Shown here piece by piece: positions 1 through 64,000 of a stretch of 64,000 bases of DNA. Under the pieces are notes generated by a model. That model was not told the DNA's origin. It saw only the letters and a list, made by a program, of their open reading frames with translations, and did not search any database. The position numbers and the translations under genes were made by a program. Numbering within the stretch: the first letter of the stretch is position 1; every line of letters begins with the position of its first letter. This stretch comes from Acorus gramineus. Its lineage: Eukaryota > Streptophyta > Magnoliopsida > Acorales > Acoraceae. The stretch covers positions 8,059,360 through 8,123,359 of the forward strand of contig CM060857.1 of the NCBI GenBank assembly GCA_030737835.1. The letters run 5' to 3'.

Positions 1-16
1 ATCATGAAATATAATT

Positions 17-645
17 AAGAGCAACTTAATTTGAGCTCAATTTGAAATATGGAGTGTTCACCCTCAACCCTCCATATTTGATCGAAATTCATTTTTGGAG
101 GGTGTTACACTCTAATCATCACCTTTCATTTTTTCTTATTATTTTTAAAATTATATAATGTTATATAAAAACTCATTAATAAATATTATTACTATTAATC
201 CATTTATATAAAAAATTATACCATTGAAAAGATCTCATTAAGATCTTTAAAATGAGTTTCATATTAAATGGTTTTGGAATTATTTTTAAATTATTAATTT
301 TTTAATTAAATAAATAAAATAATTCTTGAATAATCAAACGTATGAGGATTTATTTAAAATTAATTATAATATAATTTAATATTAGTCTCATTTTGAAGGT
401 CTCGATTACATCTTTTCAATTATGATACTTTTATTAAAAATGGATTAGCGGATCTAAATATACATTAGATTTAGATTGATCTAATTAGTGTATAAAGAAA
501 AAAAATGAAAAAAGTGATTTGGAGGTGGCCTCCAGATTTGAATGGTCAAATCCAAATCTCTAAATCTAGATGTGGATATGGAGTGTGGTTGGAACACACT
601 ACTCTCCAATTTGGAGATATGAAATATGGATGAAGATGCTCTAAT
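17..645. repeat. Possible degenerate hAT-like MITE
   Basis: The left edge (ATTAAGAGCAACTT) and the reverse complement of the right edge (ATTAGAGCATCTTC) resemble each other. Further in, both arms carry related blocks around ATATGGAGTG and CTCCATAT. The right-edge motif resembles the GAGCATCTCCAAC ends of common plant hAT-type MITEs. No clear target-site duplication is visible and the middle is plain AT-rich DNA without a credible gene. Boundaries are approximate. Confidence 0.3.
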
Positions 646-1736
646 GGGGGTCATAGGGTGGTGCCGTGGTGGAACGGTCAATATTGTGTGGTAGTGGGAA
701 TATCTGTTCCTATTACATTATTAGCTAAATAGGAACATAGCCATCAAAAATTATAGTTTATACTCACAAAATATATATATATTTTTTTAATTTTCTTATT
801 CATCCAGGAATTCCACCCTTATGTCATGAGACTGATGGGGGATTACATATGTACTACTACTTCACCCTCTTTCGAAAGCTGATCAAATATCATCTCTTTG
901 GAAAGCAGGATAAAGAAGGACTAACATTGATATTATAAGAAAAAAGCTGTTTATATTGAAAGAATAAGGTGGTATTGATAATGCTACAATAAGGGCTATA
1001 AGATGGTATTAATATTCTAAGTCTCCTCTGAAATTGAGTTATTCTATCCGATCTATGTCATAATTATATGAAGAGTTTATATATCAAATCACCTCTTATA
1101 AATCAAACAATAAAAACTTCATTATTCCGTCTCCTAACAATAAACAAAAAAATCACCCAAACATAAATAGCTTAATCCACTGGCATAATTATTTACATCG
1201 AATAACCTAATTCTTGTATCTAAACAGGGGGGAACATCTTCCCGTATACCATATCAACCAATGATGGGATGGAACTTTAAATCCAAATAGAGACCTAGTC
1301 AACATAATCACAATATGACAAACTAATATTAATCACAATGTTTAATTTTTTTAAAATGATTTAACTTGAGACATTTTTCAGGCGATGGACACAAATATGA
1401 ATGAAAAGTCCCTCCCAATGTCATACTCTCCATAAATATGAACCAGTAAGTTTTAACATCAATGTGACTCTACAACCACAACAGGACTAGGAGACAGCCC
1501 AAGCACTTTTTAACATTGTTCCAACTGACCCATGTAACCAATAAAATTAGACAATTTTACAAAATGACATAATATTATTCTCCCATCACAGGCATTACAA
1601 GTGCAATACAATGGTACGCTAACAAAGAAAGCGAGAAATATAACTCAGATTGCCTAAATATTATTTTAAGCTACAAAATTTTCACATCCAATAAGACACA
1701 AGAAAAATCAAAACTTGCAAATAATTCTACAGGATC
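646..1736. other. Intergenic 3' flank of the Rix1-like gene
   Basis: AT-rich sequence without a credible ORF. It holds one copy of a dispersed repeat (939-1236). The stretch next to 1736 is expected to carry the 3' UTR and poly(A) site of the minus-strand gene, but no single poly(A) signal could be chosen with confidence. Confidence 0.6.
939..1236 (+). repeat. Dispersed repeat family R1, copy 1 (degenerate)
   Basis: Shares an ordered series of short blocks with the segments near 5236, 22780 and 36720: a TATATCAAATCA-like motif, CTTATAAATCA, then AACAATAAAAACTTCATTATT, a CTAACAATAAACAAA tail and an end like CTAAACAGGGG. It is the most decayed copy. It looks like an old non-autonomous DNA transposon, but no terminal inverted repeat could be fixed. 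Confidence 0.4.
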
Positions 1737-4700
1737 TCACTCATCTGAATCACTAGAATCTATGTCCTTAATCTCTGGAAGAGAATTCATAGAAGGTGTG
1801 TCAGAATCATATTGGAAACCTAGCTCCTTCCCTTTATCCAAAATAGGACTGTTTGGCCTTCTGCTTTTATCTGGCACAGTAACAACTGAAGCTGCATCTT
1901 GTCTAGGTTCCAAAACATCACCACTCAAATCACTGGCTGAGACCACAGCATTGTTATCACAAGCAACAATGCCACCATTTACGCCGCAAAGGCGAGACTC
2001 GGATGGTTGGACATCAACCATACTTTGATCTTCATCTTCTCCTCTCATATCCACATCAACAGTGTTTCTGGATTCCTCGGTTCCTCCAATGGCACCACCC
2101 AAAACCTTGCTATTTGTCATTTCGGCTTCAGCATGTTTAAGAATGACCTCCCCCGCATCTTTGGAATCCCCTGTTGGCTTATCTGGGTTGTGTGTGTCAT
2201 CTTTGGTTTCTTCAAACCCCAACCAACTATTGTATAGCTGCTTATCGTCAAGACCAATGTCATCTTTTAAAAATAGCGTTTTGGGCATCTGATCACTGGA
2301 ATTTATACTGTCCAGAAACTTGTGATTATCATTTGCTGGGATGTCTGACAGCGGAAGGGCCCGGGGATGGATGAGTACTTCTAGGGCCATTGTTGCGTGT
2401 GCACAGAACTCGGCAAGTTTTGTACCAGTTTCTTGCTTTCCTGCAAAGACATATCAATAATGCTTTCAATTGAAACAGGGAATGAACAACTTTTTTTGAG
2501 AAACTTGAGAAGCTATTGTTCATTTGTTTGCAAATGAGAATTTACCTCTCTGAAGAAGTTCAAGTCCTTGAGACAAATAAGGGGGCCGAACATGAGCTGG
2601 AGAGAGAAGGGATGCCAAAAGGGCCTTAAATGCAGCAAGCTGAAAGTCAGCTCGAGTGATCGATTGTTCATTTACCATCTTTAGAAACTTCTCCCCATGC
2701 GACCATCCTGCATGGCTGGCATTTGTTGCTACGGTTACCAAGAGGAGGTCCACATCTGAACGCCAAGATTCAGACCCAAATGCACCGCCCTGGAAAAAAA
2801 AAATCCAAACAAGCTATAGATGAACTCTTTTTTTTGTTCTTTAACATAACATAATTGTGAAAGCCGAACACAACAGACACGGGTTGGAAATATGAAATGA
2901 GGTACTACACAACAACCAACAAGTATAGGCTCTACTAAAGAACAACCAATATAAGATTTAATGAAGTCATGGTGAAACAGAACGGCTTACATGTTAGAAA
3001 ACATTTGTTCTAACTGGTCATTATAGGTAAGTTAATGATGGGTCAAGTTATTAGCTAATTTAAACAGAAGGGCACCAACTAAATGATAGGGTTGGCGACT
3101 GTAAAAATAAGTCTTACTGATTGTTAACAAAGAAATTTCTGGATATATTTGTTGTAGACGATCCACAATAGGCAGAAAAAGAAGAAGAAAAAAGAGTGCG
3201 AAGGTTACCAAAATCACTTAGTTCATCAATTAGATTACGAGAGATCCTAGTGAGAGGAACCAAAAAAATCAATATGGCATCTCACCCACACGTGTGAAAG
3301 ATGTCACACATATATGCTGCATGCATGCAAGCAAGCGCACTTGTACATATACACACCCACATGGACATGCACACTCACACCCACAGATGCCGACGGTTAA
3401 AGGAGTGGTATGATATAATGGAGAACAAGGAACAGTGATATATACCACATTATAGAAGAGATTGATAGTCTGAAGTTGGTTGTTGTTGAGAAGTACCCTG
3501 CATGGTACATAGAGTATTTCATGCAATGCATCTTATGATACTAGCTAGAGTCATGGCAATTAAAAGACATAAAATCGGTAATGTATGATCACATATCACA
3601 CAAAGCAAGAGTTTTATTTGAGGACTCATGAGAAGGAAAAATACCACAGTTACAAGGTCTTCAAGTGCCTCCAGTGCAGCTAATTGAACAGACATTGGGG
3701 CTGTTGGTTTACTGCTAAGTGCTTCAATCTCCTGGCATGCCGTGTTTGGGGACTCCTTTGCTGATTCAATACTATGCTTCCTTTTCTTATTGCTACTTTG
3801 CTGAACCACACAGGAAGCTTTTGAGGAATATGCAATGCAAGATACTGAGCCATTCCCATGTGCAATGTAGCCCAAATCAGCAAATGCATTGTTAACTACA
3901 GGCTGAGCAATGTATAGTGCCATTCCTGCTCAAGATCCAATCCTGCGAATTAGTACAACACCTAATTGATTACCCAAATCCATAAACTGAGTGAGAGAAG
4001 GGAAAAAAAAAAAGATATAATGGGCTAGACTAGATAACGAATCCTTTTTGAAGGAGTTATACAAAGAAAGCATTTAAACATGCAGAAAACATTACAGTTC
4101 AAAGAGAACAATGGGAACTCAGGGAACACATGCATTAACTACAAAGTGAATTCTTTTTTCTAAATAAAACTTTCCCGGATTTAAAAAACCATAAGAATTA
4201 GTCTTAAATGTGCAGAGTTGAAAGAAAACAACCAGTATATAGAAAAGTCTGCAGAATTAAGCATCATAGTGTTTGTTAAGCCTGAAATCTAATTCATAAT
4301 GAATTTCAGTGTGGTGCAGAAGGAATTCTATATAATACAAGTGCAGGCCCTATAGGAGAAACAGAAATGGAACTGATTAGTTTTAAAGCAATTGATTTGC
4401 AAATGAATAAGAATGACCTTATCTGGCATTCCATAATCTTTCAAAGGTCCAGATATCTTTCTGGCTGATGTCCCCAGAAATCTTCGAGCGCCACCCCCCC
4501 ACCCCCCCAAATTGGAGTTCTAGTTACTCCTCTGGCTGTACATGAAGGTTGATAGCATGATCAGAATGATGATATAAATAGTTGTGGGACTTAGAACCAG
4601 CAGTGGGGATGTCTCTGAATTTAATGGACTTCGAGGATAAATAGACAATCTGAATCTTGCAGGCAGGGATCCTCAAAAGAACGAAAATAAATTGTTTTGA

Positions 4701-7700
4701 TGACTGCAATTTTGTCATGTTGGAAGTAGTTCCATTTGGATGGTATTGATTATTCTTTTCTACACCTGCTCTGCTGGCCCACTTTTTCACTATAGCTTGA
4801 CTTGTAGACATAGTAGGATTTAACTGAGAAACCTACATCTAAGTTGCATTTCCAGACCACCATACCATCACTGGCCAGGTTCAAGTTGGTCGAAGAAGAT
4901 CTAATTAGGCAATAGCGTCTCCGATTTTATTGTCAGAGCGAGCTTTTCTTTTCTTTTCTTTTTTGCAAAATTGGTTTCCCCTGGGTTTGATCCCCTAACC
5001 TCCTATATGGAGAGAGCCAATTTAACCAAAGCTCGGTTCGCTTCTAATGGGATCCGGTGCCATTAGTGCCGGTATGACCACACCCGTCACAGTGAGCTAT
5101 TATGCTTTCATTTCTATAACCTCGTCGTGCTTTCTCAGGAACTGACAGGTGGGAGCTTGAATAGTCTTCTTTTTCTATGATGTATGAAATGTGGATAAGT
5201 TCTCTTTAGATAAGTCTGCGAGATAAATTAGTTTGTGGAATAAGGGTGAATAAACCCAAAAAAACATATTTGCAAAAAAAAGGTGGGTATAGCTATGTTG
5301 AAATAGGTGGAAATAAGATGATATTGGTACCCCATATCCCCCCTTATATTGTGTTCTACTACCCATTCTATTCCACTGGTATAAAAGGGGTCTACATGTC
5401 AAATCACTTGTTATCACCTCTTAAAAATAAGGAGATCCACATTTCAAATCATTTTTTCATCTTTTATAAATCTTTATCCACTTTTTACACAACTTATCTA
5501 TGGCCAACCAAACAACTAAAATTTCATTATTACATTTCCCAACGAGAATAACTAAAAACATAAACAAACAAAAAATGACTGATTCAATTGGTATAGTTAT
5601 TTGGAATGATTATCTATCCCATAATAGATTACGTCACTACCCAAACAGGGACTAAATGATCTCCTGAAGATGACAAACTTGAGGAACGGGCCTCTTTTTC
5701 CTTATCCCTGATATTGCCCAGAAAAACAGGACTTTCTTTATTATGTACAGAAATTTCTCGCTTTTTGACCTATAAAAATTGAGAGCCGGCATTTATTTCT
5801 TGTCTCTTTCTTGCACGTGTTCTTTTTTTTTGTTCGTGATCTCCATACGTAGTTTCTCTGTCCTTTTCCCCTCGAGTTTTTTTCGGGTGGGAGGGAATCT
5901 AAACTATCATAAATAAATCACATTCAGGTTTTAAATGAGCCATAATTTGCAATTGTTCTTTTTTTTTCAGAAGAATTATAATGCCTCCAAGGTCTCATTA
6001 TTTCACCCAAGTAATTTCCATATTACCTATGTTACCAGTTGATTTATTTAGGCATTTGTTTCATACATACAGCAGAATTTATAAGTCATTTGTTCCATTT
6101 GTAAATCAGTGCAATCCTTCTCCATCAAGCATCGAGCTTTGAGTCTTATCATGAAGCGGCATAGGTGGAGGTACATAAGGCATTTGCCTTTAATCAAAAG
6201 AAACTAGTTCAATCCTTCTCCATCAAGCATCGAGCTTTGAGTCTATTATCATGAAGCGGCATAGGTGGAGGTACATAAGGCATTTGCCCTTAATCAAAAG
6301 AAACTAGTTTTCTTTAGTTGTATGTATAATGTATGAACATTTTAGTGAACCCAGTTGCTAAGAGTCATGCCAAAGTAATCCACCTTGATAGCATGGACAA
6401 TTTTCTAGGTTTCAATTTGTCTTTCCAAAAGAAAGCTGATCATAAACACATCTTTCACAGAAAAATAAATAAGTAAAAATAAATTCAGGATGAATACACA
6501 AGAGCACGTGAACAAGCTTACAGAATTATTGAATACAAATAACACATCTTAAAAGCTATATCAAGTGATTAACACATACCAACACCCATGGACGTCAGCA
6601 GTATTCGCATAATAGAATAAATCTTTATCCTTAAGTCGGGTAATGCGGCTCTTGTGAAATACTCCATTAGGAGCCGTGCAACCCCTGCAGCATGTGGTAA
6701 AAGTTGTCTGTACAAAAAGATAGGGAATGGTATCAGCATCATATCCAGTCCATCACCATACCAAATAGGATTTCATTAACTACACATTTTTACAGAAAAA
6801 CATAGCAATGCAACTATAGCACACCATAAATCTAGCAATGCTTTTCGGACAATTAAAATGAAAGTGCAAATTACAAATTTACGTCACATTATAAAATCAA
6901 ACAATGATGTTCAGATAACTAAATATTATTGACAAAGAAATATGTACCTAAATGCTTCAGAACAATACAGCTGAGAACATTGTAAACCAAGAGGTATGAT
7001 TACAATGAAAAATGAGAGCAATGAAAACATTGTAAACCAAGAGGTATGACTTGAAAAAATGGTGACATATTGATATCTTGCAAAAATGTATATTTAATCT
7101 CCTTTGTTTACATTTGGACATTAAATATCATTGGTGGTCATATCTTTCCTAACACTCAATCATATGGTATATTCAAGTCAAACTAACAGCTTACCTACGT
7201 GCTCCCTTAATAATTGCAGTCAGAAGATCCAGGGTCTCTAAATGCAAAATTGGAAGCTCAGAACAGATCAACTCTTGATGCAAGGAAGTAATGAAGGGAG
7301 ACATAGATGCATGAAGTGAACCATCCACTGACAGTACTCTCCATACAAGTGCCAACAAAGCGCGGGTAGGAACTGTCACCTGCTCAATAAACAAAGTAAT
7401 TCTTTTAAAAAAATAAAATAAACAAAATAATTTCTTTACATTTTATGCACAATATTTAAACATGTTATCTTATCTCTATAATATTCAACTAGAGTCCTTG
7501 ATGGGCCATTTTTTAGTCTACCTGTACAGGATAAGAATTAGCAAGCATTGCACAACAGCACTGCATCAGAACTGATATCCTAGGCACCAGAAGTTGCCTA
7601 AACCTTTTAATTCCTTCGTCAGAAGTTTCATCTGACAGTGATTGCCCGCCGAGGGGAGGAGGGGGATCCTTTCCTGATGGAACTAAGAATCTCATGGCTT

Positions 7701-10700
7701 CAGTGTGCCTAGTTTCTGCAAAACATGGGAATTTTAATTTTCAGCATCCACTGTGAAAATGTGAACAGCAAGTCTGAATCAATTATTCAGTGAAAGGTCA
7801 TACCTTCTTCAAATAATTCAAAAGACTCATTCAGATGCACATTAATAGATATTAAAATCCTTTGCATCAGTAAAGACCAGCTTTCGTTGTCCCCCCTTGC
7901 TTTTGGAAGTAATGCCATGCACTTAGCAAATTTCTAGATATAGGAAATACACATTTTAGTATTATCCTTTTCCAGAACCACAAATGCAAAGAGAACCAAA
8001 CTTTTATGTCTACATTTCCTGTAATAGACAAACATTACAAAATAAAGGCCAGAGAATTCTCACCTCAGACATTTTCATACTGCATCTCCCTGACATGAAT
8101 TTTGACACGATAGCAGTTTCAGCCTGTCACAAACATTGTTTCCCGATCTTATAAACTTTAATTAATGAACGGAGTAGGAATGTAAAAAATATACTTCATG
8201 AGGTCAAAAGCACTAACAAGCAACAGCATTAACAGAAATAAATCAACTTCAGGGAAGAATTGCTTTACGACATAAGAAGAAAGAAGAAAAGAAAAGAAAA
8301 AAAACACATTTTTGGCTCCCGTGTCGTGTATGGGCCATATCTGACAAGGTAATCTGGTAAATATCAGAGGACACACACAGGACGTGTCCAACACGTGCCG
8401 GGCACCTGTCCGTATCCGACGCGAGTACGGCCATGGTCCCAGCATCCCCGTGCTTTAGAGGCACCAAACATCAGGATCTTGCTAATTCCTGCTTTTGCTA
8501 TGTTTTTAATTTTCTGTTTTTCCTTTATGTTTTCATCTTGCACAATGGGCTCTAGGCGACTCAGGATACCATCCCACATATTGTTCAACTAGGGTTACTT
8601 CATTGAAGAAGCTTTTCATTTCTAGTCAACCAAATGTTCCAGCATACATGCAGGATCAAGATCTTGAATTTCACTCTCCAATTAAAATGAATTTGGTAGA
8701 TGAATTCCTAACATTCCCCCCCCCCCCCCCCCAACAAAAAAAAAGAAAAAAGATGATCTTGAATTTCACTTTGGCATTTTGTTTTTTGAGAAATAACTTT
8801 GGCTGATTAGTCACTCTTTTTTGTTGTGTTTCTGAAAGAATCTCCATATTCTCCTAGATGAATGGAAGAATATTGTCTTTCCCCCAAAATGGATGTAGCC
8901 TCATCCAGTTTTCTTTGCTCTACGTTTACTTAATAAAAAGGGTTGTATGGAAGATCCACAGCATTATTTTCTGGAAACATCCCCATGTAAGAATCTTCTC
9001 CAAGAGCACTCCACTTCCCACAAGGTTCTCAGAGAGCTATACACTTTCCCACACTGGCAAGTACAAGTTTCAATAAATTAAAAAATTAATAAACTTCACT
9101 ACAAAACATTCTTTATGGCTAATGCTAACAATGTGTCTCTAGAAGTGTAATATCTGGTTCGTGTAAACCTTTTGTCCATTCTGTAATATCTCAGCTCATG
9201 GAAAACTAAGACAACCCAACTACGTTCATCTTGAATCTATGAGAACTCACAACATGGTGGTGAGTACAGACAGGTAAATGAGTTGTCAGACAATTTAGTG
9301 CTGGACATAAGCTAACCCAACCTGTGCATGAGCTCAAACCCAATCCTGAGTGGAGTGAGGTTTAGTGGGTTCAGTCAATTTCAAAGGGATGAAGTCAACC
9401 AGAGCTTCTTCATGCCAGTGCATGAAATTAAGAATCATGTTAGGTGCGCAAGAGAATAGGTGTAGGGGGGAGGTGGGAGAGGGAGGCACCATTTGAATAT
9501 CAAACCTGGCAAGAAAAAGTTCAGAGATGTATTACTTAAGAAATGTTTGTCTATAAAAAGTTTTATTTTTTTGGGGTGGTGTGTGTGTGGGGGGGAGAGT
9601 CTCCTCGATTTTAATATCGAATTTAATGTGTGTTCTTGAAGAAAGATTTGTTTACCTCCGAAAATGGACCGCTAAAAGCCAAAAAAATTCAGAATTTTCT
9701 ATGGATTGCAAAAATAATAAATAACCTGAGCTTTTGTTGAAGGATTTGCTTGGAATGGGGACAAGACAACCATGGTTTCATTATAATGTGGTTTACATTT
9801 TAATATGAAATAATGACATCATTTTCAAAAAAAAAAAAGACCCTGTTTCATAAACAGATCAGGTTCAGATTAAGTTCAGAGCTCAACACAAGTGCAACAG
9901 TACTTCAGGTCAGTTTAGGAACTTTCAGCCAGAGCCCATAAAATCTGAAGCAAAACTATCTCAAATTTTATATTGGGAGACCAGGTTCTTCCAAATTTGG
10001 ATTGTCTATATAAATTTATTTGGATACTGTATTAAAACAGCAACATTGACAATAAATAACAGCAGGCATAAAGGACAGAAAGAAAGGGGCTTACAGTGTC
10101 AAAATGCCGATGCATGGAAGATGGGAAGAGTGTAACGAGAGTGCATAATAAGTCAATTGCTCCCTCCTGCAATGTATTTAGGTATCAAAGAAAAAATGTA
10201 TTCTGATAAAAATACATTGTATACTTCAAAGAACAAGTTAACATAACAAAGTAAAAATGACAAATCACATGAGCAGTTGGGTATGGTTGTTAAAAAGAAC
10301 TAATTGAAAATATGGACAAGCATGCACCATAACTTATTGTGATGTCTCCAAATTAATGAATGAGCACCTATTGAACATTTAAATGCATATTGCTTTTGCT
10401 ATGAAGTGAATTTCTACAAGATATTAACATACGCAAGCATATAATATAGATAAAAATTATCCTCAATAACATCCTAAGTTCTAAACATTCATAATCAACT
10501 GCCCTTATAGTGCTCCCATCCTTGACAAATATTTTCACTACCACTCTTCCTTTTACTGTTAAACAATATAACTAAACTCATTTTTGATTAATAATGAACC
10601 TTTACTGCTGCGCAGGAAATAGGCTATGTGGGCACGGTGTCAGAAGAACTCGCACAAACATCATTCAGTGTTTTGTACCGCCAGTGGCCTGGTCCACATG

Positions 10701-13700
10701 GATGTAGCGCAACAATTTAGTGTTCAGAGAGAATACACTTCATGTAGAGAACATTTGGGAATCAGCTGTGAGATGTAAATATGATGTGGGAAAATTTTGC
10801 ACAAGATCTAGTTCAGTGGTCTTTTTGCAAGGGCGATTGATGATTCAGGGGTTGTTGGTTTGTTAGCTCTTTGAATGATCTTCTAGTGGATTACTCTTCT
10901 ACTAAGATCGCCGATCATTCCTTATCTCTTTTTAGCTTTATGTTTTGCACTTTGGGCTCGGTTCTTTATCTTAATAGAAGGGCGGACGGATATCGTTTTA
11001 TTCAAAAATAAAATTTGTTGGATCGAGATGTTATTGAAGTACAAATATAAGTAATTAAGCATTCTCATATTTGGGCGAAGGTGAACTCGTCTCTTGGACC
11101 CTTGGTTCAAAATATGGTTTCAAAACCATGTCAGAAATGTGGGATTGAATACATATAAGAAGTAGAAAAGGAGATACAGAGCCCAACCGCAAAATTCCAA
11201 TATTTTGTTCCCCATGCAGTTTGTTGGAGCATATGGATCTCTCAAAACGATTGCATCATCCAAAAGAAGAGATCCATACATCGAGAATACTTAGGCGGTT
11301 ATCACGATTACTCTATGAGCATGGGTCTCTATCTCCATGGAAGTGATTCACCCTACACCATTGGTGTTAATTGACAAGTGTTTTAATACCATCTATTAGG
11401 AGGAATTTTTGGAGGACTCCCCTCCCATGTCTTTCTTTGCTTTCTTTCTACAGAACACTTTGTTTTGATTTTGATTTGGAGATCCATCATCTCCTTTTGT
11501 ACAATGGGTTATTTACTTTAATATTATTGCTCCTATCCTCTTCTCAACAAATATATATTTGTAATTTTGTACATCTATAAGCATATCTATAGATACATAC
11601 AAACACATGTAAAAATACATACATACATATATGTAAACATATACACGTGCATGCACACACACATATACACAGGGATATCCTCAATCCCTGTTAAAAAGCA
11701 AAACTATGTTTGACTACCCCACAATAAATTCCTTCCTCTCAATTTACTCTATCAGGTTCGATGGGACATCAGGGATATCCCCAATCCCTGTTACATAGCA
11801 AAACCATGCTGGACTACCACACAACATTTTTTTTTATGAGAATACCACTCCATAAGAAATTTCCCCCTATCAATTTTTATTCTATCAGCTTTCAAGATAT
11901 GAGTACTCCACTGTTTAAGGAGACCGACAATGCATGACCATATTACCATATATTTTCCAATAGTATTGTCTACCATTGAACAACCTATCATTCCTTTTCT
12001 ACCAAAAGGTATAGCTTGAGGAACAATGATAAAAAAAAATGCCATCCATGGATCTACTAACTTAACTCAGCTTCTCAAGCCAGATAAGTGTGCAGGTCAC
12101 TGACTTTCCTAGAGCCATTTGCCAGAAGTTATACATATATAGTATCATTCAAAGACAATAAAAAATAAAATCCAAAAGAAAAAAAAAAGTCCAACAAAGA
12201 AGTAAAGGAAAATTCCATATAAAGCACCACTCACCACTACTTCTACAGAATCGTCAGATAATAACTGAAGAACTGGATGAACAGCCTTGCCAGAAAGAGA
12301 TGTCGCATCTTTCTTTACATTTGGGAACCCAAACAACCTGTTTTGACAGTATTTAAAGAGATGTAAGAGAAGTGTTGAGGCAATGGTCATCACGAGGTAG
12401 CTTTAGAATGCAAATCCTCAACACTCATGAAAACACACATCAAAGTTCTCAATAAAAGAAAAGAAAATCTCAGACAATTGAGGCCTGGAGTCAAAGATTA
12501 GTGCATCTCATGCTTTATTTAAAATGTTAATTAGAATTTTTATCTTTCAAGATTGACAAGACGCAACAGAAAACATCACAAATATATCAACTCCCATTGC
12601 TTGTCAGCTTTATGAATTCTCACACACCATAGAATAAAGATCATATGAAGATAATCTTACTATGGCAAACATCACCAAACACGTTATAAAAGAAATGATG
12701 TAACATTTTACTTATGGAAAGATCTTACCTTTCAAATAAAAAATCTCAAATTTATATATCCAACAAGAGCACAGGATGTAATTCAAAAACCACCACATGT
12801 AGCATGCTATATTTTTCACAAGTGGTTCATTTTATTTTATGTAGAAACTACGGTGCACAAGAGGCAAAATGTAAGCTTCAAAAAGAGCTAATAGTGATGA
12901 AGTGAAGAAAGACTCTCCTCTATCAGCCCAATAGTCTAGGGAGACCAAAATATAATGAATACTTTGGAATTCTACACTCTTTGCAAATAATACCCTATAA
13001 GGTATCCATATCCCAAAAACAATCAGAAAGGGGAAGCATGTGCAGAAAATAATAATCTGTATAACCACCAATAAGAAATAGGTTGCACCAATGAATTAGA
13101 TAGCCACCATCAAGATATAGGCTTATAATCCAAGGAGATGCAAAAATGAATTTTTATTTTTTGAAGAAAAGGGAGATGCAAAAAAGTTAAGCCATCTTTT
13201 TACTGCCAATTGAAGTTTACAATTTTTCCATGACAAATTAAAAATTTTCCCAGATAAAGTGGGAAGTCATCAGCAGAATTTTATTATGTCAGCGGTAGAA
13301 CTCCAACAAAAGGTGGACAAAGCCTGTCTCAAAAAAGGGAGACAAGACCAAAAAAGAAAATAAAATTCATGCTTACCCCTGATACATAAGTACCCTATAT
13401 AACGTCTTAACTAATCATCCAACCCTTCCCTCCTACAAGCAACACCAAGTCCACCCTCAAATCAAACAATTCCCACTCCTTTGGAAACAAAGTAACACTG
13501 CTCCACATGTTCTCCATATATGCTATACCCTATTTAAAATCTCCTTGTTCTTCATAATCCAAATTAACCAGCAGATGTATGATAAATAAATTGAGAAAGT
13601 ATGCTTTCATTTTTTATTTTATTTTTTGGACGGAAAGTATGCTTTCTTGTCATAGTAGGATTTTAAATTCAGATTCTCAGCTTCCCTATTCAATATTCAA

Positions 13701-15735
13701 ATAAGCAAGATCAATTAGGTCAGACTACCAATTTTTTCAGGAAAGGTGGGAGCACTCCGCCTGCAATTTATCTAAATTACAGTGGTACACTCCAAATTTT
13801 ATTTGCGTATTAGTGTCAAGAACAAAATCAACTTACATTGATGAAAAGCGGTTATTTACAATATTACTATTTAAAACTTCTTAAATGTGACTCAATAATT
13901 ACCAACCAAAAAAATGTGAGGCACTAAATCCCATAGTTCAATCCTCAAGGACAAAAACAAATTAACGGGACATCCTTTATCTATCATCTGTAATCCTTAT
14001 AATAGCAAAGAGCAAGCTAGTTGATTATTTCAAAAGAAAAGGAAAGGCGTGTTGACTATTTAATTCATGTCAATACATGCACACGAGTATTGAGGATATG
14101 TAAATGTTTACATGCAGATATTTCAAGGTATGCAGCATCAAAGAAAAATAAATGAGAACATTCCCGTGATAGCTACAGTAATAGATTTTCCTACATCAAC
14201 ATACAAGGAATAAGTAAACAAACCTTGTGAACAGATCCGATAGGGCGGCACATGAAGAGACCTTCACAAAATGAGAATCGGATGGAGGCTGATTTACACA
14301 CAATTAAGCATCACGAGATCAGGAAAACATTGAAAAATGTACTTAAAAGAGCAAAATTGATTATCATGTGTTAATGAGAGGATGACATGGAACTTCGAAA
14401 TTAAAGGGAGTAGCCGAGAATAACATAAAAGCAAAGAAATCTTTATAGCTAAAAAAATAAGTATCATTGATTGAACTGATAGTAGAGGGGGACTACATCA
14501 AGTCTTTCTCTCTTAAAGGACAAAAATATAAAGCAAGGTTATATATCCAAAGTATCTAACCTGAATCTTTGACAGTAGTTTCTGGAACCAAACAGGATGT
14601 GATGCCTGAAAGCGATCGGAACTGCACTCTTGACAAGTCAACCCCAGCAAACATATACCAGCCCAACACTTATCTGGCTAGAGCATCCAAATGAACAAAA
14701 ACATCCAATAGTGAATTTCCAATAGTCAGATACATCTATTCATTTACATCAATGATCCCATATAAATGATAAATAAAACTTCACAAATAGGCTAATTTAG
14801 GGCTAAACTACAATCACATGATAATTATCAGATAAAAAGGTTGTATGTCTGGGGCATATTTATTCCCATTCAGTTCTGTTTCTACATCAAACAAATAGGT
14901 TCAATGATTATTTACTTAAAAAAAATGCCCGACCTTAAGGCATATCAGACCCACATCACGGGCACATGGTCACAAAGTTCGTGCACATCGTATATTTGAC
15001 AAGTGTTCCATTCAATATAGCACATTTACATTCATAAATCATCATATAAATACATTAAAAATATATATATATATGATGATAATTAAACTATTTTCTAAAT
15101 GTATTCTGTCATTATCATGAAAAATACATGCCAAAAAAATTTGCTGTTGGGTGTGAAGGCAGCAGTGACAAATAGGCTTAGTTATGAAGAATGTGATAAA
15201 TCATCCACGCTAAACAGATACCTGGATTTTTTATGGATTAAAGACACAATTCGACGAACATAATTATGTTCCGCCTTTAGGTACTAGAGGTATTCAATCT
15301 GAGTACTTTTTCAAACATTTGGAAAAATTCGGAATACTTTGTGACTATGCATAGACCGCCCTAAAAATCTGATTTTGATATCTAAAGAAAGCATCCAATC
15401 AAAAATCAATATCCTACAACAAACAAATCAAGATTATCTTCTTCTTTTCGACATTTATCAATGATTACCATGTCACCGGACACGAGCGACACCAGGCGAT
15501 CGACCCACTCGTCCATGGCGGATTTCCAACCCTCCATCGTCTTCGGATCGACGGGGCCGTGAACGGACTCGGAGAGGAGGCCGTGGTTCTTAATGGAGGA
15601 GACAATGTGGGAGAGCTCGGACGGGGCGGGGAACGGCCGGTTCTCCTCCGGGAGGCGGTCCCTCACGATGGACCGGAGCAATCGAGGCTTCAATCGGTGG
15701 TCGTTCATGTTGGCGAACAAATCCGAACCCGCCAT
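1737..15735 (-). CDS. PELP1: Rix1/PELP1-like pre-60S ribosome assembly protein
   Basis: Rix1/PELP1 proteins are nuclear scaffolds of the Rix1 complex, which drives late pre-60S maturation and ITS2 processing with the Mdn1 AAA ATPase. I could join 13 exons with GT-AG borders and continuous phase: 15735-15469, 14677-14561, 14288-14224, 12337-12235, 10166-10095, 8123-8064, 7933-7804, 7715-7522, 7379-7195, 6707-6580, 3925-3645, 2789-2546, 2440-1737. The sum is 2,550 nt, giving 849 residues. The N-terminal half is the Rix1 domain, with the block PDKCWAGICLLGLTCQECSS at about residues 90-109 that is highly conserved in plant homologues. The middle is a helical repeat region. A basic KKRK patch near residue 487 may be a nuclear localisation signal. 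The tail is acidic and ends DSSDSDE, as expected for the family. The start codon at 15735 follows a short leader with telo-boxes. Family assignment is from remembered motifs and is strong; expression was not tested. Confidence 0.92.
4937..5040 (-). repeat. SINE-like tRNA-derived repeat in intron 10
   Basis: Read on the minus strand there is a box A-like stretch (GAGCTTTGGTTAAATTGGC), then a box B-like stretch (GGGGATCAAACCC), then an A-rich tail of AAAAG units. This order is that of a tRNA-derived SINE. No TSD was recognised, so it may be only a fragment. Confidence 0.35.
5236..5655 (+). repeat. Dispersed repeat family R1, copy 2 (best preserved)
   Basis: Begins near AAGGGTGAATAAAC and continues through TGGTATAAAAGGGGT, ACATGTCAAATCA, a TTTTATAAATC block, GGCCAACCAAACAAC and AATAACTAAAAACATAAAC to an end like CCAAACAGGGA. 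The same blocks in the same order recur near 22780 and 36720. It has no coding capacity and lies inside intron 10 of the Rix1-like gene. Probably a MITE or other non-autonomous element. Confidence 0.55.
6112..6309 (+). repeat. Tandem duplication of about 98 bp
   Basis: The block starting CAATCCTTCTCCATCAAGC and ending AATCAAAAGAAACTAGTT occurs twice head to tail (6112-6209 and 6210-6309). The copies differ by a short indel and few substitutions, so the duplication is fairly recent. It is in intron 10 of the Rix1-like gene and has no coding meaning. Confidence 0.85.
8240..8590. other. GC-richer island in intron 5 of the Rix1-like gene
   Basis: An island with self-similar CG-bearing motifs (ACGTGTCC, CACGTG, CCGTATCCGACGCG) lies in otherwise AT-rich intron sequence. 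On the minus strand a 74-codon ORF (8588-8364) could encode a lysine-rich start (SRLEPIVQDENIKEKQ) followed by low-complexity codons from the GC motif. I do not recognise a protein. It may be the end of a retroelement or a captured fragment. Confidence 0.3.
8716..8732 (+). repeat. Poly-C tract (C17)
   Basis: An uninterrupted run of 17 C. Two more runs occur at 33307-33325 (C19) and 33887-33903 (C17). Long C homopolymers are uncommon in AT-rich plant introns and their exact length is prone to sequencing error. Confidence 0.8.
10610..11020 (+). mobile_element. LINE (L1-like) 3' fragment
   Basis: On the plus strand, broken frames read PPVAWSTWM, a stop, RNNLVFRENTLHVENIWES. This is the W-IW--RN-xxF signature found between the zinc-binding and RNase H parts of plant L1-like elements. 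A 3' UTR-like stretch follows, ending TTAATAGAAGGGCGGACGG and an A-rich tail. It is 5'-truncated and dead, and sits in an intron of the Rix1-like gene in antisense orientation to it. Confidence 0.6.
11160..11560 (+). mobile_element. Second LINE (L1-like) 3' fragment
   Basis: The plus strand reads PHAVCWSIWISQNDCIIQKK, again the W-IW--N signature of plant L1-like elements, here about 200 bp downstream of another such fragment. A T-rich 3' UTR with TTGTACAATGGGTTATTTAC follows. The two are different sequences, so they are two insertions or two distant parts, not a simple duplication. No TSD was identified. Confidence 0.5.
11670..11825 (+). repeat. Local direct duplication
   Basis: The block CAGGGATATCCTCAATCCC plus the following AAGCAAAACTATG-like stretch and GACTACC-CACAA recurs about 98 bp later with several substitutions (second copy near 11768-11825). 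Intron of the Rix1-like gene; no coding content. Confidence 0.7.
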
Positions 15736-15782
15736 TGCTGGGGGTTTCCAGGGTTAAAGAGGAAAGGGAAGGGGTTCAACCA

Positions 15783-15816
15783 AAACCCTAGACGTGGGCG
15801 TTACTCGTTAGGGTTT
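15783..15816. promoter_or_regulatory. Inverted pair of telo-boxes in the leader of the Rix1-like gene
   Basis: AAACCCTA at 15783-15790 and its reverse complement TAGGGTTT at 15809-15816 lie 48-81 nt upstream of the start codon at 15735. Telo-boxes are known in plants as enriched near the transcription start of ribosomal protein and ribosome-biogenesis genes and as targets of telomere-repeat-binding factors. The position fits a 5' UTR or core promoter. The functional role here is inferred. Confidence 0.6.
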
Positions 15817-15894
15817 AAGAGGGGTGTTCGACAACTGTTGGCGCTTGTGCCGGACAAACAGGCTAATAATAAACCTATCAATCAGAAGGATGCG

Positions 15895-16345
15895 ATATGA
15901 CAATATCCAGATCCTAACTTTCAGATTTTGATACGGATACAGATATTAATTTTCAATTCGGATCCCTTCGAATACGGATAGAATACGGATATTTTTCAGA
16001 TAATTGACACGTTTAAATATTAACATTAATTTGAATAATCAAATGATATTTTAGAAAATGTTAAAATAAAATTAAGATTTTAAGGCTTATTATCTCTTTC
16101 AGATATCAAACATTTGAAAATTTAATAGTATTATAATACATTATCATTGTGATTAATCATACAAGATAACAATATGGGCAATATATAATACAAATATATA
16201 TATTTTTATAATATATGTCAGATAATAATATTTTTCGGATCGAATAGACTGATATCCATATCAGCACTCCGGATCTTTGAATATGGAATATTTCTGATTT
16301 TTTAGATACGGATTCAGATTCAGATAATTGACAAACTTAAGCCAA
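15895..16345. repeat. MITE-like repeat upstream of the Rix1-like gene
   Basis: Rich in short motifs of the type GATACGGATA, AATACGGATA and their inversions (GATATCCATATC, GATACGGATTCAG). The two edges are loosely inverted (GACAATATCCAGATCCT against the complement of GATTCAGATAATTGAC). No precise terminal repeat or TSD was found. If real, its insertion pushed distal promoter sequence away from the gene. Confidence 0.3.
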
Positions 16346-16417
16346 TAATAAGGAAATATTGGGCTTGCTTAATTTGGACCCGTTAAAGGCCCACCGATGT
16401 TAAAAACCAAGGAAAAT

Positions 16418-16676
16418 GTTGGACTCAATTTATTTATTTTTTTACCAACCAAAATTTAGACAACACGGGTTTTTATTTTTTTTTAAATAGTAAATATTAT
16501 ATGTTTTGATAAAAAAATGTATATTTCTTTATTTTGAATTAATGAATCCATTTTTAGTGAGTGTAAGAAAATATTTAATGAGGCATATGTAACGTTTAAT
16601 AAAGTATATGCTTCACTGAATTTCTAACAAGGCATATAGGACTGTATTTTGGACTGAAAAAAAAATTGAGTGTAAC
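16418..16676 (+). repeat. MITE family M1, copy 1
   Basis: Starts GTTGGACTCAATTT and ends AAATTGAGTGTAAC, an imperfect terminal inverted repeat. The body shares TAATGAATCCATTTTTAGTG, GTGTAAGAAAATATTTAATG and ATATAGGACTGTATTTTGGA with copies at 51660-51921 (same strand) and 51039-51307 (opposite strand). About 259 bp, no coding capacity. Confidence 0.7.
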
Positions 16677-17059
16677 AATACTTGAAAAACAAGGGAGATG
16701 TTGCATTCACTCCATTTTACTTTTCAAAACGCGGATCACACCTGTTTTCAAATTTTTTTTAAATCATATACCTCATATATATACTTTTAAAAAATGTAAA
16801 GTATATATAATTCAATAAATTGAATTGTATCATTTATAGATGATATAAAAAAATTTGAACGAGATATATACATCAATGCAATGAGTGGAGTAATACAGGA
16901 TTGCAGTTGGGATTGTAAAAGGGATGAATACAACAGAGTTAGAAAAACAATATAACTGGAGTGTTGTTACATACAGTCTGAAGGGGCCTACTCGTGGACA
17001 ATATATAAGTTTTGTTAACAATTTTTAACATTTTTTGTAAAATAAGTCCATTTATTTCG

Positions 17060-17090
<31 letters not shown>

Positions 17091-17644
17091 TTCATTTGAT
17101 GTTATTCATTATTTGCAAAAAAAAAAATTAAAACATGTGTAGACTGTATGTAGAACTATAAACAGAATTGCACCTAACATTTTTCATGTAAAAGTAAAAG
17201 ATAATGTGGCGGTCAGTCTTGTTTGTAGAACATATGTTTTTTTATGTTTTTTAAGTACATTTTTTATAAGAAAATGAAGTACTCACAAATATGAATTGAA
17301 TATACATATTTCTACTCTTTTCAAAAAAAACAAAGTGTATACAAAAGAGCAAAGCATATATTACATTAAGCGATTTCATATACTACGTTGGTGATGTGAT
17401 GAAACCATCGATGTGGAGAAATCTTTGTTGTAACTCCAATGCAGATGCTAGTAGTAAAAAATAATCCATTGTTAGCATTGTTCCACCAGGTTTTGTCAGT
17501 CCCAAATATAGAAAACATGTGGTTGAAAACATCTATATATCAAAAATGTAATATGTTTATGCAGTTCGACAAGAATTGATGGTTGGTGCTGAAGATTAGA
17601 TCTCTGAATAACTAAATAAGAAATAAGGCATATGAGTTAATTGG
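16677..17644. other. AT-rich intergenic stretch
   Basis: Low-complexity AT-rich DNA with an (AT)n run near 17066-17090 and scattered TGTTACATA-like motifs reminiscent of MITE ends. I see no gene, RNA or well-bounded repeat. Confidence 0.6.
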
Positions 17645-18440
17645 AATAAGATAAAAATATGATGCAAGACGGGCCTACCAAATAAGGCCATCACAATTAG
17701 TAGTGCGACCCGATTAGGAGGCCCATAGAAGAAGCACTGTTATCCGGACCGCCACGTTTTACAACAGGCCCAGCGTCATCCAGCAGGTCAGACTAAAAAA
17801 AGATCTGGTCGGACTCCCGAACAAACCTAAATGACTAAGGAGTGTAACTACTGCCTGAACTGATTAGAACAACTAGCTATTAGAGCCCGACCAAACTAGA
17901 AACAGTCAAACAACAGGGTCCGACTTGGTGCAAGGGTCATCCACAAATCCACATCGGCAAGATAACGGAAAGCTCAAGGGAATATTCTTTGATGCAGTGG
18001 CAATGACCAACTATCAGGAATCGGTTATAATGAGCTGATCCCAAGGTCACACATGGCAACCGATCCCAGGGCCACGTGGAAATTCCATCTCATGATAGGC
18101 TCATACCTCAAGAGCAAGTTTGGCACGCCCTCTCCCAGTATGAAAGGAAGGGCATCCCCTTCCAAACAAAGTAGACACTTCTTCTTCCCAAAAACTCTGA
18201 GACTCAAGTTGAACTCCTTTTAAGAATAGAAAACTGACTTGAGCGTCGGAGGGGCATTAGCCAGCATCACACTGGTGTGAGTTGAGGTGACCGGAGCAAA
18301 AGACGGAGCTAAAAGACTTGGCAACGGAAGCCAAACTACGGTGACATGAGTCTTGATGATGTTTCTTCTCAGATCTGTAATCAAAATCTGGATTATACCA
18401 AGATCCGGCCCAGAGGAGGAATATCTTAATTCACCTCCCA
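17645..18440 (+). mobile_element. Old Ty3/gypsy LTR (Tat/Retand-like), probably solo
   Basis: Contains GACTTGAGCGTCGGAGGGGC (18237-18256), the R-U5 signature of many plant Tat-lineage gypsy LTRs, followed by CACACTGGTGTGAG. A decayed TATA-like region lies about 100 bp upstream. The same LTR family, in opposite orientation and better preserved, is at 41688-42420. The right end is placed at the CA near 18440; the left end is uncertain. No internal coding region is attached. Confidence 0.6.
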
Positions 18441-18469
18441 CGGTGTAGTGAATTGTAGCATGAAATGAT

Positions 18470-18851
18470 TTTTTTTTTAAATGTATGGCGTAAAATAAAG
18501 ACTGAATTGTCGGTGTGAGGATAAGATAACGATAAAAATAACAAAGAAATGACCCTGACAAAATGCACAAGTGGGTAGCACAGGGTAGGAGGGCGTAGAA
18601 GAGGTGTATCCCTTCATCCTTAGTTTTGAAATCCTTGTCGTCTCACCTGCCTAGGTCGCTATTGAATACCGGTGCATGACAATTCGATCTCGCTTGCCCC
18701 TGCAATGTACTGACCCCAATCTCCAACGCAACATTCAAATAGCTCCCACAAATTCTCGAAGTAGAACCATTGTCCTCATAATATGACCTAATTTCTCAAG
18801 AGCCAAATCGCCCATGCCTGAGCACAACTGTGATTACATCGATTTTTTGTC
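18470..18851 (-). mobile_element. 5'-truncated LINE (L1-like) with 12-bp TSD
   Basis: The minus strand reads QAWAIWLLRN, stop, then FYFENLWELFECCVGDWGQY, a fragment from the region just before RNase H in plant L1-like elements, then a 3' UTR and a poly(A) tail (poly-T on plus at 18470-18478). The 12-mer GCATGAAATGAT directly flanks both sides (18458-18469 and 18852-18863), as expected for target-primed insertion. Stop codons show it is dead. Confidence 0.75.
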
Positions 18852-18892
18852 GCATGAAATGATAGAATGTTGCAATTGAGGTAATTTGGTGA

Positions 18893-21240
18893 GAGTTTTT
18901 TTTTATTTTATCGGTAATCAAGATTTTGTATTGCTATATCATTAGAAATTTTACAAATTGACATCTCATTACAAAGGTGAAAAATAGCTATAAAAAAAGA
19001 AGGATCTTGGGCACTGAAGCCAGAGCACCCCAGGTTTGCTATATCTTAATATTGTTTCTCCAAAGCAGAGCAATAGATGTTGAAGAGCAGCAAAAAGAAG
19101 CATGACACCTCTGGTGGGCTCCTTCAACCATTGTAATGCCCAAGACTGGATAGGATTTGAGAGAATCTCATGAACAAGACAACAAAAAGAAGGTGAGCAC
19201 CCTTGAAGAGCGCGTCTAGGCTGGATAGGATTTGGATTCTCTGCATGAACTTAAACAACAACAATTTGCTTCCGCTTTGATGCATCCAACCAGTGCAAAA
19301 GTAATTAGCTATTGTGTAGATACCCCTTCATCGAACTAACCTGCTCAATGGCTAAACGAAGCTCGCTCCAGTCTGGCTTGGAAAAAAAGTGGTTTCACCT
19401 CGTGAAGACTGGTAGGATGCTAGTAAATTTGCAGGGGAGTTTCCCTCCCTATGGATATGAGTAGCCTTCCAACATGTAAGATGCTCTAGACTATGGTGGA
19501 TCTGTAGAAGTGAACGAAAGGCAGTCCATGGAATATTGCCCTTACCATGCACCCAAGCTATTGCCGTGGTAGAATCCGATTCGATCCAAAGATTTGTGGC
19601 TGCAACTGAGAGACCCAATCCTATCCCCTTCTCAATGGCCTTGAGCTCAAGGAGATTAATGGATTGAAGATCGAGCCGCCCTACTAGCCCAATGATAAAT
19701 TCACCTTTGCTACAAATAAGTGCACCATACCCACCACGATCATCTGCATATGATCCATCCGTGTTCAACTTTAGCAAGCAGGATTGAGGGGTTAGCCACA
19801 CCATAGTAGTTGTGTGTGATTCCTTTTCTTGTGTATGCAAGCCAAAAAAGTTTGCAATTCGATGAACTACAGGTGATTGGGGAGTTTGGAAAATATTAAA
19901 CAATGTCCTCTCCTTGATGCTAACTCTTATTTTCTGCAACAAAACAGATTTGTGCTGATGCTTGGCATTGAATATTCTGCTATTGTGCTCTATCCATATG
20001 TACCAGAAGGTGGTTGAAAGGACAATGTAGGCAATTTCCTTCCTGAAAGGATTAGTAAGCAGGGAAGTCAGCCAAGGAGGGAGAGCCCCCAGCCTACGAG
20101 ACAGAGAAGATCTTATGAGGAGACCCCGAAGCAGGATAGTCCATACATAATGAGAGTACGAACACCCCAAAAAAAGGTGATCAGTGTCCTCACAAGCTCA
20201 TGAACATAGAGGGCACATGGTATGCTAAACAAGTCCCCTCTTTCGAAGTCTGAATAGGATAAGAAGCTTGTTGTGGAAAGCTTGCCAAGCACATAGACAG
20301 TGCTTCAGGGTTTGAATGGGGTGCCAAAGCCAATTGGCCCATTGGGGTTCAAGCACTCTGATTCGAACTTCCTTCCATGCTTCGGTGAGACTTAGGTTGC
20401 ATGTCTTGCTTGGGTACCATATCAGAATATCCTCCCTCAAGCCACCAACTTCCAATTTCAAAATTTTGTCCCAAATTGTGTCAAAATCTATCGGGACTCT
20501 CATTGATTTTCGCACGTTACCATTTTCAATGAAAAAGTCCACAGTGGCTCTGAGAGGAGGGCCCCAGTCATAAGAGACACGCCCTATCAATGTCTTTAGC
20601 CCTCTGCCATTGATCCACGGGTCATACCAAAGGTTAATATATTTTCCTTCAAAAATTATAAATCTAGTCTTCGAGGCAACCCACTCCCTAGCTTTAAGAA
20701 TAGCTAACCACAAAGATGAGCAACCCCTACGAACCTTTGCATTCCACAAATTTTCCTTCCTCATATATCTTTTTCTCATCCATTGTACCCACAAGGATTG
20801 AAGATTCTTTGCTATATCCCATAATTGAACACTCACAGCACCCGTGGCCAATGCAAGAATTGATTTAATTCCCAGACCCCCTTCTTCAAGAGGCTTGCAT
20901 ATGATATCCCAGCTCACTTGGTGGAATTTTTGAACTTGCGAGTTGCCCTACCAGAGAAAGTCTCGCATCATTTTTTCCACATCCTTTTGAGTCCGTCGAG
21001 GGAGACAAAAGGCTGAGGACCAAAAAATGTGAAAGGAGGATAAGACTGATCGAAATTTTTTTGGGTGAAAGAGTTGACAAATTGGGTTTCTTGCATTGGA
21101 ACAAATATAAGCATGAAATGATTTATGTAAATCCCCTATGTCACATATTCCAGAGCTTTGGGGAGGGGGGGTGTCTGCATAAGCAAAACAATGGGATGAT
21201 TGTTTAGATGTTGAGGACAATCCGTATTTGTGTGGCATGT
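18893..21240 (-). pseudogene. L1-like LINE ORF2 3' part: RT thumb, zinc-binding, RNase H
   Basis: Reading on the minus strand from about 21240: an RT-thumb block (SSAFCLPRRTQKDVEKMMRD, then VSWDIICKPLEEGGLGIKSI), a zf-RVT region (WLWHPIQTLKHCLCAWQAFH, CPLC, HLFLGC), a helical linker (FWYIWIEHNSRIF) and an RNase H domain with LNTDGSYADD, LLELKA and ESDST. The final catalytic Asp, usually in a PAD motif, reads PAN here. Two in-frame stops (20225-20227 and 20198-20200) and a frame change near 20945 break the ORF. The endonuclease and RT core are missing, so it is 5'-truncated. The poly-T at about 18896-18905 is the tail. Intact RNase H reading frame: 19352-20170. Confidence 0.85.
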
Positions 21241-21288
21241 TATTCTATGATTTATTGATTTTCGTTGCACTAGTTAGAGTGTTTATGT

Positions 21289-21410
21289 TTTTTTTTTTTT
21301 TTTTGTCTCTTTGTTTCAATTTTTGTCAAACTTTCTCCTATCAAAACGAGTAAGATTTGAATCTAAGACCCCTCAGTAAAGAGAGATTACCTTTAACAAC
21401 CTGTTAAAAT
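21289..21410 (-). repeat. SINE-like repeat
   Basis: On the minus strand: a box A-like stretch (GGTTGTTAAAGGTAATCTC), a box B-like stretch (TTAGATTCAAATCTTA), a short body and a long poly(A) tail (poly-T on plus at 21289-21305). This is tRNA-derived SINE architecture. GTAATTTGG next to its right edge also occurs left of the neighbouring LINE, which may be chance. Confidence 0.45.
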
Positions 21411-21614
21411 GTAATTTGGAATTGTTTGAGGTTGTTTGATTGTTTGGAATTTTTCCATGATCCCTTTTTATAGCTGGTTAACATTTTTAAATACGCTACC
21501 GTGAAACCAAGAGCGTGAGGTGTTGATCCAGTATATACCACGTGTTATGACTCTGCTGAGTACGATATCCATGCCAAGCAAGTAGCTTAACCTTATAGAG
21601 CTCTAAATAATGAG

Positions 21615-22537
21615 GGGCACAATTATAGCCACCCCACAAGCTATCCTACCCACCCCATAAAGAAATTTATTTATCTCATATCTAACCCATCCCACGAGTT
21701 CGATGTAGACGATGTCTTCTGTATTTAAGATTGTTCGACATGGATCATCTCGATTGAGAACCAGAACCTTATTTTTAGTTTGACATAAACGATGTCTTCT
21801 ATATTTAAGGTGGTTCAACATGGATTATGTCGATCATGAATGATAATGTACGTATTATGTAATATTTTTTTTTGCTCTACTTTAATATGCATGTATATGA
21901 TAACCTATATTCATTTAGGTGTGTGACGATTATTTTTTGCATTGCCGTCAACCGACAAAAACATTGGAGGGCTGGAATGTTTTGAACGAATCATTGATCT
22001 TCATGAACAAAGTCAAGCAAAGTGATATGTGACAGTTAATTATAATATATTAATCACAAACAATGTGTATTCCACTTTTATTTCCTAGATTCATGAGATA
22101 AATATGTTGGAGATTGTATCACAAACATTATAATTCAATAAGATTTGATTACATCAAAGATTTTAACATTTTATTATTAAAGTAAATCTAAGTTTTCAAT
22201 ATAAGAGTCAACCTAGTATCAATTTGTCAACAGTAACTACGTCAATCATATATCAGAAATTTATGGTCTCTGTTCGACATGATCCATGTCGAACCAACTT
22301 AAACACATAAGACATCATCTATGTCGAACCACCTTAAACAAAGAAGACATCGTCTATGTCGAATTAGAATTAAAATGTGACTAAGATTTTTGGTTCCCAA
22401 CGACATGATCCATGTCGAAAATTTTAATCACATATGACGTTGTCTATATCGAACTCGTGGGGTGGGTTAGATATAAGATTTTTATTTAAATAAATGGAGT
22501 GGGTGGGATAAGTAGTGGGGTGACTATAACCGCGCCG
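21615..22537. mobile_element. Non-autonomous MULE with long TIRs and 9-bp TSD
   Basis: Perfect 9-bp direct repeats AATAATGAG flank it (21606-21614 and 22538-22546). The ends form imperfect inverted repeats of about 100 bp: GGGCACAATTATAGCCACC at left against the complement CGGCGCGGTTATAGTCACC at right, then TATCTAACCC and CACGAGTTCGAT in both. Long TIRs with a 9-bp TSD are the hallmark of Mutator-like elements. Inside each arm are repeated palindromic motifs of the type GTTCGACATG-ATC-CATGTCG and units like GACATCGTCTATGTCGAA. The 923-bp body has no transposase ORF. Confidence 0.88.
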
Positions 22538-22779
22538 AATAATGAGTAGATAAATGTAGACAGGTGAAATTATTTATTAACATTGATTTGATGTGTGCAC
22601 GAGCGAGTATATATTTTATTAGAAAAAATGTATGCATTCAAAAGTATGCATTTTATATTTTATGAAAATACATAATCTATTAGACAAATATATAGTTCAA
22701 AACAAATTCAAGGCATCTTCATGTTACAAGATTGATCGCATAAATGACTGTGTCATTTCCCATAACAAAGGGTGAAGTA

Positions 22780-23130
22780 GGGGATTAAGGGTGAATAAAC
22801 TAAAAAAATATGTTTGTTTGCAAGGAATAAGTAAGCTCTATGTCAAAATAAATGGGAATAAAATGATACTAATATTTCAGATCTCCCATGATATTGTGTT
22901 ATTTCACTCAATTTATTTCCTGGTATAAAAGGGGTGCACATGTCAAGTCATATATCAACATATTATAAATCAAGGACCCATATGTCAAATCATTTTTCAC
23001 ATTTTATAAATCATTATCCATATAGTATTCACCTTTTATCAATAACTTATCAATGATCAATCAATCGCAAATAACTAAAAACACAATAAAACAAAAATAA
23101 ATACCTCATTTAATTTTTTTTATTGATATA
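22780..23130 (+). repeat. Dispersed repeat family R1, copy 3
   Basis: Begins with AAGGGTGAATAAAC like copy 2 and keeps TGGTATAAAAGGGGT, CACATGTCAAGTCA, CACATTTTATAAATC, and AATAACTAAAAACACAATAA in order. No coding capacity. Confidence 0.55.
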
Positions 23131-24159
23131 GTTAAAATTTTCTTTTGTGTATACCACTATACCAATGTATATGAAGGTTATGCAACTTTTTATGTGATTA
23201 TCAGGGCCTTCTAAACTAAAACACATGCCATGAAGCAAATCGTTTGCGACATGGCAGATTCAATGATGTGTTGAACTGCTTTTCTTCAACGTTTTGTGAA
23301 GATTGATTCTTTTCGTGCCTTTGTTGCGTGCAGTATTGGACTCACGAGTTTCTTTTATCACACATGAATGAAATCATTTTCAAAGTTCATTGGTGGGATG
23401 AACCCTTTAAGAGTAAAAAATAAAAAACTAAACTGCATATTTGATTGTGCTTTGATCAGTAAATCAACCTGGCTACTCACAGAGCCCTCACTGCACATGA
23501 GAAACCAAATGAATTCTCAACATTTCTTTTGTTTAATTCTCATCGTTGTCTGCTCGTGTTAGATACAGTTCTACATGTTGGAACCACACCTCGCGTTGCA
23601 TGTAAGAACTGTGTAACAGCAACTTTTTTTTTTACTAAATGTCAACAACTGAAAATTCTGCATATAAATTCTTTAGCATGGCTGTCTAGCAACAATTCTG
23701 CTCTGTCCCAGTCCAACTCAAATTTAGCAGATTATAAAAAAAAATCACATCTAGTCTATAACCCTCAAATTAACGGAGTAATTACAGAGCTGTGGATCTT
23801 TTATTTCATGCTCATATATCGGGGCAAAATCCAAGAAAAACAGAACTGCTTTAGATTTCTCGAAATGCATCTGTATTACAATGAAGAAAAAATAAAGAGC
23901 AAAATACAAGGATTAAAAAAAAGAAACAGAGAGCAGTTCAGGCCCTCAGACAAGAACTGAAAGAATTGGCGTAACAAAAATATAGCATGACATATGGGAA
24001 AAAAAAAGTATTACTCCAGCTGCACAATTTCATTTCAGATAGCAGGGAGAAGCGGCGTACCTTACCTAACGTTTCTTCTCAATCACGTCGTTTCTTGACC
24101 CGGACAAGCAAAAAACAAATTTACAGTTTCCGGTTAGAAACGGAGTTGAGTGAGTCGTG
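23131..24159. other. Downstream region of the PRAF gene
   Basis: AT-rich sequence directly 3' of the PRAF stop codon. The first few hundred bases below 24160 should be its 3' UTR. Plus-strand ORFs here (for example 23529-23960) have no recognisable protein and are biased by A-rich sequence. Confidence 0.5.
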
Positions 24160-27100
24160 TCAGTTAATCGAACCATCGTTTCCCTCTGATGATGCGAGGC
24201 TGCTGTTGGATTTCTCCACTGTCACGATCTCATACTTCTCATGAATCCTCGCTCGGTTTTCAGCCCACCATTTCTCTGCCTGTTTCTCACTGAAGCGTTT
24301 TCGACTGGACACATTTATAAAAAAATGAGACGGGTGTTAAAGACATATGTGATACAATAGAAAAAATAATTCTGCTAAAACAAAGTAATTCAGAATAGGG
24401 ACAGTTCAGCTTGAATGGATACCAAATTATGAAACCCGCTTTAAATTTAATGACGTGTTATTTAAAAGTCTGAACTTCTGAAAGTTGAAGCACGGTTTCC
24501 TCAACAGCCAGCTTCTAAAAGTAGTAGCAGGTAGCAGGGTTCTTAAATATGCATAATTTCAGATCAAAGACTATTGGAGACAATCTCAAAAGCTATGCTA
24601 CTTTAAGTTGACATCTTGAGGGATGTCTCATGAAAGATAAAAAGAATTAACAATTGTTTTTGCTCATATTATACTAGCTGAGTAACTTATATCAAGTAAT
24701 AGTTCACTACTAAAACAATATAACTTTGATGCTTTATGAATCTAATATTCACTTTATAAGAACATCACACAATGCATACTCTCATCTAATATTAAGGTTA
24801 TTGTCTTATTAAAACTCTCATCTAAAAAGACTCAATTAAAGCTTACAGATCCATTCCCATACCTGAATCGAACCCGTTTGAGATATTTACCACCTTCAGG
24901 TGATGATGTAAGGGTTATGTAAACACCTGGTTCATCCTGTTCTACCCATTCCGGACCTTCTGTTGATGGTCTGGTTCCATTGCTTAATGGTGGACTAGTG
25001 TGGCCATTGGATTCAGGTGCAAGATTGCTTGCGCTGTTCTCACTAGATATTAAGCTTGGAATATTGAAGGTGTTTGAAGCCATTGATACCAATTTGCGCA
25101 CAGTTGGACCTCTTTCTGGTACCCTTTCAGCCAAATCCTTCAGCTGCCAAAATTTCAAACCATATATCCCAAGTTACTAAAGGATAGAGATTCCCATACA
25201 TTTCTGACAGGGAAGCTAATAAAAGAACATCGACTTAATGAGTATATATACACATTCAAATATATATATATATATATGAGATATTTGTAGGGCTTTCCAA
25301 TGGTGGGGCTAGTGCAAAAAACCACTAAGACCACACACCATGGACTAAACCAGGACTGTGTTTGTCGGTTCAAGCCCAGAAAAAGATGTCACACCTGGGA
25401 ATGAGGTACCAAGCACGTTGGGTCATTGTCATACATAACAAACATGATCAGTTTAATTAGTCTTTATTAATAGTTTAATACACACAAAAATACTATAGAT
25501 CAGGGGGTTATATATAGGGCTATCAATGGTGAAACTGGTGCAGAAGCCCACTAACAATGCCACCCGTGGTCTAACCCAGGGCTGCATATGCAGGTCAAGC
25601 ACAGAAATATCAATTAGGAATCAAGCCACTTTGGAAGCTGGTACACGGTCACATGTATAACTCCCTATACCATTGCTGACAAAGTGGATTGTTATGTTTG
25701 CTGTATGCCTTCTGCACTAAACATTTCCTTTCCTTGATTGATTGAGATCATCAAGCTCATTTAATCACAGAACTTTGAATTTAAAGCACAAGTGAAACAA
25801 GGACAAGACAAAGGCTTGTCTGCATTCCAAAGTATTAGATGATGATAACATGTCAAGATGAGGAATTCTTTTTAGCAAAGCCTGAAGAATTTTAATGTGC
25901 GTGAAAAGAACCATAGAAGTGCCAGGTAAATATGAGAACCAGTTGACAGCTTATTGGCAGGCAACTGAATCCAATTGATTGATAAATGATAACCAACATG
26001 ATGGAGAGATTCTTCCACATTGTACATCAAACTAGCATCCAAATATTTCAAGTAAAGCATGGTGTATCTGAACATGGAAAATAAAATAAAATAATGAAAA
26101 TGCATGCATCTAATTTAATGCAAACTTTGAATGCATGTGCATGCAAAGTCCATATACATACTTGTGACACCCAAAAGCATGTTAGGCCAGGTGTGACTGA
26201 ATTTCTCTCTCACAGCCTCTCTTTTTTTCTTCTTTTTTTTTTTTGCACAAAAGATAGGAGCAATATTATTATAAAAGATACCCTGAACAGGAAAGGAGAC
26301 GAGGGTCTCTGTCCAAAATTCAACAAGAAAGAGGGGGAGAGAAAAAAGAGATGAAAGTAGGGGAGACACTTCAAGCCATTCTCATCTGCCCTCGACGTAA
26401 ACAAAACTTCACCCAAAGAAACATTGTTGTTTGTTTTACCAAAGTCCCTAAAAATATTTTATTCGTTCATGAAAATGCATTGCACTTGCAGTCCCCTTGT
26501 GTATATATCCTAATACGCAGATCATATTCATGGCATATATCAGATACACTATAATTGACTAAACTATAGATTGCACCATCCATAACTGGTAGAGTTTCAG
26601 CAGAGTTTTTGTTCCGTATGGTTCACAAGCTCTTAGAATCTTATCCATGTACAGAAACTACTCATTTACCTTTTTTTCAAAACTGAGGTAAAGTCTACAA
26701 ATACAGGCACTTTCATTCCTAAGATTGGATCAAATTTAAGAATGAAATTATGAAAATAATTCATATATGCAAGGTCCACACACTTATGAGCATCAAGCAC
26801 TGAGTCTTGGAATTTCTCAGAAAATTTCATCAATCACCTGTGCAGTAAGAGACTTGATGACTTCTTTTGCAGCCTTGCATTTTGCTGTTTCTTCTTCAGC
26901 TACTGCAGTGGCCTCCTGTAGTTGCCCAGATTTTCTTTCCAGCGCATCTTCTAGGAGTCTATATTTTTGTGTAAATTCCTCTACCTGAAAAGGAAAGAAT
27001 TTTACATCAACATCCTAATAAATACCCAGTGTGCAAATTTATTTGACAGTTAATGTGGTTCTTTAAGCCAAATAAAAAAACATACTCCAATTCAAGCATG

Positions 27101-30100
27101 CTTGCAAGATTCAATAACAAAGTAAACGATGTGGACATTATTGCATGATAAAACATATACCTGCAGTCTCAGTTTAATTACTTCCTGGCTCAAATCATCA
27201 TTTGTGTTCTTTAAATCATTGCCAGTGACGTCAGTGGGTGCAAGATCAGATAGACTTTGTTGTGGCATTGAATGAGGTGGGCTTGTCCTTAGTGAAACAG
27301 GAGATGTTGCTCGAGAAGTAACTCTTGATCCAGGAACAGATGCAGAAACTAATTTCTTTGAAGATTCGGATAAATAATTTGATGATTTTGCCCATTGAAA
27401 ACTTCCATTGGAAATTGCAGGAACAGGCCTACTATCCATTTCCGATCTTAAAGTGTGCTTGGAAACTTTAGTTTCAGCCTGTTTGAATGAGTCAACTGAA
27501 GAAAGCCTAGAAATTTGTGCACGTGGCCTGGGATCAACAGTGTCCTTTTCAGTCAACTCAGAAATATGGTTACTGCTTCCACTTTGATGCTTTGGTAACC
27601 GGGAAATCAACCCACTCTCCATGCCCTTCTTAAGTTTAGTATAGCACTCATCACATACACGATAAGGTTTGTTAATATTTGGAGCTAAAGAGGCTTTCAA
27701 AGATTTTCTACTGCTACAAGCTTTACAAAAGACCAGCCCACAGTTATAACAGTTATGACGCTTTCTCCGAAAGCCAAATGGAAGACGGCAACCAGAGCAA
27801 ATGGACTGATCAGCACCAGAAACCCACTTGTGAAGGCAGATAACAGCAGTGAAATTTGATCCACACACCACAGTTTTAACTTGTTTGTCCCGTAAAGCTT
27901 CAACTAATGTTGGATTATTTCTGTCATCAGTATCCCCATGACCCAATCTGCCATTTGCACCTTTTCCCCATGTATAGACTTCAGTCCTTGAAGTCAAAAC
28001 AGCAACATGGAAAGATCCACAAGCTATTTCTTCCACAAAACTAGAAGAAATCCTCCCTTCAACACAGGTGGGGAGCTTTCCATCTGCATCAGGATTTCCA
28101 AGCTGTCCACAAACATTACTCCCCATCGTGTACACTCGTCCAGAAGTTGTAAGAGCTACCGTGACATTATTCCCACAAGCTACTTGGCAAAAATTAAGGT
28201 CAACTAAAGGATTAACACACTGTGGAGCAAGTCTAGTACCCCTATCACCATGTCCCAATTGACCTTTATCCCCATCGCCCCATGTAAAAAGCTTTCCAGA
28301 TGATGAAGTGCCAGAACAAGATTCAACCATAATTTCAACAACAGCAGCACTGTGCCAAACACCACAAGCAACCCGCACGGTTCGAAGTCCTTTCAAAGTC
28401 TCTACTTCCCTTGGCAGATTTGAGCTTATACGGTCTCCATGACCAAGAGCACCAAATGTCCCATCACCAAATGTAAATAACTGACCAGCAGATGTTACAA
28501 CAGCTGTGTGCCATGGGCCACAGGAGATTGTTGACACATGTACACCTTCCATTAGCCCACTTACTTTTTTGGGAATCCAATGACTTACATCACTCCCATG
28601 TCCTAGAAGGCCAGAATTGTGAGTACCATCACCCCATGAGTAAAGTTCCCCAGATAGAGATACAGCACACGTATGATACTCTCCACATGCCACAAGTTCA
28701 ATGTTCATACCCCCCAGAGCATTGACAAGCTTTGGATGGGGAATATCTGCGTCTACTCCATGCCCAAGCCTTCCACCTGATTCCTCACCCCAAGTAAAGA
28801 CCTCTCCCTGTCTAGTAACTAATGCAGCATGGCCAACTCCACAAGCAATGTTATGAACATCAAGCACCACTGCTGATTCTAGTGGCTTGGGAAGAAATGC
28901 ATCAATCTTGCTAGAAGATAAACTCCCAACTCTATGCATGCCACCCCCAAGAACCCCATCCCCAATGCCTTCACCCCAGATAAAAACATCGCCCAAGGCA
29001 TCAAATTCTTCATGACCAGATCCATGGCTTGATGAACTTACAGCACTTGAGAGACTTACACGCACAGCATCAACAGCAGAACCCCGCCCATTGATGTTCT
29101 CTGTTCCCCCAGAAGACAGCGAGCTAAGAGAATTACTGACTGACTCTGATTGTATGGAAACTTTGGCCGTTGCTGTATATAATAACACATCAGAAAAGGC
29201 TTTTCCCAAGCCATTACATGGAGAAATCTCATATGGCAGTTGAATTCGTTGAGTATCACCTGAATCCTGCAACCCAATAAACAACAGAACGAATTTAATA
29301 AACTTTGGAAGATATTTGAAATTACTGAACCACTTAAGTAATCCAACCTTATGGAGGTTGTCAAAAGGTAAGCCTGACGGAAAGTTTCTTCTGGTATATG
29401 CACTCGGACTATCAGATGATGCTCGATCACTTTTTGATTCTGTTCTCCATTTCCGATTGTTACCACGACAAATTAATGCTTTCAGACCAACAAACCAAAC
29501 TTCTGCTTCATCCTTATCCTTGCATATCTGTTATAATAAATTACAAATTAAAGCATGCCGTTAGTTTATACAAGATTTGCACATTGCAGAATTTGATAAA
29601 ATAATGTGTTCTGGCAAGTCAAACATGCAGCCAAAAAAAAACCCACCGAAGTTTACAAATGCCTCCATTTGGCAACTTGAAACCAAGTTCAGGTTTAAGT
29701 AAAAATATATAGAGACAAAATAGATAATTTGGACAGATTGGGCCTGATAATTGAGAAACAAACTCTAAATAACATTCAGATTTTTTCCATAGTACAGCAC
29801 CAATATTAGAAATGATATAAACTAGGACAATGATTACAAATATTTGAAGGAAATAGTAAAAATGTAAAAAAAACATCATCATGAAAAAGATATACGTACC
29901 AGGTCTAAAGATCTGTCGTTGTATATAAGAGAAAAAGATTGGTATTCTTTCTCAGGCCGTGGATACCGCTGAAATATTGCCTAAAGGAATAAAAATGGGC
30001 AATAAATGAACATGATCATTTACTACATTAAGTAATCATGTGCACTCATACACATACTAACAGAGGAAGATGTACAATGGAAACATCTATGGATGGATAT

Positions 30101-33100
30101 AAATACAGAGTGACCTTATCATTTCCTCATGTCCATCATGCAATGCTGTGATTATTCATGAGAAAATCGGCAATATGAATGCTATAATTGCTTACATAAG
30201 TAAAGATTCTCCTTATCCTCCCACCACACAAAGAAAATTTGTTTCTTGTTGAACATAAAGACCAATTTCTTGTATGTGCCATAAACACTCACAACATAAA
30301 GATAAAAGCCCTTAGTCAATAGATCACCACACGTCCTCAGACCACCTCAATCAATTAAACATCAATGTAAATTTACATTTACTTGTATACAGGTACATTA
30401 CTTCTAATCCTTTAATATTTTGGAAATAAGTCTATGAATTGAAGCTAGTGAATTTTGACCTCAGGCGCACAGTTAAATGAATTGTACTGTCCACTGCAGG
30501 AGAGACATGCAGCATGTAAACAAACATTGTGGTTTCTCATACAAGACCATAGATTTTGTGGATTTGTAGGATATAATATTCCCTGTTCCTAAAAGTGATA
30601 TCAGGTCGTGAACTCCTGGTATAAGTCTTGCAGATAACTTATTGCAAAATCTGGTAAAAACATTATTTATAACTTAAAAAAAAAAAAAAAAAGATAACTT
30701 ACTGTGCGCTGCCCAGGGATAATTCTTGATACATGACTTATTTTAAGTTGTTTCTCCTCTTTGCCAGAATACCATATCAATGTGGATTCATCCTGAGAAG
30801 AAAAGAAAATATAGAAGTACCTCAGACTAATAAATCTGATTAATTTTGTTCAAGAAGAGCATAAGCATCAATAGATTGAAAGACGAGCAGCACAATGCTA
30901 TGTATCACAAAAGCTCAGAATTATTCCAATGGCATTGCACTGACATCCATCAAAGTTCTAGATTCTAATGGGCTACATGCCAAGAAATTTAATCACTTGA
31001 GTGCCTCAGGCTAGATTCACATATGTTACACAGATGACATCAATCACCTTTATATTTTTTAAAACAGTATTTTCATTCCATAATTTCCTCATTTCAAGTG
31101 ATGTTTCTTATATGGAAAATATACAGTTTGGAGGCTTGAGTGGAAGGTTGATATCTGATAATGACTATAGATAAGACACCATTTAATGCAGTCATATCCA
31201 TTCGTCTGTATCTGGCAGACTATCATATCATAAGCCACAATTAATTATCCGCACAATAAGTACACACAATTTGTACTGCGACACCTCAATGAATGAAACT
31301 GCAGTCGAACGTCTACCTTTCTTCAAAAAAAAAAATATCAATATACCAAACTAGAAAAAAAAATGAACTTACATTTGAAAGTCTGAAAGGGCAGAATTTT
31401 GGCTTTCCCCTTCGGCCATACTTCAGTAAGTGTGCCCCTTTCTTAAGGGCTGTAATAGCCTGCATTTCCCAACCAAGTCACACACGCTTTTTTGTTAATG
31501 GAAAAACTAGATTGGTTATTCACAAACCATCCAGTGTTTGGTAATATTAATCAAATGTTATAAAGCTCTAGAAGATAGCTCTAGGCAAGTCAAGTCAAAA
31601 GAGAAACTGAAAAGATGGACAGACGACTTTTGATGAAGAAGCAATTTTATTTTGTAGATAAGAGAATTTGTGACAAAACTAAGGAAGCAATAGTAACTGT
31701 ACCATTAAAATTATTGTCTAAAATGCTTAGGACACAATTCCACATTTTGTTTTTTTTTGGGTATATGCACTATATTTTTTTAGGATGCTCTAATAAACTG
31801 AAAGAGTTCTTCCCATCAATATTTCCAAAATTATGAATAACTGTGCATTAAATAAGTTAACATGATCTTAACTAAAGCAATATGTTGTCTTATATAACAG
31901 ATCTCTAATATATAATAATTGTCCATCAATTGTTCAGTAACTGAGCAGTCCTAGGAAGACCATCATGTTTTGGGGATTTTTTTTACATCAGTTTCCAGTA
32001 TATGTCGATCGTATCATACTTTTGCAAGTAAATTAAAGGGAAAAAAAAAACTAAAGACAATCATTAATGCTCTTCTCTAATTCCATTTTACAACAAAACA
32101 ATAACAAGCATCACATCAAAATGAGGTCATCCGTGGAGCATGTCTTGAGGAACTGGACAATTGAGACTGAAATCCTAGGAGGCATGTTGATAGAAGAGGG
32201 CTATCCATGAAGTCCTTGGCCAAGACCAGCAAGAGGACAAAGAATTTCACCTTCTCCTGACAATTCAATTTACATTTCACCTATCTAATAGAATATCAGA
32301 AAGCTGCTAATTTACCTCGTAAAAGAAAAAGCAAGACTCCTAAGCAATTTGTTATGCCCCAGGAATAATACATAGTGGGTTTGTTGCTTTAAATTCACAA
32401 AATAAAAAACTTATTTTCTCTTCTCTAGATTATGTTATAGGAATAGAGAAGCCTTTTTATTTCAATTCTGGGACACTGAAAAGAAGATATCATTAGGTAT
32501 GGAGAGCCTTTTTTATGTCAATTCTGGGGTATGCCAAACTTACTAGTCACGTGCTACCACCCACCTTTTCCTCTTCAAAGAAAAAAGAAATTCTTTTGAG
32601 GACAGAAACAACATATGATGTGAATCTTTGTCACAATACAAATCATTTGATTGAAATAAAACATCAAAAATAGTTGTATAGAAACTATAGGACTCACTAA
32701 GTAGTACTAAATCATATAAGAATAGCTGCACATAACCTGAAAGCATATCATTTTAGATTTTGATAGGATCACAGTTAAAATGATATGGTCTCTCTGGTAT
32801 TCATTTTACACAGCCAATTATCATCATTCGAAACACATTTGGTATCTTTTGAGTTTTTGTCCGGTCTCAGGAGATAATACAGGAAATGTGCTTCACTGAG
32901 CATTGCAGCAACAAAGAATCTTGATATAAATGTAATCCATATGTTATCCTTTGACAAGATAAATCACAGTCATCGTCTATATTGCAATGAGGTGTTTTAT
33001 CGTTAAGCCTACATGGATACAGCAAAAAAGTGGCTCTGTGCTATAATTGAAGCATCAATGCATCTTCTTACAACTTTATAAAAAATGTAATGTAACAATT

Positions 33101-35514
33101 TCAGTTTTGTTCTGATTTGTCTTTAACATCATCTAGTTAACAAAACTCACAGATGGAGGACCACTGAGACTTTAAATTAAGTACTAGAAATGTGTAGCAA
33201 AAATCCTAATTATAGAAAAAAATCTAAAGCTCTGATGCAAGAACAATTGACTTGCTGAAGTAGCATGCATCATGTGTAGTGTCTCAAGCATGTCTTTGTT
33301 TGTGAACCCCCCCCCCCCCCCCCCCACTCTCCATGAGGTCAGGGTATCAAAACCCATGGGGCACCAATCTTAAAGAAAATAAAAATGTCTTTGTTTAATA
33401 AGAATGGTTCCAATACCTTTAAAAATTGAAGCCACATGATGACATGAATGATTTCTAGCGATTTCATTTGCTATTTTCATGGAGTAGATGATTAAATTAT
33501 ATGCTACCTTACTACTGTCTTAAATTTTTCAGGCATAATAGTGTGATTCATCAGAATTGGATGTATAGATTGGTGAAAGGATGAAGGATATCCTTGACAC
33601 CGTGCTTGGCAGTAATAAACTGGTTGGATTTGAAATTAAGAATTATAAGCTTCAGCAAATTTTACTGTTTGAAATTAAATGAGGAATTTGAGTTGATGGG
33701 ATTTCAACTCCTTGAGTCTTAAATCCTTCAAATGCCATTTATGGACTCCAACCAAATTAGGTGGCTAATCCAGTTCCCAAAGCAGGGAATAACACAAAAT
33801 CCTTTCAAGAAACACACACACAATTTGACACACCAAATCTCTCTTTCCTGTCCCTCTTCCCCACCCTCTGAGTATCACAAAAGAAGCCCCCCCCCCCCCC
33901 CCCACACACACACACAGAAAAGTATGTTCTTCCCACCCCCAACAGCTCCGGACACACCACACCCTCATAACTGATGTTAGTATTTTTTTTTCATATGCTT
34001 TCATTTTTTCATATATTCTTGTCTATTTTTTATATTAAATCTTTACACATTCTAATACCTATATATTCTGACCTCAGCCAGCATGCAGTCATGAGGAATG
34101 CCATTTCAAATATATATACGCAAAACACATCTATTGAGGTGAAGTTAGTTTTCATTTCAATGGGTGTGTCTAATTTTTTATACATTCTGACCTCAGACAG
34201 CATGCAGTTCTGAGGAATGCTATTTCAAATATATATATGCACAACACATCTATTGAGGTGCAATTAGTTTTCTTTTCAATGGGTGTGTCTAATTTTTTTA
34301 AAAATTGAGTTTGAACAATCTTATTAATTAGAAAACCCCCCGAACAAAAGGACATGAAGGATCTCCCAAGTACAAGATAAACTCCAAAGAAGTATTTTGT
34401 TGAATAGAAACAATGGAATTAATATATATATTCTTCAATTCAAGCAAAGGAATTATAATTCCTAACTTTCCTAGGACCGATCCCGAACATGGATGGGCTA
34501 GACGGGGCCCTAAATGAACTTCTAAAATAGGACCCCTCTACATATTCACACAAAATTGTTTTGGCAAGTAAAATTGTATACCTATATGAAAATAAATTGG
34601 TGATTTTGGGGCCCACCATAGCAGGGGCTCCACGCGTCTACCTAGCCAACCTGGACCCTGAGAATTCCAAATCTAACTCTAACCAATGCTTAGTGAATTC
34701 CCAAACTCTAAATGCAACATTCTCCATTACCATATGCACTCCAAAGGTTGCGTGACAGTTATAAAAAAGATAGTTGAAATACAAAGGTTAGGGAAGTGGA
34801 GGCTTTCATTTATGATGGAAAAGATATTCGCCTCATGCAGTGAAAATCATTGTTTTACACAGACATATTTGATGCTATGTTATGCTCTAAAATGGTTACA
34901 TATTGCAGATTGCAAGGAGGTTGACCTAATGTGAATATTTAATGTCTACAATTTAAGTTTCAATTGAGATACCCATTGTTGACCTTAGGTGTATCGCATT
35001 AATAAAAGAGCGGAGTAAGGAGTCTAGTGCAAAATATTCCCTTCAGACTTGCTCTTCATTCTAGATAACTCTTTAAACAATCTCGGCAACACCACAACCT
35101 TATTGGAGCACCAAAATTTATCGTTCATAAATGGAAGCCTATACATAGAATGAAATGGAAGCTTGAGCTATGCTTATACTACCCATGTAACTCATAATGA
35201 CAAAACAGTGTGAACCCTCCTAATAAAAAAAAAATTGGTCCAAAGTATTTTGTATATGTTTGTTGCAAGCATCACTTCTTATTGCGGCAGCTAAATAAGA
35301 GTCAAATTTTGGCAAATAAATTGCTTCATGGAACACTCTGAACCGAAACGCATGCACATGCACACAAGCAAGTATTCATGTCCGATTTACATGTCTAGTA
35401 TATTTATCATGTACCACAGTTTCAGTTGTTATAAAGATCAAAATTTACTGACAAGGCATTCTTTACCTGCTCGACATCCCTCTCAGCGTGCAAGCTTCTG
35501 GTGTGATCTGCCAT
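24160..35514 (-). CDS. PRAF: PH, RCC1 and FYVE domain protein with BRX domain (PRAF/RLD family)
   Basis: Nine coding exons join in frame with GT-AG borders: 35514-35467, 31459-31373, 30792-30703, 29980-29900, 29527-29348, 29266-27161, 26984-26838, 25143-24863, 24304-24160; 3,165 nt, 1,054 residues. Domain order: PH (about 17-130; GAHLLKYGRRGKPKFCPFRL, then SGKEEKQLKISHVSRIIPGQ); RCC1 propeller repeats (about 254-641, recurring WG-G--G-LGHG and ACG--H); FYVE zinc finger (about 642-709) with eight Cys as four CxxC pairs and the plant variant core RKRHNCYNCG; coiled coil (about 865-925); BRX domain (about 978-1037; EWVEQDEPGVYITLTS and FSEKQAEKWWAENRAR). PRAF/RLD proteins bind phosphoinositides and, through BRX, LAZY proteins in gravity signalling and trafficking; this role is family knowledge. 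Start MADHTRSLHAERDVEQ matches the family. No breaks seen. Confidence 0.96.
25270..25660. repeat. Pair of diverged SINE-like copies in intron 7
   Basis: Two blocks, about 25280-25440 and 25512-25660, share the order ATATAGGGCT, CAATGGTG, CTAGTGCA/CTGGTGCA, CCACTAA, GGTCTAACCC or GGACTAAACC, CAGG, CAAGC. Divergence is high. The arrangement suggests two old copies of one short interspersed repeat; no TSD was seen. Confidence 0.4.
31460..35466 (-). other. Intron 1 of the PRAF gene (4 kb)
   Basis: AT-rich intron between the 16-codon first coding exon and the first large PH-domain exon. It holds two poly-C tracts (33307-33325, 33887-33903), a tandem duplication (34062-34300) and a GC-richer patch with GGGGCCC motifs near 34530-34660. 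The ORFs here are artefacts of base composition. Long first introns next to the start codon often carry expression enhancers in plants, but nothing specific is visible. Confidence 0.8.
34062..34300 (+). repeat. Tandem duplication of about 119 bp
   Basis: A unit with TTCTGACCTCAG, CAGCATGCAGT, GAGGAATGC, ATTTCAAATATATAT, CACATCTATTGAGGTG and AATGGGTGTGTCTAATTTTT occurs twice head to tail, about 34062-34181 and 34182-34300, with about ten differences. It lies in intron 1 of the PRAF gene. Confidence 0.85.
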
Positions 35515-35977
35515 TCAATATGCGCAATCAGGAACTGAAGTTGTCCAGCGCGAAACAGACTCGAGCAATGCACATTGCCAAAGTATCCATTACATGACAT
35601 CAAACCCCTCCCCATAAAAACTCGGGCAAGCTACAGACAACGGAAGCCACCCTCATCTAATCCATGAATTGCCAATCTCCGGTCGATGAAACCCTAATTT
35701 TCAAGAAATCAACAGCTCAAACCGCCAATCCACTTCAAATTCCTCCCCCGTTCTCCACGAAAACAAATGATTCCAACTTTTAATGACGGAAATCCCCAAA
35801 AACAACAATGCAAGACCTACGCCAATGTATTTACAGATTTCGTGAATCCAATAACGGACAAACAGCTTCAAAGCTTCCAAAAAAGCTGAAACCCCGCCGG
35901 TTAGAAGCCCTAGAATCTTGGAGAGTTAGCGTGGACGCCTCGAAACCCCAATGAACCGTGAAAATGCGACTCGGCGG

Positions 35978-35980
<3 letters not shown>

Positions 35981-36028
<48 letters not shown>
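35981..36028 (-). promoter_or_regulatory. (CT)24 tract in the PRAF leader
   Basis: A pure AG repeat on the plus strand, so CT-rich in the sense of the PRAF transcript, 470-515 nt upstream of its start codon. CT microsatellites are common in plant 5' UTRs and core promoters. An acceptor-like CAACTTCAG just upstream of the start codon suggests a noncoding first exon around 35840-36130, so the tract probably lies in that exon or just upstream. Confidence 0.6.
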
Positions 36029-36032
<4 letters not shown>

Positions 36033-36719
36033 AACCCTAGAAACCTCCGAAAACAGGGAAATGGCGACGAAGCGTTACCTCTGAATGTCTCAAGAAACCT
36101 CAGGCGATCCGCCGAGAGTCGGCCATTACAGCTCGGATCGATCGATTTTGCAATGTAGATGCGATGATCGAAAGGAATTGTGTTTTTTTCGCTTTTTCCC
36201 TCCTTTTTGAGCAAATTATGATTCGATCGAATCGTTCATTAAAAGAAAACTCGTCGGAGGACGAGATTAATGAGGAACAATTATGGGTTCTCTCTCTCTC
36301 TCTCTGTCTGATTTTTGTTTTGTTTTTTGTTTTTCTTTATTTTGTTTCTTTCTTGGTCTGTGCCACGTCAACAACAAAATCCGTCCGTTAATCGGCCCTA
36401 CCTTTTATGGGCGGAACAGGTTATTTGAGTGGCGCGTGATTATTTGATTATGATTTCAGCCAAACATTGATATGTTACAAATTGAAAAATGATACGTCTT
36501 GCACTACATGCAGTCTTGATCTTATTTACAGTTTACATTTTAAAAAAATATATACATTTTTTAAAAAAAAAATACATTTTTCTACTAAAATAAATATTGT
36601 TATATGAAATAATATAATAATATATTTTTTTGTTTTGAAAATAAAAAAAATTATGTTTTATGCTATAAAAAAATTCATATATACTGCATTATTATAGTGT
36701 ATAGACTTATAAATTAGAC

Positions 36720-37085
36720 TTATTTTATAAAGACTTATTTGAGTAAAAGAATAACACTGGAATAGACTGAAATAATAATGAATTCACCTAAAATAGGTGT
36801 TGATTTGCATGGAATAGAATAGTATAATTATACAAAAATAATTGAGAATAAATCGATAACAATTGGGTTATTCCACTCAATTTTATTTAATTAGTATAAA
36901 GGTGATTCACATGTCATCATTCCTTATAAACCAGGGGGTCCTCAAGTTAAATCAATTTTTTCACATTTTATAAAACATTCTTCACATCTTATTTATATTT
37001 TATCAATATTTTATTTATGGTCAACCAAACAACAAAAACTTTATTTTTATATTTTTATAATGAAAATAACTAAATATAAAATTAA
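36720..37085 (+). repeat. Dispersed repeat family R1, copy 4
   Basis: Retains TTAGTATAAAGGTGATTCAC, ACATGTCATCA, CACATTTTATAAA, GGTCAACCAAACAAC and AAAATAACTAAATATAA in the order seen in copies 2 and 3. It lies in the AT-rich spacer upstream of the PRAF gene. Confidence 0.5.
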
Positions 37086-37110
37086 ACAGAAAAGAGTGGT
37101 GATACCCAAG

Positions 37111-37748
37111 CCCCAACTCATACCGCACTCACAGGCCCCATGAGGTGTCATCACCTTATTGGTTGACTTGTTGACTTTTGAAAATGGGTAAAATAGCAAA
37201 ATGTAGATATGCCATTAATTAAAAATAGATCTCATTAAATCAAATCCTCATTTTTTTCTCTTATTAATCTTTCACATTAATTTGAATATATCAAATTTGC
37301 CTATTTTGAAAAATATATCCCACTCTAAAATTTATCTATTTCAAAATTTGAATTTTGAAATTCTTATTAATTTTACACCAAAACTTACTTAACTTACAAA
37401 AAAATTACCTAAATTGTTTTTCATCAAAATTACACCAAAACTTACCTAAATTACACCAAAATTACCTAAATAACACAAAAAAAATGTTCCACTTTTTTTT
37501 TTATGATTATAACTTTTACAGAATGTAACAGTGTTGCATAAATGTAAATGTAACAATCTTATGATTGTATAACTATGCTGTATAAATATAACAGTAAATT
37601 TAATGTAGCAACAGAGTCTACAACAATGACTATTTGCTCTTCAAATAAAAAAACAAATAAAAAATTTGCTCTTCAATGACTATTTAGATTGTCATGTAAA
37701 AAATGTAACATTTCCACAACAATACACTTGTAGTTAACTGTTACATTT

Positions 37749-37786
<38 letters not shown>

Positions 37787-38735
37787 TTACATGGATGCGA
37801 TTGACTGTTACATTTACAAATGTAACAAATACAAATCATTATGTATATACGATTGAATGTTACATTTACGAATGTAACGAAAATATACATTTATGAATGA
37901 GTGTTACATTTATACAGTTTTCAATACACATTTTTGACAATGTAAATACAAAAAACAATACATACATGCACAAGACTGTTACATTTAAAATGTAACAAAA
38001 AAAAAAAATTGAGACAAAACAAATCAAACTGTGGAAAATGACATTCAATGCATGAAAAAAATTCATGTTTAAACATTTAAAACAAAAGGTAAAACATAAT
38101 GTCAAACCTAATCTGAAAGACATTGAAGTGAGATCCAAATCGAAAAATAAGGGGTTGTTCTGAGCGTCGATGGCTTGGATCCGGGATTGGAGGCGATGCT
38201 TGAGGAGGAACTTGAAGAAGACGCTGTAAAGCTTCACTGTCATGCTCGGCATCTTCAATCTCACCTCTATCTCTGTCTGAATATATATATATATATATAT
38301 ATTAGAGATAATATTATATTTCAGACTGTTACATTTCACACGAATATAAATTTCAGGTTGTTCGATGTTGGGATCGACGGGGTAGCAGTCATGACGAGTT
38401 GATTTGATGCAAGAGAGGATGTATGAGACGATGGGGAACCGTTCGGGATTTGGATCCATTTTTTTTTGGAGACGATTGATTTGGAATGAATTTTTAGGGA
38501 TTCAAGAAATTGTGATGGAGGGATTCATTGAGCGAAGAAGATGAAATGAATGTAAATTTGGGGATCGTGAGATATTGAAATTGACATTTTTTTTACGGGA
38601 TTTGAAATCACATTAAATGTTGACGCCTAATTGAGGGGGATTTCATAACCGTCTAGAAGAACCGAAAATATCAATAAGGGTATTATGGACAATATATCTG
38701 TGCCACATCATGGGGCCTATTTGGGGCCAAAAAAT
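37111..38735. mobile_element. Possible gene-capturing element (Pack-MULE-like)
   Basis: GGCCCCATGAGGTGTCA near 37133 and the complement of the right edge, GGCCCCATGATGTGGCA near 38715, are similar and inverted. Between them lie a chimeric minus-strand ORF and repeats of TGTTACATTTAC with (AT)n runs. The inverted ends are short and only loosely extended, and no TSD was confirmed, so transposition by a MULE or another agent is only inferred. Confidence 0.35.
37866..38459 (-). pseudogene. Chimeric ORF: unknown-protein start fused to carboxylesterase (CXE11/16-like) start
   Basis: A 197-codon minus-strand ORF. Its first 40 residues (MDPNPERFPIVSYILSCIKS and, after a gap, DPNIEQPE) look like the N-terminus of a conserved plant protein that I cannot name. 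After an (AT)n stretch comes MPSMTVKLYSVFFKFLLKHR, closely resembling the start of plant carboxylesterases CXE11 and CXE16 of the alpha/beta hydrolase fold. The similarity stops after about 45 residues and the rest is AT-rich sequence. No catalytic HGGG or Ser-Asp-His region is present, so it cannot be an esterase. It is most simply a pair of captured gene fragments that happen to stay open. Confidence 0.55.
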
Positions 38736-39329
38736 AATTATTCAATAGAAAATGGTTTATTTTTTTTATTTATACTAGAATAGTTATTTATCCTGTAATA
38801 GTTTATTTTGCCAGGGTTTAGAGAAATTTGGACAATAATGTATTATTATTTATTCATATAAAAAATATATTTATCTCCTAGTAATATTAAAATATATATA
38901 TAAAACACAAAAAAAAAATAGTATAATAAATGAAATTGCATATTAGCTACTGAACACCGAATGAAAGTGCATTTTATTGACTTCACTAAAAATACATCAT
39001 GGTAGTGTTTTACACATAAAAGTTACAAAAATTCACTAATTCAAATGGATTCACAGGGAAGTAATCATTTTCATCCATTAAAATTTAGACATCACTATAA
39101 CTTAAAAAAATCATACAACTAAAAATTCATATTGCAATATTGATTTCTTGTAACAATCAAGTTTTAAAATCGAAAGGGACTCCGATCATGATATTCAGAT
39201 CTAACTCAATTATTTTTTCAATAACCAACAAAATTATTCTAGTTGTACCTGAAACAACAAAAAGAGAACATAGGACTTTAACCGAAAATGTTACTTAAGG
39301 AAAATACAATGGCTTTACAATTTTTTATT

Positions 39330-39582
39330 GGGTTATTTATTTTTAAGTCCCCATAAATTATAGGATTTAACGATCGATCCCTTACTTATTTATATTTTGG
39401 TTTTAGTCCATTTTTAATCCTCTCAGGGACTAAAAAGAAAACTAAATAATTTAGAGATAAGTCCCTCCCAGGGACTAAAAAGGAACATATCCTTTAAATC
39501 TGGGGATTAAAATCAAAATATGAAGAAGTGAGGGATCGATCACTAAATTCTATAGTTTATGGAGACTTAAAATAAAAAACCC
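39330..39582. repeat. Foldback MITE with 9-10 bp TSD
   Basis: The two halves are inverted copies: GGGTTATTTATTTTTAAGTC at left and, complemented, GGGTTTTTTATTTTAAGTCT at right, followed by CGATCGATCCCT or TGATCGATCCCT and TATTTTGGTTTTAGTCC or TATTTTGATTTTAATCC. T6ATT flanks both ends (39321-39329 and 39584-39592). 253 bp, no coding content. TSD size suggests a Mutator-type MITE. Confidence 0.7.
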
Positions 39583-39659
39583 TTTTTTTATTATTTAAAG
39601 TTATAGATAAGACTCAACTGGAACATTATTTTTATAAGGTAAAAAAAAAATGAAATTCA

Positions 39660-39731
39660 GCGCACCAGATGGAGGTCGAACCTATGACTTTCTGCTTAGG
39701 AAAAGACGCTCTATCCACAGAGCTTGTCTTA
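39660..39731 (-). pseudogene. tRNA-Arg(CCT) pseudogene
   Basis: The minus strand reads like a tRNA-Arg: D-arm AGCTCTGTGGATAGAGC, anticodon loop TTCCTAAGC with anticodon CCT, T-arm GGTTCGACC and a 3' acceptor half TGGTGCG. The 5' acceptor half (TAAGACA) no longer pairs with the 3' half and the anticodon stem is mispaired, so it is unlikely to fold into a working tRNA. A T-run terminator-like stretch follows. It could also be the head of a tRNA-derived SINE. Confidence 0.6.
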
Positions 39732-39739
39732 ATAAATAT

Positions 39740-41207
39740 GTTAAATTGAGTCTTTTATGTGACAAACACATAGAACCATTTGATTATTCAATGGAACATA
39801 TATGACATGAAGTCATTTATGTATAACAGAGATGTCCTTATTTTAATTGAAATTTACATGAAAATCATTTATATTAGACAAGTATATACTCTATTACCCA
39901 AGGTTATTCGGTTAATACAAATCGCAGTAGTTCTAGACTACTAGTTTCAAAAAAAATAAATTATATACTCTATTTAATTTTTTTTTAAAATACATTTAAA
40001 TTTTTTTAGCATATATATCTTTTTTCTGAAAAGATATACATTATTAAATGAATATATACTTTAAAAATAATTTTAAAACATATTCAGATTAAACGTTATA
40101 TTTACTTCCAAATAATTATCCTCAGTTAAATCTGACCAGCATGTGCAACAATTTAACCATAGGAAATGTTACACACAGTCGGCGATGCTGAATTCTTTAA
40201 TTAACCATGTGAAAATCCTGTGGAAACATGTGGGGCCTTTTTTTTTATTTTTTTGTCAAAACCTTTGTCAGTTGGTCTCCCTATAATAATTAATAAATAC
40301 ACAAATCAAATATACAAATCCAAGAGAGATGAAACATTAAATCACTTAGAAGATAAGTCAAAAAGATAATCAAAGAGCGCGATAATGTATAGAGTTTTAT
40401 CATAATGTATTATAATACAAATTATTTTTATTTTTATTTTTTTAATTTTAAAAAATATATTAATATATCTCAATAAATACATCATTTCATATAATAGCAT
40501 ATACTTCAATTGGTGAGTGTATGATTTAAAAAGAAAAAAAAAATCGGTGTGAACTATGATGAAGACTGCAATGGAGACTTGATGTAACTTTTTTCATATT
40601 TTAAGGTTCTTGAACACCTTGTGATGAAACTAGAGGTTTAATTTGACTAATGTTGGCAATCAGTGTTAATAATATGAACAAATCAAAGCACATGCTGCTG
40701 AGTTTTTCAGTAATTTAAACACGAATTCCTAGGCTGGATCTTTGGTCTGATACATACACATATATTGAAACGCACCCCCAACTTCGGACATTCTAAAAAG
40801 CTCCTTTTTTTTTTAATTCACTTTTCAATGAGACTTTTTCACTCGACAGAAACAAGACGAGTTGCCTCGGAAGAAACAAAGGGAAGGCTGATCCTTGACA
40901 GATGGGATCATCTCGACCGTCCGATCTGTCCGCACTTTATTCTTTTCAGTTTAACGAACGCCCAATCCAACCGTCCATGCGGGGCCCATTAGACAAAGAC
41001 GGGTCCACGCACAAGGCCCATGCCACGCCTGGGTCCCACGGCCGGGCCCCGATCATGGTAAAAGCTCATGCACAAAGTGACCCAGCTTTTTTCATTTTTT
41101 CAAAATTTAAGATTTTGGAATCAGATTAGATAAATCATAAATAAATATGTTTTAAAATTTCAAAATCAGGTTTAAGTAAATCACGTAAAATTAAAGAAAA
41201 ATTAATT
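39740..41207. other. Intergenic spacer with a GC-richer patch
   Basis: Mostly AT-rich. GTTACACACAGTC near 40155 resembles a MITE end. About 40840-41060 is GC-richer and carries promoter-like words (GACCGTCCGATC, GGGGCCCATTAG, GGGTCCCACGG), yet no gene follows on either strand. It may be a promoter remnant or part of a lost element. Confidence 0.4.
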
Positions 41208-41604
41208 AGGGGTCTTTGTGGTCATCCGTAAATTATTTTTAGGTCCCTAAAATTTTATAAGTTTTTTTTTAGTCCCTGAGGTGGTGAAAAAATATCCTTT
41301 TAGTCCTTGGAATTGGATGGCGTTATTGTGTCTATCAAAAATACTAAAAATACCCCTTGGCCAATTTTTCAGTACACTATTAATACTTCTCAATACATTG
41401 TTAAAACTTCTTAGTACATTGTTAACCTTTGCAAAATGTTAACAAGCGACAAGGGGGCGTTTTTGGTATTTCTGACGGACAGACTAACGACATCAACTTC
41501 CAACGATCTAAAAATAATTTTTAGCTGCTTTAGGAACCTAAAAAAACTTAAAAACTTCTAGAGACCTAAAAATGATTCAGGAATGATAACATGGACCTCT
41601 AATT
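41208..41604. repeat. Long-TIR inverted-repeat element
   Basis: Left AATTAGGGGTC and right, complemented, AATTAGAGGTCC start inverted arms of about 150 bp that share TTATTTTTAGGTCCCTAAAA or TCATTTTTAGGTCTCTAGAA, GTCCTTGGAATTGGATG or ATCGTTGGAAGTTGATG, and AAAAATACCCC or AAAAACGCCCC. AATTA beside both ends could be a short TSD. No coding content. DNA transposon of unassigned superfamily. Confidence 0.65.
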
Positions 41605-41687
41605 AGTTTCCCATAAAATTAAAGATATTAGTTAAATCTATCTAAATTGAATTCAATGAAAAAACAATGACATTATTTTTATTATAA

Positions 41688-42420
41688 ATGTGGTGGATGA
41701 AATCAGGTCCTCCACTCCTGGGCCGAATCGACGTAGATCCGAGATTTTGAAGTTGGACCGAGATGATGTTGACGCTGACTCCTCTTCACGACGATCCGGG
41801 GCAGGCTCCATCTGCTCACCATCCTCCTTCTTCTCCGGCCTTCCAACACCTGAAACTCACACCAGTGTGGTGTCGGCTAACGCCCCTCCGATGCTCAAGT
41901 CAGTGACTCCTCCATGATAAGAAGAAGAAGACTATAGAATTCTTGAGCACAAGTAGGGGAAAGAGAGTGCATACCTTGAGGGGAGGTGATGTCCCCCTTT
42001 TATACTAGAGAAGGGGCGGGCCGAGCTTAGCCTTGTGGAGTGAGCATATCACGAGATGGAATCTCCGCGTGGCTCTTGGATCTGTGGACACGTGTCACCT
42101 AGGGATTGCCATACTGCAACCGATTTTCTGACATCTAGTCATTTTCCTATGTCAGGGAATATTCCCTTGGTTAGCCGTTATTTTACAGAGGTGGATGCAT
42201 GGCCGACCTGCATTCCAGTTCGGGTATTATGGTTTGGACAGCTCGTACTTCAGGTCGGACCTTTTGTATTCAGCCATCTTGATTTGGTTTTTCCTCTCCT
42301 CTTCTTGAGAAGAGGCGAAGTTTGAGAACAAAGAGGGGATTTGATTTTTTGAATTCTCTGTCCTCTTTTCGGCGAGTGATGACTACATTAAGGGGACGGT
42401 TCTTCCTTGAGAACTTCCTG
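41688..42420 (-). mobile_element. Ty3/gypsy LTR (Tat/Retand-like), minus orientation
   Basis: Read on the minus strand: a TATA box TAGTATAAAAGGGGG, a leader, GACTTGAGCATCGGAGGGGC, CACACTGGTGTGAG and a 3' end TTTCATCCACCACA. The block corresponds to the older plus-strand LTR at 17645-18440. The right boundary (LTR 5' end) is not fixed. The other sequences to its right are in mixed orientations, so this is a solo or fragmentary LTR. Confidence 0.65.
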
Positions 42421-42429
42421 TAATCATGG

Positions 42430-42710
42430 TAAGAACGTGAAAATTGAGATCATGGAAGATTTGCCGCTGAAAGCTTCTGCAGAAATCGAGAGACAGCTGG
42501 CGAGGGAGACAGGACGTCAGTTTCGACAGATGTGCAGCTTATGTGGCAAGTTTATGATATTTCTATCTCTAACTATCCACATGGCCTCATGAAAGGGCAG
42601 ATCGGTGGGAGGATCGTTATGATCAGATGAATGCGACCAGGAACATCCTGATCGAGGGCATGACACAAGGCATCTCTACTTGTTTCACGCAGAGTAACCT
42701 ATTCGCCTAG
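42430..42710 (+). pseudogene. Possible gypsy gag-like tail fragment
   Basis: Two plus-strand frames carry charged, helical segments (ASAEIERQLARETGRQFRQM, and in another frame RADRWEDRYDQMNATRNILI) ending at TAG near 42710. They resemble the C-terminal coiled-coil part of retrotransposon gag or of the associated unknown ORF. A frameshift separates them. Weak evidence; orientation is opposite to the flanking LTR. Confidence 0.3.
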
Positions 42711-42917
42711 CATGGGTGAGTTGCGGTTGAAATCGAGGTGACTTAGCTTTGAAGCGCTAAGGCGGAAAAAAGTAAGCATACAACGAGGAAGATAACCTAT
42801 GTTCTTTAAGCACTTAGCTAAACGACACGAGTGCACAAGACAAGAGCAAGGTTGACCCAAAAAGTAAATTTTTTTTATTCATTGATTGGATAAAGACTAC
42901 ACAAAAAAAATATACAT

Positions 42918-44180
42918 GTTCAACCCTCTGTTCTGTTTTTTGCTCGGCCCTTCCCACAGAATCTCCTCCCCCGTGCGGCGTGGTGAAGTGTGGGCAGCTC
43001 CTTGTTGCTCATCTCTCGAAAACCACGTGAGTGGTCAGCATAGCCCAAGCGGTATCCGCTGATGAAGTCCAGAAGATGAACCTCTTCATCACCCTCGCAA
43101 GCTTCGCGCAGAAACCGCAGTTGTTGATCTATGGAGAGGACAGCTGCATGAGTTGTAGCTTGCAAATTCCTGGATGGATCATCCATAGGGAGGTTGACGC
43201 CCAGAAGACGATCACCGGGGGCACCACCAGCGGGGCATCATCATCCATATCACGGGTGGGAGGAACAGTATCCCCAAGGGGAATAGACGATGAAGAAGAA
43301 GAATAGGAAGATGATGAAGAGTGCAGAGATCGGACAGAGGGTAGCGGCGAAGAGGTAAGGTCGATCGGTTGGGCAATGGAACATGATCTAGAGTCCAACC
43401 GGAGGAGCCTCAGAGAGCGTCACCGCGTCCCTTCGACTGGAGCAGGAGGATGGGGAACTGAACCCAGGCCATCGGCAGGCTCAACCACACCGACAAGAAA
43501 TCTCGTCTCGGATGGCACAAGTCTCGGTTCCTCCAATCCAAGAAGCTCCCACCATGATCGGTCCAGATACTCCATCACCCGGGAGATGACATCCATCTTG
43601 ACCTCCTCGACATCCGGCCTAGGGGCATCCACCATTGCCTTCCTAGGACGGCACAGATGGCGGCAGGAAGAATCCCAGCCATCTGGCATCCAGGGACCCT
43701 AAACCCGGACCCTGCGATCCTGCCAGTCAGAAATTTCACCCCGGAACATGCCAAGGACTAGTTCTGGCACCCTGGCTCGGAGAGAGAGATGTAGAAGGAC
43801 GGGGAGCGCCCGGAGGTTAAAGCCTTGACCTGATAGATCCAGCGGATCTCGGTCAGGCCAAGTTCAACCTCAGTCCTCCTTTCCAACACGACCACACACA
43901 TCAAGTTGCGGTACACGTTGGGAACAACCGAAATAGGGTGGAGGCCAAAGAAGTCAAGAAACTCTGCCACCAAGTGGGGCAGAGGAAGAGAAAGACCCCC
44001 ATCCTTGAAATAGCTAGGATGGAGGAGAACAGAATCAAGATAGAGAGTGGGGACCTCATTTTCAGCCAACTCATCAACCACGAAGTCTGGGAGATGCCCA
44101 ACTCTCTATGAAGGGCTGGGGTAATGGCGGTTTTCTCCATGACAATGGCAATATCCATGGAGCTTTCAAAGATCAAAATG
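42918..44180 (-). pseudogene. Gypsy-associated ORF with plant transposon domain (PF04195-like), broken
   Basis: Starts near 44176 (MIFESSMDIAIVMEKTAITP), shifts frame near 44080, then continues as 44081-43758 with YFKDGGLSLPLPHLVAEFLD and FFGLHPISVVPNVYRNLMCV. This is the pattern of the putative gypsy-type transposon domain, which accompanies plant Tat-lineage elements. Further broken frames continue at 43689-43420 (WWELLGLEEP) and to 42920. At least one frameshift and several stops show it is not functional. The LTR-like pieces on both sides belong to the same broad lineage but not clearly to one element. Confidence 0.6.
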
Positions 44181-44515
44181 AAAAAAACGAGATGGGATGA
44201 CGAGTGCTTCCCTCTCGACCCTTAAATACCGTCGAAGCGACGCTTTGAAAAGATGGCAACACTTATTCACTTCAGATATCAAGGAGCAATCAATGCCAAT
44301 AAAATGGGTTTCACGAAATCCGAAGAGGTACTGACGTTTGGATGTTCCAAACACCATAGAAGGCCACACGCCATTAATGCTGACACAGCAAATCAGCCGT
44401 CAAATCCTGAACGGATCGAAAAATCCCAAGGAAACAGGCGAGCAGATCTTTGACCTCCTAAATGGTGGAGGCGAGATGATTCTTTCTGATCTCCTGCTCT
44501 CTCGACAATTCGAAA

Positions 44516-45175
44516 GACTTGGAGAGGGGGCATCTGTGGAGGTAAAAATTTGGGCCACGACACGTGTCATGCCAGGACTGACGTATGAATATGGGCCATG
44601 CGTGGGCCCTGTGAATCAGAGTCTTGATTCTGAGCAATGATGATTTTTCCAAATGCGTTGACATGACTAGATCCAAGGTCTAGTCGGACAGTCAAGCACC
44701 TCTCGAAAGAATACCACCCCGAGCAGTTAAGGCACGACCAGGCAAGAGGTTTGGTTGGATGACCTTGCTCCTCACGTACGAGCAGAGAAGACACGATCAG
44801 ACAAGAGGTCTGGTCGGGTGATCTTCCGTCTTGCAAATGCACTCAAAAGACATGACGGATAAACGAGTAGGCCAAAGGGCCACGAACAGACTGAAGAAAC
44901 TGTCAGAGGGATGAAACGCCTGTAACTACCAAGTTGGCAATTAAGGCTCACTACCTACGAAAAGTGGGTAATCAAGGGTCCGACGTGGAGCGTAAATGTG
45001 GGGAACGTTTCCCTGGAAAAAAGCCTACTAAACACTTAGTGGCAAGGCAGTTACAAGTGGAATTAAGGAACTATGTGTGACTTGATCCCCAAGGGGTACG
45101 TAGGCAGCCTATAAAGAGGTCGCGCGATAGCACTCTAAAGGCCCAGTCAGTTATTGAGACAAAAAAGACAGATTC
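44516..45175 (+). mobile_element. Polypurine tract plus truncated gypsy LTR, plus orientation
   Basis: GGAGAGGGGGCA (44521-44532) is a polypurine tract directly before an LTR start TGTGGAGGTAAAAATTTGGG at 44535. Inside are Tat-like LTR words (GGGCCACGACACGTGTC, GGTCTAGTCGGAC, GGTCTGGTCGGG) and a TATA-like CCTATAAAGAGG near 45108. The U5 end with GCGTCGGAGGGG is missing, so the LTR is truncated near 45175. Confidence 0.55.
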
Positions 45176-45189
45176 AAGCTACTAAATTA

Positions 45190-46335
45190 ATTTTCTTTTC
45201 CACAAAAAGTCCAATCCAAGTTTTAATCCCACTTCTACAAATTTAACTGTAGGGGAAATTATCCTCCTCACTCTCAAATGAGGTTTTTGTCTCTATACCA
45301 TTCAAACAACACAATATTGTTAAAATTCTTATCTTATACCCTATTACCATAAAAGCCCCTCAAATGGTTTAAATTGTAAATGAATATCCTTTTGAATGGT
45401 ATAAATGCACAGTATAAATATTTTATGTTTTACAAAAATAATCCTTAAAACGACATTCATGCACAATTTGAACCTTTTGAGGGACATCGTTTTGTCAAAA
45501 TATGATTTTTAGGAGCATATATGCAAAAAAAAATTCATTAAAACATTGTGATGCAGTGGATGTGGATATGATTATCCAATTTAAATATAGGCAAATATAT
45601 AAAATAGATAGATATATATTTTTTTGTTCCATCTTTATCCCAATTAATTCATTACATAAATAACTAATAATAAAGTTGGAAATAAAATGTTACAAAGTAA
45701 CAAACAAAGTTTAACACTTGTGATTAGTATATAGATAGATTTTGTTATCTTGTATATAAAATATGACGGTACTATAAAAATTCCATTTTTTTAAATTAAT
45801 CTATTAGACAATTATGTTATATATAAAATTTATAAATTGAATTATCTATTAAAATCTTAAGGTAAGATTAGGAGAAATGTTTTTGGTTTTGAATAATAAT
45901 GGACTTTAATAAAAAATTTAGAAGGTAAAGGTGTAAAATTGTATTGCATACACTTAAAAACCCTTTCGGATTAATATAATAGATAGATTTCCATCCTACC
46001 GTGTAGTCGTGCATCTCCAACTTCATGATTGGTCTGGGTTTCGCTTGTACAATTTTTTTTCATAGTTGAATATAGTTGATGTCCAGTTTGATTTTTTTTT
46101 TGCAAAAGAAATAGTATCTTATCAAATGACGTACACTCTTTTATAACAAATAATGAATTGTATGGTTTCATTTATAGAAAATGTTAAAAATTTCTAACAA
46201 TGTATATACATTGTTGCAATGAGTGTAACAGACTAAAAATAAGATTGAAAAAATGAACATGTGTAACAACACTCATTAAATAAAAGAATGTTTTGGTTGA
46301 AAATTTTCTATCTTCACCACCTAGAATTTTTTTTT
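45190..46335. other. AT-rich intergenic stretch
   Basis: No gene, RNA or bounded repeat recognised. TGAGTGTAACA motifs near 46215 resemble MITE ends but no partner end was found. Confidence 0.6.
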
Positions 46336-47224
46336 GAGTGAATTGCCCAAATACCCATACAACTAACCCCCATTATTCCTGTGTCTCTATCTTTCAGAAA
46401 ACATTTTTGTACCTCTGCAGCAAGCACTCAATTTTTTTTTACCCTTCTCCTTTTAATTCTCCCAGCCCCACAAAATCGCAGTTTTCCTCTTGTAAGTGCA
46501 TATATGTTTTTTGTAACTTGCAGAACACAAAATGTAATTTTTATAAATATTATCTGTAAGTACATTATTATGCATGTCATGTAAAAATGATAACTTGCAA
46601 AACACTAGAGAAACATATAAGCATAACATTAATGTATTTATAGTTCTTATAATGTCATGAAATACACACTTGTTGGTGTTTGATTTATTTGGGTGTTTGA
46701 CTGATTGTTGCATCTCTAATACAGTTTGGACCGCGTTTTCTTTTTAATGAAGTACACTTGCTGATTCGAATGTGTAACAATGGATTCGATTTCAGCCAAA
46801 AGGACATGAAGAGGATCCTGGGGAAGACAACAACTCAATTCACTAAGGTAGGAAAAGAACGTTAGAATGCAAACATTCGATGAATTCAAGTGCTTTAATG
46901 TATTTATTGTGATAAAATATTTTCAGATGTTTTGCATTAACATATGTTCATTTAGTGTTTTGCAAGTTACCAATTTTATATGACATATATAATAATGTAC
47001 TTACAGATAATATTTACAGAAATTACATTTTGTGTTCTGCAAGTTATAGAAAACATATATGTAATTACAAGGAGAAAACTACGATTTTGTGGGGTTGGGG
47101 GAATTAAAGGGAGGATGGTAAAAAAAATGGGTGTTTGCTGTAGGGGTACTAAAATTATTTTTCAAAAGGTGGGGATACTGAAATAATGGGGGGTTGGCTG
47201 TAGGGGTATTTGAGTAATTCACCC
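46336..47224. mobile_element. Non-autonomous element with about 245-bp TIRs (MULE-like)
   Basis: The left arm (46336-46580) and right arm (about 46975-47224) are inverted copies. Outer ends read GAGTGAATTGCCCAAATACC and, complemented, GGGTGAATTACTCAAATACC; inner blocks share CAGCCCCACAAAATCGCAG or CAACCCCACAAAATCGTAG, CTTGCAGAACACAAAATG and TAAGTACATTATTAT. The flanks are T-runs (T9 at left, AT7 at right), so a 9-bp TSD is possible but not diagnostic. The core (46600-46960) holds a 52-bp exon-like piece bordered by TTTCAG and GTAGG at 46796-46847. No transposase. Confidence 0.75.
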
Positions 47225-47400
47225 ATTTTTTTGGGTGGTGGGGATGATGAGGAAGGGGAAGGAGATAGCAAAAGAGGGAGAAAGAAAAAGAGGAAGAGAT
47301 GGATGAACATATGTGCAAAATGTCTCTTTCTTCAAAGTCAGTGACATTCTTTGGGAGCTTACCTTGTGTCCTCTTGGCGTGCCGCATAGGCGGACACACA

Positions 47401-47405
47401 CCAAT
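47401..47405 (+). repeat. Left TSD of the solo LTR (CCAAT)
   Basis: CCAAT directly before the LTR start at 47406, matched by CCAAT at 50383-50387 directly after the LTR end. A 5-bp TSD is standard for Ty3/gypsy integration. Confidence 0.85.
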
Positions 47406-50382
47406 TGTTATGCCTGTGTCATTTAAAGCCTTATTTTTTTTTCGATCGGCGTCGTTAAAATTTTGGCTTTTAGCCACCTACGGGAGATGGAGTACTCTGA
47501 TTGAAAATCTAACTATATATTATTGGTCCTGGTACTGTTTGGTCATATCCATAAAAATTTCATCGAGTTCCGGTTGCATTTTAGGAAATCATGCAATTCT
47601 GAATCGTATTCGGGTTTTGGTTGATACTTTGTTGTCAAAGGGGAGACTTTGACCAAGTCAAAGTTGACATTGACCGGTGAACTTGTTTTGTTTGGTTGCT
47701 TGGCTAGGTTGACCAAGGTCAAACCTCCCAACCACCCCCTTTTTGGGCATTGAAAGCTCTCTCTCTCTCTCTCTCTCTCCCCTTCTCACAAGTGAGAAAA
47801 ATCCATCCGACCCCTCTTTGGCTGTCCTTTTGGTTGCTATCCTTTGTTTATTTAAGAAGGAGAAGTGAAGGAGAAGAAGAAGCACAAGAAGGAAGTGCAA
47901 GTGGGAAAGAGGTGTGTGTGTGTTGTTGTTGTTGTTTCTCTTCTCTCTAGCTCCCTCTCATGCCCCTATTATCCCCTGTTTTCAGCCATGGAAGGGCTGG
48001 TGGAGTGGCTGATGAGGTGGTGGTAGTGGTTGTGGTGGCTGAGGTGGTCATGGGTGTGTCGAGAACCCCGCATCTACCCATTTCCTTCCCCCTGTTTTGG
48101 TAAGACAGATCTCTCTCTCCTAAAGATCTCTGTGAAACTAGTAATTAGAGGCATATTTTATGGATAATATCTCATGTGACATGATCATCTATGTGTCTAG
48201 TTGTTATATAAGAAATTTGGGGTCATTATGATATTTGTGTTGTAAGTTAGAAACTGTTTTGCATGGCCTATCCAGATTCGATCAGGAATTGACCTGCTTC
48301 TGGAAATAATTTATTTCGAGCTTGCAGAGGCACAATTAGGCTATCATGTCTTCTAGGATTATGATCCCAACATGTCATAGAATGTGTATGATTTATTTCA
48401 TAATTTTTGGATGTGTATTTGGTGCTATGGAGATCAAATAGTAGAGCTAGTGGCAGTAGGTTTAGCAGTTTTGCTCGATTGTGTGTCAAGGAGTTGTTAT
48501 GCATGTTGTGGAAAGTATCAGGAGTTAGGGTCTTCATGAAGTAGGCTTATATGTGTGTCAGAAGATTTCATATTTTAATTGTGGATCATTGGTTGTGTTT
48601 TGCAGATCTCGTAGACCGGACGCGCGGCGATCCGGGTATCGGTGAGTGGTTCGATCCAACCCTTCGGGAAGCGTTGGATGCACGTAGTCGTGTGTCACGC
48701 ATCCGTTGGGCACCCTGACTATACTATTTATTTAGATAAGTAGTATGGTCATGTCTAACCCATAATATGCTAGGTATTTGCATGCTAGGTTAGTATAGCT
48801 CGTATATTGTGTAGAACCCCCTAATTCTACCATATACTTGCCTATGTATCATATTCATGTATGAATTATTATGTTTTCATGCGCCCTTCATGCATGGGCA
48901 TGTGTGATGTGTGTTAATATGAATGTATAGAATATGCATGCCTTAGGTAGTCCCTATTTATAGTACTACCTCCCTATGTTAGTAATATCTAGCATGATTA
49001 ACTTGGGTTAATAACCGGGTGCATACTTATTATTCCCTGGTCATAAGACTGAAGGATGTGGTATGGTTGTTGCACCCATCTTGTTGGGGCAAAGCTATGA
49101 CCAGCTTCCGAAGAGGATGAGACTTTCCCTCTCTCTCGCCCTCCCTCTTTGCATGAACTGAGTAAGTAGATGCGATTTCCTACTCGACTCAGGTTCGTTT
49201 GGGAATATTGGCATGCATCTACTAGTGCGCGAGATCCCGCTTGATCCTTCCATTTTAAGTTGGTGATATCCAACGCATTTTAGGGTATATGCTTGAATGC
49301 TAGTATGCTTGTATGAGGTATGCTTGTATGCTTGAATGCTTGTATGCTTATATGAGGTATGCTTGTATGCATATTATTTAGCCCATGCATGGTATGTATG
49401 TTGTATATATATATATTGTTTATCCTTTCTATCCATGTTAGGGAGTATCCCTATAATTATTTGATATGTTATCGTGCATGTAGTTCATGTACATAACTAA
49501 GATAAAATTCTTCTGTATATATATGCGCATGTTAAAACTGATTAGGCCTATCTGAAATAGGCGAGGGTATGACCCACTGTCAGGTTGTACCTTATTAATT
49601 AGAGCGCTAGCGATGTAATCGCCCCTTGCATCCGAGCGATGCACTCATTTGGAATTCAGGAGAATTCATTATCTTATCGGTTTTGTTAAGCCGGTAGTTA
49701 TGGCATTAAGCTAGGCCTACCCATGTTAGGTGAGTGTATGAACCGCCTGTTGGGTTATGCCTTAGGGCTTATGTCTGTGCGAGAGCAGAGGTGACTCCCT
49801 GCGTCTGAGCGACGCACCTCTATGGGAGTTCAAGCCTATTTCGATAGCATCGGTATGGGATTACTGAAGATAGTTGATTTTCTACCCATGTTTTTTTTCC
49901 TTGAAAGGAAATTGCATTGAATTGTTGTGATGGTGTTGGGTTTCCAGCTACTCACTGAGCTTGTGGCTCACCCCTCGCGTAATGCTTCTTTTCAGGGGCA
50001 GTGTTGGGCGTGGAGCTGGAGCTTCCCTGTGGCGTGGTCTTGCGTGGGTGGAGCGTTCTGTTCGGCGGTTGGCGAGTGCGAGGCTATCAACAATCCTAGA
50101 GTCATGTATTTGTAAATCGTGCATGTTGCACATGATGTATTTTATTTGGATTAGATTTGGCTCTCACAGGACAATGATTGTGTATTCGAGTCTGTAATAA
50201 TGTTTTTGGTTTACAGACTTATTGATATTTTTATGCTTCCGCATTTTTAGTTGATATATTAGTTATCATTGTTTTGCTAGCTTTGTGTGTTATTTATTGG
50301 AGTCATTGTTGACCTCTTGTAATTGATAGCTGATGCTTTATATATTGTCACGTCTCGGGGACAGCCGCCTTGGGACGTGACA
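47406..50382 (+). mobile_element. Complete solo LTR of a Tekay/Del-like Ty3/gypsy element
   Basis: Starts TGTTATGCCTGTGTCATTTA and ends CTTGGGACGTGACA, 2,977 bp, flanked by 5-bp TSDs. It is an older relative of the LTR at 55699-58688 (2,990 bp, other strand): shared words, in order, include GTGTCA at the start, TGCAGATCT with GACGCGCGG-like sequence and GGTGAGTGG, GGCTCACCCCTCGC, CTGGAGC, GGCTCTCACAGGACA, GATTGTGTAT, GAGTCTGTA, GCTTCCGCATT and GGGACGTGACA. A (CT)n run at 47757-47780 and a short minisatellite of TATGCTTG units near 49290-49375 are internal features. No internal region or second LTR is attached, so it arose by LTR-LTR recombination. Confidence 0.88.
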
Positions 50383-50435
50383 CCAATAAATGGTGGATGC
50401 AACACATTTTATTTGGTGTGAGGCGTGCACCACTT

Positions 50436-50921
50436 TTTTTTAAAAGCAAATTTTAGACATTTTTATTCAAAAAAAAACTTTCAAAACAGAGAATGTCCGA
50501 ATAGCATGGAGAGAGAAGCGAAAAGATATGTCAAAACAAAAAATAACAAAAAAATGCAGGCAAGAGGAGAAAAGATGACGAAAACGAGAGCATGAAATGG
50601 GTAGAAAGGTTTTCGACCCATTCCCCTCGAACCTCTCACCCTACCTCCTCCAATCTACTCCGTAACTGAAGAGTGAATTCATCCAACCAAACGCTTGTCA
50701 CCCCTGCCAAACCCAACCCTCATTCCGACACATCTCGCCTAATCAGCTCCCATAAGTTCTCGAAGTAAAAGTGAGCACCACTGAAGACAACTTCGTTTCG
50801 TAAGTGCCAAATAGCCCAAATACATGCCGGAACCGAAGAAAGTAACACCCACCCCGCCAACTACAGTCCCCTTTCTTCCGCATTTGGCCCGTCATTTCCC
50901 ATAGGTCTTGGATTGAGCACG
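50436..50921 (-). mobile_element. 5'-truncated LINE (L1-like) with 18-bp TSD
   Basis: The minus strand reads ACIWAIWHLRNEVVF and FYFENLWELIR, the same region and clade as the fragment at 18470-18851, then a 3' UTR and A-rich tail. An 18-bp direct repeat, GTGAGGCGTGCACCACTT at 50418-50435 and GTGAGGCATGCACCACTT at 50922-50939, flanks it with one mismatch. That fits target-primed reverse transcription. It inserted 30 bp downstream of the solo LTR's right TSD. Confidence 0.85.
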
Positions 50922-51038
50922 GTGAGGCATGCACCACTTAGCGGTGGTGTGTCATGACATACCACCAGTTGTGGCACGAGTTTATTCGAATAAAGATCAT
51001 TTTTTTTATTTGTTAAATTGTTAGTTTTTTTTAGTGCT

Positions 51039-51307
51039 GTTGTACTCTTGAAGTTTTTTTTCTCAATCCAAAATACAGTCCTATATACTCTTCAGAAATC
51101 CAATGAAACATATTCCCCATTAGACATTATATATACACCTCATTGAATATTTTTTTACATTTATTAAAAATTGGTTCATTTAATTCGAAATGGAGAGATA
51201 AACACTTTTTATCAAAGTATATACTTCATTAAATGATGTTACTATTTTTTAAAAAATAAAAACATATTTAGTCTGAGCTTTGATTGGTAAAACAAATTGA
51301 ATATAAC
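51039..51307 (-). repeat. MITE family M1, copy 2 (inverted)
   Basis: Contains CCAAAATACAGTCCTATATA and TATATACTTCATTAAAT in opposite orientation to the copies at 16418 and 51660. Ends: GTTGTACTCTTGAAG on the left, CAAATTGAATATAAC on the right. About 269 bp, most diverged of the three. Confidence 0.6.
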
Positions 51308-51322
51308 ATTTTTTCTTTTTTT

Positions 51323-51420
51323 TTTATCTAATGACAAAAATGTCTTCGGGTCGGACCTTGGACATAGGCGACCAAGCCACCAAGGTGGTTCATCTAGGAG
51401 CCCATCCACATTTCTAAAAA
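51323..51420 (-). repeat. SINE-like repeat
   Basis: On the minus strand: GGTGGCTTGGTCGCC (box A-like), AAGGTCCGACCCGAAG (box B-like), then a short body and an A-rich tail (T-run on plus near 51319-51330). Short and without a visible TSD. Confidence 0.35.
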
Positions 51421-51659
51421 AAAATTTGTCTTGATTTCTCTTTATCTAATGCTATTTATTTTATTTGTTTTTATTTTATTGATACTTTATTTTATTTTCT
51501 ATTACATTATTTTAAAAGATAATTTTTTTTAATGGATCACATGGTATAGATATATATATTTTTTTTATTTTAATGGAAAATTTTGATAAGTTTATATTTT
51601 CAAATTTTAATTTTTGATAAAGAGTTATTTCGAAACTGTTTTTTTTTTTTTGGGAAAAT

Positions 51660-51921
51660 GTTACACTCAGTCATTCTTACCAACAAAAACTGAGACCATA
51701 TATGTTTCCATTTTTTAAAAAATGGTAAATACAAATGAGGTATATACTTTAATAAAAAGTATATATCGTTCTATTTCGAGTTGAATGAATCCATTTTTGT
51801 AAAGTGTAAGAAAATATTTAATGAGAAATATACATTGTTTAACTAGGTATATACTTCATTAAATTTTTAGTGTGGTATATAGGACTGTATTTTGGACTAT
51901 AAAAAAAAAACTGAGTGTAAC
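51660..51921 (+). repeat. MITE family M1, copy 3 (best TIR)
   Basis: Starts GTTACACTCAGT and ends ACTGAGTGTAAC, a perfect 12-bp terminal inverted repeat. The body matches copy 1 (AATGAATCCATTTTTG, GTGTAAGAAAATATTTAATG, TATATAGGACTGTATTTTGG). 262 bp. No TSD could be fixed because both flanks are low in complexity. Confidence 0.75.
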
Positions 51922-51928
51922 AACGCCT

Positions 51929-52082
51929 TTTTTTTGTAGCAAGACTCATAAGGGACAGGCATAACACAACATGGCACAAGGCCCACAACCCAACAAAGAA
52001 AAATATTTTCCACGGGTATATTGAACCCGTATCGTCGTCCACATGAAGCGGGTGCAACTCATCCACCTAGCCAGCAGGGGTG
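51929..52082 (-). repeat. SINE-like tRNA-derived repeat
   Basis: On the minus strand: GCTGGCTAGGTGGATGAG (box A-like), CGGGTTCAATATACCCG (box B-like), a body with GGGTTGTGGGCCTTGTGCC, and an A-rich tail (poly-T on plus at about 51928-51937). It abuts the MITE on its left. Confidence 0.45.
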
Positions 52083-52329
52083 GTGCAGAGTTGTTTTGGA
52101 ACTTGATCCTCATACCTCATCCTGATCCAATAATATTTAATTTAATTTTTGAGGGTTTTAGGTGCTTATTGAGATTAAAGCTGAAAATCAGCATTAATTG
52201 TATTTGGTTGGGTCACATATAAGTGCTGTTTCCATCCCTGATTCAGTGATTTTGGGTAGTTAATTTTCAGTGATGGTTACCTCACTTAAATACCCGTGAA
52301 ACGCCTTCTTTGATTCGCTCCATCTGTGA

Positions 52330-52724
52330 AAAGATGAAATTGCCCCTGCAAACATCAAGTAATTATGAGCGGTATTTAAATCGACTCCCACGATCACTTC
52401 CTTCTCTCTCCTTCTTGACACTGTGCCGATTTCATCCTCTTCGAAGCGAAGACGATGCGGAAACCCTAAAGGACACCGACCCAGCTCGATGTATGGATTC
52501 TTCTGCGCTGATAACCAAAACCACACACCACTTATCCCAGTATCACCGATCCCCTTCGAAAAAACCTTGATGTTCGTCAACTGATCCCTCACCCCGATCT
52601 GCTACCTCCTCACGTGACGCGAAGATACAGAGGCCGATCTCCCTCTCACTGTCTCCAACAAACCCTCCGACACTTCGATTTGCTCCTAAGCCTCTTCGGA
52701 TCTCCTCCCCAGCCAACGATCAAG
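52330..52724 (+). other. Putative 5' noncoding exon of the Myb/SANT-like gene
   Basis: A C- and CT-rich stretch (TTCCTTCTCTCTCCTTC, AACCCTAAAGG) ending in CGATCAAG followed by a good donor GTAAAATT at 52725. Its composition contrasts with the AT-rich flanks and resembles a plant 5' UTR. The first in-frame coding exon downstream starts after an acceptor at 55434. The link is inferred; no long ORF crosses this exon. Confidence 0.4.
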
Positions 52725-55434
52725 GTAAAATTATCTATTTCTCCTCCGTTCATGCCTATGTTATTATGATCTGTTGATCTAATGTATATGAGAGTTGAGT
52801 ATGAATTATATTCATGTTTCTCAAATTTATGTTGTGATATATATCCATAGGTTTCTTGAGGTCTTATCCTGTTAATTTTTAAATAATATATTATCAGAGG
52901 TTAAAGGGAATAAACTTTCACTAAACTGTTTAGGGTTTACTACAGATTAATCTATAGGGTTTGGTCGATGAAAACATTTGTTTTTGTATGCTGTTGGTAG
53001 ATATAATTCAATGGTAGGTGATTGATTACTTTTTAAGTGGAAAACCTGATTTTTCTTGTGGGATTTGATGTAGTTTATCATTTTATTGATTGGTGTATTT
53101 AAAGATTTGTGGTACTATCTCTGTGTTGGATCCTCCCATGGGGGTGAGTGTACTGCCTATGTTCTTAAAAAAATATGATATTGTTGATCTTTGAAGAAGT
53201 TGATCTTCATTAGGAATTCCAGTTGAGTCTGCAAATGAGGTTCAATCTCTGAAAATTACCTCCCTCTGTTTATCAGATGTGTTAACATCCAATAACCAAG
53301 CCTTTCAAGACCCTTAAATGAATGAAACCCAATGTTTTTTTTTATGTAAATTGTATGCTTTAAAAGAGTGTCCTAATATTATTTGATGATAAGCTTCTTA
53401 GTGCGGGATCAAATGCCACTAACATCTACTTGTCATGGCTAAAGAAAAAGAAAAGCTTTTAAATTGTTCACCACCATAACAAGCTAAAGTGTATCACTGT
53501 CAAACTTAAATGAAAAGGACATATAATTGGGATATGTGGGGTTCATTCATGTGAGGGGGGAAGTATCCCTATCAAATATCATCAATACATCTATCATATC
53601 AAACTTATATACCAACTTGCCCTAAAAATCTTGGTCCCACTTTTTATTTGTGGGCTAACAGTCGCAGTTGATGTTTTAATTAAGTACCCTGTACATCACA
53701 AGCTTCCACGGACTTCTTTCAGGTTCTTTTATATAATCCTAAGTACCCCTAGCAAAATAGGACATTCTAATTATGATTTTATCCCTGTTCCATTTAAACC
53801 CCACACTTAAATGCAACCAAACATCACCACAATAGTCAGGCCTTAATAAATTAGAATAAACCCTGATAACAAAGCTTGAGAAGACATGTACAGTATATCC
53901 CTACATAGAGTGCTTCATTTTATCACTCACTATCTATGTGGCATAATTGTTCTAACTTGGATGTACTATGATTTGAATGAACTACTCCTTTTGCAAAGTT
54001 GGTCTCATTAATTTTTTTGAAGTTTGGTGTCTTGTTTTAGGAGTTATTCCCTAGTCACTACCGTGAGGCGAATGGATTTGTAATATGGTTATAGTCTGTT
54101 CACTGATTTTTGTGTCTTCATTACTATTCATGTACACTCTACAAGGCTGATCTTCCCATGATTTTTTGGACAACCTTTAAATTCTTGTACACTATTGCAT
54201 TGAAATGTCTCCAAAATACAATGCAGTTAATACGAGTTGGTCTCATATGAACGATGAACTTATAAGAGTGATGTTAAAGAAATGGAAGAAAAATACATCT
54301 ATATAGGCTTCAAACAAATCAGCTAACTTGGCCATAACTACCACAAAATATTGTGATACACTCTAATTTCAATTCAAACATATCAGCTAACTTGTAAGAG
54401 TTGATCTTGGATTCTTTTGCTTAATTGATTTTATGTTTTGGTCTTTTGGGCCTTCTTCAAGGCTTGGATTTAGTTGAGATGCATTTTATGTTTCAACTTT
54501 ATCACTATTTTTTTGATTATGTGATTGTTATTTAAAAATGGAATACACTACTGAACGAAATTTCTGAAACATTCTCATTAGGAATTTCTTCTAATTATGT
54601 TGGACAACATTTTTTAACATATCCTATATTTGCATTAATATTATTTTCATTTTCAGGCATACCATACATGGGTTTTACGAATACTTGACTATATGTATTA
54701 CTTAACCAAAATTGTATTTGAAGAATGTATTTTATTAACAAAGTCTTCCTTAAAAAAGATGGCTTGGATGTTTAGTGAAGTATGGTTTTGGTGGGTTAGT
54801 TAATGACCATGTGAAGATGGATGCTCTTACCATTTAAGTCGATATCAATGTATAATATATGAGTAATTTAACACATGATTTGTTTTCTGTCCACTCTGGT
54901 TCCACATGGAGAGTTCTTGGAGAGGACACATCACCATTCTTGTGAAGATTTTTAGGCTCCACAAACATGATTGAATTAAAGAAAGAATCCAAGACCAGTC
55001 CTTTTTGTTTCTTCCATTCTACTAGAATGGAAGAATCAAGCACATATGCTAATAAAAAGTCCATCCTGAAAGTCATATTCTACATGAGTGCCATAGAAAT
55101 AACATTGATGTCTCAATGAATGACAAGCTTAATATTTGAATGACTTTTTTTTTTGTCCAATTACTCCATTATTAAAGGAGGATGATGAAAACATTTTAAA
55201 AGAAAGTTAGTGAATGTTTATTACATTTGAAATGGTCTTTCTTCATTCTCTTGATTTCCCATTGCACTTCAACATCTTCTTTACATACATTGTTCTCAAA
55301 TCAGTACTAATGGATTTCCACATCTCCTAGTACCTGGTATAAATGGCATCCCTTTTGTATCCGGAACACCCTTATTTTTAGCTTGAGATAATCAATGGTT
55401 ACAACATCTTTTTTTATTTTTTTTTGGAATGTAG
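52725..55434 (+). other. Probable long 5' UTR intron
   Basis: AT-rich sequence between the donor GTAAAATT and an acceptor with a T-rich tract (TTTTTTTTTTGGAATGTAG). No genes or bounded repeats were recognised. The minus-strand ORF at 54834-55076 has no recognisable protein. Confidence 0.4.
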
Positions 55435-55437
55435 AAA

Positions 55438-55698
55438 ATGGATTCTAGGACTGGTAGGGCTTCATGGAGTGCGGAAATGAAAAAGCTGTTCATTGACTTA
55501 TGTTTAGAACAAGTCAAATTAGGGGGTCGGTCTGATTCAAACTTAAAAACATCAACGTTGGAAGAAGGTGAGGGAAGAGTTTAATAACAAGAATATGAAA
55601 AATTATGATCAGAGGCAATTCAAGAATTACTGGGACATGTTGAGGAAACAATGGAATGCCTGGAAGAAACTGATTTCCATAACTGGCATAGGAGAGGG
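55438..55698 (+). pseudogene. Myb/SANT-like (LIMYB or Harbinger ORF1 type) N-terminus, frameshifted and interrupted
   Basis: From the ATG at 55438: MDSRTGRASWSAEMKKLFID and further residues, then a one-base insertion (extra T at 55558/55559) puts the rest in another frame, where VREEFNNKNMKNYDQRQFKN and YWDMLRKQWNAWKKLI follow. This is the Myb_DNA-bind_3 trihelix-like domain of L10-interacting MYB proteins and of the Harbinger transposon companion protein. The frame then runs into the LTR at 55699. So the gene was broken twice; which came first is unknown. The rest of the gene should lie beyond the far LTR, outside this window. Confidence 0.7.
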
Positions 55699-58688
55699 TG
55701 TCACGCCCCAGGGCGGCCAACCCCGGGACGCGGCAAATGTATACATATCATATCAGAAACCTACACAGGAGGTCAACAATATATATCATACACAATAAAC
55801 AGAATGACACACAATGACAAGAAGCTGACATGATATATACACCTAATGCGGAAGCAAAAGACTGAGTCTGTAAATAAAACATACTACAGACTCGATACAC
55901 AATCATCTGTCCTGTGAGAGCCAATATATACAAATAACAACTGAATATATACAACACGTGCTCAGCACGGAAATCCAATACATACAGCCAAGGAAAGGGA
56001 TGCTGATAGCCTCTGGTACTCGCGGACGTAGCGCTGCTCCGCTACTGAAGAAATCCCTCGGAAAGCTCCAACTGCTGCTCCGGCTCCAGCTCCAGCTCAG
56101 TGGCAACTGGGGAAAAACATATGCGAGGGGTGAGCCACACGCTCAGTGAACGGCACAACCCATGCATCACAGACAATATTGACCACAACATATTAATCCA
56201 GCCATTCATCCCGCCTCAAAGGGGCAGGAACAACATAACCATTTATCCAATCCAGATCATACCCTCACCCTTACCCCTCAACAGGGGACTCAGGATTTTG
56301 GGACTAACTATCATCAATAAACAAGACCAGCGGGTCGCTTATCGCCGACCCACTACACCCTCACCCTCACCTTTCCAAAGGTGACATAGGATTTTGGGAC
56401 TGATAAACATTCATAAACAAAACCAGTGGGTCGCTCATCGACAACCCACTACACCCTCACCCTCACCTTTCCAAAGGTGACATAGGATTTTGGGACTGAC
56501 TAGGCTGTTGGTCGCCCTTGGTCCACCGGTAGCCTCTCCTCCACACCGTAGCTTACCTGGTCTACTCCCACATTCAGCACAGTCCGAGTCCAAGATCAGG
56601 AGGTGCCTACTGATGGGAGCCCTCTGTCAGGATAGCCTGTCTAACGCTGAGGAGTTCCTACTCGGATCCAACGAAGGGAACAGAACAGCCTATCCATCGC
56701 ATATGATCCACTCGGATCCGCTGACAGCACAAGTCTATCACTCTAATGTCTCGAATTCCTCAGAATTCCACCAGCGCGCATAACCAAGATGCGGGGAAAC
56801 ATATATTATAACCCCGAGGTTATAATATTCTCTATAGTGCCATGAATTCATCAGAATTCCCTCCAGGGCGCATATCCAAGATGCGGGGAACATACAGAAT
56901 AATATGAGGAAAAGAGACCTGGGGAGGGTAACCGTGGGTCCCGATGTGGGACAACCCGCCAACCATGCAAGGAACACGGAGTACCCTAACACGGGTCTCA
57001 CCGCTGTCCTCGCTAGGCCCCTCCCCTATAACATTCTCTAAGCATGCTATTAATTATACAATCCATATTATCATGGGCATGAATCTAACACACTAGTATT
57101 TAATTTAATTTAATAAATAAACTAGTAGGACGCATGCATAGGCCAAGGCTTCCTATCATGAAAACAGGAGGCATGATGCATGGCTCTTACACGTATCCTA
57201 AGGGTGTAAGTCCCTAACATACAGAGTCTAGGGTAGCATGCATTCTACATTTTCATCATGCTCACATGCAATACATGTTATTACAGGTTAATATAATCCA
57301 TGTCGCCCCAGGAGAGGTCGGTATACGCCCAAGTGCGTATAACACCTCTCTACTGGGTTGGATTGTCCCACTCACCAGTATCTGGGTCGACGCGCGACCG
57401 TCCGTCTAGATCTGCAAGACAGACATTCACTGGTTAGTATTAATCCACAATTATCATTAAATACATACATAACCACCCCAAAACCCACAACAAGCATCCA
57501 ACACCTCCCCAACAACTACCCGCGGCCTCGGCAACCACCCGCACGGCCCCCGGCAACCACCCGCACGGCCGGCCACCGCCCGCACGGCAACCACCCGACT
57601 GCCCGGACGCGCCGCCGCGGGCCCCGCACGTCTTGCGCCGGTCCGCGAGCACCCCGCGCGCTCCCGCACGCAGTGCCTCGCCCCGCGCGCACCTCCGCCA
57701 CCTTGCCGCACCTCGCGCACACCTCGCACGCACCTCGCACACCTTGCCGCACCTCGCGCGCACCTCGCACGCCTTGCCGCACCTCGCGCGCACCTCGCAC
57801 GCACCTCGCACACCTTGCCGCACCTCGCGCGCACCTCGCACGCACCTCGCCGCACCTCGCCGCGCTTCCCGCGCGCACCCGACCTGGCGCCGCCTGGGGT
57901 CGCTGCTGCTGCTGCTGCTCGGCCCGGACGACCTGCCGCTGCCCGAGCGCCACCACCACTGCCCGAGACCACCCAAACCACCTTCCAACCACCCCCGACC
58001 GCCCTCCGACGACCCCCACAGCCGCCGACCACCCCCAATCACAAAAACCCCTCCCTAGCATTCATCTAAGCAAGAAAAGGAGGGAAAGAAGGCTTACCGA
58101 GGGGAGGGAGCGAAGTCCGGACGCTCTCCGCGCGCCGAAACCTTCCTCAAAGGCTTTCCCACGCCCCGATCTATCACGGCCCTCGATTTGGCTCGAAACA
58201 GAGGAGAGAGAGAGGGGGACGGAGTGGCAAAACTCGCCGGAACGGGGATTTAAAGACACCGGTGTGTAGATCGGGACCCGATCTACACTTCCCGTGCTTT
58301 GGGTTTTCGATTTTGAGGGGTCTAGGGGGCTTGAAAGGGTGAAAAACGAGAGAGAGGAGAGAGGGATCACGTCGGGAGAGACGATGAATAGTGCCTTTTT
58401 GTTTTATTTGATTTCCTTTTATGAACAAGTCACTTAAAAACCCGGATACGCCCCGGAACTGCGAAATTTTTGCAAACGATGCTAGAATTCGATGAAATTT
58501 TCGTGAGAGGTCTAAAATGGCACCAGGACACCAAATATGCAGTTAGATTTTCAATCGGAGTCCTCTAACTTAGGACGATAGCTAACAGTCCAAAAATAAG
58601 CGGTTCCGATCGAAAAACCGGTAAAAACCGAAAACTGCCAGAACGCTCTAACGGTTACCAACAGGTTAAAAGTGACACATATATAACA
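55699..58688 (-). repeat. 3' LTR, 2,990 bp
   Basis: On the minus strand starts TGTTATATATGTGTCAC and ends CCCTGGGGCGTGACA. It includes three tandem units of about 96 bp (CCCTCACCCT, GGATTTTGGGACT, GGGTCGCT, CCCACTACA) at about 56266-56510, a near duplicate pair ending GATGCGGGGAA at about 56750-56905, and a very GC-rich minisatellite at 57690-57880. ORFs on both strands here are by-products of the repeats. Confidence 0.92.
57690..57880. repeat. GC-rich minisatellite in the LTR
   Basis: Iterations of CACCTCGCACGCACCTCGCA and CACCTTGCCGCACCTCGCGC units with variable length. The whole block 57530-58040 is much more GC-rich than its surroundings. It produces long open frames on both strands (Arg/Ala/Pro/His-rich), which are composition artefacts. 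Confidence 0.8.
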
Positions 58689-58702
58689 TTATTCCCCCCT
58701 TA
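58689..58702 (-). other. Polypurine tract
   Basis: On the minus strand CTAAGGGGGGAATAA stands directly before the 3' LTR start TGTTATAT. This is the primer for plus-strand DNA synthesis in Ty3/gypsy elements. Confidence 0.85.
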
Positions 58703-58960
58703 GGAAATTTTGTCCCCAAAATTCGCCAAAAACATCTAGGAGGGGAAAGATGCGGATACGCGTCGAACCTGGCCTCCACGAGCTCCCAAGTGTCCTTAAC
58801 ACCGGAACGGTGCTGCCATCGCACCTCGACCAACTGGACGGTCTTGGTGCGGAGCCTCTTCACGCGGCGGTCCATGATCACAATCGACTGCTCCACGAAT
58901 GACGGTCCGGCTCGAAGACAACGGCTCGAACGGGATGACGTGAGCAGGATCGCGGACACA
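58700..58960 (-). pseudogene. pol C-terminus with chromodomain-like end
   Basis: The frame reads SIVIMDRRVKRLRTKTVQLV and EVRWQHRSGVKDTWELVEAR before the polypurine tract. This matches the (I/V)LDR-V--LR-K-V--VKV-W-----EE-TWE pattern at the end of plant Tekay/Del polyproteins. The frame is open over 97 codons (58666-58959) but is isolated from the rest of pol. Confidence 0.7.
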
Positions 58961-59048
58961 TCGCCTCAGCTACGAGACAAGGATGACGTCATGGGCATAA
59001 GCCAGCGGTGGGGGAAAGGCTACTTGACAAGCCACCTCCCCGATCCAC

Positions 59049-59474
59049 TCAATGACGAGAAAATATCCCATTAAAGAGCAAACTCAGCTTGCCCCGAACG
59101 TCAAAACAGAGGGTGCCCTTAAACCAAGACACCACCACGAAACATGGTCGCCAAACCCGAAGGTAAGCTTCTGGCGACGATGACCTGCGTAGCCCCTCTA
59201 ACTGGCGCTCCTCAACCGTCCCAACATAACGGAGGTATGAAGCTGCGCCTGTAGAGTGCCCTTCACAGATCCATCCAGGTGCTCGAATGGCAGTCGCTTG
59301 CAGGCATACCCCAACAAACGGGTGGTGCCTCACCCAACTGCCCTCATCCTCAAGCACGCAGGCAATTAGCATGTCCTCCAAGGTCTGAATCGTCCTCTTT
59401 AACTGGCTGCCCATCGACGATGAAACGCTGCACTTAAATGGAGGCTTGCGCCAAAGGCTGCGCCACAGCCTCAA
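59049..59474 (-). pseudogene. Integrase C-terminal part
   Basis: Shows SQLKRTIQTLEDMLIACV (family: SERTIQTLEDMLRACV, the end of the integrase core) and FDVRGKLSLLFNGIF (family: VRGKLSPRFIGPF, the GPF/Y module). The DD35E catalytic region and much of the zinc finger are absent or unreadable. Confidence 0.7.
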
Positions 59475-59839
59475 AGTACCCCTCGCGTCTCAACCGAAAT
59501 AGTGCCGACTGGAGTGCCATGAAGACGAACAATCGCGAAGGTGAAAACCCACGTCGAGGCGCCCAGAGACTCCTTCAGTCCGATAGGGAGGGAAGCGCGG
59601 ACTTAGTCAGTCGGTCAATGACCACCTAGACTGCGTCGTGACCCGGACGTGACATTTGCGAGTCCCCAACAATCCCTGATAACCCACTCCACGTCCACTG
59701 AGGAATCTCGATGGACTGACGCTTTCCACTCAACGATGATTATCGAACTTTGCCTGAGGGCATGCCAGCCTGGGGAAACAAGGTCACTCACATCACCTTT
59801 TCATCATACCCCAGCAATCTCTATGAAGACTACCCTAAG

Positions 59840-60115
59840 GTAGTCCACAGAGGCCCAATAAACTTTTGAGATCCACGAAGGCATCCGGCGCATTCGTCAA
59901 CCCCGACGGCAGTACTTAAAACTCGTAGTGCCTGAACGGTCACGAAAGGCCATCTACGGGACGTCCAACTCTCGGATCTCCATCTTGTGGTACCCTTGTG
60001 CGAAGATCGATCTAACAGCAGACACTCGCTCTCAGAGCTGGTCAAATAGATCATCCATTCGCGGCAAAGGTAATTTGATCTTCAACCTCCACGGGGAGAT
60101 CAAAACAACTCCATG
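59840..60115 (-). pseudogene. Displaced reverse transcriptase fingers/palm fragment
   Basis: Translating the minus strand gives KLPLPRMDDLFDQL, stop, then GYHKMEIRELDVP, stop, MAFRDRSGTTSF and LTNAPDAF. These match in order the family blocks [37 protein letters not shown] and LTNAP-AF. The catalytic YxDD block is not present. The fragment stands downstream of the RT C-terminus and RNase H pieces, which is the reverse of normal order. Confidence 0.75.
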
Positions 60116-60514
60116 AACAATCAAGTTCGGATTCTGCTCCTCGAGCGTGGCTGGCGCTCATGATAACACTTACACACTAGGTAAGCCGCTCAACCGCACT
60201 TAATCCTCAAGACACGCAATAAGGGGTCGCCGAATCTCGACAATGCCTATGCGACGTCATCAATCTGATAGGCGGTTGAGTCCCATCACGAACGCTAGCA
60301 TCGCGCCTCCTTAATTGCGACCGATGCGGGGCAAAACGCAACAGTATCCGAAACTGTGCTTACATGCCACCAGAGATAGGCCGCTCATCTACCACCATCG
60401 GAATTCCGGCATCCTGCACTCCATGGGCAAATTCATCACGGGGAGTCCACGCTCTCGCCATCATTTAGCAGCACTCTCCCGGTGTGGCCTCCACCTGGTA
60501 GCCTCCCAAGCCTG

Positions 60515-61080
60515 CTATATCTGCCATATGGGCGCACCAACAAGCATAGGATCTGGGAGCACCTCACAGGGCTCTGGCCTCAACCGAGCAGCTACAACAC
60601 AATGATTTATCGAGGCGACTCCAGATGCCACTATGGAACCCTGTCCACTAGCGATCGCCCACTTAGCTGCAATAGGACGCACCCGATCCCGATCGAATGC
60701 ATCACCACACCCAACCGCGATGCATCGGAGCAAACTGCGAACCCACCCCTCCCAAACGGAAAGGTAAGAACTGGCGCTGAGGTGAGCCTCCGAGTAAACT
60801 CCAGGAAGCTCCCCTCGCAAAACGGGGGACCACTCGAACCGGATATCCTTCCGAGTGAGGCGGTTAAGAGGAGCAGCTATCTTCGAGAATCCCTCGTCAA
60901 ACCTCCTGCAATAACTCGCCAAACTCCGGAAGCTCCGAATCCTTGCGGGGTTCGACGGCCTACGCCAATTCGACATAGCAAGCGTCTTACCCGGGTCCAC
61001 AGATACGCCTTAACCAAAAATTCAACCAGCCCAAAAGGCCCAAATCTCCAACCAAAACTCGCACTTAACCCACCGTCAAT
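60515..61080 (-). pseudogene. RT C-terminus and RNase H start
   Basis: A minus-strand frame reads KCEFWLE, stops, VSVDPGK, then MSNWRRPSNPARIRSFRSLA, SYCRRFDEGFSKIAAPLNRL, TRKDIRFEW, which is the RT thumb and connection. A shifted frame continues FLEFTRRLTSAPVLTFPFG and FAVCSDASRLG (RNase H start with its Asp). Near 60430 VPRDEFAHG resembles the start of the integrase zinc-finger region. Several stops and at least two frameshifts. Confidence 0.75.
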
Positions 61081-61099
61081 TTGATGCTTCTAAGGTAGT

Positions 61100-61720
61100 C
61101 CTTGACTGGGAAAAGAAACCCTGACAGGGTACCATGAGGTCCCGATATAGGATACCCCGACAACCAAACAAGGAACACGGAGCACCCTAGCCCGGGTCTC
61201 AACGCTGACCCTGCAAGGCCCCTCATCCAGAGTAGGAAGTCTGGAAGAAGACATCACTCTTAAAGAACACTATTAACCCCACTGGATCATCTACATCTAG
61301 ATAATCACCCATCGATATCCTTCAACATCCATCACAAGACCGGACCCAACATCATCGGGATCGGTCTAACAACAATTTGGTCACGAGCGACCCGTCTTCG
61401 CCTCATCCACACCCTCACTCCCGAAAGGAGACATTTTGGGACTTTGGGAGAGACTTAGACTGCTCTCTACCCCTGGTCCACCGGTAGCCTCTCCCCGCTC
61501 CGTAGCTCGCCTGGTCCTCTGACCGGGAGCCTGTCTAACGCCGGGGCTGTACTACGCGGATCCGACGAAGGGGAGAGCGATTCCACGCTCGCGACACCAT
61601 TCAATAACCTCTTACCGGGTAGCCCCTACCTAGCATACTCCCAAATTCAGTACCCCTCCGACTGCATCGGCGGTACCTACTGATGGGAACTCACTGCCAG
61701 GACAGCTAAAACCCGGCTTT
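61100..61720. repeat. LTR-derived pieces inside the interior, in swapped order
   Basis: 61105-61225 resembles LTR block 56920-57030 (ACAAGGAACACGGAG, CCCGGGTCTCA, CAAGGCCCCTC). 61410-61690 resembles LTR block 56480-56660 (ACCCTCACTCCCGAAAGG, TGGTCCACCGGTAGCCTCTC, GCCTGTCTAACGC, CCTACTGATGGGA). In the LTRs the second block comes first. Both keep the same orientation. They differ clearly from the flanking LTRs, so they come from an older or different copy. Confidence 0.75.
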
Positions 61721-61747
61721 CTTAACCCACTCAACCACTCTTAATTT

Positions 61748-62023
61748 TCACACACCAAATGCCACACACACTTGCATAATAGCCACCAAGGGGACCTGCG
61801 GAACTGCCTCGAGGGCTGCCCGCAGCTCCCGAATCTCACTAGCCTGCTCTGCCAACACTCTCGTCTGTGTCTCCACCAAATCAGCCAACCGAGCGAAAGC
61901 ACGCTCCCAAGCAGGAGGCTCCTGCGTCAAGGGCTCTCCAGTAGCATCCTCGTCTCTGGTAGGTCCGGAAACCTCCAAAGACCGAGAGGGACCTCGTCCG
62001 CGCCGTCCTCTGCGAGGAGGCAT
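61748..62023 (-). pseudogene. gag N-terminal fragment
   Basis: MPPRRGRRGRGPSRSLEVSG is the typical Arg/Gly-rich gag start of Tekay/Del elements, followed by a coiled-coil segment (AFARLADLVETQTRVLAEQA). After about 85 codons the frame leaves gag homology and runs into LTR-like sequence. Capsid and zinc-knuckle parts are missing. Confidence 0.7.
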
Positions 62024-62124
62024 ATCAGCACCCTAAGAAAACCAGACACTAGGATCAGAATACTCATCTCGAAATCCTAGGACTCATCTCTACGAAGGAA
62101 GACTATTGGCTCTGACAGGACCAG

Positions 62125-62136
62125 GCTCTGATACCA
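62125..62136 (-). other. Primer-binding site (tRNA-iMet)
   Basis: On the minus strand TGGTATCAGAGC, five bases after the 5' LTR end GTGACA. It is complementary to the 3' end of initiator tRNA-Met, the usual primer of plant Tekay/Del and most Ty1/copia elements. The site is intact. Confidence 0.92.
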
Positions 62137-62141
62137 ACTTT

Positions 62142-64000
62142 TGTCACGCCCCAGGGCGGCCAACCCCGGGACGCGGCAAATGTATACATATCATATCAGA
62201 AACCTACACAGGAGGTCAACAATATATATCATACACAATAAACAGAATGACACACAATGACAAGAAGCTGACATGATATATACACCTAATGCGGAAGCAA
62301 AAGACTGAGTCTGTAAATAAAACATACTACAGACTCGATACACAATCATCTGTCCTGTGAGAGCCAATATATACAAATAACAACTGAATATATACAACAC
62401 GTGCTCAGCACGGAAATCCAATACATACAGCCAAGGAAAGGGATGCTGATAGCCTCTGGTACTCGCGGACGTAGCGCTGCTCCGCTACTGAAGAAATCCC
62501 TCGGAAAGCTCCAACTGCTGCTCCGGCTCCAGCTCCAGCTCAGTGGCAACTGGGGAAAAACATATGCGAGGGGTGAGCCACACGCTCAGTGAACGGCACA
62601 ACCCATGCATCACAGACAATATTGACCACAACATATTAATCCAGCCATTCATCCCGCCTCAAAGGGGCAGGAACAACATAACCATTTATCCAATCCAGAT
62701 CATACCCTCACCCTTACCCCTCAACAGGGGACTCAGGATTTTGGGACTAACTATCATCAATAAACAAGACCAGCGGGTCGCTTATCGCCGACCCACTACA
62801 CCCTCACCCTCACCTTTCCAAAGGTGACATAGGATTTTGGGACTGATAAACATTCATAAACAAAACCAGTGGGTCGCTCATCGACAACCCACTACACCCT
62901 CACCCTCACCTTTCCAAAGGTGACATAGGATTTTGGGACTGACTAGGCTGTTGGTCGCCCTTGGTCCACCGGTAGCCTCTCCTCCACACCGTAGCTTACC
63001 TGGTCTACTCCCACATTCAGCACAGTCCGAGTCCAAGATCAGGAGGTGCCTACTGATGGGAGCCCTCTGTCAGGATAGCCTGTCTAACGCTGAGGAGTTC
63101 CTACTCGGATCCAACGAAGGGAACAGAACGGCCTATCCATCGCATATGATCCACTCGGATCCGCTGACAGCACAAGTCTATCACTCTAATGTCTCGAATT
63201 CCTCAGAATTCCACCAGCGCGCATAACCAAGATGCGGGGAAACATATATTATAACCCCGAGGTTATAATATTCTCTATAGTGCCATGAATTCATCAGAAT
63301 TCCCTCCAGGGCGCATATCCAAGATGCGGGGAACATACAGAATAATATGAGGAAAAGAGACCTGGGGAGGGTAACCTGGGGTCCCGATGTGGGACAACCC
63401 GCCAACCATGCAAGGAACACGGAGTACCCTAACACGGGTCTCACCGCTGTCCTCGCTAGGCCCCTCCCCTATAACATTCTCTAAGCATGCTATTAATTAT
63501 ACAATCCATATTATCATGGGCATGAATCTAACACACTAGTATTTAATTTAATTTAATAAATAAACTAGTAGGATGCATGCATAGGCCAAGGCTTCCTATC
63601 ATGAAAACAGGAGGCATGATGCATGGCTCTTACACGTATCCTAAGGGTGTAAGTCCCTAACATACAGAGTCTAGGGTAGCATGCATTCTACATTTTCATC
63701 ATGCTCACATGCAATACATGTTATTACAGGTTAATATAATCCATGTCGCCCCAGGAGAGGTCGGTATACGCCCAAGTGCGTATAACACCTCTCTACTGGG
63801 TTGGATTGTCCCACTCACCAGTATCTGGGTCGACGCGCGACCGTCCGTCTAGATCTGCAAGACAGACATTCACTGGTTAGTATTAATCCACAATTATCAT
63901 TAAATACATACATAACCACCCCAAAACCCACAACAAGCATCCAACACCTCCCCAACAACTACCCGCGGCCTCGGCAACCACCCGCACGGCCCCCGGCAAC
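62142..64000 (-). repeat. 5' LTR, partial (cut by window end)
   Basis: Corresponds to 55699-57557 with an offset of 6,443 bp. Visible differences: one A/G near 63130, a GTG/TGG difference near 63377 and one C/T near 63575. Confidence 0.92.

Follow-up and report, generated by a model that had tools for sequence, protein, structure and literature searches.

Plant transposons are known to spread without encoding proteins of their own, and partnerships of autonomous and nonautonomous elements comparable to the one considered here have been published for wheat. The wheat family Angela includes members with degenerate interiors that still move, gag-only semi-autonomous members, and LTRs whose history differs from that of the internal regions; gene conversion and template switching have been put forward as possible explanations of the last of these. 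The first and third features recur in the family to which the element described below belongs (family A), and the second recurs in its sister family (family B). Angela is a Copia family, by its RLC code, whereas family A appears to be chromovirus-type and is small, with at least 11 copies recovered here, gag-less, and mosaic with a pol-less sister family. RLG_Cereba and RLG_Quinta of Einkorn wheat (PMC11302176) likewise combine an autonomous partner with a gag-only element; they were paired because they share a primer binding site (PBS), LTR termini, and a segment of the LTR, and they are centromere specific, with a CR-domain integrase. Family A, by comparison, is without gag too. Nonautonomous pararetroviruses of grasses offer a further likeness in the homogenization of the partners' noncoding regulatory sequences by region-specific recombination (PMC5491270), but these are viruses and family A consists of LTR retrotransposons. 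What family A adds to this picture is a clear record of recombination with its relatives. LTR elements that contain gag only are known as TR-GAGs, a definition that fits family B, whereas family A has only a 94-amino-acid gag stump. A soybean pair of autonomous and nonautonomous elements reportedly swapped LTRs; such exchange between partner families resembles that found here at locus L041, in a different host and lineage.

The window (the whole 64,000-nucleotide stretch of Acorus gramineus DNA that was analyzed) contains a minus-strand LTR element that appears to be of the chromovirus type (Ty3/Gypsy), perhaps of the Tekay lineage. It occupies positions 55699 to 64000, and its far end lies about 1.1 kb past the window. 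The left LTR (55699 to 58688, minus strand, 2,990 bp), delimited by sequence comparison and LTR-pair alignment, is the 3' LTR of the element; on the plus strand, it begins with TGTCACGCC and ends with ...TATATAACA, and it contains GC-rich tandem repeats at about 57485 to 57847. The right LTR (62142 to 64000, minus strand) is the 5' LTR and is cut by the window end. The assembly was read past the window, and the far LTR end, which the preliminary description had left to be confirmed, was located at C11:8124470, corresponding to window position ~65111. Since the two LTRs differ and other sequence lies beyond the right one, the latter is a real second LTR and not simply a duplication in the assembly. 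The PBS TGGTATCAGAGCC (62124 to 62136, minus strand), presumably of the iMet type, was read 5 nt from the terminus of the 5' LTR. The polypurine tract (PPT), CCTAAGGGGGG on the minus strand (58694 to 58704), was read 5 nt from the 3' LTR, and its bases next to the LTR are identical in the other full copies fetched. Two direct LTRs with TG...CA ends, a PBS adjoining the 5' LTR, and a PPT adjoining the 3' LTR identify this element as an LTR retrotransposon.

Between these signals, no pol frame is open, in agreement with the preliminary description. Among minus-strand interior frames of at least 80 amino acids, the longest from stop to stop has 164 amino acids (60515 to 61009) and carries a remnant of the RT/RNase H region; by eye, this remnant resembles the gag-pol relative L044, in whose RT frame the same stretch is legible. 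The frame lies within a decayed pol core interrupted by stop codons and breaks in the frame (58960 to 61390, minus strand), which in most blocks is 85 to 98% identical to an older gag-less group. The PPT-proximal interior (58689 to 58960, minus strand) is instead 94 to 99% identical to family B, by block; a 99-amino-acid frame overlapping it gave a subthreshold match to Pfam Chromo (E value of 0.024, 15 bits; cutoff, 25.1). Pfam searches with five interior pieces of the window returned no match above the cutoff. Cross-matching of interior and LTR queries on L041 also revealed LTR-like pieces inside the interior (61108 to 61516, minus strand) that stand in non-LTR order, LTR positions ~1210 to 1325 followed by ~754 to 864, and similar pieces are present in the sister groups. 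All that is left of gag is a stump starting with MPPRRGRRGRG (61748 to 62023, minus strand) in a stop-to-stop frame of 94 amino acids, which places the element outside the TR-GAG class of elements with a complete gag frame and no pol. The gag-deletion junction lies at a 7-bp repeat (61783 to 61789, minus strand), where about 1.1 kb is missing relative to the sister family. CCACCAA flanks both ends of the extra gag stretch in all three sister copies compared (four were fetched), and loci L043 and L042 have related junctions that are damaged further; the deletion may be common to family A and the older gag-less group or may have occurred a second time at this repeat.

The preliminary description had supposed a propagating family, and the scrambled interior is indeed found elsewhere: a genome search recovered the interior (58693 to 61090) at 11 loci, over its whole length and at 99 to 100% identity. 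Scoring covered 40 of 11,288 LTR candidates and 40 of 5,352 interior candidates, which makes the copy numbers for family A, at least 11, lower bounds. Nine of the 11 loci were compared end to end and had their architecture in common, with 4 to 47 mismatches over ~3,450 sites and 0 to 4 gap runs; one of the nine has ~335 extra bp, and the interiors of the window copy and L041 differ by 6 mismatches. The 94-amino-acid gag stump frame is present in all 11 copies. Where both ends of a copy were read (seven copies), the 5-bp target duplication was perfect in five, had one mismatch in one, and was absent from the window copy, while perfect duplications were seen at five of the seven single (solo) LTRs looked at. 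The family-level duplications agree with an LTR retrotransposon, since a single copy can lose its own. Comparison of 16 flanks, none longer than 130 bp, gave a sole local match, an inverted 63-bp stretch. The target duplications indicate that the copies are separate insertions and, together with the separate flanks, that the defects predate the insertions, as had been proposed. Several separate insertions with common disabling lesions, as seen here, are expected of a trans-mobilized nonautonomous family. Since at least 11 near-identical copies contain the same broken interior, family A most likely spread with the proteins of other elements, and trans-mobilization, as suggested in the preliminary description, is the best reading of these data. 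We therefore regard it as very probable that family A is a recently amplified, noncoding, chromovirus-type LTR family that was moved by the Gag and Pol of related elements and that recombines with its relatives. It is a clean example of a noncoding family whose boundary signals follow a relative and whose interior is ballast.

The relatives were surveyed in a gag search in which 150 hits were scored out of 3,503 candidates. Besides the 11 family A copies, the remaining 139 hits match stump residues 1 to ~85 at 89 to 95%, and 58 of them have open frames of 440 to 534 amino acids. Family B interiors measure 2.8 to 3.2 kb and so have no room for pol. At C64, gag is open in the B copy (Retrotrans_gag, 63 bits, above the cutoff), which fits the TR-GAG definition, a complete gag frame with no pol; among the four B copies fetched, gag was open from the start in one, and the frame was broken near the start in three. 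The interior ends of family A are 91 to 100% like family B (86 to 87% in the gag-junction block) and 54 to 93% like the older gag-less group, and the interior parts closest to B are the gag start with its leader and ~270 bp beside the PPT. These segments are also retained in family A, so the statement that only LTR, PBS, and PPT had been kept was too narrow. Diagnostic sites were B-like by 101 to 22 beside the PPT and by 127 to 11 beside the PBS; core block 2401 to 2700 was like the older gag-less group, by 19 to 5 and 32 to 3. At L041, an A interior lies inside LTRs that are 94.7 to 98.9% identical to those of B and 86.9 to 90.0% identical to those of A. All four gametes were seen in 72 of 190 informative site pairs. 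Family A thus has common defects in separate insertions, mosaic ends, and exchanged LTRs. The exchanged blocks (LTR, leader with gag start, and PPT side) suggest which parts a passenger RNA requires in order to be copied.

Which proteins mobilize family A and whether exchange took place during reverse transcription we infer from these relationships. Family A keeps its LTRs, PBS, gag-start leader, and PPT but makes neither a complete Gag nor a complete Pol; its RNA would be packaged, reverse transcribed, and integrated by the Gag and Pol of related elements in the same genome. Family B, whose interiors are too short for pol and some of whose copies have gag open, is a likely source of Gag, and Pol probably comes from the class of gag-pol relatives that share the LTR terminus and PBS. 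Recombination with relatives, most likely by template switching between copackaged RNAs, has replaced the ends and LTRs that surround the dead core. Tentatively, a three-level chain may operate in one genome, in which a gag-pol element supplies pol to a gag-only family and a gene-less family depends on both; the gene-less family would stay compatible by repeatedly taking up, through template switches, the leader, the PPT side, and even the LTRs of the gag-only family while passing on its dead core.

Family A might instead have been moved by a gag-pol element only, with family B a parallel passenger and no helper, a serious possibility that falls somewhat short of probable. Gag-pol relatives code for a Gag of their own and have the PBS and LTR terminus in common with A, and gag is broken near its start in three of the four fetched B copies; but it is B that the interior ends of A resemble most, and the leader of the gag-pol relative is 82.5% alike. 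That relative, L045, a candidate pol-bearing element ~2 kb from the 651-amino-acid RT-containing frame at C110, is the one of its kind examined; it agrees with A in the LTR end, the spacer, the PBS, and the start of gag, and its LTR blocks are 77 to 87% alike. Among the relatives examined, none that bears pol has LTRs matching those of A as closely as the LTRs of family B do. Ten of 150 scored hits are chromoviruses with long open frames of 1,257 to 1,547 amino acids. These were set aside as direct partners on the evidence of one locus, L046, where 1.5 kb at the expected frame start belongs to another lineage: its gag starts differently, and only 32 bp near the PBS match.

The LTR pair of the window copy was evaluated as a clock. 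In line with the preliminary description, the part visible in the window has exactly 4 mismatches in 1,859 bases, with no gaps, at (left/right) 56687/63130, 56934-56935/63377-63378, and 57131/63574. The complete LTRs (2,990 and 2,970 bp) align over 2,942 sites, with 30 mismatches and 6 gap runs, and 26 of the 30 mismatches fall beyond LTR position 1859. Within LTR positions 1 to 1860, where the window pair differs at 4 sites, the right LTR has no difference from the right LTRs of C86 and C76, and nonpartner LTRs are sometimes closer than partners. A multiple alignment showed that 22 of 31 differences between the window LTRs have both variants among other family A LTRs; the left variant is absent from the 20 other LTRs at 5 of the 31, and the right variant is absent at 4. 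The argument from near-identical LTRs to a recent insertion thus fails for the window copy, whose right LTR is identical to those of other insertions over positions 1 to 1860, and the pair was dropped as a clock. The missing target duplication, together with LTRs that carry different family variants, indicates a history more complicated than one clean insertion. Could the copy be older than its LTRs suggest, because conversion by other copies or recombination with them changed the two LTRs and left their similarity uninformative about age? The variants found on both sides, the crowding of differences beyond position 1859, the close nonpartner LTRs, and the absent duplication all suit this reading, but we consider it rather unlikely: the interior is only 6 to 10 of ~3,450 sites away from five other copies, and six other family A copies have LTR pairs that differ at 4 to 24 of ~3,200 sites (0.12 to 0.75%) and target duplications (one mismatched). 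These LTR pairs and duplications indicate that family A is young as a whole. Near-identical LTRs at a single locus are an unsafe insertion date in recombining families.

Two further explanations are very hard to sustain. Decay in place, in which an autonomous element inserted recently and then lost gag and pol at this locus, would also produce similar LTRs around a dead interior, but it is ruled out by lesions common to separate insertions, namely, the same interior and gag stump at 11 loci (9 compared in full) with unrelated flanks and different target duplications. Spread of family A as genomic DNA, by segmental or assembly duplication without retrotransposition, would suit near-identical copies, some of them on short contigs, and is dismissed with the same firmness on account of the TG...CA ends, the target duplications of copies (perfect in 5 of 7, or 6 of 7 allowing one mismatch) and of solo LTRs, and the unrelated flanks, whose sole match is inverted.

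The window copy appears to interrupt an exon of a Myb/SANT-like host gene (55547 to 55698, plus strand). A GAGGG target-site duplication had been anticipated; the flanks read GAGGG on the left and GGTTG on the right, without such a duplication. The left-flank frame matches Pfam Myb_DNA-bind_3 (E value of 1.9e-07, 32.4 bits). When the two flanks were joined without a duplication, they matched positions 31 to 94 of the 96-position Myb_DNA-bind_3 profile (29.9 bits), and the interrupted gene appears to continue past the right LTR.

The window element lies on the minus strand, with its 3' LTR at 55699-58688, its interior at 58689-62141 and its 5' LTR running from 62142 past the window edge to about 65111 (C11:8124470, on the contig that carries the window). 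The primer site, TGGTATCAGAGCC (62124-62136, 5 nt from the LTR), and the polypurine tract (58694-58704) are both present, as the preliminary description had it, and the claim that no pol frame is open also held, the longest minus-strand frame in the interior being 164 aa. At the PBS-side start of the interior there is a gag start (MPPRRGRRGRG...) in a frame of 94 aa, followed by segments similar to the element's own LTR but out of order. A decayed stretch carries in its longest frame a remnant of the RT/RNase H region, recognized by eye in comparison with a gag-pol relative's RT frame, and the PPT-side piece gives a weak, sub-threshold chromodomain match. Within the LTR, a GC-rich tandem array occupies 57485-57847.

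When interior 58693-61090 was used as the query, at least 11 loci matched at 99-100% over its full length among the 40 of 5,352 candidates scored, and all 11 have the 94-aa gag stump. We refer to these copies, named by contig, as family A. Full interiors were compared for nine of the 11 (all but C2:7231865 and C53:3423720); they showed 4-47 mismatches per ~3,450 sites and 0-4 gap runs, and one contains ~335 extra bases. Seven copies were read at both ends, a count without C62, whose right end has no usual terminus, and L041, a fetched locus whose right end is outside the fetched sequence. Target duplications of 5 bp are perfect in five of them and carry one mismatch in a sixth; contrary to expectation, the window copy shows none. 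Across sixteen flanks of up to 130 bp, the sole local match was a 63-bp stretch in inverted orientation. The A copies are thus separate insertions of an element broken beforehand; the proposal that the interior was defective before insertion is borne out by lesions common to separately inserted copies.

The argument that near-identical LTRs make the window insertion recent did not survive comparison with other copies. Over LTR positions 1-1860, the window's two LTRs do differ at exactly the four sites reported (1,859 comparable bases). Over the same positions, however, the window's right LTR matches the right LTRs of C86 and C76 with 0 differences; the remaining LTRs of those two copies and both LTRs of C5 and C75 differ from it at 1-4 sites, and the C2 and C7 LTRs, with another variant block, at 34-46. 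Over its full length the pair shows 30 differences in 2,942 sites when aligned pairwise and 31 in the multiple alignment; for 22 of the 31, both variants occur among 20 other A-family LTRs, from which five left and four right variants are absent. Blocks 2557-2610 and 2870-2900 of the window LTR track other copies. Since some non-partner LTRs are closer than the partner over 1-1860 and the variants are mostly found elsewhere, this pair does not date the insertion. The LTR pairs of six other A copies are 0.12-0.75% apart, indicating that the family is young. Complete family LTRs and solo LTRs range from 2,905 to 3,360 bp.

A pol-less sister family, B, was sampled at four fetched loci. B is 94-99% identical to the window interior over positions 1-270 and 91-100% over 2701-3453, but 86-87% in the block with the gag junction; it lacks positions ~270-2040, and its gag is ~1.1 kb longer. 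B interiors are only 2.8-3.2 kb and therefore leave no room for pol. The C64 copy carries a frame of 476 aa at its gag start (Retrotrans_gag, 63 bits; zinc knuckle sub-threshold), and in the other three (C85, C3 and C9) the frame is interrupted near its start. The B LTR type (93% over LTR 1-1103) was found at at least 18 loci among 40 scored, two of which hold A interiors. In a gag search (150 of 3,503 candidates scored), 11 matches were A copies, and 58 of the 139 others, among which gag-only and gag-pol elements may be mixed, have open frames of 440-534 aa.

An older gag-less group, sampled as two fetched loci (L042 and L043), gave at least 29 partial matches at 90-93% to the interior query among the 40 of 5,352 candidates scored. 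Both loci lack most of gag, and their decayed core is 92-93% like that of the window. Diagnostic sites were window positions that are alike in two B copies but not in the older group. The B-like to older-like ratio of these sites was 101:22 (versus L043) and 127:11 (versus L042) next to the PPT and towards the PBS taken together, whereas in core block 2401-2700 it was 5:19 and 3:32. Fisher values for this contrast (1e-8 and 4e-22) are guides only, since neighboring sites are not independent. Block 2030-2400 did not discriminate (1:1 and 10:12). L041 (C11:8864000-8873999) holds an A interior six differences from that of the window, between LTRs that are 94.7-98.9% identical to B versus 86.9-90.0% to A, and 97.9% alike over the part compared. 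Judged by coordinates, C2:7231865 is a second A interior adjoining a B-type LTR. Among the nine A interiors, all four combinations occur at 72 of 190 informative site pairs, and the window LTR is a patchwork relative to B LTRs (100-bp blocks, 71-100% identical). Recombination among A, B and older-group elements is well supported by these sequence patterns, and we infer that its route was template switching in particles, not chromosomal gene conversion. LTR swapping has reportedly been described in soybean, going by a study's title.

The window family is an additional member of an already known kind of system. Wheat systems have gag-only and degenerate members beside autonomous ones, and partner change via LTR transfer is discussed (PMC9744471). 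A second wheat report describes a pair, autonomous and gag-only (PMC11302176). The possible chain considered in Acorus would have gag-pol, gag-only and gene-less members.

Candidate sources of pol were found. L044/L029 (C86:510000-517700) carries fragmented frames for gag, protease and RT, the domains being named by eye, and the C86 A copy sits ~355 bp inside the LTR of this element (L044). At C110, a gag start accompanied by an LTR terminus, spacer and PBS identical to those of the window element is ~2 kb away from a 651-aa RT-containing frame; the LTR blocks there are 77-87% like the window's, and the gag start and RT frame may belong together. Chromoviruses with frames of 1,257-1,547 aa made up 10 of 150 scored; the single one examined as a partner belongs to another lineage.

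The window copy splits a Myb/SANT-like (Myb_DNA-bind_3) gene, at 55300-55698 and beyond the right LTR (fetched locus L010, from 472). The left exon reads ...ISITGIGEG; the right flank reads VAPGQTVQMDQERWDEQIK, then an intron-like gap, then AHPEVKQFKYKPLAHADEMEQLFGG, a tail we take to be typical of such genes. Joined without overlap, the flanks give one continuous match to profile positions 31-94 of 96 at 29.9 bits, against 32.4 bits for the left part by itself. The profile therefore lends the right part little support, and the main argument for one gene is the reading frame running on across the flanks. From its flanking sequence, the window copy probably occupies a single site without visible duplication. 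One explanation is that the right-hand duplication was lost, perhaps when the right LTR changed; another is that the element inserted without making any. Elsewhere in the window, older opposite-strand sequence at 47438-50382, both ends of which are 68-70% like those of the window element's LTR, was probably left as a solo LTR by an old member of the same lineage.
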